DNA of 64,000 nucleotides from Myxococcales bacterium. Its GTDB lineage: Bacteria; Myxococcota_A; UBA9042. Of the stretch, positions 1-64,000 are shown in pieces. Numbering within the stretch: the first letter of the stretch is position 1; the number at the start of each line of letters is the position of its first letter. The translations under genes were made by a program, and so were the position numbers. The stretch is taken from positions 1 through 64,000 of the forward strand of contig SHZF01000013.1 in assembly GCA_009692425.1 (NCBI GenBank), given 5' to 3'. Under the pieces are notes generated by a model. It ran no database searches. It was not told where the DNA came from and worked only from the letters and a program-made list of their open reading frames with translations.

Positions 1-178
1 AGACGTCGATGGGAGTCTTGCCCTTGGGCACGCCGTCGAGCGAGACCTCAGCGCCCGGTGGCAGGCTGGCCACTGGCAACACGGCGCGCTCCGCCCTCAG
101 CAGCGTCGCGCAACCCGGTGTAATGGTCAGGACAGCGAGGCCGACGGCACAGAGGAGCAGGCGGGCAGGGCAGGTCAT
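1..178 (-). CDS. PEGA-domain lipoprotein, C-terminus cut off by the window edge
   Basis: Own minus-strand translation from ATG at 178: MTCPARLLLCAVGLAVLTITPGCATLLRAERAVLPVASLPPGAEVSLDGVPKGKTPIDV. Lipobox-like TPGC and a PEGA-like 'PGAEVSLDGVPKGKTPI' motif. Absent from the ORF track. Confidence 0.6.
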   Translation of the reverse strand, partial: MTCPARLLLCAVGLAVLTITPGCATLLRAERAVLPVASLPPGAEVSLDGVPKGKTPIDV

Positions 179-245
179 AGCGCCAGTGTATGAGGATGCG
201 TTCGAAAGAGCCATCGAGCGGCGCACACTGTGGCAATGGCGACCG

Positions 246-1337
246 CTACCGCTTCGATTTGGTCTTGCGCTTGGTGTCGAGCGCGGCCGGGTCCGAATCC
301 GTCACGGAGAAGTCGATGTCCTCGGGACCTTTTAGCTTGCGCCGCTTGACCATCTGGCGCACGCCGCCCAGCGACGGTCGCTCGAGCCAGGCCTGATACA
401 ACCGCAGCGACTGCACGTTGTAGCGGTAGTCCTTGTTCACGCTGAAAGTCGACAGCGTACGAATGACTCGGCTGCGCTCGTCGATCGGCAGCCCGCGCAT
501 GTTGGCGCGAAACGCCTTGCCGTACGGCCAGTACTCCTCGGCGTTCGACAGGTACAGCACGCGCACGGCCAGCCCGAGTTTGCGCGCCAGGTCGCCGATG
601 CCGAGCACGCCCTTGGGCCCGAGCAGGTCCGCCTGCAGCGACCGCGCGCGCCCCGTCTGCACCAGCCCGCGCACAAAGGCGTAGGTCGCGTCGTCGGTGA
701 GCCAGCACGGCACCTTGACGGTCTGCATCTGCTTTTTCACGAGCGCCAGGCGATAGGCGATGTTGCCCCGGTTGCGGCGGTACAGGTCGGCGTACCACTT
801 TCGCTTTGGCGCGTCGGCATAGTGGTGGGCGATGCACTCGAGGCCCTTCGCCTGGGCGCCGGCCTGCCAGAACGCCAGAAATTCTGCAGGCGTTGCAGCA
901 TCGAGCAGGAAGGCACGGTACACGGCGTGGAGGTCGTTCACCCACGGATCGTAGTCGAGAAAGATGGCGACTTCGGGGCGCACCCATCCCGCGAGCAGGT
1001 AGGCCTGGTCGGAGCCGACGCCGACGTAGACGCCGCCGAGGTCCTTGATCGTCGGGTACCACAGGTCCGCGTGGAACTCGTCGCCGGTGAGGTAGTGGCG
1101 CCCCTCGAACTCGGCCGAAATGCCGAGCAGTTTTTCAGCGGGCGGGTCGGTCGGCAACGTGTCCAGCACCGCCTGCCAGTCCGCCGGCAGCGCACCGGGC
1201 AGCGCACCGGGCAGGGCACCCGCCAGGGTCGCAGCCTCCGGGCGGACCGCGTACGCCGGCCAAGCGAACGCCGTCGCGGCGAGCAGTCCCACGCTGGCGG
1301 TGCCCCGACCCAAGCAGAACAAAGCAAGTCTTGTCAT
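246..1337 (-). CDS. Secreted hypothetical protein, possibly LIC_10091-like
   Basis: ORF 246..1430; internal ATG at 1337 gives signal peptide MTRLALFCLGRGTASVGLLAATAFAWPAYA. 'GGVYVGVGSDQAYLLAGWVRPEVAIFLDYDPWVNDLHAVYRAFL' resembles the LIC_10091-type family from memory. Confidence 0.5.
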   Translation of the reverse strand: MTRLALFCLGRGTASVGLLAATAFAWPAYAVRPEAATLAGALPGALPGALPADWQAVLDTLPTDPPAEKLLGISAEFEGRHYLTGDEFHADLWYPTIKDLGGVYVGVGSDQAYLLAGWVRPEVAIFLDYDPWVNDLHAVYRAFLLDAATPAEFLAFWQAGAQAKGLECIAHHYADAPKRKWYADLYRRNRGNIAYRLALVKKQMQTVKVPCWLTDDATYAFVRGLVQTGRARSLQADLLGPKGVLGIGDLARKLGLAVRVLYLSNAEEYWPYGKAFRANMRGLPIDERSRVIRTLSTFSVNKDYRYNVQSLRLYQAWLERPSLGGVRQMVKRRKLKGPEDIDFSVTDSDPAALDTKRKTKSKR

Positions 1338-1348
1338 GAAGGTACGTC

Positions 1349-2236
1349 TCACCCCAACTTCAGCGTCATGCCCTCGCGCGCGGCGAACACGATGACGCCA
1401 CTGCCCCAGCGCGCCACCCGCTCGCGGCATTCCCCGACGAGCGCATCGATGTGATCATCAGAATGCATCGGATCGTGATGGAAAATCGCAAGCTGACCCA
1501 CGCCGGCCTGCACTGCGAGGTCGGTCACGGTGGACGCCCGTGGATGGCCCCAGCCGACTTTTTTCACGTATTCGTCGTCCGTGTACTGCCCGTCGGCGAT
1601 CAACAAGTCGGCGCCGCGGCAGAACGCGACAAGTTCCGGGGGCAGTTCGCGCGGTGCCGCCAGGTCGCGTTGGGCCGCCGCCGGGTCGGCCAGACCGAGG
1701 TCGACCTCGTTGTCGGTGGAGTAGACCACGCGCACGCCGTCCTTTTCCAGCGAATACGCATAGCTGCCACCCGGGTGCCGCTGATCGAAACAGCGCACCG
1801 CGACCCCTTCGATGATCCGCCCGGTCGGCGGGCCGAGGTCCGACGCCACGATGTTCGCGTTCAGCGACGAGAAGTCGACCGGAAAGTAGTCCGAACTCAT
1901 TTGGCCGCTGAGCAGTTGGTGGTGGCGGCGGTCGCCGGTGAACGTGCCATAGATCGACAGGCGGCTGTTTGGCAGGTAGGCCGGCACGAAAAACGGAAAG
2001 CCCTGGATGTGGTCCCAGTGCATGTGGCTGAAGAGCATGTGCGCGCGCACAGGCGCCGGGCCGCGCTTGAGCAGGTCGACGCCCAGTTCGCGCAGTCCCG
2101 TGCCGCCGTCGAGCACGAACATCGAGTCGTCGATGCGGACTTCGACGCACGACGTGTTGCCGCCGTAGCGGTGCGTCTTGCGGCCCGGCGTCGGGATCGA
2201 TCCGCGGGTGCCCCAGAACCGGACGAAGCAGGACAT
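1349..2236 (-). CDS. MBL-fold metallo-hydrolase
   Basis: 295 aa; 'VRFWGTRGSIPTPG' N-terminus and metal motif HMHWDH; further His/Asp metal-ligand candidates downstream. Confidence 0.85.
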   Translation of the reverse strand: MSCFVRFWGTRGSIPTPGRKTHRYGGNTSCVEVRIDDSMFVLDGGTGLRELGVDLLKRGPAPVRAHMLFSHMHWDHIQGFPFFVPAYLPNSRLSIYGTFTGDRRHHQLLSGQMSSDYFPVDFSSLNANIVASDLGPPTGRIIEGVAVRCFDQRHPGGSYAYSLEKDGVRVVYSTDNEVDLGLADPAAAQRDLAAPRELPPELVAFCRGADLLIADGQYTDDEYVKKVGWGHPRASTVTDLAVQAGVGQLAIFHHDPMHSDDHIDALVGECRERVARWGSGVIVFAAREGMTLKLG

Positions 2237-2256
2237 GGAGGCTCGCTCCGCAGGGC

Positions 2257-2628
2257 CTAGCGACCCTCGAAATAGACGAAAAGCGCGTCGCTGAGCTGGA
2301 CCGTGTCTCCGTCGCGCAACTCCGCAGAATAAATACGGATTTCGTTCAAGTACAAGCCATTCGAACTGTCGAGGTCTGTCACCGTCCAGCCGTCGTCGCC
2401 GCGGTCGAGGCGCACGTGCTGACGCGACAGCGACGAGGACGGAATGCGCACTTCGGCCTCCGGGCTGCGGCCGATGATCAGGCTCGTGCCGCGCAACTCG
2501 ATCAACTGGGGTGCGCCGGGGCCCTCAACCTGCTGCAGTTGGTGGGACCGCACAGACGGGCGCGCAGTCAGCACCGGCACGGCCTGAGCGCGCGTCGCCG
2601 AATCGAGCGGGTCGTCGGGCAGGCTCAT
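2257..2628 (-). CDS. FHA-domain protein
   Basis: FHA core 'LIIGRSPEAEVRIPSSSLSRQHVRLDRGDDGWTVTDLDSSNGLYLNEIRI'. Start at MSLPDDPLDS chosen; the longer ORF reaches 2748. Confidence 0.85.
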   Translation of the reverse strand: MSLPDDPLDSATRAQAVPVLTARPSVRSHQLQQVEGPGAPQLIELRGTSLIIGRSPEAEVRIPSSSLSRQHVRLDRGDDGWTVTDLDSSNGLYLNEIRIYSAELRDGDTVQLSDALFVYFEGR

Positions 2629-2769
2629 GGCGTCGAGATTCTCCAGCGCGACGAAGTGGGGCGGGCGCGCACCCGACCCGTGTCGGAAACGGTAGCGCGC
2701 CTGCTGCGCCGCCGCAATCCCCTCACCACGGAGCTTGCCCGATCGCACGCGCTCCCGTAGCGTCCGCGC

Positions 2770-3756
2770 ATGAGCCGATCGCCGTTGCCTGCCCTGTCCT
2801 GTACCCGGTGTCGTCGTGCGGTGGTCCGGCTGGCGTGGACCAGCATGCTTGGCGCCTTTGCTGTGCCCGTTGGGAGCCGCGCTGCACCGCCGGGCCCTGT
2901 GTCAACGCTGGCAACTCCTGTCCCGGCGCCGCACGCCGTCGCCCAGCCGCCACCCGGCGTCCCGTGCGGTGCTGCGCCGACGGGCATGGCGTGCATCCCG
3001 GCCGGCGCCTTCACGATGGGGCGCGACGACGGGCCGCCTAACGAGCGGCCGGCGCACCGCGTGTGGGTCCAGGCGTTCTACCTTGACACCCACGAGGTCA
3101 CGTTCGCCGACTACCAGCGCTGCGCCAAGGCCAACGCGTGTGAGGCGCGTCGCCCGATCTACAGCGATTTCAACCGCCCGCGCCAGCCCATGGTTGCGGT
3201 CACGTGGCATCAGGCGGTCCAGTACTGCCGCTGGGCCGGCAAGCGCCTGCCGAGCGAGGCGCAGTGGGAGAAGGCCGCGCGCGGTGCCGACGGCGACCTC
3301 TATCCGTGGGGCAACGAGCCGGCGACGTGCGAGCGCGCCATCATCCAAGACGCGCGCGGCCGTTCCTGCGGCGTGCCCAAGGCCGGGCTGGCGCGCCTGG
3401 CCGACGTCGGCCGCACGTTCGAGGTGGGCGCGCGGGGCCCGTTCCGCTACGGCTTGTACGACCTCGTCGGCAACTCGTGGGAGTGGGTCGCCGATTGGTT
3501 CGCCGGCAACTACGCAGGCTGCGGGTCGGCGTGCGAGGGCGTGGAGCCGCGTGGGCCCTGCGGCGACCGGCCCGGCGGGCTCGACAAGTGCCCGGGAAGA
3601 AGAGAAAAAGTCTTGCGCGGTGGTTCCTGGTATTGGGACGCCAGCCAGGCCACGGGCACCTTTCGGCGGCCGTATGTGCCAGAAAACGAACCGGTGTCGC
3701 ACTTCGGCTTTCGTTGCGCGGCGACCGGTGACGATGCCGCGCGGCTGGCCAGATGA
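2770..3756 (+). CDS. SUMF1/formylglycine-generating-enzyme-like domain protein, secreted
   Basis: 'GMACIPAGAFTMGRDDGPPNERPAHRVWVQAFYLDTHEVTFADYQRC...GLYDLVGNSWEWVADWF...VLRGGSW'; N-terminal signal-like segment. Confidence 0.85.
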   Translation: MSRSPLPALSCTRCRRAVVRLAWTSMLGAFAVPVGSRAAPPGPVSTLATPVPAPHAVAQPPPGVPCGAAPTGMACIPAGAFTMGRDDGPPNERPAHRVWVQAFYLDTHEVTFADYQRCAKANACEARRPIYSDFNRPRQPMVAVTWHQAVQYCRWAGKRLPSEAQWEKAARGADGDLYPWGNEPATCERAIIQDARGRSCGVPKAGLARLADVGRTFEVGARGPFRYGLYDLVGNSWEWVADWFAGNYAGCGSACEGVEPRGPCGDRPGGLDKCPGRREKVLRGGSWYWDASQATGTFRRPYVPENEPVSHFGFRCAATGDDAARLAR

Positions 3757-5822
3757 GGGCTCAGTTGCTGGGCGCACGAGCCTGGACGGCACGCGCCAGA
3801 ACGGCAGTCGCCCTGGTGGCGGGTTTGATCGTGGCGGCGACACCCGGCGTCCACGCGCTGACGTCGGCAATCGACAGCGGCGAGTCGGTGCTGGTCGGCC
3901 CGAAGGCCGTAGTGGCCGAGGCCGATGTTCTGGGCGCATGGCTGCAATCGGGGGAGCGCATCGGGCTGCGCAGCGCCGACCCCGGCCAGCACCACTGGTG
4001 GCTGCCGCGCGGTTCGGCGGCCCAACTGGGCGACGGTTTTGCGCGCTTTCGCGTGGACGTCCCGCGTGCCGGGCGGGTCGGCCTTGTCGTGCGCGCCACG
4101 GTTGCCTTGCGCGATGTCGGCGCTTCGTCGGGCTACGCGCTCTCGATCGGCAAGGGCGACATCGGCTGGCAGCGCTGCGACCGCGGCCGTTGGCGCCCGT
4201 TGGACCGCCCGACGCCCGTGCCCGCGCTGGCGACGCAGCAAACCGTCGAGGTCCAGGTGTGGATGGTCGGGCCGCACCTTGGCGCCGAGATCCTCGACGG
4301 CGCGACGCTGAGTCCCTTGGCGTCAGCGAGCGCGACGGATCGCACGTATGCGACGGGGCGCGTGGGGCTCTACGTGTTCTCTCGCAAGGGCACGGGGCCC
4401 GCGCTGACCCGGCTGTCGACGCGGCCTGCCGCCTTGCCGAAGGTCCAAGGCGCGGTGCCGTACGAGCCGACCGGTGGTTGGCGCTTTGCCCGCTGGACAC
4501 CCGCCGCGGCCGCCAACCTGCCGCCGCCGCTGCGGACCCAAGCCAGCCCGGTCGATGGGGTGACGGGGGTACCGCCCGTGTGGAAACTCAGCGTCGCCGC
4601 CGCAGAATGGGCCGCGCGCGAGCACGGGCGCTCCGTGGCGCTCGCGGGCGACGTGCCGGTGGGTTGGCTCGACCCGAGTTGGCCCGACGCCGCGCGACTC
4701 GACGGGGAACTCCAGACGATGACGGCGACGAGCGGCGGCCGCTGCCGCATCGAGACGATCGGCCGCACGCACCAGGGGCGACCGCTGCGTGCCGTGCGGG
4801 CCGCCCGCCCGGGTGCCGACCGCACCCGCCAGCCCGCAGTCCTGTTGTCCGGCGGCATCCACGGCGACGAATTGCTGGCCGTTGCCATCGCCATGGACGC
4901 CGCCGCTGCCCTGTGCCGCCCGGATTCCACCGACCCCGGGCTGCGCGCCTGGGCCGATGCCTTGCACGTATGGATCGTGCCGGTCGTGAACCCCGATGGC
5001 ATCGACGCGTTCCTGCACACGTCGGAGGCGGCCGGGCGCAAGAATGGCCAGGGCCACGGCGACCCCGAACTGGGTGGCGGCGCGGGCGTCGATTTGAATC
5101 GCAACTTTCCGTTTCACTGGGGCGCTTTGGGCGAGGTCGGCAGCCGGAGTCCGCCGCGCGACGATTGGTACCGCGGCCCACGGCCCGGCTCCGAGCCCGA
5201 GACCCAGGCCCTGATGGCGCTGGCCGAGCGCGAGCGCTTCGTGGCGGCCCTCAGCCTGCACACCTGGGGCACGGTCGTGCTGGCGCCCTACACGATCGAC
5301 GGCGTGCGCGGGCCCGAACCGGACGAGGCGTGGGCGGTCGCGCTCGACGTGGCGCGGGCGGCGCCGGTGCAGCCCAACGGGCGGCGCTATCGGGTGCAGC
5401 GCAACATCTACCCGGTCGACGGCGTCGAGCAGGACTGGCTCCGGCACACCTACGGCACCGTCGCCCTGCTCGCCGAGGCCGCGCTGCACAACCCCTTCGA
5501 CCGCGGCCAGCGTACGGCGACGATCGAGGCCACCCGGCCGCTGTGGCGGGCCCTGTTGGGGCGCGTGGCGGCTGGGCCACGGGTGTCGGGGCGGGCATTC
5601 GGCGCCGACGGTCGGCCGGCGCACGTCGAGGTGCGCGTAGCGGGGCAGGTGCTACACGAGGGCGAGCGCTGGACCACACGGCCCGACGACGGCCGCTTCG
5701 ACCGACTGTTGGCGCGGACTGGCCCGGCAACGCTGCAGTTCGTCCGGCCTGGTCTGCCCACGCTCGAGTTGGCCTTGGCAGTCACCGGCGTAGTGGAGAA
5801 TCTCGACGTGCGGTTGCCGTAG
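3753..5822 (+). CDS. Secreted M14-family zinc carboxypeptidase
   Basis: 689 aa; 'LLSGGIHGDELLAVAI' (HxxE), 'GVDLNRNFPFHWG', 'LSLHTWG', C-terminal 'TVALLAEAAL'. ATGA overlap with the upstream SUMF1-like gene. Confidence 0.85.
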   Translation: MRAQLLGARAWTARARTAVALVAGLIVAATPGVHALTSAIDSGESVLVGPKAVVAEADVLGAWLQSGERIGLRSADPGQHHWWLPRGSAAQLGDGFARFRVDVPRAGRVGLVVRATVALRDVGASSGYALSIGKGDIGWQRCDRGRWRPLDRPTPVPALATQQTVEVQVWMVGPHLGAEILDGATLSPLASASATDRTYATGRVGLYVFSRKGTGPALTRLSTRPAALPKVQGAVPYEPTGGWRFARWTPAAAANLPPPLRTQASPVDGVTGVPPVWKLSVAAAEWAAREHGRSVALAGDVPVGWLDPSWPDAARLDGELQTMTATSGGRCRIETIGRTHQGRPLRAVRAARPGADRTRQPAVLLSGGIHGDELLAVAIAMDAAAALCRPDSTDPGLRAWADALHVWIVPVVNPDGIDAFLHTSEAAGRKNGQGHGDPELGGGAGVDLNRNFPFHWGALGEVGSRSPPRDDWYRGPRPGSEPETQALMALAERERFVAALSLHTWGTVVLAPYTIDGVRGPEPDEAWAVALDVARAAPVQPNGRRYRVQRNIYPVDGVEQDWLRHTYGTVALLAEAALHNPFDRGQRTATIEATRPLWRALLGRVAAGPRVSGRAFGADGRPAHVEVRVAGQVLHEGERWTTRPDDGRFDRLLARTGPATLQFVRPGLPTLELALAVTGVVENLDVRLP

Positions 5823-5878
5823 CCAGCGCGACGTCCGGCCCGCCGCCAGTCCGGGACTTCCGTGCCCCTGCCAGGCCG

Positions 5879-8212
5879 CTATTTCTTGCAGGCCGTCAAC
5901 CCACCTTGCGGCGTCGCGGGGTGGATGTAGCACTTCGTGATGCACAGGTCCTTGCCGGCCGCGTCCCACATCTTGCCGGCCTTCGGGTTGCCGGGGTCCT
6001 TCTTCACGAGACACGCATCGCCCGACTGCTTGCACGCCTCGACGACGGGCTTGGTGCCACCCGCCTCGGCGTTGGGCCAGTTGATCTTGCCGACGTACCA
6101 CATGTCGAGCAGGTCCATCCGCACGTCGAGGTACGACGCCGCCAGGTTGCCCAGCACGTACACCTTGACCGTCGCATACGTCTCGCCATAGCCGTGGTCG
6201 TTCCAGTAGTGCACCCCCAACGGGTAGGCGAACGGCTTTTCGGGCGTGCCCTCGGGGATGTCGAAGTTGATGTTTTCCGGGCCGCCGCCGTCGGTGTCAT
6301 CGCGATCGAGCCGGGGGTTGTCCGCGGTGTCGCCGGCCTTGCCCCACTCGGGCAACGGATTGAACCAGAACGTATCGAAAACACTATGGAACCACGGGTC
6401 CGGCGCGCCGTCACAGTCGAGGTCTGGCCCGCTCGCGAACGGGTGCGTGACGTGGAGGTCGACGTCGGCGCCGGCGGCGGGTCCTTCGTCGGTCTCGTCC
6501 TTGTCGCCCGGCGTCTTCCACAGCAGTTCGACGTGCAGGTACGAACTCGGCACGACCAGCACGGTCACGCACGTCGCCTCGCACGAATCCAGTCCCGATG
6601 CATCCTGTACCTTCAGGCAAATCTGGTATTCCCCGGCGGCGTTGACCGCAAGCGTCGGGTTGGGGAAGTCGGCGCTCGGCACGAACTTGCCCTGCGACCC
6701 CTTCGGCTCCTTCTTGAGCGACCAAGTGTAGCTGGCGATGGTACCGCCGCCGGGTGCGACGCTCTTGTCGCCGATCAACTGCAGGATCGTCTGCGGCTCG
6801 ACCTGCTCCACCGGCACGCCCTTTGACGTCACGCCGACCTTCGCCTCCGGGCACGCCTTCTTGACGCCCACCCCTTCGAGCGAAAGGCCCTTGCTGACGA
6901 CGTTGGCCGCGAACACCAGCGTGCCCACGTCGGGCGTCGGGCTCTGCGTCGATGGGTCGACCGGATTGACCTGTGACGGCGTGTAGACGGCCTTCAAGTC
7001 CACCGATTCGTTCGTTGCCAACAGCAGCGGCTGGTTGACGCTCGGCCCCGTCTTGGGGTCGACGCCCGGCACGCCCTGCCAGTCGACCTTGAAGTTGTCC
7101 GACGACCCTGCCTTCAGCGTGACGGCCGAAATCTCCAGCACCTCGTTGCCGCAGCTCTTGACGACGATCTTGCCGGGCGCGCTGCCGCCGACGACGACGG
7201 CGCCGAAGTTCAGCTTGGGCCATGGCTTGATCTCCAGGCACGGGACCGCCGAGTTCGCTTTCAGGTTGACGGGCTTGCCACCGATCGGCGTCGCCGGGTC
7301 ATTGGACTGCACCTTCAGCGTCGTGAACTTCGCCTTCTCGTCGGTCGGCACGAAACAGACCTCGAACTCCATCGACTTGCCCGGCTGCAACTCGCGCGGC
7401 GGGTCGAACACGACGGGCGCGCCAGTCTTCCACACGGTCTTGCCATCGGTCAGCGTGAACGTGGCCTCGGCGGTCTCGAAGTCGAGCTTCGGCACGAGCA
7501 GCAGGGCGTCGCCGGTATTCGACAGGGTCAGCTTGCGGCACTCCGACTTGCCGACCTGTACGTAGGGGAACACGACATCGTTTGGCGCGATGCCCAGTTG
7601 CGGCTTGCCGAGCACGGTCTGCACGCCGAAGCACATCGGCTTGGTCGCGTCCTTCCAGTCCGGGTCGCCGATAAGCGTGAAGCACACGTTGGCGGCGCGC
7701 TTTGCCGGGTCCCCGTGCTTGTAGCGCAGGCGAAAATTCTCTTGCGCCACCAACCCCTGGCCGGGCTCAGCGCCGGCGGGACCGACGCGCTTCCACTTGT
7801 CTTTCATGGCGGCGCAGGCCTTGCCGCCCGTGCCATCGAAGCACTCGAACGATTGGGCGTCGTTGCCTTCGACGCGGATGTCGACGATGCGCAGCGCAGC
7901 GCCCGTGGTCGTGCTCGTATTGTTCGTGATCGTGAACTCGACGGTCTGCAGGGCGCTCACCTGCAGCGCGCCGACCGGCACATCGACGGTGCCCGCCGCA
8001 GGAACGAGCTTGCCGGTGGCGACGTGGCGCACTTCGATGCGGGCGCGACAGTCGAGGCCCTTGGCACCGTTGATGCAGCCTTCGACGACGGTCGTCGATG
8101 CCGCGCCCGCGACTTCTTCGGAGCATCCAGTGGCGGTGATGCCGAGCGCGACGCCGACCGCCGCGACGGCGCGGGCGAAGGCTGGCGGGCAACGGACGGG
8201 TGCTGCTTGCAT
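5879..8212 (-). CDS. Lipoprotein with ASH/choice-of-anchor-D-type and PKD-like beta domains
   Basis: MQAAPVRCPPAFARAVAAVGVALGITATGC lipobox; 'GIAPNDVVFPYVQVGKSECRKLTLSNTGDALL' and 'LNFGAVVVGGSAPGKIVVKSCGNEVLEI' repeats; 'SYTWSLKKEPKGSQGKF...AAGEYQICLKVQDASG' PKD-like. An alternative start lies at 8263. Confidence 0.7.
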   Translation of the reverse strand: MQAAPVRCPPAFARAVAAVGVALGITATGCSEEVAGAASTTVVEGCINGAKGLDCRARIEVRHVATGKLVPAAGTVDVPVGALQVSALQTVEFTITNNTSTTTGAALRIVDIRVEGNDAQSFECFDGTGGKACAAMKDKWKRVGPAGAEPGQGLVAQENFRLRYKHGDPAKRAANVCFTLIGDPDWKDATKPMCFGVQTVLGKPQLGIAPNDVVFPYVQVGKSECRKLTLSNTGDALLLVPKLDFETAEATFTLTDGKTVWKTGAPVVFDPPRELQPGKSMEFEVCFVPTDEKAKFTTLKVQSNDPATPIGGKPVNLKANSAVPCLEIKPWPKLNFGAVVVGGSAPGKIVVKSCGNEVLEISAVTLKAGSSDNFKVDWQGVPGVDPKTGPSVNQPLLLATNESVDLKAVYTPSQVNPVDPSTQSPTPDVGTLVFAANVVSKGLSLEGVGVKKACPEAKVGVTSKGVPVEQVEPQTILQLIGDKSVAPGGGTIASYTWSLKKEPKGSQGKFVPSADFPNPTLAVNAAGEYQICLKVQDASGLDSCEATCVTVLVVPSSYLHVELLWKTPGDKDETDEGPAAGADVDLHVTHPFASGPDLDCDGAPDPWFHSVFDTFWFNPLPEWGKAGDTADNPRLDRDDTDGGGPENINFDIPEGTPEKPFAYPLGVHYWNDHGYGETYATVKVYVLGNLAASYLDVRMDLLDMWYVGKINWPNAEAGGTKPVVEACKQSGDACLVKKDPGNPKAGKMWDAAGKDLCITKCYIHPATPQGGLTACKK

Positions 8213-8336
8213 TTTGCTCCTGCCGCCCGCTCGGGAAGGGCGGAAGCGATCCAGACCCTTCATGGTGCGGGAGGCCGGCGGGCGGTGCAAGGAGGTTCTG
8301 GCACGGCAGCAGCCTGCGCCCTGTCGAGCGAGTGGC

Positions 8337-9683
8337 CTACACGACGCGCTTCCGCCGCCGCGCCAACGCCAGCCCGAGCGCCAGAAGCGCCAGAAGCGCC
8401 CACCACGCACCAGCCGGAGTCGAGGTCGGCGCAGCCGTACACCCGCTCGAAGCCACCCGCGGATTCGTCACCACCGGGCCCACGCCCGGCTTGACGCCCG
8501 CGTCGGTCGCGCCGCCCGTCGCAGAATCGGACGCTCCACCGGCGCCGCCGTCCGTTCCCACGGCCCCGCCACCGTCCACACCCGGCGTTCCAGCACCCGC
8601 ATCGGCCCCGCCGGCCGCGTCCGCTCCGCCCGCCGGGGTGCCCGCATCGGCCGTAGAGGTGCCGCCGACGCAGCCGCTCGGTGTGCACACCCCGCCGTTG
8701 GCGCACGCGCCCTTGCACTTGCCCTTGCACCCGTCGTCGTCGCCGCACATCTTGCCGGTGCAGTTCGCTGTGCACGCCGCAGCGCCGCACACGGTGGCCT
8801 GGTCGGGGCAGCACGTACCCTTCTGCACGCAGCCGGGGTCGCAGTCGCAGGTGCCGACGCCCTTGCCCTTGCAGTCCGTGCCCTTGCACGTGCCCGAAGG
8901 CTTGCACTCTGTCAGGTAATCCATGCAGCAGTCTTTGGCCCCCTCGCACTCCGCATCGCACTGGCATGCCGACTTGTCGCCGAGGAACTTGCCGCACTGG
9001 CCCTTGCACGACGGGCCGACGGGCGCGGCACACAACTTGTCGTAGTCCGCGCAGCAGTCGCCGTACTGCTTGCACTCCTTGTCGCAGTTGCAGGGGGCGC
9101 TGTTGCCGAGGAAATTGCCGCACTGGCCCTGGCACGAGCCTTTCGTCGGGTCGTTGCACGCCTTGTAGCCGCAGTCCTGCACGGGCGTGTACAGCTTGCC
9201 GCCGGCCGTTGCGGCCTGCTTCGTGACGCACGCCTGGTCCTTGGCCAGCAGGCACGCGACCAACTTCTTGCAGTCGGCATCGGCCTTGCACGCGGCGGTC
9301 TGCGCGGCGCACTTCGTGTCCCAGCACGGGTTTTCGTTGAACGAGCCTCCACCGCCGTCTATCGGCGTGATGTCGGCCGTCGTGATGTCGGTCTGGATGC
9401 CGTCGGCAGAGCCTGTGTCGGGCGTAATGGCCGCATCGGCGGTCGCGGTCGCGGTTGCGTCCGTGGCCAAGGCTGCGTCTCCCGAGGCTCCGGCATCCTG
9501 AATGAGCGCGGCATCGGTCGCGGTCGCGTCCGTGGCCAAGGCTGCGTCCCCCGAGGCTCCGGCATCCTGAATGAGCGCGGCATCGGTCGCGCCGGCGTCC
9601 GCTTCGGCCATGGCCGGCGGGGCGGTCAGGGCACTCAGGGCAAGAACGCCCAACGTGACGGCTGCAAACAGATCGACGCGCAT
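8337..9683 (-). CDS. Secreted Cys-rich protein with somatomedin-B-like domains and MYXO-CTERM tail
   Basis: MRVDLFAAVTLGVLALSALTAPPAMAEA signal; SMB-like units 'CQGQCGNFLGNSAPCNCDKECKQYGDCCADYDKLC' and 'CKGQCGKFLGDKSACQCDAECEGAKDCCMDYLTEC'; C-terminus 'SSGCTAAPTSTPAGAWWALLALLALGLALARRRKRVV'. Confidence 0.8.
   Translation of the reverse strand: MRVDLFAAVTLGVLALSALTAPPAMAEADAGATDAALIQDAGASGDAALATDATATDAALIQDAGASGDAALATDATATATADAAITPDTGSADGIQTDITTADITPIDGGGGSFNENPCWDTKCAAQTAACKADADCKKLVACLLAKDQACVTKQAATAGGKLYTPVQDCGYKACNDPTKGSCQGQCGNFLGNSAPCNCDKECKQYGDCCADYDKLCAAPVGPSCKGQCGKFLGDKSACQCDAECEGAKDCCMDYLTECKPSGTCKGTDCKGKGVGTCDCDPGCVQKGTCCPDQATVCGAAACTANCTGKMCGDDDGCKGKCKGACANGGVCTPSGCVGGTSTADAGTPAGGADAAGGADAGAGTPGVDGGGAVGTDGGAGGASDSATGGATDAGVKPGVGPVVTNPRVASSGCTAAPTSTPAGAWWALLALLALGLALARRRKRVV
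9457..9590. repeat. Two copies of a 69-bp tandem repeat (23 aa) in the Ala/Asp-rich linker of the MYXO-CTERM protein
   Basis: 'gcgtccgtggccaaggctgcgtc..cccgaggctccggcatcctgaatgagcgcggcatcggtcgc' occurs at 9457 and again at 9526; protein (DAALIQDAGASGDAALATDATAT)x2. Confidence 0.9.
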
Positions 9684-9802
9684 CGGACACTCCGGAGTTT
9701 GATCGGGCATTGAGGGCGCAACTGGACGCAAAGTCCAACGCGGCGGGGCAGTACGGTAGCCCATTTTAGCCGGGGGTCGCAAGGAAATTCTGCGTGTTGC
9801 GC

Positions 9803-9842
9803 CGGCCCAGCACGAGCCTACCCGGCCCAGCACGAGCCTACC
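9803..9842. repeat. Perfect 20-bp tandem duplication at the 3' end of the GH19-like gene
   Basis: (cggcccagcacgagcctacc)x2; the second copy contains the stop codon. Confidence 0.9.
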
Positions 9843-10752
9843 CGGCCCGCAACACCTTGAGCGCCTGCTGGTGGCGCTTGTCGCGATCGGCCTTGCCATT
9901 CGTGCCGCCGTTGATGCGCCGCGTGATCGAGTCGAACTGGCCGGCGTCGGCGTGCTCGTTCAGGCCGCGCTTCTGCCAGAACCATGCGGCGACCAGGTAC
10001 TTCATGTCGTCGTCTTTCGCCCGCCCCGGATTCTTCTCGAGATCGGCGCCGCCCGTCATGCCGGCGAGGTCGCCCGACGCCTCGCGGTAATTGGCGCGAC
10101 CGGTCACCTGGATCGCGCCACGCCCCTTGAACTTCTTGCCGTCGCCCGCCTGGTTGTTGCCGAGGTCGCGCCGACCTTCGTAGTCCGCGCCGCTGGCAAA
10201 CTCCTCGAACCACTGCAGCCCGCCCGACTCGTGGCCGATCTGGGCCAGGTACGCCGCCTTGCGCTCGACCGTCGTGAGGCCCGCCAGATACATCGACGGA
10301 TTCAGCCCCCTGAGTTCCTTGCCGGCGCGCGCGGCATCTACCTGGAACAACTGGAGGAACTGCTCCAGCGTCACCGAGCACATGTCGGCCTTGACGAGCG
10401 CCGCCGCCGTCTTCTGATCGACCCGGCCCGTCGCCGGTAGCCCGTAGGCCTTCTGGAACTCGCTGACTGTCTGCACGGTCGCGGGTTGAAAGCTCCCGCT
10501 CACCGGCGTACCAAAGCCCAACCGGGTCAAGCGCGCCTGCACGTCGGTGACCGCTTCGCCTGCCATGCCCGGTTCGAGCGTGCCGGCGCCCGCCACGACA
10601 TCGGCAAACGACGGCGCCGGCCGCGTCCCGGCTTGCGGCTGTGGAGCGACCGGCCGTTGCGCACCTCCCGGCGCCTGCGCAGTCGGCTGCGATGCGGCGG
10701 GACCGCGTGCACCTGCCTGGGGCGCCTGCTGGTTCGGTTGGAGTTGCGGCAC
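9838..10752 (-). CDS. Peptidoglycan-binding (PGBD) plus GH19 chitinase/endolysin-like protein
   Basis: 'GMAGEAVTDVQARLTRLGFGTPVSGSFQPATVQTVSEFQKAYGLPATGRVDQKTAAALV' (PGBD); 'RKAAYLAQIGHESGGLQWFEEFASGADYEGRRDLGN...FKGRGAIQVTGRANYREAS' (GH19-like). Confidence 0.8.
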   Translation of the reverse strand: MPQLQPNQQAPQAGARGPAASQPTAQAPGGAQRPVAPQPQAGTRPAPSFADVVAGAGTLEPGMAGEAVTDVQARLTRLGFGTPVSGSFQPATVQTVSEFQKAYGLPATGRVDQKTAAALVKADMCSVTLEQFLQLFQVDAARAGKELRGLNPSMYLAGLTTVERKAAYLAQIGHESGGLQWFEEFASGADYEGRRDLGNNQAGDGKKFKGRGAIQVTGRANYREASGDLAGMTGGADLEKNPGRAKDDDMKYLVAAWFWQKRGLNEHADAGQFDSITRRINGGTNGKADRDKRHQQALKVLRAG

Positions 10753-10904
10753 GCTGCGGTGTCTCCCGGGAGTATCGTGTCCCGGTTCGGTCCAATCCCG
10801 AAGCTAAGGCGCAAGTTGGATTCGCGCAATCCGCAGCCACGGGACGGCAACGCAGGTGGTGCGCGCGCGCCTCAGCCGCGATCGTGTGCCGGGCAAACTG
10901 AGCG

Positions 10905-13900
10905 CTATGGGCACACCCAGTCGATCTTCACGTTGTCGACCCAGATGCCGCCGCCGTTGTTGTTCTGAAAGTTGTGCAAGAACGTAAACGTCACCTGCAC
11001 CGGCTTGCCGACCTCGCTCGTCAGCGCCACCGAGATCGCCTCGAAACCCTTCGTGCTGCTGCACTTCGTCGCCCGTGGCTGCCCGCCGACCAGCACACTG
11101 AACGTGTCGGTCAGACCCGAACAGCCCGGCGGCGACGTCTCGGCGGGGTCGCGCTCGAACCGCAGGTGCAACGAGAGCGTCGCGTTCGTAACGCCGTCCG
11201 GGATCGTGACGACCGGCAACTGCGCGTTCGCCACGCCGGGCCCGACGTTGTACGAGTGCTTTCCTGTGAACGGGTTGATGTTGCCTACGTACAAGGCGGC
11301 CGGCGCGCTGGCGAACTGGGTCTTGTCGATCGTCCAGGCGATTTGGTTGTTTGTCGCCTGGCCCACGATGCCGCCCATGGTGCCGTTGTCGAAGTTCGCT
11401 GCGTACGTCGGCACGGCGACGAACTTGCAGCCGCTCGCCGGGACGCAGGTGTCCGTCGTGCAAGCCTTGCCATCGTCGCAGACGACCGCAGCGCCCACGC
11501 ACGTCCCGCCGGCCGAACACGCGTCGCCCGCCGTGCACGCGCTGCCATCGGTGCACGCGGCACCCGCTGTGGGGGTGCTCGCGCAGGCACCCGTCTTCGG
11601 ATTGCACGCATCGGTGGTGCACCCATTGCCGTCGTTGCACTGGCCGGGGAACGGAGCGTTGGCGCACTGACCACTGCCCTTGTCGCAAGAGTCCTGCGTG
11701 CACAGGTTGCCGTCGTCGCAGTTCTTGGGCGCGCCGAAGCAGGCGCCATTGACCAGGCACGTGTCCGATGTGGTGCACGCATTGCCGTCCTCGCACGCGG
11801 TGCCTGGCGCGGGCTTGCCCCCACAGGCTCCGGTCGCGGGGTCACAGGCGTCTTGGGTGCAGACGTTCTTGTCGTCGCATACGACCGGCGCTCCCTGGCA
11901 CGCGCCGCCGCCGCACTTGTCGCCCGTCGTGCAGCCGCTGCCGTCATTGCAGGCTGCGCCGTCTTGCGGTTTCGTGGTGCAGCCGACGCCCGCCGTGCAC
12001 GCGTCGAGCGTACACGGATTGGCGTCGTCGCAGGCCTTGGCGCCTGCGCCCTTGCACGTTCCCGCCACGCACGCATCGCCAGTCGTACACGGGTCGCCGT
12101 CGTCGCACGCCGGGCCGCTCGCCGCGCCGTGCAGGCAGCCCGCCGTCTTGTCGCACGCGTCGGTCGTACACGGCTTCCCGTCGTCGCAGGCCTTGGCATC
12201 GGCCGTGTGGACGCAGCCGAGCGCCGGGTCGCACGCATCGAGCGTGCACGCGACCGTGTCCTGGCAGTTCAGCGGCAAGCCGATGCACTGGCCCGCAGCA
12301 CACACGTCGCTCGCCGAGCACAGGCTCTTGTCGTTGCACGTCGTCCCCGGCGCGGCGGGAGTTGGTAGGCACTGTCCGAGAGCGGCGAGGCACTGGTTCT
12401 TCAGGCACGGCGTGTCGCCGCTGGCGTCGCACACCACGACGGTCCCGGGCTTGGCCTGGCACTTGTTCGCGATGCACGCCGGCACGCCGTTGCATTTGTT
12501 GGCGTCGTCCTTGCAGTTGGCGTCGGTTTGGCACGCGCATTGGTTCGCGAAGCCCTGGCACTTGCCGCCGATGCAGGCCGAGAATCCGGTGCATGGGTCG
12601 CCGTCGTCGCATGTGGTCGGGGGCAACGTCGGCAGGCCCTTGCTCGAACAGCCGTTCTTCGTGTCGCATGAATCCTGCGTGCACGGGTTCTTGTCATCGC
12701 AGGAGACCGGATTGGCGAGGCACACGCCAGACACGCACTGGCCGGCGCCGGTGCAAGCGTTCGCGTCGTCGCACGGCGCTCCGTTGGGTTGCAGCACCGC
12801 GACGCACTGTCCCGTCGAACCGTTGCACCCGACCGACTGGCAGGGGCCGTTCGCAACTGTGCACTCGATCGCTGGGCCGGGTAGGCACGCTCCGTTGACG
12901 CACGCCGGCACGCCATTGCACTTGTCGCCATCGTCCTTGCAGTCGGCCGCCGTCACGCACACCGCGCACACGTACTTGCCGGGTGCACACTGGCCGGCCG
13001 CGCAGGTGTCGCCCTGTGTGCACACGCTGCCGTCGTCGCACGCGTTGGTGTTCGGCGTGAACACGCAGCCGTTGGCGACGTCGCACGCATCGTTCGTGCA
13101 GAGGCTCGTGTCGGCGCACACAACGCCGCTGCCGCCGCCGCACTTGCCGGCCGTGCACACGCTGCCGCTGGTGCACGCGTTGGCGTCGTCGCAGGCCGTC
13201 CCGTCGGGTTTGGCCTTCTTGCCGCCGGCGGCATCCGTCGTCACGCAGGCGGCGTCGCACACCACCGCGCTGCCGGGCTTGGGCACGCACTGGTTCGCCT
13301 GGCACACCGGCACGCCGTTGCACGCGTCACCGTCGTCTTTGCAGTCCGCATCGACCTTGCACGCGCACGAGGACACGCCCGGCGCACACCCGCCGCCTTT
13401 GCACACGTCGCCCTGCGTACAGGCCTCGCCGTCGTCGCACGGCACGCCGTCCGCGTTCTTCGCCACGCAGCCCGCCAGCTTGTTGCACGCCTCGACCGTG
13501 CACGGGTTTTTGTCGTCGCAAACCACTGCCTTGCCCGCACACGCCCCGGCGCCGTCGCACGCGTCGAACGCGGTGCACACGGTCCCGTCGTTGCACGCGG
13601 TGCCGGTGGGGAACGACACGAGCCCGCACGTCCCCTTCTTCGCGTCACACAGGTTGGCCGCGCACAGGCCGCCGAGCGCTGCATCGCAGACGACCGCCGA
13701 CCCCGGCTTGCCGGCGCACTGCCCGCCGACGCACACGAGCACGCCGTTGCACAGGTCGCCGTCGTCCTTGCAGTCGGCATCGGCCTGGCAGGCGCACGTC
13801 CCGGCGCCGGAGACACACTTGGTGTCCTTGCACTGGTCGCCCTGCGTGCACGGGTTGCCGTCGTCGCATGGCGTCACGCTCGGCGTGTGGTAGCAGCCGC

Positions 13901-16067
13901 TGGCAGGGTTGCAGCCGTCGTCGGTGCACAAGTTGCCGTCGATGCAGTTGCCCACCACGCCGCCGCACTTGCCGCCCGCGCAAACATCGCCGAACGTGCA
14001 GGCGTCGGAGTCGGAGCACGCAGCGCCAGCAATCTTCAGCACGACCTTGCACTGGCCGGTCGAGGGCTGGCACGTGTTCGTCGCGCACGGTCCGTTGCCG
14101 GTCACCGGGCACGTGACGACCGAGCCGGCCTTGGGCACGCACTGCCCCGCCTGGCACGCCAGCACGCCGTTGCAGAAGTTGCCGTCGTCCTGCTTGGCGC
14201 AATCGGCGTCGGTCTGGCACCCGCACGTGTTCGCGCCGCCGCCGCAGGTGCCACCCACCGAGCACGCATCGCCCGCCGTGCACGGGTTGGCGTCGTCGCA
14301 GGGGGTGCCCACCACGGCGATGTGACTGCAGCCCTGCGCGGTGCAGGCATCTTTCGTGCACGGGTTGGCGTCGTCGCACGTCGTCGCCGCGGCGCCCTGG
14401 CACGCGCCCGCCTTGCACTGTCCACCGCTCGTGCAAGCCGTCGAACTGCCGCAGGTCTGGCCGTCGGGCAGCACGCTCGCCACGCACAATGTCGACTTCG
14501 GGTCGCAGGTGTTCATCGTGCACGAATCGCCCGTCACGGGGCAGGTCACGCCCTTGCCGTCCGGCACGCACGCGCCCTTGACGCACTGCAGGCCGCCATT
14601 GCACGGGTTGCTGTCATCGCCAGCCGCGCAGTCTGCCGTCGCCTGGCACTGGCAGGCGTTCTTGCCGGGCACGCACGCGCCGGCGCTGCACTGGTCGCCA
14701 AAAGTACACACATTGTCGTCGTTGCACGGGATCGCGGCGCTGGCCGGCCACGGCACATTCTGGCAGCCCGTCGCGGGGTCACACGAGTCCTGCGTGCACG
14801 GGTTGCCGTCGGCACACACGGGCGCCGCGCCGCCGGAGCACTTGCCGCCGGTCACGCAGGCGTCGCCGACCGTACACGCATTGCCGTCGCTGCACGGGAC
14901 CTTTTCTCCCGCGGCCGGAACGATCGCCTTCTCCGTGCAGGTCCCTGTACCGGGCACGCAGACCGCGGTGACGCACGGTCCCGACGCGGCCGGGCACGCC
15001 ACGACGCTGGCCGGGTCGGGGAGACACTGGCCATTGACGCATTGCGGCACGCCGTTGCACAGGTTGGCGTCGTCGGCGCAGTCGGCCGGCTTGGAGCAAG
15101 CGCAGGCGCCCGCGGCGCCCTTGCAGGCCTGGCCCTCGCAGTGGTCACCTTGCGTGCATGGGTTGCCGTCGGAACACGCCGCCGCCGGGCCGAACGCCCC
15201 ATGCTGGCACGGCCCGGTCGGCGTGCGTGCCGCCCACGTAGATCCGTCGCAGCTGTCTTGGGTGCACGCATTGCCGTCGTCGCAATCGATCAGGAAGCCG
15301 CCCTTGCATTTGCCGCCGCTGCACTGCGTGCTCACGGAGCAGGCGTTGCCGTCGTCGCACAGCGCGAAGTCGGGCAGGGGATTGTAGGTACACGGAGCGC
15401 CCGGCTGTCCCGCCGCGCACAGGTCCGCCGTGCACGGGTCGCCGTCGTCGCACCCGGCGCTGCCCACGCACAGGCCGCCGAGACACGCATCTTTGCCGGT
15501 GCACGCATAGCCGTCGTCGCAGACAGTGCCATCGGACCCGACGCCATGGGTGCAGCCGCTGCCGCTCGCGCAGTCGTCTGTCGTACACGCCACGCCGTCG
15601 TCGCACGCGATCGCGCTGACGGGCTGACACACCTGAAGAGCATCGCACGCGGCCGTCGCCACGCAGGGATCGCCCGACGCGCACGCAGCACCAGCCGCTG
15701 CGGGCTTCGTCGCGCACTGGTGCGACGCCGGATCACAAAACGCGGCGACGCAGGCCTTGCCCGCCGCCAGCAGGGCACAATCGGCGCTGGCGAGGCAGAA
15801 CCCCTTGGTTGGTGTCGTGTCGCCGCCGCCGCCCGCGTCCGCGACTCCGCCGATGCCGCCCCCGCCGGCGTGGCCGTCCGGGTTGAGGATGGGGACCGAG
15901 CCCGTCTCGACTTCGGCGCCCTGGCAACCGGTGGCCAGCCAGGCCCCGGCAAGCACGCCGGCGATGCGGGCGCTGTGGGTGCTGTGGGCGCGGTATTCGC
16001 TGTAGGCCCTGTGGGCGCTACGGCGCGACCCGAGCCTCTGCCGCGATCCGGTAGGTTCACAATGCAT
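10905..16067 (-). CDS. Giant Cys-rich lipoprotein with dozens of CTDC-type repeats and a C-terminal beta-sandwich module
   Basis: ATG at 16067 gives MHCEPTG...AGVLAGAWLATGC lipobox; repeats such as CDDGKPCTTDACDKTAGCLH, CDDGDPCTTGDACVAGTCKG; C-terminus 'AANFDNGTMGGIV...NNGGGIWVDNVKIDWVCP'. Confidence 0.85.
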   Translation of the reverse strand: MHCEPTGSRQRLGSRRSAHRAYSEYRAHSTHSARIAGVLAGAWLATGCQGAEVETGSVPILNPDGHAGGGGIGGVADAGGGGDTTPTKGFCLASADCALLAAGKACVAAFCDPASHQCATKPAAAGAACASGDPCVATAACDALQVCQPVSAIACDDGVACTTDDCASGSGCTHGVGSDGTVCDDGYACTGKDACLGGLCVGSAGCDDGDPCTADLCAAGQPGAPCTYNPLPDFALCDDGNACSVSTQCSGGKCKGGFLIDCDDGNACTQDSCDGSTWAARTPTGPCQHGAFGPAAACSDGNPCTQGDHCEGQACKGAAGACACSKPADCADDANLCNGVPQCVNGQCLPDPASVVACPAASGPCVTAVCVPGTGTCTEKAIVPAAGEKVPCSDGNACTVGDACVTGGKCSGGAAPVCADGNPCTQDSCDPATGCQNVPWPASAAIPCNDDNVCTFGDQCSAGACVPGKNACQCQATADCAAGDDSNPCNGGLQCVKGACVPDGKGVTCPVTGDSCTMNTCDPKSTLCVASVLPDGQTCGSSTACTSGGQCKAGACQGAAATTCDDANPCTKDACTAQGCSHIAVVGTPCDDANPCTAGDACSVGGTCGGGANTCGCQTDADCAKQDDGNFCNGVLACQAGQCVPKAGSVVTCPVTGNGPCATNTCQPSTGQCKVVLKIAGAACSDSDACTFGDVCAGGKCGGVVGNCIDGNLCTDDGCNPASGCYHTPSVTPCDDGNPCTQGDQCKDTKCVSGAGTCACQADADCKDDGDLCNGVLVCVGGQCAGKPGSAVVCDAALGGLCAANLCDAKKGTCGLVSFPTGTACNDGTVCTAFDACDGAGACAGKAVVCDDKNPCTVEACNKLAGCVAKNADGVPCDDGEACTQGDVCKGGGCAPGVSSCACKVDADCKDDGDACNGVPVCQANQCVPKPGSAVVCDAACVTTDAAGGKKAKPDGTACDDANACTSGSVCTAGKCGGGSGVVCADTSLCTNDACDVANGCVFTPNTNACDDGSVCTQGDTCAAGQCAPGKYVCAVCVTAADCKDDGDKCNGVPACVNGACLPGPAIECTVANGPCQSVGCNGSTGQCVAVLQPNGAPCDDANACTGAGQCVSGVCLANPVSCDDKNPCTQDSCDTKNGCSSKGLPTLPPTTCDDGDPCTGFSACIGGKCQGFANQCACQTDANCKDDANKCNGVPACIANKCQAKPGTVVVCDASGDTPCLKNQCLAALGQCLPTPAAPGTTCNDKSLCSASDVCAAGQCIGLPLNCQDTVACTLDACDPALGCVHTADAKACDDGKPCTTDACDKTAGCLHGAASGPACDDGDPCTTGDACVAGTCKGAGAKACDDANPCTLDACTAGVGCTTKPQDGAACNDGSGCTTGDKCGGGACQGAPVVCDDKNVCTQDACDPATGACGGKPAPGTACEDGNACTTSDTCLVNGACFGAPKNCDDGNLCTQDSCDKGSGQCANAPFPGQCNDGNGCTTDACNPKTGACASTPTAGAACTDGSACTAGDACSAGGTCVGAAVVCDDGKACTTDTCVPASGCKFVAVPTYAANFDNGTMGGIVGQATNNQIAWTIDKTQFASAPAALYVGNINPFTGKHSYNVGPGVANAQLPVVTIPDGVTNATLSLHLRFERDPAETSPPGCSGLTDTFSVLVGGQPRATKCSSTKGFEAISVALTSEVGKPVQVTFTFLHNFQNNNGGGIWVDNVKIDWVCP

Positions 16068-16215
16068 GTCGCCGCTCCTGAGGCCGCGCCGCCAGCGCCC
16101 CGAACGGCGGGCGTGCGAGCCGCATCCACGGATGGTAGCGGTCCTGCCGCCGCCGAACAAACCCGTTTTGGTGAGCGAGCCGTGGCGACCTTGCGGCGAC
16201 CCGGGAGAGCCCCCG

Positions 16216-18624
16216 CTAGTCGACGAACTTCGCGATGAGGTCCAAAACCTTGGCGCCGTCGTCGACGAAAACGAGCGCGCCCGCATCTTTCAGCGCCGCG
16301 ACCTTGACATGCGCCTTGGCTGACTGCGGCAGGGCCGTGAGGTCTTCCATCGTGCCTTTCGCCCACGGAGCCTTGCCGCCCAGCACGACGAGCGTCGGCA
16401 CCTGGGTCAGCGCCGCGTCGAAGTGGCCCCATTCGCTGGCGGCTCGGTCCATCGCGTCGAACGAGAAGCCGTCGAGGTAGGCATTGTCCATCCGCACGGT
16501 GCGCGCTTTCTCGGCATCGGCGAGCAGTGCCGTCACCAGGCCGCGTGTGACGACCCGCTGCTGCAGCCACGGGGTCAGCAATCCCGTCTGCTGCACCGCC
16601 CACGTCACGTCGTCCCGCCACGCCGGACCGATGGCCGCCGCGATCTCGCCCGGCATGCGCTGCAGCGCCTTGACCGACGGCCACGGCCCGCCGAGCAACA
16701 CGACGTGGCTCACGTCCTTCGGGTGGCGCTTCGCGTAGGCCAGGGCGAAGTGCCCGCCAGAAGCGTCCGCGGCCAACACGACCGGCTCGCTCTTGCCGAG
16801 CGCGGCGAGGAGCTTTTCGATGTCTTGGGTCAGCACTTCTTCGGTCATCGTCGCCGCCGACAGCGCATCGACCCCGCGCCGCAGCGCGACGACATGGTAG
16901 CGGCTCGCGAGCACCAGGGCGTGCGGCAGCAGGTGCGCGGCGTCGCGGAACGGCGGGCCACTAACCAAGACGACGGTGCGGTCGGCGCTGTCGCCCGCCT
17001 CGAGCCAGCCCATTTCGCGGCCATCGACCACGAATTTGCGCGTCGTCGTCGCCACCTGTTCGACGGCGAGCGGCGCCCGATCCCGTTCCGCCGACCACCA
17101 CGCGATCCACTCGGCTTCGCGCCGCGGCCCGGTGTGGTACGTCAGGCGCCGTAGCGCGGACATCGCGGTGCGGAAGACCTCGTCGCTCGGGTCGCCCAAC
17201 TGCCGCGCCAAGGTCGGCACTGCAGTTTCGCCGTCGAGGCGCGCGATCGTATTGAGCACCGCCAGACGCTCGACGGTACTCGTCGAGTCCGCCATCTTGC
17301 GCAGTAGCTCCAGGCCCTTCGGGTCGCCGACGCCGACGCTCGCCTGCATGGCCGCGAGCCGCACGCCGAGGTCCAGATCGCTCGCGGCCACCTTGCGCAG
17401 CGCGTCAAACGTGTACGGGTCCGCCAGCCGCCACAGTTCGTCGACGACGGCGCGGCGCACCGTGGCCTCCCTGTCGGCCAGCAGGCCGAGCAGCGTCTTG
17501 CGCACTTCGTCGTCGTACAGCGTGATCGCCAGCCGCAGGCCTTGCGTGAGCCGCACGAAGCGGCGCTCCCGCACCATCCGCAAGATCTCGTCGCGCACTG
17601 CCGGAACGGCCACATGGGCCAGCACGTCGGTCGCCAGTTCGCGCGTGCGGTCGTCGCCGGCACCGACCAGCGGCAGCAATTCCGTCGCCGTGTGCAGGCG
17701 CAGGTGAGCGACGACCTGAAGCGCGGTCTCGATGCGGCCCCGGTCCGCGGTACGCAGCAGGAAGATGGAGGCCCTGACCGCGGGTGCGCCGACGAGTGCG
17801 AGCCCGTCGAGTGCGCCCTCGCGCTGGTCCGGCACGTCGAGGGCGGCCATCAGGGGGTCGACCGGCGTGTCGGTTCCGGCGCCGATGCGCGCGATGGCAT
17901 GGATCAGCTTCAGGCGGATGTTCAGGTTTTCGCCCGTCGGCTTGAGTTGCTCGATGCCGAGCAATCGCGCCAGGCTCGGCAACGCTGGCTCGAAGTGGCG
18001 GCCCACGAGGCTGTCGATGGCGAAGTTGCGCAGGTTGCCGCGCTTGTCGTCGATGAGTTGCTGCAGGCGCGGCAATGCAATCGGCCGACCCTTGGCGAGC
18101 AATTCGGGCAACACGAGGAGCAGCAGTTCTTCCTGGTCGCGCCCGACGAGGGATTCGAGGACGGCGAGTTTGCGGTCGTCCTTCCAGCGCAGCACCTGCT
18201 TGACCGTGCGTACGGCTCCGGGATCGCTGAATCGCGGGGCCCGCGCCACGACATCGTCCATCGCCACTGCGCCGAAGCCGAACATCAGTTCGATCGCCGC
18301 ATCTTCTCCCCCGGGCAGGGCGGTGATCGCGTCCAGTCGCGCTTTCGCGTCCGGCCAGGCGGCGTCGCCGAGTTCCAGCAGCCCATCAACGGCGTCGTCC
18401 CGCGCCGCACCCGGAGCGGACGCCTCGATCGCCTTGAGCAGCGTCGCCGGCGTTGCGGCCTTGCGCCTGGCCTGGGCTTGCACGCTTGAGGTCGAGGGCA
18501 GGGCGAAGGCGACGGCGAGGGCCAGCGCGAGGCCGCCGCGCAGGGTGGCTTGCACCCAGCGGGAGGTGACTGGCGCGCAGTGGGAGAGCGCAGGCGTGCG
18601 GCAGTCGAAGCAAGCAGGGGGCAT
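16216..18624 (-). CDS. Exported HEAT-repeat protein fused to an alpha/beta-hydrolase-like domain
   Basis: N-terminal signal-like segment; HEAT-like helices ('LLELGDAAWPDAKARL', 'LFRTAMSALRRL' type units); C-terminal 'TVVLVSGPPFRDAAHLLPHALVLASRYHVVALRRG...VVLAADASGGHFALAYAKRHP'. Confidence 0.7.
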   Translation of the reverse strand: MPPACFDCRTPALSHCAPVTSRWVQATLRGGLALALAVAFALPSTSSVQAQARRKAATPATLLKAIEASAPGAARDDAVDGLLELGDAAWPDAKARLDAITALPGGEDAAIELMFGFGAVAMDDVVARAPRFSDPGAVRTVKQVLRWKDDRKLAVLESLVGRDQEELLLLVLPELLAKGRPIALPRLQQLIDDKRGNLRNFAIDSLVGRHFEPALPSLARLLGIEQLKPTGENLNIRLKLIHAIARIGAGTDTPVDPLMAALDVPDQREGALDGLALVGAPAVRASIFLLRTADRGRIETALQVVAHLRLHTATELLPLVGAGDDRTRELATDVLAHVAVPAVRDEILRMVRERRFVRLTQGLRLAITLYDDEVRKTLLGLLADREATVRRAVVDELWRLADPYTFDALRKVAASDLDLGVRLAAMQASVGVGDPKGLELLRKMADSTSTVERLAVLNTIARLDGETAVPTLARQLGDPSDEVFRTAMSALRRLTYHTGPRREAEWIAWWSAERDRAPLAVEQVATTTRKFVVDGREMGWLEAGDSADRTVVLVSGPPFRDAAHLLPHALVLASRYHVVALRRGVDALSAATMTEEVLTQDIEKLLAALGKSEPVVLAADASGGHFALAYAKRHPKDVSHVVLLGGPWPSVKALQRMPGEIAAAIGPAWRDDVTWAVQQTGLLTPWLQQRVVTRGLVTALLADAEKARTVRMDNAYLDGFSFDAMDRAASEWGHFDAALTQVPTLVVLGGKAPWAKGTMEDLTALPQSAKAHVKVAALKDAGALVFVDDGAKVLDLIAKFVD

Positions 18625-18718
18625 GGGGCCTCGCGAATGCCGCGGCTGGGCCGGGCGCCAAAGTCTACCTCGAAACGGCCGCGGCGCGAGTTGGGGAGGC
18701 CGGCCCGACGTAATGACG

Positions 18719-19291
18719 CTAACGTCCTCGCTGCTGGCGCCGATCATCGCGCGCCATCTGGTAGCGCAGCACGTCTTCGCGGGCAAGCACCCACAGCTTG
18801 CCGTGCTGCTCGCCCCGGATGCGTCCGATGCGCACCGCGTTGATGACGGCCTGGCGTGTGATGCCCAGCATGTCCATCGCCTCGCCGACGGTGACGATTG
18901 GCTCCGTGGTCAGTCCCTTGCCAGCGGGCGCCGGCGCGGCGGCCACGGCCGACAGCGCGCGCAGGCCGGGCGGCAGGGGCGGCGTTTGGGCCTCGGCAGG
19001 GCCAGCGGTGATGGCTCCCTCGGCGACGCCGGCGCGGTACACGAGGTCGCGCGCAGCCTTCACGGCGGGCAACTCGGCGGTGTGCGGGGCGAGCGGAGAG
19101 TGGCCTTCATAGATTGGCAGGTCCGGGCGCAGCACGCGCTGCAACAGCTCGGCGTAGCCCTGGCCTTGGGCGAGGCGCAAGGCCAGATCCTGTACGAACG
19201 CGCGCGCTCCCGGCGTGGCGCTGCGCAGATCGACAGTGGCGCCCGACAGGAGTCGATAGGTGTCTAGATGGTCAGTGCGCTCATTCTCCAC
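18719..19291 (-). CDS. Excisionase/MerR-type helix-turn-helix DNA-binding protein
   Basis: C-terminal HTH 'PIVTVGEAMDMLGITRQAVINAVRIGRIRGEQHGKLWVLAREDVLRYQMAR'. GTG at 19291 chosen; the ORF is open to 19396. Confidence 0.7.
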   Translation of the reverse strand: MENERTDHLDTYRLLSGATVDLRSATPGARAFVQDLALRLAQGQGYAELLQRVLRPDLPIYEGHSPLAPHTAELPAVKAARDLVYRAGVAEGAITAGPAEAQTPPLPPGLRALSAVAAAPAPAGKGLTTEPIVTVGEAMDMLGITRQAVINAVRIGRIRGEQHGKLWVLAREDVLRYQMARDDRRQQRGR

Positions 19292-19349
19292 GCAGCGGCA
19301 GCTCCAAAAACCGATTCCGCAAGGTGCTTTGCCCGCGGGTTGCGAGATC

Positions 19350-19377
19350 GATCTAGCAATTGCTTTACAAGTGTCAA
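19350..19377 (-). promoter_or_regulatory. Candidate sigma70-type promoter for the HTH gene
   Basis: Minus strand TTGACA (19377-19372), 16-bp spacer, TAGATC (19355-19350). The -10 match is weak. Confidence 0.3.
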
Positions 19378-19526
19378 GGGAAAGCAGAGGAGACACGTAA
19401 TCTATAGATATTTCAGGCCGTTGTGGGGGAGGGTGTCAGGTTGAGGTTCGTCAGGTACTTCCGCAACGCGCCGAACCGGTCTAATTGCTCGGGTTCGGGC
19501 CGCGGCGGCGGACCCGAGGAGGTGCG

Positions 19527-21293
19527 ATGCCCAGCGACCTGTCCAACGCCATCGCCGCAGGACGCCGCGATCTCGCCGCCGCCGCAGCCGCTCGGCCTGC
19601 GAATGTCTACGCGGGCAACCCCTTTCTGCGCGCTCTCGTCGCCCGCCATGCGCCTGCGGACGGGTTGGTCGCCACGCACGAGCGGCTCGAATCCTTCGGC
19701 GAGGCGATCGCGGCGAGCGAGGACCTCGTGCACCGCTGCTCACACGAACCGGGCCTGCCGGTGCTGGAGCGCTGGGATGGCATCGGCCGCCGCATCGAGC
19801 GCGTGCGGTTCGATGGCGCGTACCACGAACTCGGCACGCTGCTGTACGGGTCCGGCGCGATGGGTCTTGTGCGGCGGCCGGAGCGGGCCGCGGAACTTGC
19901 CGCACTCGTGACGCTGGCTGCCCACCACGGCGAATCGGGCCACGTGTGCCCGTGGGCGTGTACTGCGGGCCTGATCAAGGTACTCGATCGCGCTGCGCAC
20001 CCGGCGTTGCAAGCGGCGCTGCTGCCGGGCCTGGAAGACCCGCGTTATGCGCACCGGCTGCATGGGTCACAGTTCTTGACCGAGGTGCAGGGCGGCTCCG
20101 ACGTGGGGCGGAATGCCACCGAAGCGGTGCCCGTGCTGCCCGAGACCGCCGACGCGCCTGCCGTGTGGGCCGTGACGGGTGAAAAGTGGTTCTGCTCGGT
20201 CATCGATGCGCCGCTGTACTTGATGACGGCGCGGCCCGCCGGCGCGGTCGAGGGCACGCGCGGCCTCGGCTTGTTCGTCGTGCCGCACGATCTGCCCGGT
20301 GCGGACGGCCGCCAACTGCGCGTACAGCCTCTGGCGCAACGCTTCGGCCACGACGTGCCGCGCGACGTGAACGGGTTCGCGATCCGCCGGCTCAAGCACA
20401 AGCTCGGCACCCGCGCGATGGCGTCAGGCGAAGTGGACTGGACCGGTGCGCTGGCGTGGCAGGTCGGCCCGATCGATGCCGGCTTTCACCTCGTAGTCGA
20501 TGTCGTCCTGAACACGTCGCGCCTGCTCAACGCGCTCGCCTGCTCCGGCATGATGTGGCGAGCGTGGCACGAGGCGGCGGCGTTCGCCCAGCATCGGCGG
20601 GCGTTCGGGCGGCCGATCGCGCGTTTTGCGGCCGTCGACGGCCAACTCGGCCAATTGTGGGTCGAATCCGCGGCGGCGACAGCGAGCACGTTCGACCTGC
20701 TGGCGCTCGAAGCGAGCGGCACCCACCGCGACGCTTGGCGGCTCGGGCTGAACGCGAACAAGTACTGGACGTCGGTGCGCGCCACCCAGATGGTCCGTCT
20801 CGCGATGGAGGTGCTGGGCGGCAACGGCACCATCGAAGACTTCTCGCCACTGCCGCGCCTGTACCGCGACGCCATGGTGACCGAGAGCTGGGAGGGCACG
20901 CACCACGTGCTGGCGGCGCAGACCCTGCGCGACATTGCGCGGTTGCGGATCGACGAAGCGTGGCTGGACTGGCTGGGACCGCGGGCAGGCACGCTGGCCG
21001 ACGCCGAGTTGCGCGAAGCGTTGGTGGCCCGGCTCGCGCGGCTGGCGACGGCGGCCGCCGGGTTGCGGCAGCGGGCAACCGAGGAGTCCGCGCCCACAGA
21101 CATGCGGCGGTGGCTCGAAGACGCGATGGTGGCGCACCAGGGGCTGTGCTTGGCAGAGGTGGCCGCGGCCACGCCCGCCGTGGTCGATCGCGCCGCCATC
21201 GCGCATTTTCTTGCGCTGCATCCAGAGCGTGGCCCCGTCGGCGCGACCCCGTGGTGGCCGGGTCGGCGCGAGTCGACGGGGGCGCGGCAGTAA
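19527..21293 (+). CDS. Acyl-CoA dehydrogenase, AidB-like
   Basis: 'LHGSQFLTEVQGGSDVGRNATEA', 'WAVTGEKWFCSVIDAPLYLMTARP', 'AMEVLGGNGTIEDFSPLPRLYRDAMVTESWEGTHHVL'; gaggaggt ribosome-binding site before ATG at 19527. Confidence 0.85.
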   Translation: MPSDLSNAIAAGRRDLAAAAAARPANVYAGNPFLRALVARHAPADGLVATHERLESFGEAIAASEDLVHRCSHEPGLPVLERWDGIGRRIERVRFDGAYHELGTLLYGSGAMGLVRRPERAAELAALVTLAAHHGESGHVCPWACTAGLIKVLDRAAHPALQAALLPGLEDPRYAHRLHGSQFLTEVQGGSDVGRNATEAVPVLPETADAPAVWAVTGEKWFCSVIDAPLYLMTARPAGAVEGTRGLGLFVVPHDLPGADGRQLRVQPLAQRFGHDVPRDVNGFAIRRLKHKLGTRAMASGEVDWTGALAWQVGPIDAGFHLVVDVVLNTSRLLNALACSGMMWRAWHEAAAFAQHRRAFGRPIARFAAVDGQLGQLWVESAAATASTFDLLALEASGTHRDAWRLGLNANKYWTSVRATQMVRLAMEVLGGNGTIEDFSPLPRLYRDAMVTESWEGTHHVLAAQTLRDIARLRIDEAWLDWLGPRAGTLADAELREALVARLARLATAAAGLRQRATEESAPTDMRRWLEDAMVAHQGLCLAEVAAATPAVVDRAAIAHFLALHPERGPVGATPWWPGRRESTGARQ

Positions 21294-21512
21294 CGCGCGG
21301 GGCCCGTCTGCGGTCGAGTGCCATGCTGCGGCCGCATTCGTACACGCCGGCTCGCTCGACGTGCGCTACGGTATCCTCGGCCGGTCCGGACGCGCCGCCG
21401 TGCCGCTGGTCGATGCCATGGGCCGCCGCGCCGGGCCTGGCGGAATTGCTCGACGTGAAGGTGTTGCCGGGGCGGGAAGTGACGTCCGCATCCGGCCCGC
21501 CAACGACACCCC

Positions 21513-23648
21513 TCACCGCACGAACACGAATCCCGTGCCCGCCACCGCCCGATCGCCCTGGTCCGGCCCCCAGCACGCGACGTTGCCAACCGTCGGCTTG
21601 TCCTTGACGCCACAGATGTTTGGCGTGCCGCCCAAGCCGAGCCACGAATCGACCGAGCCGCAGTCGGGCTCGTTGTTGCCGAGCGTGCCGATGCGCACCG
21701 CTGCTCCGTTGGGCGCCGTGACGTTCAGCCCTTCCGGATGGCACCACGCCTGCAGCGAACTGCCGGCCCACAGCTTCTTCCAGCCTGAGACGCCCAGCGT
21801 GCTCGGAGTGGGCTTGCCGGTTGCGAACCGCGCTTGCAGCGTGGCAGCGGTCGTCACGGTCGGCGGCAGGGGCAGCGTGACCCAGCCCGTCAGCAGGGGC
21901 GGCGTCTTGTCTTTCCCGTTCGCCGGCATGCGCAAGCCGACGCGAAGTTGCGTGGCCGGGATCGTCCAGAACCCCTGATTCTTGTGAGTAGAGTCCGGCA
22001 ATCCCGTCACAGTCGGTTCCACCGGCAACGCCGCCGTCCACAGGCTTGACCCGTACGCTGCGGCGGGGTCGTTGCCATTGACGCGCAGCACGAGCGTCCA
22101 CCCGCCGCCGTCCTGCACCATCTCGCACATGGCCTGGTAGGGCGCGGCCGGGCCCTTGCCGTCGGCGTCGAGCCAGTGCAGGCCGGTCGGCAACTGCGGC
22201 TTGGCCAGGTGCAGGGCCGCGCAACTCGCGGGCAGCGTCGTCTCGCTGGCACCCGGGGGCAGTGCGCAGACACCTTCCCAGCACGTGCCGTCCCACGTTG
22301 CCGGTCCGGCGCTACCTCCGGCACAGGTCGCGGTCACCAGCAGCGGCAACGGCACGGACACGCACCCAGCGCCCGGCTGGCACGAGTCGATGCTGCACGG
22401 ATTGCCGTCGTCGCAACTGACCGTCGCCGTCGTGGCCAGGCACGTCGCGCCCTGGCACGTCGCGCCCACTTGGCACAGGGACCCGTCGTCGCATGTCGGC
22501 GACACGTCGCGACTGCACACGAAGCCGGGGCGCTCCGTCGCGCCGATGTCGTTCCACACGCCGTTGCCCGTCAGCTCTGCCACGTCTTCGCCGCCCGCGT
22601 TGTTCGGTTCGCCGGGGCCGAAGCCCCAGAACGTGGTCGTCGAGCCGTCCGTCCAGCGCCAGTTGCCCTCGACGCCTGCATCGGAGAAGCCGATCCACAC
22701 CGACGTCCCCTTGCCTACCGTCGCATCGGCGAGCGCACGTACGTGGTCGTTTTCGTCGGCCCAGCGCACGCTCGCGAGTTCGCCGCCCCAGCTCTGACAC
22801 GCCGCGCGCGCCTGGCTCCATGTGCCGTTCTGCTTGGCAGCGTGCCAGCAGCGGCCGAATGCGACGGGCCCCGTGCATGGGCCAGCGGCGGGCTTGGCCT
22901 TCGACGTACACCCGGTGGTTCCGTCGCACCACTCCACCGTGCACGCGTTGCCGTCGTCGCAGGGCTTGGCCTTGCCCGCAGGGCAACTGCCGTACGCGCA
23001 CACGGCGGCCTCCTGGCAGGCGTTGCCGGCGAAGCAAGGGGCGCCGTTCGCCGCAAACACGCAACCGAGCGCTGTATCGCACACGTCATCGGTGCACTCA
23101 TTGCCGTCGCTGCACACCTTGGGTTTGCCGGGCGCGCACGCCCCCGCCTTGCAGACGTCGGCACCGGTGCAGACGTCGCCATCGAAGCAGGGGACTGCAT
23201 TGGGCATGGACTTGCAGCCCACCGCCGCCGCGCAGATGTCGTCCGTGCACGGGTTGCCGTCGTCGCACAGCAGCGCGACGCCTGCGGTGCACGCTGCCAC
23301 CGCGCATTCCTGGCCGTACGTGCACGGGTCGTCGTCGTCGCAGTCCGCGTCTGCAGCGCAAGCACAGCCGGCCTTGCCGCTACAGGCGGTCGAGTCGGCG
23401 GGGGCGTCGGCGGGGGCGTCGGCGGCCAGCGCGTCGATTGCCGGCAGTGCGGTGTCGGCGGTGTCGACGACGGCGTCCGGTGCCGCGCCCGCATCGGCCA
23501 GGGCGAGGTCGGCATCGAGCACAGCCGGCCCGTCGGCACTGCCGGAGTCCGCAACGCCGCCCGGGGCGGGACCGCCGGACGCGCATGCGGCGACGAAAAC
23601 CAGCCCCAGTGCGGACTCCAGTCCTACCCTGCGCAGGCGCCCGCTCAC
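21513..23648 (-). CDS. Cys-rich lipoprotein with CTDC repeats, C-type lectin domain and fibrinogen-like domain
   Basis: GTG start at 23648 gives VSGRLRRVGLESALGLVFVAACASGG (lipobox); CTLD 'GRCWHAAKQNGTWSQARAACQSWGGELASV...GFGPGEPNNAGGEDVAELTGNGVWND'; fibrinogen-like 'CAALHLAKPQLPTGLHWLDADGKG...MCEMVQDGGGWTLVLRV'. Confidence 0.8.
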   Translation of the reverse strand: MSGRLRRVGLESALGLVFVAACASGGPAPGGVADSGSADGPAVLDADLALADAGAAPDAVVDTADTALPAIDALAADAPADAPADSTACSGKAGCACAADADCDDDDPCTYGQECAVAACTAGVALLCDDGNPCTDDICAAAVGCKSMPNAVPCFDGDVCTGADVCKAGACAPGKPKVCSDGNECTDDVCDTALGCVFAANGAPCFAGNACQEAAVCAYGSCPAGKAKPCDDGNACTVEWCDGTTGCTSKAKPAAGPCTGPVAFGRCWHAAKQNGTWSQARAACQSWGGELASVRWADENDHVRALADATVGKGTSVWIGFSDAGVEGNWRWTDGSTTTFWGFGPGEPNNAGGEDVAELTGNGVWNDIGATERPGFVCSRDVSPTCDDGSLCQVGATCQGATCLATTATVSCDDGNPCSIDSCQPGAGCVSVPLPLLVTATCAGGSAGPATWDGTCWEGVCALPPGASETTLPASCAALHLAKPQLPTGLHWLDADGKGPAAPYQAMCEMVQDGGGWTLVLRVNGNDPAAAYGSSLWTAALPVEPTVTGLPDSTHKNQGFWTIPATQLRVGLRMPANGKDKTPPLLTGWVTLPLPPTVTTAATLQARFATGKPTPSTLGVSGWKKLWAGSSLQAWCHPEGLNVTAPNGAAVRIGTLGNNEPDCGSVDSWLGLGGTPNICGVKDKPTVGNVACWGPDQGDRAVAGTGFVFVR

Positions 23649-24499
23649 GCCAGGCCCCGCACGATCGCGATGTCGACGACCATGCTCGAATCCGGGCGTT
23701 CGGACCAGAAGTGGCCGAATATCGGGGTCGTCCACCCCGCCACCGCCGAGTGGGCGACGGCGATGTGACTGTCGCCCACTCGCTTGCCCGTGCTCGGGTC
23801 CCACGCGCGCCAGCCCAGCCCGGGCAGGAACACCTCGGCCCACGCGTGAAGGTAGCGCTTCTGTTCCGGCCGACCCTCTTGGTAACCACTGACGAAACGG
23901 GCCGCCAGCCCCATCGCACGGCAAGTTTCGATCATCGTGACGGCCAGATCCCGGCAGGCTCCGACGCGGCTGCCGAGGACCTCGTCGGCGGCCAGCGGCC
24001 CACCGTCTTCACGCACCACCTGCCGCACCTCGCGCTCCAGCCACTCGGCCACGCCATCGAGCCAGCGAAGCGTGTCCTCTCCATGCGTGCGCCGCACCGT
24101 CCCCGCGAGCGTCTCGACCGCCTCCCGCGCCGCCTTGCCCGACCGGCGCGCGCGATACGACTGCAGCAATTCCTCGATCGGTGAGCGATAGCGCAGGGGC
24201 ACACGCACGACGTCGGGGTCCAATTCGACGGACTCGAGCGTGCTCCCCTCGACATCGACGATCGCCGTCGAGTGCACCGCGAGCCGCTGCGTGGACCCGG
24301 CGAACCACATCCGCACGACGGTGTTGCCTTCGGCGTCGAGTTGCTCGTCCCACCGTACCGGCTCGGGCTCGACGTCGAGCTTGTGCAGCCGCAGCCTTTG
24401 GCCCGGGCTTTCGCGCGGCCGCAGCTTGACGTCGTGCGGGCCCAGTCGCGCCAGCCGCGGGTAGGTGTAGGTGGTCGTGTGGACGATGTCGAAGCGCAT
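23645..24499 (-). CDS. Transglutaminase-like protein (COG1305 type)
   Basis: MRFDIVHTTTYTYPRLARLGPHDVKLRPRE; catalytic-type 'GSRVGACRDLAVTMIETCRAMGLAARFVSGY', 'HAWAEVFLPGLGWRAWDPSTG'. Confidence 0.88.
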   Translation of the reverse strand: MRFDIVHTTTYTYPRLARLGPHDVKLRPRESPGQRLRLHKLDVEPEPVRWDEQLDAEGNTVVRMWFAGSTQRLAVHSTAIVDVEGSTLESVELDPDVVRVPLRYRSPIEELLQSYRARRSGKAAREAVETLAGTVRRTHGEDTLRWLDGVAEWLEREVRQVVREDGGPLAADEVLGSRVGACRDLAVTMIETCRAMGLAARFVSGYQEGRPEQKRYLHAWAEVFLPGLGWRAWDPSTGKRVGDSHIAVAHSAVAGWTTPIFGHFWSERPDSSMVVDIAIVRGLA

Positions 24500-24517
24500 C
24501 CGTGGCCGGTGTCCCGC

Positions 24518-25489
24518 TCAGGAGCGCGTGCTGGCGGCTGGGAGCGGCCGCAGCGCAAAAAACGTATCAAACACCGCGGCCCCGACGCCCGCCAAGCGGT
24601 TCTGCAAAGCGTCGAGCCACTCGTGCATGCCGCTGGCCACGATGTCGGTCACCTCGACTTCTTCGAGGTCGCCGCGCAGTCGCCCCAGCTTCTGCTCGGC
24701 CGTGGTCAGGTAGGAGCCGATGGGCCGCCCGGTGATCGCGTGCAGCGAGCGTTCCGCCTTGGTCACGCCATAGCGCACCGAGCGCGGGAACTTGTGCTCC
24801 AGCAGCAAAAACTCCGCCACGCTCGCCGGCCGCACGACACCATGCTGCTTGCGGTACATCTCGAATGCGGATGCGGACTTCAGGATCGCCGTCCAGTGCA
24901 GTTCGTCGAACGGCGTGCCGATGTCTGTCAGTTCGGGCAGCAAGATGTAGTGCTTCACGTCGAGGATGCGCGAGGTCGCGTCGGCCCGTTCGAGCAGGCG
25001 CCCCATGCGCGCGAAGTGCCACGCTTCGTTGTGGGTCATCGTCAGGTACGCGATGCCGACGAAGGTGTGCGAGGCCTGCTTGACCTGGGTGAAGAAGGCG
25101 TGGGGGTCGCCCGGCACCGACGGGTCCAGCGCGGCGTCGCGCACCATGAGCCAGAAGCGGTTGACCTGTTCCCACATTTCCGACGAGATGATTTCCCTGA
25201 TGCCACGGGCGTTCTCACGCGCAATGGTGAGGCATTGCAAGATGCTGGACGGGTTGGCCAGGTCAAACGACACGAAACGGACGACGTTCTCCTGTGTAGG
25301 TTGTCCAAAACGCTCCGCAAACTGCTCCTCTTCTCCGGTCGCGTACACGATCGGCATCCACTGTGCACCGGCGCTCTCGGGCAGGTCGAGCAGCAACTGC
25401 TGGTTCACGTCGCACAGGCGCGCCAGATTTTCGGCGCGTTCGACGTAGCGCGCCATCCAGTAGATGGAGTCGGCGACGCGGCTCAGCAT
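24518..25489 (-). CDS. Alpha-E domain protein (COG2307 type)
   Basis: MLSRVADSIYWMARYVERAENLARLCDVNQQLLLDLPE is typical of this family; position between ATP-grasp and transglutaminase genes. Confidence 0.88.
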   Translation of the reverse strand: MLSRVADSIYWMARYVERAENLARLCDVNQQLLLDLPESAGAQWMPIVYATGEEEQFAERFGQPTQENVVRFVSFDLANPSSILQCLTIARENARGIREIISSEMWEQVNRFWLMVRDAALDPSVPGDPHAFFTQVKQASHTFVGIAYLTMTHNEAWHFARMGRLLERADATSRILDVKHYILLPELTDIGTPFDELHWTAILKSASAFEMYRKQHGVVRPASVAEFLLLEHKFPRSVRYGVTKAERSLHAITGRPIGSYLTTAEQKLGRLRGDLEEVEVTDIVASGMHEWLDALQNRLAGVGAAVFDTFFALRPLPAASTRS

Positions 25490-26961
25490 GGCGCACCTGG
25501 CGTGGGCAGCGTCGGGCCGGCAAGCACCCACGTGTCTTTCGAGCCGCCGCCTTGGGAGGAGTTGACCACCAGCGACCCCTTGCGCAGCGCAACGCGAGTC
25601 AGGCCGCCGGGCAGCACGTAGGCGTCTTGCGCGAACAGCACGTACGGGCGCAAATCGACGTGGCGACCCTCGATCGCGAGGCTGCCGTCGTCGCGGGCCA
25701 GCAGCGTCGGCACGCGCGACAGTTGGACCGTGGGCTGCGCGATGTAGTTGCGCGGGTTCGCCTGAATGCGCTGGGCAAAACCGGCGCGCTCGGCCGGGGT
25801 CGCGTGCGGTCCAATCAACATGCCGTAGCCGCCCGACTCGTTGGCGGCCTTCACGACGTACTGGTCCAGGTTGGCGAGCACCTGGGCGCGCTGCGTCGGC
25901 TCCCAGCAGACGAACGTCGGCACATTCGGCAGGATGGGCTCAGCCGAGAGGTAATAGCGAACGAGATCGGGCACGTAGGTGTAGATCACCTTGTCGTCGG
26001 CCACGCCGGTGCCGGGCGCGTTCGCCAACCCCACCTTGCCGCGCCGCCATGCGTCGAACAGGCCCGGCACGCCCAGCATCGAGTCAGACCGGAACGCCAG
26101 CGGGTCGAGGAAGTCGTCGTCGATGCGCCGGTACACCACGTCGACGCGCTGGAACCCGCTCGTCGTGCGCATGGTCACCACGTCGTCGCGCACCACGAGG
26201 TCGCGCCCCTCGACCAGCTCGATGCCCATCTGCTGGGCGAGGAAGGCGTGTTCGAAGTACGCGGAATTGTAGATGCCCGGTGTGAGCAGCACCACCGTCG
26301 GTGCCGTGCCGCCCGCCGGGGCCAGCCGTTCGAGCATCTCGCGCAGGCGGCTCGGGTAGGCGTCGACCGGGCGCACGCGGGTCTGTTCGAACACTTGGGG
26401 GAACGTCCGCTTCATCACGCGGCGATTCTCGAGCACGTAGCTGACGCCGGACGGGCAGCGCAGGTTGTCTTCGAGCACATAGAACGTGCCGTCGGCGCCG
26501 CGCACGAGGTCGGTTCCGGTGATGTGGCACCACGCCCCGAGCGGCGGGTCGAGGCCCTGGCACTGGGGGCGCAGGCCCTTGGACGTCTCGATGACGAATG
26601 CGGGCACGACGCCGTCGCGCACGCAGCGCCGCTCGTGGTAGACGTCGTCGATAAAGGCGTTGAGCGCCCGGATGCGCTGCTGCAGCCCCGCGTCGATGCG
26701 CGCCCAGTCCGCCGCCTCGACTACGCGCGGGATCAAGTCGAAGGGGAAGATGCGCTCCGTTCCGGCATCACTCCCGTACACGTTGAACGTGATTCCCATC
26801 GCCAGCAGGGCCTGTTCGGCGGCACGTTGGCGGCGCTGCAATTCTTCGGGCGGCAGGGCGGACAGGCGGCGCACCAGCAGTTCGCAGCCGAGCCGCGGCA
26901 CGCCGGGTGCCTCGAACATCTCGTCGTAGAAACCGGTCGGATCGTAGGAGTGCATCGCCAT
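25483..26961 (-). CDS. Circularly permuted ATP-grasp type 2 protein (COG2308 type)
   Basis: MAMHSYDPTGFYDEMFEAPGVPR...; 'VYHERRCVRDGVVPAFVIETSKGLRPQCQGLDPPLGAWCHITGTDLVRGADGTFYVLEDNLRCPSGVSYVLENR'. Confidence 0.9.
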   Translation of the reverse strand: MAMHSYDPTGFYDEMFEAPGVPRLGCELLVRRLSALPPEELQRRQRAAEQALLAMGITFNVYGSDAGTERIFPFDLIPRVVEAADWARIDAGLQQRIRALNAFIDDVYHERRCVRDGVVPAFVIETSKGLRPQCQGLDPPLGAWCHITGTDLVRGADGTFYVLEDNLRCPSGVSYVLENRRVMKRTFPQVFEQTRVRPVDAYPSRLREMLERLAPAGGTAPTVVLLTPGIYNSAYFEHAFLAQQMGIELVEGRDLVVRDDVVTMRTTSGFQRVDVVYRRIDDDFLDPLAFRSDSMLGVPGLFDAWRRGKVGLANAPGTGVADDKVIYTYVPDLVRYYLSAEPILPNVPTFVCWEPTQRAQVLANLDQYVVKAANESGGYGMLIGPHATPAERAGFAQRIQANPRNYIAQPTVQLSRVPTLLARDDGSLAIEGRHVDLRPYVLFAQDAYVLPGGLTRVALRKGSLVVNSSQGGGSKDTWVLAGPTLPTPGAPC

Positions 26962-27018
26962 CGCTTGGCGAAGCTACGGGGGCGAGGCCGTGGGGTCAAG
27001 CGCCTCGACCTACGCGGC

Positions 27019-30000
27019 CTACGGCGCTTCCGACACCAGCACGTTGTCGAGTGTCCACGTTGCCGCGCCCGCCATGATCGAGGCCGTGACCTGGAACGCG
27101 ACCACGACATCGGTCGAACCCGGCAGCGTCAACGCAAACGTCTGCTTGCTCGCGCCCTTCTGGATGTTCACGGTCGCCACGTCGATCCACGTCTTGCCCG
27201 TGTCGGGCGACAGCTTGATGTCGAGCGTCGACAGCGCGGGCACGAATGCGGGCAAGGTCGGGTTGTCGTAGCTGAAATCGAACGACAGCGTCGCCTTCTT
27301 CGTCGTGCCCACCACGATCGCCGGCGTCATCAAACGCGCTCCGACACTCGTGAAGTTCGGCAGGGAGGCATTCGCCTTTAATTGCGCGAACTTGCCTCCG
27401 CCGGGCGCGGACTGGCTCAGGGTCCAGTTCCAGTTCCCGAAGCCCGTCTGGGCGACCGACGACCAGCCGCCCTCGGTGAACGCGGCCTTGTACTTGTCGA
27501 ACGTCTCGGACCACGGCAGCACGGACCCGGTGTCGCACGCGTCGCCCTTGCCATTGCCGTTCGAGTCCTGCTGCGTCGGATTGCCTACCGTCGGGCAGTT
27601 GTCCTTGGCGTCGGGCACGCCGTCGCCGTCGTCGTCGCCGTCGCACAAGTTGCCGAGGCCGTCGGCATCCGTGTCGGTCTGGTCCGCAGCCTTCAGGTGC
27701 GGGCAGTTGTCGTTGGCATCGAGCACGCCGTCGCCATCGTCGTCCGCGTCGCAGGCATTGGCCTGGCCGTCGCCGTCCGAGTCCACGCTGGGCGCCTGCT
27801 GTGCGCCGATCGCGACCTGGTCGATGAACACGCCCAGCGTCGTGTTGGCGACCGAATCGAGCGATGTGAAGTGGATGCGCAACCGCACGACCTGGCCCGC
27901 AAAAGCCGACAGGTCGACCAGTTGGTTCGACCACTTGTTGTAGACCGTGCTCGTCCCCTTCTGCCAGACCTGCGCCCAGTTCGCGAAGCCGCCGGACTCC
28001 GTCGCCACATCGACCTTGATCTGGTCCCAAGTGCCGCCCTCAATGGCAAGGAAGTGCCAGAAACTCAACGTGCTCTTCACGCCGGCCGGCAGCACGGTCG
28101 GCGGCGAGTAGGCGGCCCCGGAGTTGACTCCGCCCGACTCGTAGTTCTTCGTCTTCGGATTGCCGTAATACAGTGCGCCCGGCTTCGTGTACGCCTCGAA
28201 GCCCGACCAGGCCTGCCAGCCGACGCCGTTGTTCGGCTTGTCGAACTTCCACCCCTGTGCCGTGCCGTCATCCCACTGCCACACGGCCACTGCGCCGTCG
28301 TCAGCCAGGCCGTTGCAGTTCTCGTCCTTGCCGTTGCACGGGATGTCGATCGCGTGCGGTGCGCCCGGGTCGGTCGGCGCGCAGTCGTTCGCGTTGGGAT
28401 AGCCGTCGCCGTCGATGTCGTCGTCGCACAGGTCGCCAAGCGCGTCGCCGTCCACGTTTTCCTGCTTCGGATTCTGCACCAGCGCGCAATTGTCGCAGGC
28501 GTCGCCGATCTTGTCCTTGTCGCTGTCGGTCTTGCCGTCGTCCGGCACCTTCGGGCACAGGTCGCAGGCGTCGCCAACCTTGTCTTTGTCCGCGTCGGCC
28601 TGATCCTCGTTCTTGAGCAGCGGGCAGTTGTCGCTCGGGTCGAGGATCGTGTCGTTGTCGTCGTCGGGGTCGCACGCGTCGCCCTGACCGTCGCCGTCCG
28701 CGTTCTCCTGGCCGGGATTGACGATCTGCGGGCAGTTGTCGAGCGAATTCGGCTTGCCGTCTCCGTCGAGGTCCGGGTCGCACGCGTCGCCGACCTTGTC
28801 CTTGTCGGTGTCGGCCTGGCCGGGGTTGGCGACGTCGGGGCAGTTGTCCTGCGGGTCGCAAATCGCGTCCTTGTCCTTGTCGGGGCAGCACGCCGGCGAC
28901 TTCGACGGCTCGTGTCCGCAGGTGCCCGTCAGGCAATAGTCGATCGTGCACTTGTCGCCGTCGCTGCACTCGCCGTCATCGACGCACTCGACGGGGTTGA
29001 CGCACTGGCCGCCGACGCACGAGAGCCCCGTCGCGCACGCGCCGCACGAGCCCTGGCAGCCGTCGGGGCCACACTTGTTGTTGCCGCACGTGGGCGTACA
29101 CGCCTTTTCGCAGTATCCGATCGCGTTGCACACCGTGCCGCCGGGGCACGCCCCGCACGAGCCGCCACAGCCGTCGCCGCCGCACGACTTGCCCTTGCAG
29201 TTCGGCGCGCATTCGCAGGTGCCCTTCGACGAACAGTACTGAGTTGGCGCGCACTTTCCGCACAGTTTGCCGCAGCCGTTGTCGCCGCACGGCTTGCCGG
29301 TGCAGTTCGGCACACACGGGCACGTGCCACAGTCTTGCGGGCAGTTCGCGCAGGTCTCGCCCAACGCCGCCTGGCACGAGAAGTTGCCGCACGACGGCAT
29401 CGCACAGCAGTCCTTGGCGCAGGTGGCGCAGGTCTCGCCCGCATCGCACGAACCGTTGCCGCACTGGATCGGGCACACACCGCAGTCCAGCGCGCACGTC
29501 GAACACGTCTCCGTCGGCTCGCACGCGGCGTTGCCACACACCGTCGGGCACGCCCCGCAGTCTTGCGCGCACGTCGCGCATGTCTCACCGCCGCCGGCGT
29601 TGCATACACTATCGCCGCAGGTCTTCGGCACGAACTGGCACTGGCCGTTCGCGTCGCAGGCAAAGCCGCCCGGGCATACGCCGCATGCACCGCCGCAGCC
29701 ATCTGCGCCGCATTTCTTGCCGATGCACTGGGGCACGCACGTGTTGCCGCAGCCCCCGCACTTGCCCTTGCACAGGTCGGCGCAGTTGGCGTCCCACCCG
29801 GTCGAGCAGCAGAACGGGTCCTGGTCGCACACGCACTTCTCGCACTTGCAGCCGCCGCAGCCGGGCAGGGGCGTGATCAGGCAGCCGTCGTTGGGCGGGC
29901 ACTTGCCGCAGTCCTTGCCGCAGTTGTTGCAGGTCTCGCCCTTGGTGTCTTCGCAGGCGCCGTCGCCGCACACCGGCAGGCACGAGCCGCAGTCCTTGCT

Positions 30001-33000
30001 GCACGACTTGCAGTTCTCACCCGACACCGCGCTGCACACGCCGTCGCCGCATTGGGGCGGGCACACGCCGCAGTCGACCGCGCAGGACGAGCACGACTCG
30101 CCGGCCTTGATGTCGCAACTCTTGTCGCCGCACACTGCGCACTTGCCGCAGTCCATGGGACACGACTTGCAGTCCTCGTTGAGCTGGCAATTGCCGTTGC
30201 CGCACTCGGTCGGGCACGGGCCGCAGTCGGGCGCACACATCGAACAGTTCTCGCCCGGCTCGCACAGCTTGTTGCCACATGTCGGCTTGCACGGGCCACA
30301 GTCGGCGCTGCACGACTGGCACGTCTCGCCAGGATCGCACTTCTTGTCGCCGCACGCGGGCGGGCAGCCGCCGCAATCCTGCTGGCACGACTTGCAGTCC
30401 TCGCCCGCTTCGCACTGGCCGTTGCCGCACGCGCCGGCGCACTTCTGGCCGCAGGTGCCGCACTCCGAGACGCACAGGTCGTCCCACCCGGAATCACAGC
30501 AGAAGCTGTCTTGGGCGCACACACACTTCTCGCACACGCAGCCGCCACAGCCCGGGCTCTGCGAAGCCGTGCAGCCGTCGGAGCAGGCGCCACAGTCCTT
30601 GCTGCACGTCTTGCACGACTCGCCGGTCCCGTTCGGCGCCACGCCATCGCACGCGCCGTCGCCGCACACCGGGCCGCACGCGCCGCAGTCGAACGCGCAG
30701 TTCTTGCACGTCTCGCCGCTGCCGTCGTTGTTCGTCTCGCACAGGCCGTCGCCGCACTTGGGCGGGCACTTGCCGCAGTCCTGCGCGCACGCCTGGCAGG
30801 TTTCGCCCGGGTCGCACTTCGCATCGCCGCACTTGGCGCACGCGCCGCAGTCCTTGCTGCACTTGGTGCAGTCTTCGCCCGTTTCGCAGTTGCCGTTGCC
30901 GCACACGGTCGGGCACGTCCCGCAGTCGCTTGCGCAGTTCTTACACGTCTCCGAAGGGTTGCACTTGCCGTTGCCGCACACGATCGGGCACACGCCGCAG
31001 TCGACCGCACACAGCGCGCACGACTCGCCCTGGTCGCACTTGCCGTTGCCGCACACGGTCGGACACGGCCCGCAGTCAACCGAGCAAGAGCCACACGACT
31101 CCAGCGGCGCCTGGCAGACACCGTCGCCGCACGCCACCGGACACGGCCCGCAGTCGCCGGGACAGGCCTGGCACGTCTCGTTCTGCTCGCACTTGCCGTT
31201 GCCGCACACGCCGCCGCACGGACCGCAGTCTAGCGGGCAGGTCGAACACGTCTCCTGCGCCGCGGCGGTGCACTTGCCGTCGCCACACTTCGGCTGCGGA
31301 CACACGGTCTTGTAGTCGGTGCAGCATTCGCCGAGTTGCATGCAGATGTCGTCGCAAAAGCAGCCCTGGCTCGCGCCACCGCACTTGCCCACGCACGACC
31401 CCGCGGAACACTTGCCGCAGTCGGCCTCGCACGAGCCGCACGTCTCGCCCTTGGTTGCGTCGCACACGCCGTCACCGCAGCCGGGACCGATCGGGCAGTC
31501 TTGCGGGCAGCTCACGGACGTCTCGCCGGCCTCGCACACGCCGTTGCCGCACACGACGGTCGGGCCGCAATCCTTCGGGCACGACGCCGCCGTTTCGCCA
31601 AGGTCGCACTTGCCATTGCCGCACACGGGCGGCGGAGGCGGGCCCACGCACGTCGTCAACGCGGCGCCGCACGCGGCCTGCAGGCAACCCTGGCACGCGG
31701 GACCATTCGGGTCTTGCGCACACGTGATGATGCACTTGGCGCTGCCACAGGACCCGTACGCACCCCAGCAACCGGCGCACGATGCGCTCAGACCCGTACT
31801 GGCCGCCATGCAGTCAGAGATGCAGCCTTGCGTGTTCTGCCCGGCGCCCCAGCACTTCTGCGCGCACGACATCAGCGTGGCGTTGAACTTCTGCGCCGCC
31901 GACGGGTCCGCCAACGAGGCGAGTATCTGCTGGTCCTGCGGCGACGCGCAGTTGCCGCCCGTCGACCCGCAGTCCTTGGCGCACGCCGCGGCCGTCTCGC
32001 CGGGCTCACATTTCCCGTTGCCGCATACGGCCGGGCACACGCCGCAGTCCGTCGGGCACGCGCCGCACGACTCGCCGTTGTTGAGTTCGCAGACGCCGTC
32101 GCCGCACTTCGCCGGGCACGCGCCGCAGTCCTTGGAACACGAACTGCAGGTTTCCGGCGGCACCCCCGACGTGTTGCCGACGCACTTGCCGTCGCCGCAC
32201 GAAGCCGGGCACGCGCCGCAGTCGGCCGCACACGTCGTGCAGTTCTCGCCGCCGGGCTCCTCGCAACTGCCGTTGCCGCATTTCGCCGGGCACGCGCCGC
32301 AGTCCTTGGCACACGTCGCGCACGTTTCGATGCCGTTGCACGCGCCGTCGCCGCACGCCACGGGGCAGTCGCCGCAGTCTTTCGGGCAACCCTTGCACGT
32401 CTCGCCGGGCTCGCACTTCGCGTTGCCGCAGTTCGCTGAGCACTGGCCGCAGTCGCCGGCACACGTCGAGCACGACTCGCCGAGCGCGATGTCGCACTTC
32501 TTGTCGCCGCACACGGCCTTGCACGTGCCGCAGTCCTTGGGGCAGTCGTCGCACGACTCGGCCAGGTCCGGCGCGCATACGCTGTCGCCGCAGAAGGGGC
32601 ACTGGCCGCAGTCCGCGCTGCACGACTTGCAGGTCTCGCCGCTGTTCTTGTCGCACACCGCGTCGCCGCATTTCGTGCACGTGCCGCAGTCGCCGGTGCA
32701 TGACAGGCAGGTCTCGCCCTTGGCCGGCTCGCACTTGCCGTCGCCACACGTTGCACCGCACTGGCCGCAGTCGATGTCGCATGTCTTGCACGACTCGCCG
32801 CCCTGGGAGTCGCACACCGCGTCGCCGCAGCCCTTGCACGAGCCACAATCCGCTGTGCACGCCTTGCAATCTTCGCCCACCTCCGACTGGCACTTCTTGT
32901 CGCCGCACCAGGCGCACGGCCCGCAGTCCTGGGCACACGCGCTGCACGTCTCGAGCTTGTCGCAAATGCCATCGCCACACGCTGCCGGGCACGCACCGCA

Positions 33001-33894
33001 GTCCTGGGCGCACGTCGAACACGACTCACCCTGGCTCGCGTCGCAGGTGCCATCGCCGCACGCCGCGCCGCACACAACCCCAAATTTCTTGCACAAACCC
33101 ACGCACGTCGCGTCCCACGCGTTGATGCAGCAGTTCGGGTCGACCGAGCACACCTTCGATTCGCAGGCGCAGCCGTTGCAGCCCTTGGAGTCCTTGGGCT
33201 CGCAGCCGTTGGGCAGGGTGCACTTGCCGCAATCGCTCGGGCACGTCTGGCACGACTCGCTGGCTGCACACTTGCCGTCGCCGCAGCCGGCGCCGCACGG
33301 GCCGCAGTCGCCCGGGCAAGACTTGCAGTCTTCGTTGGCCGCCGCGTTGCACTGGCCGTCACCGCAGCCGCCCGCCGTGACGCATGCGCCGTCCTGGCAC
33401 TTCGCGGGTGGCGCGCAGAGCTTGATTGTCGTGATGGCCGTCCCGTCGGCGCTGCACGCTGCGGAGTATGCCCCGAGGCAGAGCTTCACGCCCACGGGGC
33501 AGGGCACGGGGAAGCAATTCTGCAGCTTCTGGTCACATTTCTGGCCCTGAGGGCAGTCTTCGTCGAACTGGCAGCCGGGGAACGGGCCGAGCCGCCCGCC
33601 ACCATCGCCGACGCCGTCACCTGGCGAGACGCCGTCGCTGGTGGCGTCGTCCGGCGACCCGGCGTCGCTGAGCGTTGCGTCGCTGCCCCTGACATCGACC
33701 CTGGGATTCGAAAACCCCACGACCGGTTGATCGCCCGCGCTGCAAGCGACGCTGGTGGCCAGCAGGGCGAGAGCCAGGGCCCACATGCCCGCCCGCGCCG
33801 CCGGGCCTGCCGACTGCGCGCCGCCCTGCCGCGCGCGCCGCCCGCGCGTGTCGATGCCCACGAAACCAGAAACGTGACGGAAGCCGCTATCCAT
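27019..33894 (-). CDS. Giant Cys-rich lipoprotein: CGDGxC...GEtCxxCxxDCGxC repeats, thrombospondin type-3 repeats and beta-sandwich modules
   Basis: 2291 aa ORF; likely signal [15 protein letters not shown] (internal ATG at 33786 possible). Repeats e.g. [27 protein letters not shown]3 e.g. [29 protein letters not shown]-terminal module ending NVLVSEAP. Confidence 0.85.
27528..27792 (-). repeat. Thrombospondin type-3 repeat block 2
   Basis: [85 protein letters not shown]. Confidence 0.85.
28362..28890 (-). repeat. Thrombospondin type-3 (calcium-binding) repeat block 1
   Basis: [90 protein letters not shown]... Confidence 0.85.
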
Positions 33895-34109
33895 GGCATG
33901 ACCTTACAATCCGACGCGATCGGCACCCGGGGCGGGCGACCCACGAACAAGGGCCGACACCGCGACGAACGCGCGTCGCTGGCACGGTAGCAGATGCACT
34001 GGCTGGTGGGCTACCGGAAAGCGGCGGTGGGCAGCGCGACCCCACGCGTGCTGGCTTGCGTTTCGTCAAGTCCCGCAGTGTCGAGCGGCAACGCTGCGAC
34101 CCGCTACGC

Positions 34110-37100
34110 CTATTGGCAGCCCGTCAGCGGCACATGGACGCACGTCTTGTTGAACACATTGCACAGGTCGAACGTGCACTTGTTCTTGTCGTCGCAATCG
34201 ACGTCCCCCGCGCACGTCTGGTTCGGATTGCAACCCGGAATGGCCTGGAAGACGCACGCACCGTTCGACGGGTTGCAGTAATCGTTGGTGCACACGTTCT
34301 TGTCGTCACACTCGCCGTTCGTCTTGCACTGCGGATTCGGGTTGCAGTTCGGCAACGCCTGGTACACGCACACCTGGTTGAACGCGTTGCAGACTTCGAC
34401 CGTGCACGGGTTCTTGTCGTCGCAGTCCGCCTCGCCCTTGCAACCCGGCCCGCAGCCCGCAAGCTTTGCGAACGTACACGCACCCGTGGCGGTCTGGCAC
34501 GAGTCCTGCGTGCACGCGTTGCTGTCCTCACAGACCTTGGGCGCACCCGTGCACTTGCCGGCCGCGCACGCATCGGTGACGGTGCAGTTCTGGTTGTCGT
34601 TGCAGGGTGCCTGGTTGGGTGCGTAGACGCACTTGCCGTTGGCGCAGGAATCATTCGTGCACGGGTTGTTGTCGCTGCACTGCCCCGCCGGGCAGTTCAC
34701 GGTACAGCCGAGCACCGCCTGGAACGCGCACGACCCACTGTTCGGGTTGCACTGGTCCGTCGTGCACGGGTTGTTGTCGTTGCAGCCGACCGCGCTGCCC
34801 ACGCACTTGCCGGCGGCGCACTTGTCGGCGGTGGTGCAGGCGAGGCCGTCGCTGCAGGGCGCGTCGACGTTCTTGAAGCCGCACGCCCCCGTTGCCTTGT
34901 CGCAGGCCCCCTCGGTGCACGCGTTGTTGTCGTTGCAGGTCGTAACCTTGCCCGCACCGCACGCGCCCAAGCCGCACGTCTCGCCCACCGTGCACGCGTC
35001 GCCGTCGCTGCACGCTGTGCCTGCGAGCGGCACGACGCTGCAACTGCCGTTGACGCACGCGTCGGTCGTACACGGGTTCGTGTCGTCGCATGTCCCGTTC
35101 GCTGCGCACGCCTTGCCGCAACCGGGCGTCGCGACCGCTACGCACTTGCCACTCGCCTTGTCGCACGAGTCGACGGAACAGGGGTTGCCGTCGTTGCACA
35201 CTGCTGCCGCGCCCGCGCACTGGCCGGCCTTGCACGCATCGCTCACGCTGCACGGGTTCGCGTCGTCGCACGCGCCTCCATCGACGGCGATCGGGTGGAC
35301 GCAGGCCCCGTTGTTGCCGACCGGAGAGCACGCGTCGACCGTGCACGGGTTCTTGTCGTCGCAGAATTTCGGCAGCCCGACGCACGTGCCGGCCTTGCAT
35401 ACATCCTGCTCCGTGCACGGGTTGCCCGTCGCGCATTGGTTGCCGGTCAACGTACTGTGGGCACACTTGCCCTGCTGGCACACGTCTTGCGAGCACGCGT
35501 TGTTGTCGTTGCACTGTTGGTTTTGCGTGCAGTTCGTGCCGCAATTGGGCACTGGATTGAACTGGCACAGCCCCGTCGTCTGGTTGCACAGGTCGTCGGT
35601 GCACGCGTTCTGATCGCTGCAGGCCACCGCGACTCCTCCGCACTTGCCCGCCGCGCACGCATCACCCGTCGTGCACCCATTGGCATCGCTGCACGCCGCG
35701 CCCGTCGCCAGTTGAGTGAACGCGCACTTGCCCGACGCCTTGTCGCACACGTCGTTCGTGCAAGGATTCTGGTCGTCGCAAGCCACCGCCTTGCCCGGCT
35801 GGCACGCCGCCGCCTTGCACACGTCGCCGCTGGTACAGGCGTTGCCGTCGCTGCATTGCGCGCCTTCTTTCAACGTTGCGGCGCACTTGCCGGTCAGGCA
35901 GGTCTCAGTCGTGCACGGGTTCTTGTTGTCGCAATCCGTGTTGGCCTTGCACCCGCCGCCGCACCCGGCGATCGGCACGGCCGCGCACTTGCCGGTCGCC
36001 GGCTCACACGCATCGGCCGTGCACGGGTCGGCGTCATTGCACAGCACTGGAGTGCTGCCCACGCACACGCCGCCCTGGCACGCGTCGGTGATGGTGCAGG
36101 CGCTGCCATCGGTGCACGGCACGCCGCCGGGAGTCGGCAGGGCCACGCAGGCGCCCGAGGCCGAGTTGCACAAATCGTTCGTGCAGGGGTTCTTATCGTC
36201 GCACGATTTCGGGGCCGGCACGCACACGCCGTTCGTACACTGTTCCTTCTCCGTGCATGGGTTGCTGTCGACGCACGGCGCATCGACCACGGCATGCGTG
36301 CACTTGCCGCTCGTGCACGCGTCCGTGGTGCACGTGTTGCCGTCGTTGCATTGCTGGGCGGCGAAGCACGTCGCGTTGCAGTTGAACACCGGCTGGAAGA
36401 AGCAGAACCCCGTATTCGGGTTGCATACGTCGTTCGTGCACGCATTGGCGTCATCGCACGCCACGGACGTGCCCATGCACTTGCCAGACGTACACTTGTC
36501 ATTTGTCGAGCACAAGCTGCCGTCCGAGCAGTCGCCGCCGTCGGGCGCCGCGCTGACACTGCACAGGCCCGTCGTCGTGGCACACCCGTCGGCCGTGCAC
36601 ACGTTCCCGTCGTCGCAGCCCTTCGCCTTGCCGCCTTTGCAGACCCCCGCTGCACACGCCTCGCCGCTGGTGCACGCGTTGGCGTCGTCGCACGCGACCC
36701 CTTCTTGGAGCTTGGCCACGCACTTGCCGGCCTGGCAACTCTCGAGTGTGCAAAGGTTGCCGTCGGCGCAATCGCCGTCCCCGGTGCATTGGTCGCCGCA
36801 GCCCGCGATCGGTGCGCCTGCGCAGGCACCCGACTTCGGGTTGCAGGCGTCCGCCGTGCAGGGGTCCTTGTCGTCACACGGCACGGGGGCGCCACCCAGG
36901 CACGCACCGGCCTTGCAACCGTCCTGCAGCGAGCACGGGTTGCCGTCGTCGCAAGGCACGTTGTCAGCGCCTGGCGGAAAAATGCAGTTCCCCTTCTGCG
37001 GGTCGCACCCGTTCGATGTACACGGATTCTTGTCGTCACACGCCACCGACACGCCGACGCACTTGCTGGCGGCACAGGCGTCGGTCGTGCACGCGTTGCC

Positions 37101-38180
37101 GTCCGAGCACGGCGAGCCCTCGGGCGCCGCGAGGTTCGCGCACTTGCCTTGCTGGCATACGTCTTGCGTGCACGCGTTCTGGTCCGTGCAGTCGAGGCTC
37201 GCCTGGTCCGGTTTGCATTCCTGGTTGCAGTTCGGTACGGCGGTCGCTACGCACAGGCCCGTGGTCACACTGCACGCGTCGGTCGTGCAGGCATTCTGAT
37301 CGTCGCACGGCACCGCGGTGCCCTTGCACACGCTGCCCGCGCACGCGTCGCCGGCCGTACACGCCGCGCCATCGTCGCAGACGGTGCCGTCCGGTTGCAC
37401 GACGTTGGCGCACTTGCCACTTGCCGCGTCGCAACTGTCCGTCGTGCATGGATTCTTGTCGATGCACACCGCTGCGGCCCCAGCCTGGCACGCCCCCGCC
37501 TGGCACGCATCTTGCAAAGTGCACAAATTGCCGTCGTCGCACGGGCCGCCGGCGAACGGCTTCGTTTGGCAGTCGCCGCCCGCAGCGTTGCACGAGTCTT
37601 CGGTGCACGGGTTTTTGTCATCGCACGTGACGGCGACACCACTGCACTTGCCCGCGTCGGTGCAGGCGTCGCCCGTCGTGCACGCGTTGCCGTCGTTGCA
37701 CGGAGCGCCGCCGATCGGGGCGGGCGGGACACACTGCAGGACCACCCCATCGCACGTGTCCAGCGTGCACGGATTCTGGTCGTCGCAATCGGCCGCCACC
37801 TTGCACGGCTTCGCGGCGGGCACGTCGTTGGTCGCGGTGTCGCTGTCGGCGTCATCGGGTGGCGGGGGCACATCGACCGGCGCAAGCACGTCGCTAACGG
37901 GGAGGTCGGCTCCCACGAAATCCGGGCCGTCGCTAGCTGGGAAGATCAGGTCGGCGCCAGCGCGCGCCCCATCGGCGATCAAAACCTCGACCGACACGAC
38001 CTCGGCGACCACTGCATCTGCCTGCGCGTCGGCAAGGCCCACCGTCGCATCGGTGGCCTGCCCGGCGTCGGACCCGTCGAGAGCCGGTCCACCTTCGACG
38101 GCGGCATCGTTCGTGCACGACCCGGCCACGGCGGCCGTCACCATCATGGCGGCCGCGACTCCACGCTGCATTCGGTTCAT
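34110..38180 (-). CDS. Giant Cys-rich lipoprotein with CTDC-type repeats
   Basis: MNRMQRGVAAAMMVTAAVAGSC lipobox, Asp/Ala-rich spacer, then repeats such as CDDQNPCTLDTCDGVVLQC, CNDGNACTTGDACTDAGKC. Confidence 0.87.
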   Translation of the reverse strand: MNRMQRGVAAAMMVTAAVAGSCTNDAAVEGGPALDGSDAGQATDATVGLADAQADAVVAEVVSVEVLIADGARAGADLIFPASDGPDFVGADLPVSDVLAPVDVPPPPDDADSDTATNDVPAAKPCKVAADCDDQNPCTLDTCDGVVLQCVPPAPIGGAPCNDGNACTTGDACTDAGKCSGVAVTCDDKNPCTEDSCNAAGGDCQTKPFAGGPCDDGNLCTLQDACQAGACQAGAAAVCIDKNPCTTDSCDAASGKCANVVQPDGTVCDDGAACTAGDACAGSVCKGTAVPCDDQNACTTDACSVTTGLCVATAVPNCNQECKPDQASLDCTDQNACTQDVCQQGKCANLAAPEGSPCSDGNACTTDACAASKCVGVSVACDDKNPCTSNGCDPQKGNCIFPPGADNVPCDDGNPCSLQDGCKAGACLGGAPVPCDDKDPCTADACNPKSGACAGAPIAGCGDQCTGDGDCADGNLCTLESCQAGKCVAKLQEGVACDDANACTSGEACAAGVCKGGKAKGCDDGNVCTADGCATTTGLCSVSAAPDGGDCSDGSLCSTNDKCTSGKCMGTSVACDDANACTNDVCNPNTGFCFFQPVFNCNATCFAAQQCNDGNTCTTDACTSGKCTHAVVDAPCVDSNPCTEKEQCTNGVCVPAPKSCDDKNPCTNDLCNSASGACVALPTPGGVPCTDGSACTITDACQGGVCVGSTPVLCNDADPCTADACEPATGKCAAVPIAGCGGGCKANTDCDNKNPCTTETCLTGKCAATLKEGAQCSDGNACTSGDVCKAAACQPGKAVACDDQNPCTNDVCDKASGKCAFTQLATGAACSDANGCTTGDACAAGKCGGVAVACSDQNACTDDLCNQTTGLCQFNPVPNCGTNCTQNQQCNDNNACSQDVCQQGKCAHSTLTGNQCATGNPCTEQDVCKAGTCVGLPKFCDDKNPCTVDACSPVGNNGACVHPIAVDGGACDDANPCSVSDACKAGQCAGAAAVCNDGNPCSVDSCDKASGKCVAVATPGCGKACAANGTCDDTNPCTTDACVNGSCSVVPLAGTACSDGDACTVGETCGLGACGAGKVTTCNDNNACTEGACDKATGACGFKNVDAPCSDGLACTTADKCAAGKCVGSAVGCNDNNPCTTDQCNPNSGSCAFQAVLGCTVNCPAGQCSDNNPCTNDSCANGKCVYAPNQAPCNDNQNCTVTDACAAGKCTGAPKVCEDSNACTQDSCQTATGACTFAKLAGCGPGCKGEADCDDKNPCTVEVCNAFNQVCVYQALPNCNPNPQCKTNGECDDKNVCTNDYCNPSNGACVFQAIPGCNPNQTCAGDVDCDDKNKCTFDLCNVFNKTCVHVPLTGCQ

Positions 38181-38240
38181 CCGGCCCCCGACTCCTCGTG
38201 CCTGCCACGCCGCATGCGCGGGCGCCGGCCTTCGAAGCCC

Positions 38241-40394
38241 CTACAACCCCAGGTCAGCGGCGTAGTTCACCTGAATTTCGTCATTCGGCTGCAGCACTTC
38301 CGTAAAGTACACGGCCGCCGCGTACACCTTGCAGAGACCCTCGATGCAGCGCAGGCCTGCGGCGCATTCGCGCGTGGTCCCGCACGCCAACCCCTCGCCG
38401 GTGACGCTTTCGACCTCGGTGCGGCAGTCAGGCGAGGCCTTGATGTAAAAGGAGTCCTTGGCGGCGGACGTCGGGTCGGCGACGAACTTGAGCGGAACCG
38501 TCTGCTTGGCCCGCGTGCGCAGGATCTTGATTTTCGGCGTCTGGGCGTCGTAGTTGGGGGGGTGCGGCAGGCACACCTTGACGACGCGCTTCTTGATGGT
38601 CTGTGCGAAGTCCTTGAGTGCCGGGCCGAAGCTCGCGCCCTTGCAGATGTTGAACACGGCACCGTTTTCCCGGAAGGCGTTGGCCAGCTTGACGTAGCGC
38701 GAGCCGTACCCCGACTCCCCGCGCTTGCCTTCACACACGTAGGGCGCCTGGCCGGGTGCGATGTTGCGCAGCGTCGAGCGGTAGTACAGCACCCGGTCGC
38801 GCGCAGTCGTTGCGGTTGCGGTCGCGCCCTCGGTCGGGGGCACCGTGTCGCCCGTGATGGTTGCCACGATGACGCGGGCCGGATCCGACTTCAGCGAGCG
38901 GAACAGGTTCACGTACTCCGCCACGGGTGAAAACAACGTGGGCGCCGACAGGCCGAAGTCGGTCAGCGTCTTGGCGACTTGGGCGCGGCTCGTCGCGAGT
39001 TCCTTGGCGGCCGCGGCGTCGCATGTGGCGCGCTCGGGCGAACCGGCCGCCTTGGCGAGGCACTCATTGGGACAAATGACTTTCGGATCCTTGGACTTGC
39101 GGTACTCGCACTGCCCTTCGACCAGCTCCGTGTTGCCATCGACGGCGTCGTTGAAGATCTGGCAGCGCTCCCAGATTTCCTTCGGCACCGCCTTCTTCAG
39201 GGCCTCCTTCTCGGGTTCCGAGCCCTGGCCCATCGGGACGGCGAGGTTGACCGAACAGTCGTCGTCGTCCGACACGAACACGATGATGAGGTAGCCGTCT
39301 TCGCGCACCAGTTGCTTGTACTGGCACGACGCCAACATCGCGCCGGTCTTCGGGTCGCGCGGGCAGTTCGGACCTGATGCAACCTTGCCGTCGGGCAGCT
39401 TGCCGAGCCCCGGATCGAGTGCGTACCACGCCGAGCGGAAGCCGCCCTCGAACTTGGACTCCTGCGTCTGGGACGCGCCGACCGTCGCATTGCAACGGAA
39501 GTACTCGAGTGCCGTCAGCTTCTTCTCGTCAGCATTGCACTCTTTGCCGCCGAGCGTGAACAACTTCTTGCCGCTCGCGTCCTTGGCCTTGTCGACGACG
39601 CAGTAGGGCTGCGACTGGCGCAACACGTTCGGCAGCTTGTCGGGCGACGGGCAGCCTTCGGTCGCCGGCGGGTACTGGCAGCCCGCACTCTCGGTCGACG
39701 TGCCGCCGGGTACGTAGCACTTGATGCGTTGCTTGTCGGGCGGGATGTTGGGCTCGAACAGGTCGCGGCATTGCTGGTCGTTTGAGCAATGCTTCCAACA
39801 GTATGAGTTGATAGAGCAATTGTCGTTCGCTGTATAGATCGCCTGACTGGTCGCCTTGCACTTCCAATCGGTGCCGCCCATCGGATTCGTGTACGTCCCC
39901 TTGCCGCCCGCGGGGCACAGCGACGAGTCGGTCGGGTTCTGGAACACGAAATCGGTCGGCTTGATGCAGTTGCCTTCCGACGTGCACGGCAGCCGGATCC
40001 GCTCGATGCAGTTGGGCGGGAACATGGTGGCCGGGGTGCGCGCGAACTGGCCGACGACCTTGACCGTGCCCTCCGGCGTGATGTCGGGCACTTGCTGCAC
40101 CGTCGCGACCGCCATCTGGGCATCGACGCCGCCGAGCGAGTTGAGCTCCTTGATGAAGTCCTGGAAGCCCGACGCCAGATCGACCTGCTCCTGGCACATC
40201 GACGGCGAGTGGTCGATGACCCAGAGGAAGTCGAGCTTGATCGGCGTCTTGTTCGACAATCCGGTCGTCACACGCACTTCGAAAGTGTCGAGCAGGCGGT
40301 GGACCGGGTAGTCGTTGCAGGCGGGCAGCGCGGTCGAGCCCGCGAGGAGGGCGACCAGCACGGCGGCGATGGGGCGGCGCAGGGGCAGGCGCAT
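38241..40394 (-). CDS. VWA-like lipoprotein
   Basis: MRLPLRRPIAAVLVALLAGSTALPAC lipobox; 'KLDFLWVIDHSPSMCQEQVDLASGFQDFIKELNSLGGVDAQMAVAT' with DxSxS MIDAS-like motif; 'DGYLIIVFVSDDDDCS'. Confidence 0.75.
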   Translation of the reverse strand: MRLPLRRPIAAVLVALLAGSTALPACNDYPVHRLLDTFEVRVTTGLSNKTPIKLDFLWVIDHSPSMCQEQVDLASGFQDFIKELNSLGGVDAQMAVATVQQVPDITPEGTVKVVGQFARTPATMFPPNCIERIRLPCTSEGNCIKPTDFVFQNPTDSSLCPAGGKGTYTNPMGGTDWKCKATSQAIYTANDNCSINSYCWKHCSNDQQCRDLFEPNIPPDKQRIKCYVPGGTSTESAGCQYPPATEGCPSPDKLPNVLRQSQPYCVVDKAKDASGKKLFTLGGKECNADEKKLTALEYFRCNATVGASQTQESKFEGGFRSAWYALDPGLGKLPDGKVASGPNCPRDPKTGAMLASCQYKQLVREDGYLIIVFVSDDDDCSVNLAVPMGQGSEPEKEALKKAVPKEIWERCQIFNDAVDGNTELVEGQCEYRKSKDPKVICPNECLAKAAGSPERATCDAAAAKELATSRAQVAKTLTDFGLSAPTLFSPVAEYVNLFRSLKSDPARVIVATITGDTVPPTEGATATATTARDRVLYYRSTLRNIAPGQAPYVCEGKRGESGYGSRYVKLANAFRENGAVFNICKGASFGPALKDFAQTIKKRVVKVCLPHPPNYDAQTPKIKILRTRAKQTVPLKFVADPTSAAKDSFYIKASPDCRTEVESVTGEGLACGTTRECAAGLRCIEGLCKVYAAAVYFTEVLQPNDEIQVNYAADLGL

Positions 40395-40544
40395 GCGAAG
40401 ACCTCGGCGGGGAAGCCGCGCGGTGAGGATAGCAGATGGCGCGCGGCGGCGGGAAGAACTTGCCAGGGTGGATTCGGCGCCAGTGCAGCTTGACGCCGCG
40501 CCCCGAAGTTGGGACACGCTAGGCGTCACTTGGAATTGCCCGGC

Positions 40545-41270
40545 ATGCGCGTCGCCATCCGCCTGTTCGTCCCTGCGCTGCTCGCAACAGCCGTGCCGGC
40601 CGGGGCCGATCCCACCTGGCAGCGCATTTCGGCCGACGACGGCATCGAGGTCGACGTGCGCAGCGCGGGCGATGTGCCGTTTCCGGAGTTCCGCGGGCAT
40701 GTCGTGATCCCGGCGGCGGTGCTCGAAGTGGCGGCCGTGCTCGAAGACATCGACCGCGTGTGCGAGTGGACCCAGCGCTGTGCGGCGTCGAAGTTGCTGC
40801 GCCGGCTGACCGAGACCGAGGTCGTGTTCTACAACCGCACCGAAGCGCCGTGGCCGGCTTCGGATCGCGACGCAGTGCTGGCCGCCAGCGTGACCGGGTT
40901 GCCCGAAGGCCGCGACGTGTGGATGCGGATTCGCACGTCGCCGTTCCCGTTCCCCGCCGCTGCCGGCACGGTCCGGATGCCCTACACGCGCGGCCACTAC
41001 CGCTTGACGCAGTCCGAGCGCGGCACCCTCGTCGAGTTCCAACTCCAGACCGACATCGGCGGCTGGGTGCCGCTGTGGATGGTGAAGTTCCTGCAGAAGC
41101 GCGTGCCCCACGACACGCTCGCCGGGTTGCGCGCGCGCACGCTGGCGTGGCGCGGTCGCTATGTGGAGCGGGTCCAGCGTTGGCAACAGGCGGCGGCGGC
41201 AAGCGCCTTGTCGGGCGCGGTGACGGGCCTGCCGCGGAGTCTGACGCCGAGCGTGGCGCCGCCGCGATAG
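40545..41270 (+). CDS. Exported START/SRPBCC-like protein
   Basis: MRVAIRLFVPALLATAVPAGA signal; 'DDGIEVDVRSAGDVPFPEFRGHVVIPAAVLEVAAVLEDIDRVCEWTQRC...EVVFYNRTEAPWPASDRDAV'. Confidence 0.7.
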   Translation: MRVAIRLFVPALLATAVPAGADPTWQRISADDGIEVDVRSAGDVPFPEFRGHVVIPAAVLEVAAVLEDIDRVCEWTQRCAASKLLRRLTETEVVFYNRTEAPWPASDRDAVLAASVTGLPEGRDVWMRIRTSPFPFPAAAGTVRMPYTRGHYRLTQSERGTLVEFQLQTDIGGWVPLWMVKFLQKRVPHDTLAGLRARTLAWRGRYVERVQRWQQAAAASALSGAVTGLPRSLTPSVAPPR

Positions 41271-41298
41271 ACTCGTCCGCCGCCTCGCAAGATCACGT

Positions 41299-43125
41299 TC
41301 AGTACGTCGACCAGCGGTACCCGCCGCGCGCGACGGCATCCGCAGCGATGAGGCGCTTGCACGCGATCAGGTTCGTCGGCGCGGTCGTCGAAAACTGCGC
41401 GGCGCGCTCCAGCCACGGGTCGAGTGCCGCACCGGAAAAGCACGCGGCGAGCAGACGCCGGGCCGACGCGACGGCCCGATCCAGCGCTTCGGCGGCCGCC
41501 ACGGTACAGGCTGCAACGGTACACGCCGCGACCGTACTGGCCGCACTGCCCGCCGTTCGTGCCTCCGTGTTCATCGCTGCGAGCGGGTCCGCCGCTGTGA
41601 GCCGCTGGGCCGTGCGCGCCATCGCGGAATCGACCACGCACGCATCGATGCAGAGGTTCGCGATGCCGACCATCAACTCCTGCTCGCCGTCGAGCGCCAT
41701 GCCGAAACGCGCGGCGGCGGCGCCCATCACCAGTCGGGTCAAAGCCTTGGTGCGCGCCAGGGCATCGTGCGCCGGTGCCAGCGGTCCGGCGGGCACGTCG
41801 GCCAGTTCGGGCACGCTATCGAACGTCAGGGCGAGGCGGCGCTGCAGCGCGCGCTTGAAGAGCGTCCCCGGCACGAGCAGGCGGTTGATCTCGTTCGTGC
41901 CCTCGAAGATGCGGTTGACGCGGGCATCGCGCACGAACTTCTCGACGTTGTAGTCCTCGACGAAGCCGTAGCCGCCATGCCACTGCAGGGCGCGGTCGAG
42001 TATGCGATCCAGGGCCTCGGAGCAGTACACCTTGGCGATGGACGCCTCGATCGCGTACTCCTCGATCGCCGCCATCTGGCGCTCGACGTAGTCGGGCTGG
42101 TGCGGATCGACGTCGGCGAGGCGGCTGTCGATGGCGCCCGCGATGCCGTAGCACACCGTTTCGCCGAGGTAGATCTGGATCATGCTGTCGGCGATCTGCT
42201 CGCGGATGGCACCAAAGTCGGCGATGCGGGTACCAAACTGCTTGCGATCGCCGGCGTACGTCAGCGCCTCTCCGAGCGCGCGCTTGGCCAACCCCACCAC
42301 GCCGCCACCCAATTTGTAGCGGCCCAGGTTCAGCGTGTTGAACGCAATGCGGTGGCCCTTGCCGACCTCGCCGAGCACGTTCTCGACCGGAACCGCGGCG
42401 TTCTCGAAGATGAGCTGGCAGGTCGACGAGCCGCGCAGCCCCAGCTTGTGCTCCTCGTTGCCGATCGTGAAGCCGGGCGTGCCCCGCTCGACGATAAAGG
42501 CCGTGAACTTGTCCGCATCGACCTTGGCGAACACGACACCGACGTCCATCCACGCGGCGTTGGTGATCCATTGCTTCGTGCCGTTCAGCACATAATGCGT
42601 GCCCGCGGCGTTCAAGCGAGCGGTGGTGCGCGCGGCCAAGGCGTCTGAGCCACTGCCCGGCTCCGACAGGGCATAGCACGAGACGGCACGACCAGACCCG
42701 ATGCGCTCCAGGTACTTGTGCTTCTGGGCGGCGTTGCCGAAGTAGAGAATTGGCGCCAGGCCGATGCCCGAGTGCGCTCCCCAAGTCACGCAGAAGTCCC
42801 CAGAAGTCGAAAGCTTTTCTGCCACAAGCAGACTCGTGACCTTGTCGGCGCCGAGGCCCCCGAGGTCTTCCGGCACCTCGACGAGCCCGAAGCCGAGGTC
42901 GCACGCCTTGCGCAGCACCTGGATCATGGCCTTTGACGCCTTGCCCTCTTTTGATTCGAGAAAGCGCTCTTGCGGGAACACCTCCTTTTCCATGAAGCGT
43001 TGGGCTTCGGCCGCCATCGCGCGCTGCTCTTCGGTGAAGCCTTCGGGCGCAAAGATGCGCGCGGCGCCGGCGGCATGGAGCAGAAACGAACCACCGGGTA
43101 GGATGGGCAGGGTGTCGGCGGGCAT
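41299..43125 (-). CDS. Acyl-CoA dehydrogenase (long/very-long-chain type)
   Basis: 'GAHSGIGLAPILYFGNAAQKHKYLERIGSGRAVSCYALSEPGSGSDALAARTTA', 'LQWHGGYGFVEDYNVEKFVRDARVNRIFEGTNEINRLLVPG'. Confidence 0.9.
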   Translation of the reverse strand: MPADTLPILPGGSFLLHAAGAARIFAPEGFTEEQRAMAAEAQRFMEKEVFPQERFLESKEGKASKAMIQVLRKACDLGFGLVEVPEDLGGLGADKVTSLLVAEKLSTSGDFCVTWGAHSGIGLAPILYFGNAAQKHKYLERIGSGRAVSCYALSEPGSGSDALAARTTARLNAAGTHYVLNGTKQWITNAAWMDVGVVFAKVDADKFTAFIVERGTPGFTIGNEEHKLGLRGSSTCQLIFENAAVPVENVLGEVGKGHRIAFNTLNLGRYKLGGGVVGLAKRALGEALTYAGDRKQFGTRIADFGAIREQIADSMIQIYLGETVCYGIAGAIDSRLADVDPHQPDYVERQMAAIEEYAIEASIAKVYCSEALDRILDRALQWHGGYGFVEDYNVEKFVRDARVNRIFEGTNEINRLLVPGTLFKRALQRRLALTFDSVPELADVPAGPLAPAHDALARTKALTRLVMGAAAARFGMALDGEQELMVGIANLCIDACVVDSAMARTAQRLTAADPLAAMNTEARTAGSAASTVAACTVAACTVAAAEALDRAVASARRLLAACFSGAALDPWLERAAQFSTTAPTNLIACKRLIAADAVARGGYRWSTY

Positions 43126-43203
43126 GGGCTCCTCGGCTCAATGGAGGGCACCAGTGTAGCGCCGGACGCGGCTTGACGCAACGCGTCAACGAGGGAGGCA
43201 GAC

Positions 43204-45111
43204 GTGGACGCAAGGCAAAGGACATGGAGCCGGTGGATCGCAGTGGCCTGCACCGTCGCGGGCTGTCGCAACGGCGACCGGCGCGAACCTGCGGCACCCG
43301 TTGTCGAGGCGGTCGCCCTGCCTGCACCCGCGCCGCCGGCACCCGCGTTGGAACCGATCGCCCCGGACAGGACGCGAATGCCCCAGCGGGCCACCGGCTC
43401 AACGGCGGCGATTGCGACGGCGCACGCACTGGCCACGGACGCGGCCCGGCACGCGCTAGAGCGGGGCGGCAGTGCGGTCGATGGCCTCGTGGCGGCCTCG
43501 ATGATGCTCAGTGTCGTGCAGCCGCAGTCGACGGGCATTGGCGGCGGCGGCTTTGCGATTGTGCTGGCGGCCGACGGCAGTGCGAGCGCGTTGGACTTTC
43601 GCGAAACGGCGCCCGCAGCGCTGCGGATCGACGACTACCTCGATGCGACGGGGGGCGCGGTCGGCGAGCGCTCGCGCACCGGAGGGCTGGCCGTGGCCGT
43701 GCCGGGCTACGTCGCCGGGCTGGGCGAACTGCACGCGCGCTTTGGCCGACGGCCTTGGAGCGAAGACGTGGCCGAGGCGGCGGATGTGGCCGAACGCGGC
43801 TTCCCCATCGGTGCGGAGTTGGCCCACGCGATCGGCTTCGTCCACGCGACCCTGAATCCGGCTGCGCGCGCCGTGTTCTTGCCGCGCGGTGCGGTGCCGC
43901 GTGCGGGCGAAATCCTGCGTTTCCCGGCCCTTGCCGGCACTCTGCGTGCGATCGGGGCCCACGGGCCGCGGGCCTTCTACCGGGGCGCCGTGGCCGCCGA
44001 CCTGGCCCGCGCCACGCAGCAAGCCGGCGGGCGCATGACGGAGGCGGACCTCGCCGCCTACCAGCCGCGTTGGGTCGAGCCGTTGCAGGGCCGCGCGTTT
44101 GGCAACGACATCTTCACGATGCCGCAGCCGTCTGCCGGCGGGGCGCAACTGCTCGCGATGGCTGAACTCGTCGCGGGCTGGCGCGCGCAGCGCGAGTTGG
44201 GGTGCGCTGCAACTTTTCGACCGAAGGGTCGAGCGAAGGCCGCCCGGACCGGGTTCTTTGCCGGCCCGTGCCCGTTGCCCGACGCCGAAATCCCGCACCT
44301 GTGGACCGAGGCGATGCGGCGTTCGTTCGTGCTGCGCCTGCGTCTATCGGGCGATGCGGCGGCGCCGGCCCGCGTGTTGGCCGACGTCTATCCACCCGTC
44401 GCAATGCAGGACGTCGCAAGCGGCTACGACCCCATGCTCGCCACACCGACTGCCCGTTGGCTGGCGAGCCCACCGGCAAAGGAGGCGGCGCCCAACACCA
44501 GCCACGTGTCGATCGTCGATTCCCAGGGCATGGCGGTGGCCAGCACGCACACGGTCAACCTGCTGCTGGGTTCCGGCATCGTGGCCCCAGAGTCCGGTGT
44601 CGTGCTGAACGACGAAATGGACGACTTCACGTTTGCGCTCGGCACGGAGAACGCTTTTGGGTTGGCCGGCAGCGCGGCGAACCTTGCGCGGCCCGGTGCC
44701 CGGCCCGTCAGTTCGATGACACCCGTGATCGCGACACGCAACGGCCAGGTCGTGCTTGTGGTGGGCACGCCCGGTGGCACGCGCATCCCGACCGTCGTGA
44801 TGCAGGTGATGGCCCGCGTCGCCGCTCGTGGGTCGGAAGCCGCCGCGGGGTTGCAAGCCGCCGCGGGGTTGCAAGCCGCCGTAGCGGCGCCGCGGGTCCA
44901 CCACCAAGCGTTGCCCGACCGTGTAGAGGTCGAAACGGGGCAGCCCGCTGCGGACGCGATCGCCGCCACCTTGGCGCAACGCGGGCACTCCGTGCATCGG
45001 CGCGGGCCGTGGTGCAACGTGCAGGCGATTGCCCTGCATCGATCGGTGACGGGCACAGAATTGGAAGCGGTCAGCGACCCGCGCGGCGAGGGAGGCGCTG
45101 CGGCCTGGTAA
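43204..45111 (+). CDS. Gamma-glutamyltransferase, apparent lipoprotein
   Basis: MDARQRTWSRWIAVACTVAGC; 'ERGGSAVDGLVAASMMLSVVQPQSTGIGGGGFAIV'; maturation region 'NTSHVSIVDSQGMAVASTHTVN'; 'RPVSSMTPVI'. Confidence 0.88.
   Translation: MDARQRTWSRWIAVACTVAGCRNGDRREPAAPVVEAVALPAPAPPAPALEPIAPDRTRMPQRATGSTAAIATAHALATDAARHALERGGSAVDGLVAASMMLSVVQPQSTGIGGGGFAIVLAADGSASALDFRETAPAALRIDDYLDATGGAVGERSRTGGLAVAVPGYVAGLGELHARFGRRPWSEDVAEAADVAERGFPIGAELAHAIGFVHATLNPAARAVFLPRGAVPRAGEILRFPALAGTLRAIGAHGPRAFYRGAVAADLARATQQAGGRMTEADLAAYQPRWVEPLQGRAFGNDIFTMPQPSAGGAQLLAMAELVAGWRAQRELGCAATFRPKGRAKAARTGFFAGPCPLPDAEIPHLWTEAMRRSFVLRLRLSGDAAAPARVLADVYPPVAMQDVASGYDPMLATPTARWLASPPAKEAAPNTSHVSIVDSQGMAVASTHTVNLLLGSGIVAPESGVVLNDEMDDFTFALGTENAFGLAGSAANLARPGARPVSSMTPVIATRNGQVVLVVGTPGGTRIPTVVMQVMARVAARGSEAAAGLQAAAGLQAAVAAPRVHHQALPDRVEVETGQPAADAIAATLAQRGHSVHRRGPWCNVQAIALHRSVTGTELEAVSDPRGEGGAAAW
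44836..44885. repeat. Short 18-bp tandem repeat in the gamma-glutamyltransferase C-terminus
   Basis: 'gccgccgcggggttgcaa' duplicated, encoding AAAGLQAAAGLQAA. Confidence 0.85.
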
Positions 45112-45169
45112 GAGCAAGCGACGCGGCCCGGTAGCTGGCCTGCGGGTGTGCCGACGGAGACTACTCCAA

Positions 45170-45874
45170 CTACATGAGCACCTTGAACAACACGTAGAAG
45201 ATGACGACCAGGCCGACGCCGAGGTGAGCGGCGCCGCGCACGGTCTCCAACGGCTTCGTGGTCGCGCCCTTGTCGGCAAGCAGTGCGTTCGCCTCGAGTC
45301 CGCCGAGCAGCACGAGCCACGCGACGGCGCTGCCGATCTGGCCCATCTGCGTCACGTTGGTGGCCAGCGTCGCCAGGTGACTCGACGCCGCCATGAAGAA
45401 AAGCATCGGGATCGACAGCACGGCATTCGTGCGCGAGGCGAGGAATGCGCGCCTTGCGTGGCCCGCCGCGGCCGGGTTCGCCGGGTTGCCCGCCAGCACG
45501 CCCTCAGCGTTGGCGATGACGACCTTCTGATTCGGCCAGATTACGAACCAGACATTGTACCACATGATCGATCCGAGCAGCCCGCCCAGCGTGATGCGCC
45601 AAGCCTGCCCTTGCGAGTAGAAGGCGTCGAGGCTGCCTGCGCCGTGGATGAGCGTCCCGACCAGCAACACGCCGGTGACGAACGTCACCATCGCCGACCA
45701 GCGGAACCACCACAGCGCCCGCGGCACGAGCTTGGCGATGGCGGTGTTGCGTGCGGGAGCGTCGAAGTCGGGGAACGACGGAATCTGCACGAGGTTGAAG
45801 TAGTACAGCAGGCCCACCCACGCCACGCCGGCGAGGATGTGGAACCAGCGGAACAGGAATTGGATTTCTTCCAT
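45170..45874 (-). CDS. PuuD-like (urate hydroxylase-type) membrane protein
   Basis: MEEIQFLFRWFHILAGVAWVGLLYYFNLVQIPSFPDFDAPARNTAIAKLVPRALWWFRWSAMVTFVTGVLLVGTLIHG; multiple TM segments. Confidence 0.75.
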   Translation of the reverse strand: MEEIQFLFRWFHILAGVAWVGLLYYFNLVQIPSFPDFDAPARNTAIAKLVPRALWWFRWSAMVTFVTGVLLVGTLIHGAGSLDAFYSQGQAWRITLGGLLGSIMWYNVWFVIWPNQKVVIANAEGVLAGNPANPAAAGHARRAFLASRTNAVLSIPMLFFMAASSHLATLATNVTQMGQIGSAVAWLVLLGGLEANALLADKGATTKPLETVRGAAHLGVGLVVIFYVLFKVLM

Positions 45875-46016
45875 GGGTCTCTCCCGGGCGGGCAAACGGC
45901 GTCGGTGAATCGGACCGATCGTGTCCGATTGCGCGGCGACGATAGGCCTGCGGCTCGGCGCCTGTCAACGCAATGGCGAGGGCTGCTTGACGGCGCACGG
46001 CGCGCGGGTTGACGCT

Positions 46017-47987
<1,971 letters not shown>

Positions 47988-47992
47988 GCGCG

Positions 47993-49672
47993 ATGACGCA
48001 CGAGCGCCCCGTGCAGCAGTCGCCGCCGCCCCGCGGCCCGACACCAGGTCCGCCGCCCGCACCGCCGCCTGCCGCGCGCGCGCCCCGTGTGCGCCCGCGT
48101 CCGATGCTACGCGCCATCGATTGGTCGTCCGGACGGCCACTGAATGGTCGCTACCGCATGCTCCAAAAACTCGGCGAAGGCGGCATGGGCGCGGTGTGGC
48201 TGTGCGAAGACCTGCTGCTGCGCCGCAAGGTGGCGCTGAAGACCCTATTTTCCGACCGCACAGTGACCGAGGAGGACCTCGAGCGGTTTCGCCGCGAGGT
48301 GGCGATTGCGCACGCAGTGAACCACCCCAACGTCGCCCGCACGTACGATCTCGGCGAGGCGCTCGGCACGCATTACCTGACGATGGAATTCCTCGAAGGT
48401 CGCACGCTCGTCGATCGACTGCGCGACGGTCCCGCACTGACGGCGCGCGAGGTGCGCGATCTCGCCGCGCCGCTGTGCAACGGGCTGCGCGCGGCCCATC
48501 GCGCGGGCATCGTGCACCGCGACCTCAAGCCGGCCAACGTCATGCTGGTGCCCGACGAACGCAAGTGCGTCGTGATGGACTTCGGTATCGCACGGGCGAC
48601 CGGAACCGAGGACAGCGCGAGCGAGAACTTCGGGCCGGTGACCAACTTCGAAGTCACGAGCGCCGGGCGCGGGACGCCGACCTACATGGCGCCCGAGCAG
48701 TGGGAGGGCGAGGGGGGCGATGCCCGCACCGACGTCTACGCGCTCGGGGTCATCCTGTTCGTGTGCCTGACGCGACGGGCGCCGTTTCGGGCCGACAGTG
48801 CCGACGGGCTGGCCGACATGCACCGCAGCCAACCCGCGCCGAGCGTGTTGGAGTTTGCGCCGAAGACCGACCGCGACCTCGCCGAGCTGGTGCGGAGGTG
48901 TTTGCAAAAGGAGCCGAGCCGCCGGCCCCAGGACATGGGCGAAGTCCTCGACCGCCTGCAGCGCGGGCAACGGCGGGCCCAGTATGGCCTGCACGTGGCG
49001 CTGACGGTGGTCGCGTCGGCGGTGCTGTTCACGGTGGTCGGGCTGGGGCTGTGGACGGTCGCCAAGCGGGCCATCGTGTGCGAGATGCGGCCGGCCGTGG
49101 CGCGGCTCGCCGAGGTCGTGGCCCTGCAACTCGATGCGCGCGACCTCGACCAGGTGCGCGGCATCCAGGATATCGACACGGTGCCGTTTCGCACCGTGCA
49201 GACCGTCCTGCAGCGCTACCGGGTGCAGAACCCCGACGTGTCGGCGCTGTACACGATGAAGCCAAGCGGCAAGACCAACGAATACGTGTTCGTGGTCGAT
49301 GCGGAGCCGCGCGACCGGGACGAGAACGGCAACGGCCAGATCGACGACGCGGAACGCGGCACGCCGCCCGGCCTGACCTACGACGGCACCGATTCGCCGG
49401 GCATGGCCGAGGTCAAGACCCACGAGGGCCCGACCGCCGACCTCGACTTCGCGACCGATGCCTGGGGCATCAGCTTGTCGGGCTACGCCAGCGTCGCCGG
49501 CCGCGACGGCAAGCGGACGGACTATTTCGTGGGGGCCGACGCCCACAACCGCCAGTTGGAACGCTTGAAGATTGAGCTATTGACGCTTTTCGGCCTGGCG
49601 TGGCTGGTCGTGAGCGTCGGTTTCGCGATCGTGCGGTGGATGGTGGGGCAGCGGCGCAAAGGAACGACGTGA
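47993..49672 (+). CDS. Transmembrane Ser/Thr protein kinase, paralog of the upstream gene, with EF-hand loop
   Basis: 'LGEGGMGAVWLCEDLLLRRKVALKTL', 'IVHRDLKPANVMLVPDERKCVVMDFGIA', 'GTPTYMAPEQW'; EF loop DENGNGQIDDAE between two TM segments. Confidence 0.88.
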   Translation: MTHERPVQQSPPPRGPTPGPPPAPPPAARAPRVRPRPMLRAIDWSSGRPLNGRYRMLQKLGEGGMGAVWLCEDLLLRRKVALKTLFSDRTVTEEDLERFRREVAIAHAVNHPNVARTYDLGEALGTHYLTMEFLEGRTLVDRLRDGPALTAREVRDLAAPLCNGLRAAHRAGIVHRDLKPANVMLVPDERKCVVMDFGIARATGTEDSASENFGPVTNFEVTSAGRGTPTYMAPEQWEGEGGDARTDVYALGVILFVCLTRRAPFRADSADGLADMHRSQPAPSVLEFAPKTDRDLAELVRRCLQKEPSRRPQDMGEVLDRLQRGQRRAQYGLHVALTVVASAVLFTVVGLGLWTVAKRAIVCEMRPAVARLAEVVALQLDARDLDQVRGIQDIDTVPFRTVQTVLQRYRVQNPDVSALYTMKPSGKTNEYVFVVDAEPRDRDENGNGQIDDAERGTPPGLTYDGTDSPGMAEVKTHEGPTADLDFATDAWGISLSGYASVAGRDGKRTDYFVGADAHNRQLERLKIELLTLFGLAWLVVSVGFAIVRWMVGQRRKGTT

Positions 49673-49902
49673 GCGACATCGACGGCGATCCGGCCATCGT
49701 CGCCGCTGGCGATGAATGCGTTGTGGTTTCATGGGTCTAGTGGGCGTCGAAAGAGGCGCGCGATGTGGACAATGCCAAGATCATGGCTGACTAACGCATG
49801 CAGCCGGGCGGCGCGCGGCCGTTTTCCGGACGGCGCTTGATCCTGGGCGGCTCTGCGACCATGCATGACACCGAGCGGTAGAGGGTGTTGCCGTTCACGT
49901 CT

Positions 49903-51348
49903 CTAGCGGCCCGACTCCCGCACCGCCCAAGCATACATCGCGACGGCCGCCGCAACCCCCGCGTTCAGCGACTCCGAGCCGTCCGTCATCGGAATTGCCA
50001 CGGCATGTGCGCGCAGCTCCGGCGGCAGCCCCGGCCCCTCGACGCCCGCCACCAGCAAAAAGTCCGCTGGCCACGCCACGCCCGTCAACGGTTGGCCCTC
50101 GGTCGACAGCGCGATGACCGGCGCCGCCAAGTCTTGCGTTGCCAGTGCCTTGAGCGACGGTCCACGCCACAACCGCATCCGCAGCGCCGCCGTGCCACCT
50201 GCGCGCAGGGCTTTGGGGTGGAAGGGGTGCGCGGCTTCCTCCAACAGCACCACGTCTTCGACACCGAACGCCGCGGCCGAACGCAGCACGGCCCCAACGT
50301 TTTCGGGGTCCTGAAATGGAATCGCCAGCGTGCATCCGACGATGCGGCCGTCCCACACGGGCAGGTCCGGCGCGGCCACCACGAGCAGCGGTTGGCCCGT
50401 GCCCGACGTGTCGAGCGACCGAAATAGCAGCGGCGCCAGCACGGTAACCGCCAGTCCCGGCGGAGCGTCGGTCGGCACCTCGATCGTGCCACGCGGAACC
50501 AGCAGTTCGACGGCGCGGTGGGGAAAGTCGCGCAACGCTTCAGGCACGGTGCGCGCGCCCGCCAGCAGCGCGAGGCCCTCCTTGCGCACCCCGCGGCCTT
50601 GGAGCAGCGACGCCCATCGCTTCATGTCCGGGTTGGCCTCGCTGTCGATGTCCCGGGTCCGCCGGCGTGCGACCTCGGCCGGGTCGTCGAGGCGGCGGAA
50701 CACCACCAGTCGGCGACGGTGGGTCGTGGCCGGGATCGCATAGGCCTCGTCGCGTTCGAGTCGCCACGCCCGCCCGAAATGCTGCGCCGCTTCGACTAGT
50801 TCGTCGTCGCAGTGCGGGCCCTTGAGGAACACGGCCGTCCCGCCCGGTGGCACGAGGTGGCGGGTGCGGGCCAGCGTCACCGGCACTCGCTCCAGCGCGC
50901 GCGTCACGATCCCGCGTACCGGCAGCGGCAGGCCTTGCGTGCCGGCGTGGATCTGGTGGCCGAACACATGGACCTGGGCGCCCAAACCGAGTGCGGCGAC
51001 CGCATCGGTCAGGAACGCCACCCGCCGGTGCCGCCCCTCAGACAGCACGAACGTCGTCTGCGGCCGCGCCAACGCCAATGGAATGCCGGGAAACCCCGCG
51101 CCCGACCCGATGTCGACCACCGGCCCATCGAGAGCGTCGCTTTCGGCCAGCTTCTGCGCCACCAGCAGGCAATCGACGTAGTGCAGGGCGACCATCGTCC
51201 CGAACGCGCGCAGCCGGGTCAGGTCGCCGTCGTCGTTGCGGGCGTGCAGCAACTGGTGGAACGTCCACAACTGGGCGAGCGCCGGCCCGTCGAGCCCCAC
51301 GCCCGCCATACGCAGCATGGCCTCGAGGGTGGCGAAAGAAGGAGTCAT
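49903..51348 (-). CDS. Fusion of 16S rRNA m7G527 methyltransferase (RsmG-like) and TrmH/SpoU RNA methyltransferase
   Basis: N-terminal 'VVDIGSGAGFPGIPLALARPQTTFVLSEGRHRRVAFL' (RsmG); C-terminal 'GCTLAIPFQDPENVGAVLRSAAAFGVEDVVLLEEAAHPFHPKALRAGGTAALRM...LVAGVEGPGLPPELRAHAVAIPMTDGSESLNAGVAAAVAMY' (SpoU). Confidence 0.88.
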   Translation of the reverse strand: MTPSFATLEAMLRMAGVGLDGPALAQLWTFHQLLHARNDDGDLTRLRAFGTMVALHYVDCLLVAQKLAESDALDGPVVDIGSGAGFPGIPLALARPQTTFVLSEGRHRRVAFLTDAVAALGLGAQVHVFGHQIHAGTQGLPLPVRGIVTRALERVPVTLARTRHLVPPGGTAVFLKGPHCDDELVEAAQHFGRAWRLERDEAYAIPATTHRRRLVVFRRLDDPAEVARRRTRDIDSEANPDMKRWASLLQGRGVRKEGLALLAGARTVPEALRDFPHRAVELLVPRGTIEVPTDAPPGLAVTVLAPLLFRSLDTSGTGQPLLVVAAPDLPVWDGRIVGCTLAIPFQDPENVGAVLRSAAAFGVEDVVLLEEAAHPFHPKALRAGGTAALRMRLWRGPSLKALATQDLAAPVIALSTEGQPLTGVAWPADFLLVAGVEGPGLPPELRAHAVAIPMTDGSESLNAGVAAAVAMYAWAVRESGR

Positions 51349-51358
51349 CCGAGGGTCT

Positions 51359-52408
51359 TCACGGGGCGCGGTCGTCTTCGCCGCCGGGCGCTTCTGCCGC
51401 GCCAGCGCCCGCTGTGCCAGACGGGGCCAGGAGGCCAGACGGGCGCAGCAGGGAGGCGGCGACGCCCGTGCCGAGAATCAACCCGATCACGCCCAACGAC
51501 AGCGTCGGGCTGATCTTGACATGATGCGCCAACACCATCTTCACGCCGATGAAGGCGAGCAGCACGACGAGCGCCGGCTTCAGGTAGCGGAACTTGTCGA
51601 GCGCGCCCGCCAATGCAAAAAACAGCGAGCGCAAGCCCAGGATGGCGAAAACATTCGACGTGAACACCAGGAACGGGTCCGTCGTCACCGCAAACACGGC
51701 GGGGATCGAGTCGACGGCGAACAGCACGTCCGTCGTTTCGACGAGCAGCAGCACGAGCATCAGCGGCGTCATCGCCTTGCGCCCATCGGCCAGGATCGTG
51801 AAGAACTTGTTGCCGTCGAACTCCTTGGTCACTGGATAGAACTTGCGCGCGGTGCGGACCGTCCACGAGTCGTGGACATCCATGTGGTCGTCGCCTTGCA
51901 GCGCCATCTTGCCGGCGGTGAATAGCAGGATCGCGCCGAACAGGTACATCGTCCATTCGAACTGGTGGATCAGGACGGCGCCGGCGCCAATCATCGCCGC
52001 GCGCATCAGCAGCGCGCCGAAGATGCCCCAGAACAACACCCGGTGCTGCAACTCACGTGGCACCTTGAACGTCTGCAAGATCAAGGCAATGACGAAAATG
52101 TTGTCGATCGACAGCGAGTACTCGACGACGTAGCCGGTGAGGTAGGCGAAAAAGGCGTCGAGGCCGCGCACCGTTGCCCCGGCATCGAGCCCGAGTTCTT
52201 CGGGGCGACCGCCGAAGCCCGCGATCCGATTTTCGTACAGGAACCACACCGCGCCGCCGAAAACCATCGATACGGCGACCCACACGAGCGTCCAGCGCAG
52301 GGCTTCGCGAAACCCGATGACGTGGTCCTTCTTGTTGAACACGCCGAGGTCCAACGCGAGAAAGCCAATGACCATCAAGAGGAATCCGGCCCAGATTGCA
52401 ATTTCCAT
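51359..52408 (-). CDS. TerC-family membrane protein
   Basis: MEIAIWAGFLLMVIGFLALDLGVFNKKDHVIGFREALRWTLVWVAVSMVFG; 'EYSLSIDNIFVIALILQTFKVPRELQHRVLFWGIFGALLMRA', 'VLFAVDSIPAVFAVTTDPFLVFTSNVFAILGLRSLFF'. Confidence 0.9.
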   Translation of the reverse strand: MEIAIWAGFLLMVIGFLALDLGVFNKKDHVIGFREALRWTLVWVAVSMVFGGAVWFLYENRIAGFGGRPEELGLDAGATVRGLDAFFAYLTGYVVEYSLSIDNIFVIALILQTFKVPRELQHRVLFWGIFGALLMRAAMIGAGAVLIHQFEWTMYLFGAILLFTAGKMALQGDDHMDVHDSWTVRTARKFYPVTKEFDGNKFFTILADGRKAMTPLMLVLLLVETTDVLFAVDSIPAVFAVTTDPFLVFTSNVFAILGLRSLFFALAGALDKFRYLKPALVVLLAFIGVKMVLAHHVKISPTLSLGVIGLILGTGVAASLLRPSGLLAPSGTAGAGAAEAPGGEDDRAP

Positions 52409-52535
52409 GTCCGGCTCCAGGTGCGGGGAACGCCGCGCGGGGAACGCGCACGCAAGGACGCGGCGGTGGGTTTGTAAAGGGCGTGCGGGCAACCCCGATC
52501 CGCCGCCTTCGGCGCATTTCGTCGTTTCCGTCGTT

Positions 52536-52579
52536 GGTTGGCGGTTCGACGTACCCGGTGTACGACTTCACCGCCAACC
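52536..52579. other. 44-bp inverted repeat with a perfect 10-bp outer stem in the leader region of the TerC gene
   Basis: ggttggcggt (52536-52545) pairs with accgccaacc (52570-52579); inner CGTAC-ccggt-GTACG stem. Confidence 0.8.
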
Positions 52580-52699
52580 TTCTAGTCCCCTAGAACTGCA
52601 TCCGAATTCGGCGTTCGCGCAACGTTGGCTGGTGGATCCTGGGGCAACGTTGCCGGTGGGTTCCTGGCGCCGCATTCACGGCCTACGGCTTGCCACGGA

Positions 52700-53509
52700 T
52701 CACGGCTTGGGCGCGTGCAGACCGCATTCCTTGTGCGCGGGCAGTTCCCACCACCAGCGCCCCTCGCGTTCGTGTTGGCCGGGCAGGGTGGCGCGCGTGC
52801 AGGGCTCGCACCCGATGCTGACGAAGCCACGGTGGTGCAGTTCGTTGACGGGGACGTCGGCCCCGCGCAGGTAGGCCCACACCTTCCACGACGGCCATGC
52901 GACGAGCGGGTTCCATTTCCACAGCACCTGGCCCGGCTCAGCGTTGGCGGCATCAATCTGCACGACCGGCACCTCGGCGCGGGTGTCGGGGCTCTGGTCG
53001 CGGCGCTGCCCAGTGATCCAGGCCGGCACGCCCGCGAGAAAGCGGCGCAGTGGGGCGACCTTGCGGATCCCGCAGCATTCCGCGTGGCCGTCTTCGTAAA
53101 AGGAGAACAGGCCACGCCGCCGCACGAGTCCCGCCACCGCATCGGCGTCTGGGAGCACGGCTTCGATGGTGACTCCGTAGCGCGTGCGCACCTGCTCGAT
53201 CAGGCGGTAGGTCTCTGGATGCAGCCGCCCGGTGTCGAGCATGAACACGCGAAATGCCAGCCCTGCGTCGTGCGCCAGAGCGATGAGCGCGACGTCTTCG
53301 GCGCCAGAAAACGCGATGGCGGCCGCGGCACCATGCTCGGCGTGGGCGGCCGCCAGCACCTCGGTCGGGCTCGCGTCCCGCAACCGGCTCGCGCAACTCT
53401 CCACGCGCGCCGCAACGTGTGGGTCGGGAGAGTCGGGCACGGGCAACGTCCGTCGTGGCGGGTGGATGGGCAGAACTCCGACGATAGCAGCCGGCGCCTT
53501 CCTTGCCAA
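52700..53509 (-). CDS. cysH: Phosphoadenylyl/adenylyl-sulfate reductase (CysH family)
   Basis: '[15 protein letters not shown]', '[23 protein letters not shown]', '[16 protein letters not shown]', '[14 protein letters not shown]', 'GCEPCTR', 'ECGLH'; CC and CxxC pattern typical of the Fe-S type. Confidence 0.88.
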
Positions 53510-53567
53510 AGCCGGCAGCCCGCTACCATACTAGCCCGGCCGCGCAAGGCGGTCGGGGGAGACGCTT

Positions 53568-55280
53568 ATGTGCCTGAAAAGTCAGTCGCTTGCCGTTTGG
53601 CTTCGCCGACATCGCGGCACAATGCTCGCGCTGGCAGCTTTCGCGGTGGCGATCGGGTGCGGCGGACCCAAGCACCGCGAAGGTGGGCCGGCGGTTGGCG
53701 AGCCCGGCGGCGCCTACGATCTCGCGTGTCAGGCCGCAGCCGCAGACCGCGTCAAGGAGGCGGGCGCTGGCAAGTACGTGCCGGTGGACCTCCACGTCCA
53801 CCAATGGCCGTCCGGCGACGCGAAGCCCATCACGCGCGCCTTCCTGCCGGAAGCAGAGTTTGGCCAAGCCCTCGTTGCGCCGGCGACTCCCGGCACGCGA
53901 CCGCTGCGCAGCGTGCTGGTGCTGGCGCGCGGCGGCACCGGCAAGTCCAAGCTGGCTTGGTCGCTGGAGGCCCAACTATGCGGGGTGGCTGCGGTCGTGA
54001 AGGTGGACCTCAACGCCGACGTGGCCGCGCACGCGAATGCGGTGCCCGATGGCGCCAACGGCGTGGCCCTCGAAATCGCCAAGCGTCTCGCGCTGCCGGC
54101 GTCGGTCGATGGTCACGCGGCGCTGGCCGACGCGCTCGACGGGCGGCCGTGGGTCATGATCCTCGATTCGCTCGACGAAGTGCCCCTGCTCCAGCGCACC
54201 CAGGTCGTGCGCTGGGTCGACGACGTGGTCGTAAAGCACGCGCCGCACGTGCGCGCCATCGTGATGACACGGCCCCCGGTGTTCACCAGCAATTACGGGC
54301 TGGCCACGCTCGACGCCAAGGTCGAGATCCCGCCGCTCGGGTGCGCCGACACCGAGGCGGCCATCGCGCGCGAGGTCACGGACGCCAAGGCGTCGGCGTT
54401 CTTCAAGGAGTTCGCCACGCGCTACGGCTTGGATCGGAAGGTGACGCTTTTCGACCGATGCTCCTACCCGCACATGTCGACCTTCCGCGATCTCGCCGTC
54501 GTCGTCCGCCTGGTGCGCAACTCCGCGTACGACAAGGAGACTCCGGAATTCAAGACGTTCCAGTCGAGCCGGGCCCAGGTGTACACCTATTTCGCGACGG
54601 CCCAGTTGATCAAGGACATGCAGGGCACGTCGCTGCCCGCCGAGTCGCTCCAGGTGGTCGACAGCATGATGGCTTCGTTCGGTCTCGTCGGAGGCGAGCG
54701 CAACCTGCCGTTCACGCTGCCGCGTTGCGTCGCGGCCGTGGCAGGCGACGACCCGGCGCGCAAGCAGCCCCTGTGCGAACGGCTCCTGCAGTCGGCGCTG
54801 TTCCGCCAGAGTCCGGACCCGGGCGTCTGGCAATTCACGAACCAGACCGTTGGCGACCTGTTCCTGGCGCGTTGGCTGGCAGGCGCGATGCAGAAGAGCG
54901 GCAAGGTAGACTGTAGCGTGGTGGCCGCCAAGGCAGACTTGCTCGAGTCGTCCGAGGTCGCCGGCTTCGTCGTCGGCCTGCCGGCGGGTCAGGAATGCCT
55001 GTGGCCGATCGCGCAGGAGTTGTGTCGGCGCTCCGGCTTTGCCCGCAGCGTCGTCGAACAACTCGACCAGGGCCTGCCGTCGGGTCCGCTGCGTGTCGAA
55101 CTCCTCAAAGGCCTGCAGCAAGACCTCAACGGCGCACCCAACGACCCCTGCCTGACCGCGCTGGTCGATGGCCTGCTCAAGACGGTACCGGTGGATGCCC
55201 TCGCCTTGCCCGCGCCGCCGACGCCTGCGGCCGCGCCCGAGCCACCGGCCAAGCCGAAGAAGGGCAAGAAGGGCAAGTGA
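53568..55280 (+). CDS. NACHT/STAND-like P-loop NTPase with apparent lipoprotein signal peptide
   Basis: MCLKSQSLAVWLRRHRGTMLALAAFAVAIGCGG; Walker A 'LARGGTGKSKLAWSLEAQL'; Walker B 'PWVMILDSLDEVPLLQ'; sensor-like 'VRAIVMTRPPVF'; Lys-rich C-terminus KPKKGKKGK. Confidence 0.7.
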   Translation: MCLKSQSLAVWLRRHRGTMLALAAFAVAIGCGGPKHREGGPAVGEPGGAYDLACQAAAADRVKEAGAGKYVPVDLHVHQWPSGDAKPITRAFLPEAEFGQALVAPATPGTRPLRSVLVLARGGTGKSKLAWSLEAQLCGVAAVVKVDLNADVAAHANAVPDGANGVALEIAKRLALPASVDGHAALADALDGRPWVMILDSLDEVPLLQRTQVVRWVDDVVVKHAPHVRAIVMTRPPVFTSNYGLATLDAKVEIPPLGCADTEAAIAREVTDAKASAFFKEFATRYGLDRKVTLFDRCSYPHMSTFRDLAVVVRLVRNSAYDKETPEFKTFQSSRAQVYTYFATAQLIKDMQGTSLPAESLQVVDSMMASFGLVGGERNLPFTLPRCVAAVAGDDPARKQPLCERLLQSALFRQSPDPGVWQFTNQTVGDLFLARWLAGAMQKSGKVDCSVVAAKADLLESSEVAGFVVGLPAGQECLWPIAQELCRRSGFARSVVEQLDQGLPSGPLRVELLKGLQQDLNGAPNDPCLTALVDGLLKTVPVDALALPAPPTPAAAPEPPAKPKKGKKGK

Positions 55281-55786
55281 GCGCTCCTCGTCCCGGGGCA
55301 GCGCGACGGCCCGTGGTCGTGCGTCACGCCTTGCCCGCGCCGCCCGAGCGCGTGTTCCGCCTGTTCACCGATGGCGCGGACCTGCAGCGCTGGTTTTGCG
55401 ACGCCATCGACGCGGAGCCGCGCGAGGGAGGCCTCATTCACGCGGCGTGGCAGGACGACGATGGCGGGCCGTGGGACCGGATGGGCCGCTTCGCCGTGTT
55501 CGAGCCCCCGCGGCGGGTGGTGATCGAGTGGCAGGCGATCGACGCGCCAGGGGACCCTGCGGACCCCGCGCAGCCCGCCAGCCTGAAAGACGCCGGCACG
55601 CCCGACCGGCTGCAGGTGGCGATCGTGGGCGACGGCGCGGGTGGCTCGACGGTCACGGTCGTCGCGCCGCTGCCGGTTGCCGACGCCGCCGTGCGCGACG
55701 AGGTGCGAATGGAGGCGGCGCAGGCCGGCTGGGCCCAGACGTTCGAGGCGCTCGCGGCGCTGCTGGCGGCCGACGTGAACCGGTAG
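55277..55786 (+). CDS. SRPBCC/AHSA1-like protein
   Basis: GTG start in a GTGA overlap with the NTPase stop; 'VVVRHALPAPPERVFRLFTDGADLQRWFCDAIDAEPREGGLIHAAWQ...EPPRRVVIEWQAIDAP'. Confidence 0.75.
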   Translation: MSAPRPGAARRPVVVRHALPAPPERVFRLFTDGADLQRWFCDAIDAEPREGGLIHAAWQDDDGGPWDRMGRFAVFEPPRRVVIEWQAIDAPGDPADPAQPASLKDAGTPDRLQVAIVGDGAGGSTVTVVAPLPVADAAVRDEVRMEAAQAGWAQTFEALAALLAADVNR

Positions 55787-55803
55787 CCACGGCACGCGAC
55801 CAG

Positions 55804-55920
55804 ACCTGCAAAACCAACGGCGACTGCCCCGAATCGTGTTGCGGCTCGACGACGCTGGGGCAGTTCCTGTGCGTGTGGAACAAAAATCCGTACAAGACGG
55901 TTTTCTGCTTGGGGATTTGA
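55804..55920 (+). pseudogene. Orphan Cys-rich C-terminal fragment without a start codon
   Basis: In-frame TCKTNGDCPESCCGSTTLGQFLCVWNKNPYKTVFCLGI-stop; no ATG/GTG directly upstream in this frame. Confidence 0.35.
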
Positions 55921-56031
55921 CCGCAGTGCGGGGCTTGCGGACAATCCAGCCCGCGCTCCCACCGGCATCGGACCGTGGCGGCAGTCTAGTTCCATGTTCG
56001 GCCCTGGGGTTCCCGGGCCAGGAGATAGTTC

Positions 56032-56466
56032 ATGAATCTGATCGATTTTTCGAAGACCCTGAGCCTTGCCATCATCGGAATCGCTGTCGGCGCCGGCGCC
56101 GCGCACGCATCGCCGGACTGTGACGAGCAAGCCAAGGTTGCCGAGAAGGCCGGCTGCGGCGGCAAGGGCGGCTGCGGCGGCAAGGGCGGCTGCGGCGGCA
56201 AGAAGGACGAGGCCAAGCCGGAAGACAAGAAAGACGACAAGGCCGCGAAGAAGGACGACAAGGCTGCGAAGAAGGACGACAAGGCTGCGAAAAAGGACGA
56301 CGGCGTGGCGAAGAAGGACGACGGCGTGGCGAAGAAGGACGACGGCGCGGCGAAGAAGGACGACGGCGTGGCGAAGAAGGACGACGGCGTGGCGAAGAAG
56401 GACGACGGCGTGGCGAAGAAGGACGACAAGGCTGCGCCCGCGCCGGCCCCCGCCGCACCGAAATAA
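56032..56466 (+). CDS. Small exported repeat protein with CGGKGG Cys motif and KKDDxxA heptads
   Basis: MNLIDFSKTLSLAIIGIAVGAGAAHASPDCDEQAKVAEKAGCGGKGGCGGKGGCGGKKDEAKPED(KKDDxxA)x10 APAPAPAAPK. Confidence 0.8.
   Translation: MNLIDFSKTLSLAIIGIAVGAGAAHASPDCDEQAKVAEKAGCGGKGGCGGKGGCGGKKDEAKPEDKKDDKAAKKDDKAAKKDDKAAKKDDGVAKKDDGVAKKDDGAAKKDDGVAKKDDGVAKKDDGVAKKDDKAAPAPAPAAPK
56227..56436. repeat. Ten 21-bp tandem repeats encoding KKDD[K/G][A/V]A
   Basis: Units read aag aag gac gac (aag/ggc) (gct/gcc/gtg/gcg) gcg, in register over 210 bp. Confidence 0.95.
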
Positions 56467-56509
56467 CCTGCGGCGTTCAGAGACCCGTGTCCCCCCACGA
56501 TGCGGTGGT

Positions 56510-56548
56510 GCGCGGGATCGGCGTCGATCCCGCGCGCCGGCGGTTTTT
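56510..56548 (+). terminator. Rho-independent terminator
   Basis: Perfect 10-bp stem gcgcgggatc / gatcccgcgc with loop ggcgtc, followed by gccggcggttttt. Confidence 0.7.
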
Positions 56549-56805
56549 CTGCACCCGTTCCGCGCGTCGGAAGCTTTTTGTTTTGCGCCCGTTCCGTGTG
56601 CCGTAGTTTGAAGGTTCGTCGGCACGCGCCGCTTCCGCTTCACACAACTTCGAGATGTCCCTACAGAGGCCCACACAAATTGATAATATCGTCACACAAA
56701 TCGCACGGCCATTGACTACTCTGCACAGTCACGGGCGCTTGGTCGCCTGCGGGGTGCGAGGATGGCGCGGATCTCGGGCGGACGACGACATGCGGGCTGT
56801 CCACG

Positions 56806-59571
56806 TTGAAGGTCCGCGCGTTTTCGGTCACCGCGTTGGTGGTCGCTGCGTTGGTGGTCGCTCCGTTGGCGGCCTCCTGCACGGGCGCTGACGTCGCGGT
56901 CGATGGGCCGTCGGAGGGGGCAAGTGTTGGCGCTACGGCGGCCGCCAACGTGGACGCCTTGACTGGCGCCGGCCAGCCTGCGCGGCGTCCCGGCGCTTCA
57001 GCCGATGCGGGTCAGGGGCAGGCCGACACGTTCGGGGCCGACACCGCGGCGGTTGCCGATGCCGCGGGTTCTCTCGACGCCGCCCGGACTGCCAGCGACG
57101 CCCGGACTGCCAGCGACGCCCAGCCTCCCCACGACGGCGTGATTTCCAGCGACGGCGCGTCCCCGTTCGACGCGGCCTCCAGCGAAACGCAGCCGAGTGG
57201 CGATGCCGGCGCAGGATCAGCCGACCTGCCGCCCCAAGCCACCTGGTGCCCTCCCAACGCGAAGTGCGGCAAGGCCGACTGCGCCGAGGAGGAAGGGGAG
57301 TGCGACGACGACGAGTCGTGCACCAACGACTCGTGCGTGCCGATGATCGGGTGTGTATTCATGTTCAGCGACGACGGCGTCCACTGTGACGACGGCGACG
57401 CATGCACGCCAATTGGCGGCGACAAGTGCACGGCCGGCACGTGCAGCAATCCGCTCAACGTTTGCAAGTGCACGACCGACGCCACGTGCGAGGTGTTCGA
57501 CGACGGCAACCCGTGCAACGGCACGTACACATGTGGCAAGACCGACAAGGGCGGGCTCTGCAAGCCTCTGGCTGGGTCGGCGGTCGTATGCGCGGTGGGG
57601 GCAATAGGTCCCGCGGGCTGCCTACAGAACGCCTGCAACCCGGCGTCGGGCAAGTGCGAAGTCGTGCCCGTCGCGACCGGCACGCCCTGCCAGGACGGCA
57701 ACCTGTGCGTCACCGGGTCGGCGTGCAACGTCGGCGCGTGCACGGGTGGCGTCGCCATCGAATGCAGTGACGGCGGTCCTTGCTTTTCGGCGGCCTGCGA
57801 CCCCAAGGTGGGCTGCAGTGCCGTCGTCAGCGCCGACAAGCCCGAGTGCGAGGCGCCGAATCCGTGCGGAGTCGCGGGCGTGTGCGCAAATCTGGCGAGC
57901 CCGTGCGCCACCGTGCAGTGCGTGCCCGATGGGGCCGCCAAGTTTCACTGCGAGACGGCACCGGTCGCCGGAGCTTGCGGCGACGGGAACCCGTGCACCC
58001 AGGACGCCTGCGACATGAAGGAAGCATGCGTCCACACGCCGCTCCCCGGCTGCGTGGTGTGCGTGGCCGAAGCGTTCAGCGGCCCATCGGCCACCGCCGA
58101 CTGGGCAATGTGGTCGCAGGACCCCGCGTATGCCCAATGGAAGACGAGCATCGATTCCGCAGGCAATCCGCGCGCGGTCATCACGTGGAAGGGCCCGTTC
58201 GGCCCTGGCTTGCCTGGCGCCTCGTCGGCGTACCTCATGCACCGGCGCTTGCACTTCGGCCCGGGTGTCGCCGCACAGTTGTCGTTCCGCTATCGGCTGA
58301 CGGTCGGCAATCAGTCGTGCACGCACGACACCTTGCAAGCCGTCGTCAACGGGATGGTCGTGTTCGAGGCATGCGAAACGACCACGAAAAAGAGCGACGC
58401 CTGGCTCAAGGCGACCGTGGACCTGGCGCCGTTTGCGGGCGCGCCGGCCGATATTGAGTTCCGCGTGCCAGCGGGGCACTTCTGGAACGAGTGGGGGACC
58501 ATCGAAGTCGACGACGTCAAAATCTCTGGTGCGTGTGGACCCGGTTGCATCGGTGGGGATTTCGAAACCCGCTCCGCCGCCAAGGTCGACCCCTCGTCGA
58601 TCACGCCCCAAGCGTGGACGCTGACGTCGGATCAGCCGACGTACGCGAACTGGACCCGCACGCACACGGGCGGCCACACCGGCGTCGCGGCGATGTCGGT
58701 GTTGGCATCGGGCCTGGCGCCGGGTGGCAAATCGGTGCTGGTGGGTTGGGACGTGCCGCGGGTCAAGCCCGGCCCGACGAGCAAGCTGTGGTTTGCGGCG
58801 CGCGCGCTGAAGGTGGGGGCCGCCACCTGCGGCTCCGACGACCTGCGGCTGCGCATCGATGGCGAGGTGGTGTGGGAACTGTGCAAGTCCCAACCGAAGT
58901 GGACGCTCCACACCTTCGACCTCGCGCCGTGGGCCGGCAAGGACGTGAACGTGGCGTTCGAGGTCGTTACCGGCGGGGGCGCGGCCAACAGCGGTGGCAT
59001 CTTTCAGATCGACGATTTCGCCGTGACGGGAGCCTGTTCGTACGCCTGCTTCCAAGAGGGCTTCGACACGCCGACGGGGGTTGCCGCGTGGTATTCGATG
59101 GCCACGCCGGGCTGGGCGGGCTGGACCACCGCGATCGATGGGCCAGCGTCGCCGCCCCACAGTGCAGGCGTAGACTTTGGCGCCGGCCAACCTGCTGGTG
59201 CCTTGGCGAGCCTCATGCCCAAGGAACAGTGGCGTTGGCCCATGCCCGTGGCCGGCGCGACGCTCGAGTACCGCGTCAAAGGCACGCTGGCGAAGGCAGA
59301 GTGTCCGACGCCCGTGCTGACCACGAAGGTCTCGTATATCAATGACTTTTCAATGTTCGCCAATGGGTCCGAAAGCTTCTACAACCACCCGGCTCCGGTC
59401 ACGCTGCACACGGTGTGCGCGGCGACCCCGGGCTGGCAGACGTACACCGCGCCGTTCCCCGACAAGGTCAAGGGCCAGAAATTCGTGCCGGTGTTGTTCG
59501 CAAAGCGGCCGTCTGCGGCTGCGTTGCCGGCGTCGCTCCGGGTCGACGACTTCGTCGTGCGTTGCCACTGA
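56806..59571 (+). CDS. Cys-rich lipoprotein with CTDC repeats and three tandem C-terminal beta-sandwich modules
   Basis: MKVRAFSVTALVVAALVVAPLAASC; CDDGDACTP, CQDGNLCVTGSACNVGAC; modules starting 'CVAEAFSGPSATADWAMWS', 'CIGGDFETRSAAKVDPS', 'CFQEGFDTPTGVAAWYSMA'. Confidence 0.85.
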   Translation: MKVRAFSVTALVVAALVVAPLAASCTGADVAVDGPSEGASVGATAAANVDALTGAGQPARRPGASADAGQGQADTFGADTAAVADAAGSLDAARTASDARTASDAQPPHDGVISSDGASPFDAASSETQPSGDAGAGSADLPPQATWCPPNAKCGKADCAEEEGECDDDESCTNDSCVPMIGCVFMFSDDGVHCDDGDACTPIGGDKCTAGTCSNPLNVCKCTTDATCEVFDDGNPCNGTYTCGKTDKGGLCKPLAGSAVVCAVGAIGPAGCLQNACNPASGKCEVVPVATGTPCQDGNLCVTGSACNVGACTGGVAIECSDGGPCFSAACDPKVGCSAVVSADKPECEAPNPCGVAGVCANLASPCATVQCVPDGAAKFHCETAPVAGACGDGNPCTQDACDMKEACVHTPLPGCVVCVAEAFSGPSATADWAMWSQDPAYAQWKTSIDSAGNPRAVITWKGPFGPGLPGASSAYLMHRRLHFGPGVAAQLSFRYRLTVGNQSCTHDTLQAVVNGMVVFEACETTTKKSDAWLKATVDLAPFAGAPADIEFRVPAGHFWNEWGTIEVDDVKISGACGPGCIGGDFETRSAAKVDPSSITPQAWTLTSDQPTYANWTRTHTGGHTGVAAMSVLASGLAPGGKSVLVGWDVPRVKPGPTSKLWFAARALKVGAATCGSDDLRLRIDGEVVWELCKSQPKWTLHTFDLAPWAGKDVNVAFEVVTGGGAANSGGIFQIDDFAVTGACSYACFQEGFDTPTGVAAWYSMATPGWAGWTTAIDGPASPPHSAGVDFGAGQPAGALASLMPKEQWRWPMPVAGATLEYRVKGTLAKAECPTPVLTTKVSYINDFSMFANGSESFYNHPAPVTLHTVCAATPGWQTYTAPFPDKVKGQKFVPVLFAKRPSAAALPASLRVDDFVVRCH

Positions 59572-59638
59572 TACCAAAGCCCGCCGAAATTGGATCGCGA
59601 GCGAACGAGCACCGAGCCGAATTCAAGGGATTTGGTAT
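59571..59638. repeat. 68-bp imperfect palindromic intergenic element between convergent genes
   Basis: Ends ATACCAAAgCCC ... GGGaTTTGGTAT are inverted at 11 of 12 positions. Confidence 0.7.
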
Positions 59639-59658
59639 GACATCTCGGCACGCGGACG

Positions 59659-60447
59659 TCACAGGAATCGGTTCGCCACGTACGTGATGACGTAGTCGAA
59701 CACGAAGATGCCGATCGCGCTCGTGACGACCGCCGCGTTTACCGCCCGCCCCACGCCGGTCGCGCCGCCCGACACCGTCAGCCCATAGTGACAGCTCACC
59801 ACGCTGATCGACGCACCAAAGCCCGCCGCCTTCGCCAGGCCGATGAAGAACTCATCGAGCAAGTGGCCGTCGATGACGCCCGCGAAAAAGACCCTCCAAT
59901 CCACGTCGAGAATCAGTTCCGACGTCAACGCCCCGCCGATGAGCGCAAACAGGTCGCCCAGCGCCGTCAGCAGCACCAACATGACGACCATGGCGAGAAA
60001 GCGGGGCACAACGAGGTAGTTGATCGGCTCGATGGCCAGCGCACGCAGGGCGTCGATCTGTTCGGTGACCTTCATGGTGCCGAGTTCTGCGGTGTTGTTT
60101 GCGCCTACGCGGCCCGAGAACATCAGGCCGATGAGGACCGGGCCGATTTCTGCCAGCACCGCATAGCCTGCGCCCCACCCGAGCAGGCCCGTCGCGCCCG
60201 TCTGCTTCACGTACTGGCCCGACTGGATGACCATGATCGCACCAGTGAAAAGCGCCGTCATCACCACGATGGGATAGCTCTTGACGCCGACCTTGAAGAA
60301 GTTGAGCCAGGTCTGGTCGCGGTCGAAGCGCGGCGGCACCAACGCCCGCAAGATGCGGCCGAGCACGAGCGCCAATCCGCCCAAAGTGTGCGCGAACTCG
60401 ATGAGACTGCCGCCGAGGGCGCGCAGGGGCAGGGCGAGACCACTCAT
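59659..60447 (-). CDS. mlaE: MlaE-family ABC transporter permease
   Basis: 'FFKVGVKSYPIVVMTALFTGAIMVIQSGQYVKQTGATGLLGWGAGYAVLAEIGPVLIGLMFSGRVGANNTAELGTMKVTEQIDALRALAIEPINYLVVPR'. Confidence 0.92.
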   Translation of the reverse strand: MSGLALPLRALGGSLIEFAHTLGGLALVLGRILRALVPPRFDRDQTWLNFFKVGVKSYPIVVMTALFTGAIMVIQSGQYVKQTGATGLLGWGAGYAVLAEIGPVLIGLMFSGRVGANNTAELGTMKVTEQIDALRALAIEPINYLVVPRFLAMVVMLVLLTALGDLFALIGGALTSELILDVDWRVFFAGVIDGHLLDEFFIGLAKAAGFGASISVVSCHYGLTVSGGATGVGRAVNAAVVTSAIGIFVFDYVITYVANRFL

Positions 60448-61292
60448 GCGCCGATCCCTTCATTCTTGCGGAAGAACTCGTGTACCACGGCGTCCTCGCT
60501 GGCCATCGCGTCGGCCTCGGTGCCTTCGAAGTACACGCGCGATTTGTAGAGCAAGACGTAGCGGTCGCACGCCGGGCGCATGCGGTCGATGTCGTGGCTG
60601 ATGACGACGCACGTCGAGTTGCGATGCGATTGCGTCAGGCGGATGAGGTTGAAGATCTTCGATGACGTCACGGGGTCGAGGCCGGCGGTCGGGTCGTCGA
60701 AAAAAATCAGCTCCGGGTCGTTGATGTTGGCGCGCGCCAGGCCGACCCGCTTCTTCATGCCGCCAGACAGTTCGTTGGGCATGAGATGTTGCACCTTGGG
60801 CAGGCCGACTTCGGTCAGGCGTTCCTGCACGCGGGTCGCGACATCTTCGGCCGTGTAGCCGCCGCGCTGCAGCATCGGAAATGCGACGTTCTGTCCCACT
60901 GTCATGAAGTCGAACAGTGCGTAGTTCTGGAACACGAGGCCGATGCGCTCGCGCAGCCGCTGCCGGTCCTTTTGCCCGGTGCGCCCGAGTTCGTTGCCGA
61001 GCACGTCGATGCGGCCGGAGTCGGGCTCCAGCAGCCCGGTGCACAGCTTGACGAGCACCGTCTTGCCGACGCCGCCTGGGCCGATGATCCCGACGACCTC
61101 CCCCTCGCGCACTTCGAGGCTCACGCGGTCGAGGACGCAATGGTCGCCGAACCAGCACGTCACGCTGTCGACTCGCAGCACGGTCGCCCGCTCCTCGGGC
61201 ATGCGGAGCGCGGGCAACAGGGCCGTCGCCTCGCCGACCTCGAGCGTGCGGTCGCCGGGTTGCTCCGTTTCGCGCGGGCGGCGGGTGCTCAC
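60444..61292 (-). CDS. mlaF: MlaF-type ABC transporter ATP-binding protein
   Basis: Walker A 'GIIGPGGVGKTVL', signature 'LSGGMKKRVGLARA', Walker B 'ELIFFDDPTAGLDPVTS'; overlaps mlaE by 4 bp. Confidence 0.9.
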   Translation of the reverse strand: MSTRRPRETEQPGDRTLEVGEATALLPALRMPEERATVLRVDSVTCWFGDHCVLDRVSLEVREGEVVGIIGPGGVGKTVLVKLCTGLLEPDSGRIDVLGNELGRTGQKDRQRLRERIGLVFQNYALFDFMTVGQNVAFPMLQRGGYTAEDVATRVQERLTEVGLPKVQHLMPNELSGGMKKRVGLARANINDPELIFFDDPTAGLDPVTSSKIFNLIRLTQSHRNSTCVVISHDIDRMRPACDRYVLLYKSRVYFEGTEADAMASEDAVVHEFFRKNEGIGA

Positions 61293-62527
61293 GGGGGTGC
61301 CTTGCCGGCAGCCTGGGCTTCAAGCCGTGGAATCTGGGCTTCGAGCCGCACGATTGCCGCGCGTGCGACCCCGACCTCTCGTAATTCCAACGGCTTGTAG
61401 TCAGAAATCCCGTCGCGACATGCTTGCTTGTCGTTCGGATTCGGCTCCTCGTCACAGATGCGGCGGTCGTTGGTCAGGTAGTCTTCGTGGCGCCACTGCG
61501 ACGTCTTCAGCAACTCGCGCCAGGTTCCGAGCGCACCGCGCGGGTCGCCCCTTTGTTCCTGGAGTTCAGCGACCAGCCGCAGGTAGCCGAGGATCCGCAC
61601 CGGTCGCCGCAGCATCTCCGGCAAGTGGCGCGCGTGGGCCTCGGCGCGCGCCAGGTCGTCGAGCGGCCCGCGGTACAGTTCGACCAGGCGCAGCGCGGCG
61701 TCGCGGTGGGCGTCGAGCGAATAGCTGGCAAACGCGTAGCTCGTCTCGAACGTCTCCACGATGCGGGCGAGGTCGCGCGCCTCGAGTCGCCACTGGCCGA
61801 GCTTGCGCCATGCGCGGGCCCGCAGCACGAGTCCGTCGGCCAGCGTCGCGTCTTCGGCATGGTCGCGTTCCAGCCGATCGAGCAGTTCCGTGGCCCGTTG
61901 CAACGCGCTGTGGTTGCCCGATTCCTCGAGCAGGGTCGCGGCGCGCAGCAGCAGGTTGTCGGCCAATTCGCTTTTCGGGTCGCGGCGCTCGAGTCGCAGC
62001 AGCAGGGCCACGATGGCGTCGCGCTCCGCCGGGTGCTCGCGCCCGTACAACGTCAGGTGGTCGAGCGCGCGCAGGGCTGCGGGCGTGTCGGGCGCTTCGA
62101 TGCACAGGGCCACAAATCGACGCACGGCGGCATCGCGCTGGCCCATGCGGTCGACCAGCAACTCGCCCGCGTGCATCCGCGCCCGCATGCGAACGTCACG
62201 GTCCGCCGCGCTGTGCCCCAACTCGTCGAAGCACGCGGCGGCGTCGGCGGGCGGCCCCTCCTTTGCCAGCGCGAAGCATGCCATCAGCCCGGCCTCATCC
62301 GCGTCGCGTGGGTCCGTGGCCGCGGCGCGCAGGGCGACGAACCGTTCGCGTGCGAGCCGATGCTGGCCGTCAGTGTCGAGTTGCTCCGTGTACCAGTAGT
62401 CGGCTTCCCAGCGGTCGAGTTGGGGCTCCTTGGCGCAAGCCGCCAGGCCGAGTCCCAGGACGAGACCGGCGCGGTACGCACGGCGCGGCGATCGGGCTAC
62501 TGTGGCGTGCACCCGTCGCCTCCGCAC
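61289..62527 (-). CDS. Lipoprotein with TPR-like helical repeats
   Basis: MRRRRVHATVARSPRRAYRAGLVLGLGLAAC lipobox; alpha-helical repeats; 4-bp overlap with mlaF. Confidence 0.65.
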   Translation of the reverse strand: MRRRRVHATVARSPRRAYRAGLVLGLGLAACAKEPQLDRWEADYWYTEQLDTDGQHRLARERFVALRAAATDPRDADEAGLMACFALAKEGPPADAAACFDELGHSAADRDVRMRARMHAGELLVDRMGQRDAAVRRFVALCIEAPDTPAALRALDHLTLYGREHPAERDAIVALLLRLERRDPKSELADNLLLRAATLLEESGNHSALQRATELLDRLERDHAEDATLADGLVLRARAWRKLGQWRLEARDLARIVETFETSYAFASYSLDAHRDAALRLVELYRGPLDDLARAEAHARHLPEMLRRPVRILGYLRLVAELQEQRGDPRGALGTWRELLKTSQWRHEDYLTNDRRICDEEPNPNDKQACRDGISDYKPLELREVGVARAAIVRLEAQIPRLEAQAAGKAPP

Positions 62528-64000
62528 ACGTCCTTGATCTCACCCGATCGGAAGAAGTGGACCATCTGGTCACTGTGGTGGTCGAGCTTGCGCGGCTTGC
62601 CGTGCGGGTCGCCGAGCGTACACACCTTGGGTTCCTGCGGGCCGGAGGGCTTCGATTTGCAGTCCCACTCCGGCTTGCACCCCTTGTTGTCGGCGCATGT
62701 CGGGCCAAACTCGGGCCCCGGCGGCAGATTGCCTGGCACCGGCCACGCATTGCCGAAGCGGTAGTTGACCAAGCCCGAGCCCTTGTGCGGGAAGGGCACC
62801 TCGTCGACTCCAAACACTGGCTTGCCATAGCCCTTCATCAGGGCGACGCCGACGCCAGAGCGGGCGGCAATCTCATTGGTGAGCAACGCCACCTGGAAGT
62901 CGCCGGTGGCCGAAGCGAGCAACACCTCGTGCTTCGGGGTGCCGGGATACGGCTCGAGGCTCAGGTGGCGGTAGTACGTCACCGGATCGACGCGGTCCCA
63001 CAGCAGTTGGATTGTCGACAGCAGCAGGGCCTGGTTGACGGTCGCCGGGTACTGGCCCTTCACGAAACCGAAGAAGTCCTCGAAGTCGACCGAGCGGTGC
63101 AGCAGCAGCGAGTAATTGTTGCCCGGCACGCCGAGGTGGGCCCGCGTCACGTCCTGCGACAGCGCCACGACTGGCGCCCCATAGATGCCGCCCTGCGAGA
63201 TGCCGCTGTAGAACATCTCCTGCTTGTTGACCTTGACGCCGAGAGCCTGGATTTCTGGCAGATCGGCAAAACGCTCCCGCATCGCGCGCTGCAGCAGCAC
63301 CCACTCGACGAGGCCCTGGTGCACGCGCTCGGGCAACTGTGGAAACAGCTTCATGTCGAAGATCGAGATCACGATCGCGCCGACGTCCGCGTCGCTCATG
63401 CCGATCATGTCGGCCGCGTAGAAAATCAACTGGTTCTGGTTCGCGATGCGCCCATTGAAGCCGCCGCGCACCTGCGCTCCCGAGCCGTTGAGGCCATGGC
63501 CGTATTGGACCAGACCATGCGGCGCCCCGGTCTTGGCGCTGTGGGGAATGCGCACCCAGAACGTCGCGTCGCGATACCCGCTCTGGTCGGGCAGGCCATC
63601 GGGGCCGAGATGGAAGCGGTAGGCGATCGCCTCGTTCGCGTCGTCGATCTGCACCTTGTCGAGGAAGTGGGGCACCCTCATCGTGCCAGTGACCTCCCAC
63701 GCGATGTCGACATTCTGCTCCTTTGTGTAAGAGATGACGCTCGTTACCGTAAGCTCTGGACCCTTTGGGCCTACCGCCACAAATGCCTTGCTCCGCATGG
63801 CCAGCAGCGGCGCGTGCATGGCCTCGTCGCTGTTCGTCACGAAGTCCCAGGCCAACAGCAGGTCGCTGCGCTTCCAGCCCGCACCTTCGAGCACCAGGAA
63901 CAGGTCGTCGAAGCGCTGCTGCCGGCCTGCCAAGGGCGTGCCGGCGGTCTTGGCGTCGCGCAGGCCCTGGAATGCCGCGCTCGGTGCGAACGGCTTGCCG
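62497..64000 (-). CDS. Alpha/beta-hydrolase-like secreted protein, 5' end beyond the window
   Basis: 'LVQYGHGLNGSGAQVRGGFN', nucleophile elbow-like 'MFYSGISQGGIYGAP', C-terminus ending CGGDGCTPQ. The ORF reads through to 64000 (…GKPFAPSAAFQGLRDAKTAGTPLAGRQQ). Confidence 0.7.
   Translation of the reverse strand, partial: GKPFAPSAAFQGLRDAKTAGTPLAGRQQRFDDLFLVLEGAGWKRSDLLLAWDFVTNSDEAMHAPLLAMRSKAFVAVGPKGPELTVTSVISYTKEQNVDIAWEVTGTMRVPHFLDKVQIDDANEAIAYRFHLGPDGLPDQSGYRDATFWVRIPHSAKTGAPHGLVQYGHGLNGSGAQVRGGFNGRIANQNQLIFYAADMIGMSDADVGAIVISIFDMKLFPQLPERVHQGLVEWVLLQRAMRERFADLPEIQALGVKVNKQEMFYSGISQGGIYGAPVVALSQDVTRAHLGVPGNNYSLLLHRSVDFEDFFGFVKGQYPATVNQALLLSTIQLLWDRVDPVTYYRHLSLEPYPGTPKHEVLLASATGDFQVALLTNEIAARSGVGVALMKGYGKPVFGVDEVPFPHKGSGLVNYRFGNAWPVPGNLPPGPEFGPTCADNKGCKPEWDCKSKPSGPQEPKVCTLGDPHGKPRKLDHHSDQMVHFFRSGEIKDVCGGDGCTPQ

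Follow-up and report, generated by a model that had tools for sequence, protein, structure and literature searches.

NACHT/STAND switches are regarded as cytosolic proteins that need ATP and a reducing cytosol, and the locus described here raises the question of whether such a fold may also be employed outside of the cytoplasm. The window (the whole 64,000-nucleotide stretch of contig SHZF01000013.1 from a Myxococcales bacterium that was analyzed) contains a gene for a protein that an earlier note described as a NACHT-type NTPase bearing a lipoprotein signal and coupled to an SRPBCC protein; it was left undecided whether this protein is a membrane protein facing the cytoplasm or represents a new compartment for the fold. 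In the present work, we have aligned 92 stop-to-stop ORFs of this family, whose identity to the window protein is 21–51%, and the use of stop-to-stop ORFs means that the choice of start codon is unable to bias the alignment of the signal region. The features of the locus are summarized in Table 1.

Table 1. Characteristics of the NACHT lipoprotein gene and its immediate neighbors in the window.
Feature	Position	Strand	Evidence
Exported NACHT-core lipoprotein precursor (predicted), 570 aa	53568..55280	+	ORF with ATG start, 91 aligned homologous ORFs, AlphaFold, Foldseek NLR matches
Lipoprotein signal peptide, residues 1–30	53568..53657	+	RRHR n-region, hydrophobic h-region, lipobox AIG followed by Cys; homologous region across family
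Lipobox Cys31, predicted lipidation site, +2 residue Gly	53658..53660	+	Cys in 86/87 spanning sequences
Walker A RGGTGKSKLA, residues 121–130	53928..53957	+	G123 and G125 invariant, K126 in 87/88
Extended Walker B WVMILDSLDEV, residues 195–205 (D200, E204)	54150..54182	+	D200 100%, E204 98%
Sensor-1-like TRPPVF, residues 234–239 (R235, P236)	54267..54284	+	R235 100%, P236 97%
Winged-helix (WHD) motif VWQFTNQTVGDLFLARW, residues 420–436	54825..54875	+	R435 in 90/92, A434 in 85/92
Ten conserved Cys: 54, 138, 259, 298, 387, 403, 449, 477, 486, 528 (predicted disulfides)	53727..55151	+	Each kept in 97–100%
C-terminal tail rich in Ala/Pro/Lys, ending in KPKKGKKGK	55203..55277	+	Lys-rich end common to most orthologs
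SRPBCC (AHSA1-like) protein, 169 aa, GTG start	55277..55786	+	PF08327, E 6.8e-19
PAPS-reductase family gene, divergent upstream neighbor, syntenic marker of the orthologous locus	52700..53509	-	

The signal region is homologous across these relatives, and the homology begins upstream of the lipobox Cys. The N-terminus of the window protein is MCLKSQSLAVWLRRHRGTMLALAAFAVAIG, followed by C31, and the frame upstream of its ATG is open for 11 codons only (581 aa in all), leaving little space for a longer N-terminus. The lipobox Cys is retained in all but one of the 87 sequences spanning its column, and in nearly all members a start with a plausible n-region and h-region is present 14–45 residues upstream of it. 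A PS51257-like lipoprotein pattern is found within the first 50 residues of 70 of 86 members (80 of 86 with a relaxed pattern), compared with 1.2% in a shuffled-body control to which the unrelaxed pattern only was applied, and the lipoprotein signal noticed earlier is thus borne out. The residue after the lipobox Cys is Gly in 64 and Ser in 15 of these 86 members, and not Asp. In E. coli, the residue at this +2 position guides lipoprotein sorting, and by this rule the Gly or Ser found in 79 of the 86 suggests that these proteins may be sorted to the outer membrane. Three outlying members are without a lipobox: one of them (L112 from genome G043) has a type-I-like signal peptide together with all ten of the conserved Cys, and in the other two (L087 and L111) a positively charged N-terminus precedes a single hydrophobic signal anchor, which by the positive-inside rule would be oriented N-in. 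These outlying members also look exported or anchored. Export by the Tat pathway was considered and set aside, since no conserved twin-Arg motif is present among the signals of the family. The genome containing the window carries an Lgt gene (E 2.9e-65) and 19 DsbA-domain matches, and Lgt/Lsp chemistry puts a lipidated Cys on the outer leaflet of the inner membrane. The window protein is almost certainly exported and very probably lipidated, and its predicted extracytoplasmic compartment is the part of our account that the sequences support strongly.

Cysteines other than the ten conserved residues are rare, with none in 81 and a single one in 11 of the 92 sequences. Cys259 and Cys298 are jointly absent from three sequences (L070, L071, and L087) and never singly, which suggests that these two residues are partners. 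In five cytosolic STAND relatives, for which the aligned columns could be checked, position 138 is Ala in all five and position 259 is not Cys; one isolated Cys occurs at position 298, and the ten-Cys set is not common to them. We propose that the ten conserved Cys may form about five disulfides outside of the cytoplasm. Together with the lipobox and the signals of the outlying members, these Cys favor a new compartment for the fold over a cytoplasm-facing membrane protein.

The nucleotide-binding site is conserved to a similar degree. The Walker A, ILDSLDEVP Walker B, and TRPP motifs that had been recognized in the earlier note are all present and correspond to the pattern expected for this class (viz. 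GxxGxGK[ST], an extended acidic Walker B of the form hhhhDxxDE, and an Arg-Pro sensor after the next strand). The note had named homologs without the N-terminal segment, or without the P-loop residues, as observations that would speak against its reading, and had suggested a survey for the joint conservation of the lipobox Cys and the P-loop; in our alignment the lipobox Cys and the P-loop Lys are retained in 86/87 and 87/88 sequences, respectively. The constraint on the P-loop, D200, and R235 across the observed range of identity suggests that the site is in use and points to strong purifying selection on it, and the window protein is likely to bind nucleotide, as judged from these residues.

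An AlphaFold model of the mature sequence, made with 87 alignment rows, has a pLDDT of 92.2 and a pTM of 0.88, and the best 50 Foldseek matches listed against the PDB are all NACHT/NLR structures except for one FtsH (best E 1.1e-8). These alignments mostly extend over >480 columns at 10–16% identity to NLRs, with TM-scores to the query of 0.21–0.49 (mostly about 0.3–0.5), which are moderate values; the highest of them (0.44–0.49) are to NAIP/NLRC4 inflammasome and active NLRP3 structures. The model, read with the predominance of NLRs among these moderately scoring matches, agrees with an NBD-HD1-WHD-HD2 fold. A WHD-like motif, FxNQxxxDLFLARW, is also conserved, and the canonical nucleotide-contacting His position of the WHD is occupied by Asn in 40, Asp in 21, and His in 17 of the 92 sequences, with Ser also occurring. 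The Pfam NACHT domain (PF05729) is matched by 16 of 87 members at E<=0.01 (best E 1.9e-7); the window protein alone has no Pfam match over the cut-off, PF05729 included, and a Pfam scan of its genome returned no NACHT domain over the cut-off. A PDB sequence search retrieved P-loop similarity only (best match ArsA, E 0.0013). Effector and sensor repeats are part of the typical STAND architecture and not of the NTPase domain itself; a Pfam search found neither N-terminal effector nor C-terminal sensor repeats in the family, and in the modeled fold the WHD is followed by terminal helices. We consider descent of the family from NACHT/STAND proteins to be very likely.

NACHT lipoproteins of this family are present in all 22 examined genomes of the same taxonomic family, in 2–7 copies each. 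Four paralogs of the window protein (29–35% identity) are found in its own genome (G000); in one of these (L005, contig C67), the P-loop Lys is gone (GLGTTR), the sole such loss, and the C-terminal third is missing. Paralogs also occur as tandem pairs in six genomes (G006, G008, G015, G018, G011, and G012; L035, L036, L037, L082, L088, and L089). In the rest of the class, full-length members are limited to G026 (two) and G043 (one), and 377 genomes of the phylum yielded one further member, split and partial (G272, E 2.1e-26). Its two contig-end pieces (L110 and L111) contain a membrane anchor, the P-loop GEVGVGKS, and six conserved C-terminal Cys, and look like parts of one distant member. Elsewhere in the phylum, matches to the family profile are weak and mostly confined to the NTPase part of 700–1500 aa ORFs. 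A pattern scan of genome contigs with the window protein alone gave 168 matches with no relative among them, a plasmid search with the family gave no match, and an NCBIfam search gave scattered weak matches only.

The gene immediately downstream encodes a clear member of the AHSA1/SRPBCC family, and, as had been noticed earlier, its GTG start and the TGA that ends the NACHT gene overlap within GTGA (at 55277). The suggested coupling of the two proteins holds in part: within the close ortholog clade the SRPBCC gene directly follows the NACHT gene in 16/16 genomes, but it was not detected beside five sister-clade members in the stretches examined, some of which are short. This limitation of the linkage to the close clade indicates that the SRPBCC protein is an added partner, and we infer that the NACHT lipoprotein and the cytosolic SRPBCC protein may function together. 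The PAPS-reductase-family gene adjoins most orthologs, including the sister-clade members without SRPBCC. Several other observations concern the surrounding genes. A single ORF at 49903–51348 (minus strand) combines two rRNA methyltransferase domains, GidB/RsmG (residues 25–190) and SpoU methylase (residues 345–472). At 55787–55921 (plus strand), a frame that is open from 55168 continues past the SRPBCC stop and ends in the Cys-rich TARDQTCKTNGDCPESCCGSTTLGQFLCVWNKNPYKTVFCLGI. A signal-peptide-like protein with GGCGGK and KKDD-type repeats and no Pfam match is located at 56032–56466 (plus strand), and a 921-aa ORF at 56806–59571 (plus strand), with Dicty_CTDC and MAM-like matches, is likely a large secreted protein.

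The family shares a number of characteristics with known NACHT proteins. Foldseek likeness to the NACHT cores of NLRs (viz. NLRP3, NOD2, NLRC4, and NAIP5) extends over most of the mature protein, and the NBD-HD1-WHD-HD2 order, Walker A, the extended Walker B, and the Arg sensor are shared; however, NLRs are cytosolic, carry effector and LRR domains, and are without the predicted disulfide set of this family. Bacterial NACHT/STAND proteins (bNACHT, Avs) are related through the Pfam NACHT matches noted above and through the family profile, which reaches large cytosolic STANDs of the phylum, whereas the present family is predicted to be exported, has conserved Cys and no detected effector or sensor repeats, and occurs in every examined genome of its taxonomic family. 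In the open-access literature, we found no description of an exported NACHT lipoprotein family and one precedent, the DGR-diversified NACHT-CLec target of Thiohalocapsa PB-PSB1, whose NACHT is likewise predicted to be periplasmic (PMC10907252). That target differs in being a single protein with a lectin domain and an associated DGR, and it is not described there as a conserved, disulfide-bearing lipoprotein family (PMC10907252). The family thus appears to be previously unnamed, its fold being known and its predicted compartment, minimal architecture, and Cys set being new.

The members of this family may represent, with a rough probability of 0.55, lineage-specific extracytoplasmic NLR-like NTPases that are lipid-anchored and disulfide-stabilized, bind nucleotide there, and thereby sense extracellular or periplasmic nucleotides. 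The precursor would comprise the whole NACHT core (NBD-HD1-WHD-HD2), lacking both the N-terminal effector and the C-terminal repeat sensor that usually accompany it. It would be exported by Sec in an unfolded state, cleaved and lipidated at Cys31, and would then fold outside of the cytoplasm with about five disulfides. There it would bind whatever nucleotide it meets, be it ATP, ADP, or a different NTP that has leaked out or been released, and occupancy of the P-loop would act as a low-turnover conformational switch or envelope receptor and not as an ATP-burning motor. That this exported, oxidized core would be a nucleotide-occupancy switch in the envelope is the likeliest of the accounts considered, and sensing of nucleotides as its role is proposed tentatively; the identity of the nucleotide, the switching, the signaling target, and the outer-membrane location are what we infer. 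The account is based upon the export signal, the Cys pattern, the P-loop, Walker B, and Arg residues, the NLR-like fold, and the occurrence of members in each of the 22 genomes examined for the taxonomic family. Points against it are the mostly Asn or Asp residues at the WHD His position, the moderate TM-scores, the lack of a Pfam match over the cut-off for the window protein alone, and the lack of a detected effector or sensor domain. ATP has been reported in the periplasm and OMVs of E. coli, where the periplasmic pool is low and quickly hydrolyzed (PMC7432876), and an ATP-driven cycle would therefore be hard to sustain.

The same scarcity of ATP outside of the cytoplasm (PMC7432876) speaks for an alternative in which the exported NACHT core serves purely as a scaffold or a binding fold, for instance in the assembly of the envelope or in holding a phosphate ligand other than a nucleotide, and its P-loop does not bind ATP. 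The paralog L005 and the frequent substitution of the WHD His are in keeping with this possibility, which we regard as rather unlikely given that Lys126 is kept in 87/88 sequences and the P-loop glycines, Asp200, and Arg235 are invariant over 21–51% identity. An intact site on an exported, multicopy protein could also belong to an apyrase-like hydrolase that scavenges or clears extracellular ATP. However, other STAND proteins are slow switches and not scavenging enzymes, and no nucleoside transport or phosphatase genes are linked to it among the immediate neighbors in the window, which makes such a role improbable.

To our knowledge, all characterized bacterial NACHT/STANDs are cytosolic, and internal GTG codons are present in the ORF downstream of the signal, so it could be argued that the start is misplaced, or that the hydrophobic segment does no more than anchor the protein in the inner membrane, and that the NACHT core is cytosolic or faces the cytoplasm. 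This explanation is scarcely credible: homology begins ahead of a lipobox Cys kept in 86/87 sequences, a start after residue 54 would remove the invariant Cys54, ten Cys are conserved, a lipidated Cys is placed on the outer leaflet by Lgt/Lsp chemistry, and the positive N-terminal charges of the outlying anchors point to an N-in orientation. It is also very improbable that the family represents STANDs of the anti-phage or conflict-system type (Avs/bNACHT-like) that occupy a new location. The fold class is the same, and in one protein diversified by a DGR the NACHT and lectin domains are predicted to be periplasmic (PMC10907252), but PADLOC matches are to scattered families with none convincing (best E 0.0019), Pfam found no effector or repeat sensor domain, plasmids gave no match, and the presence of the family in 22/22 genomes, together with a syntenic locus for this ortholog, is unlike the patchy distribution of defense genes.

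Understood as extracytoplasmic NLR-like NTPases, the members of this family supply a minimal form of the NACHT core that lacks effector and sensor domains, and they raise the question of which nucleotide a NACHT switch meets outside of the cytoplasm. The joint retention of the P-loop, the export signal, and the ten Cys makes it directly testable whether a nucleotide switch can function in surroundings that are poor in ATP.
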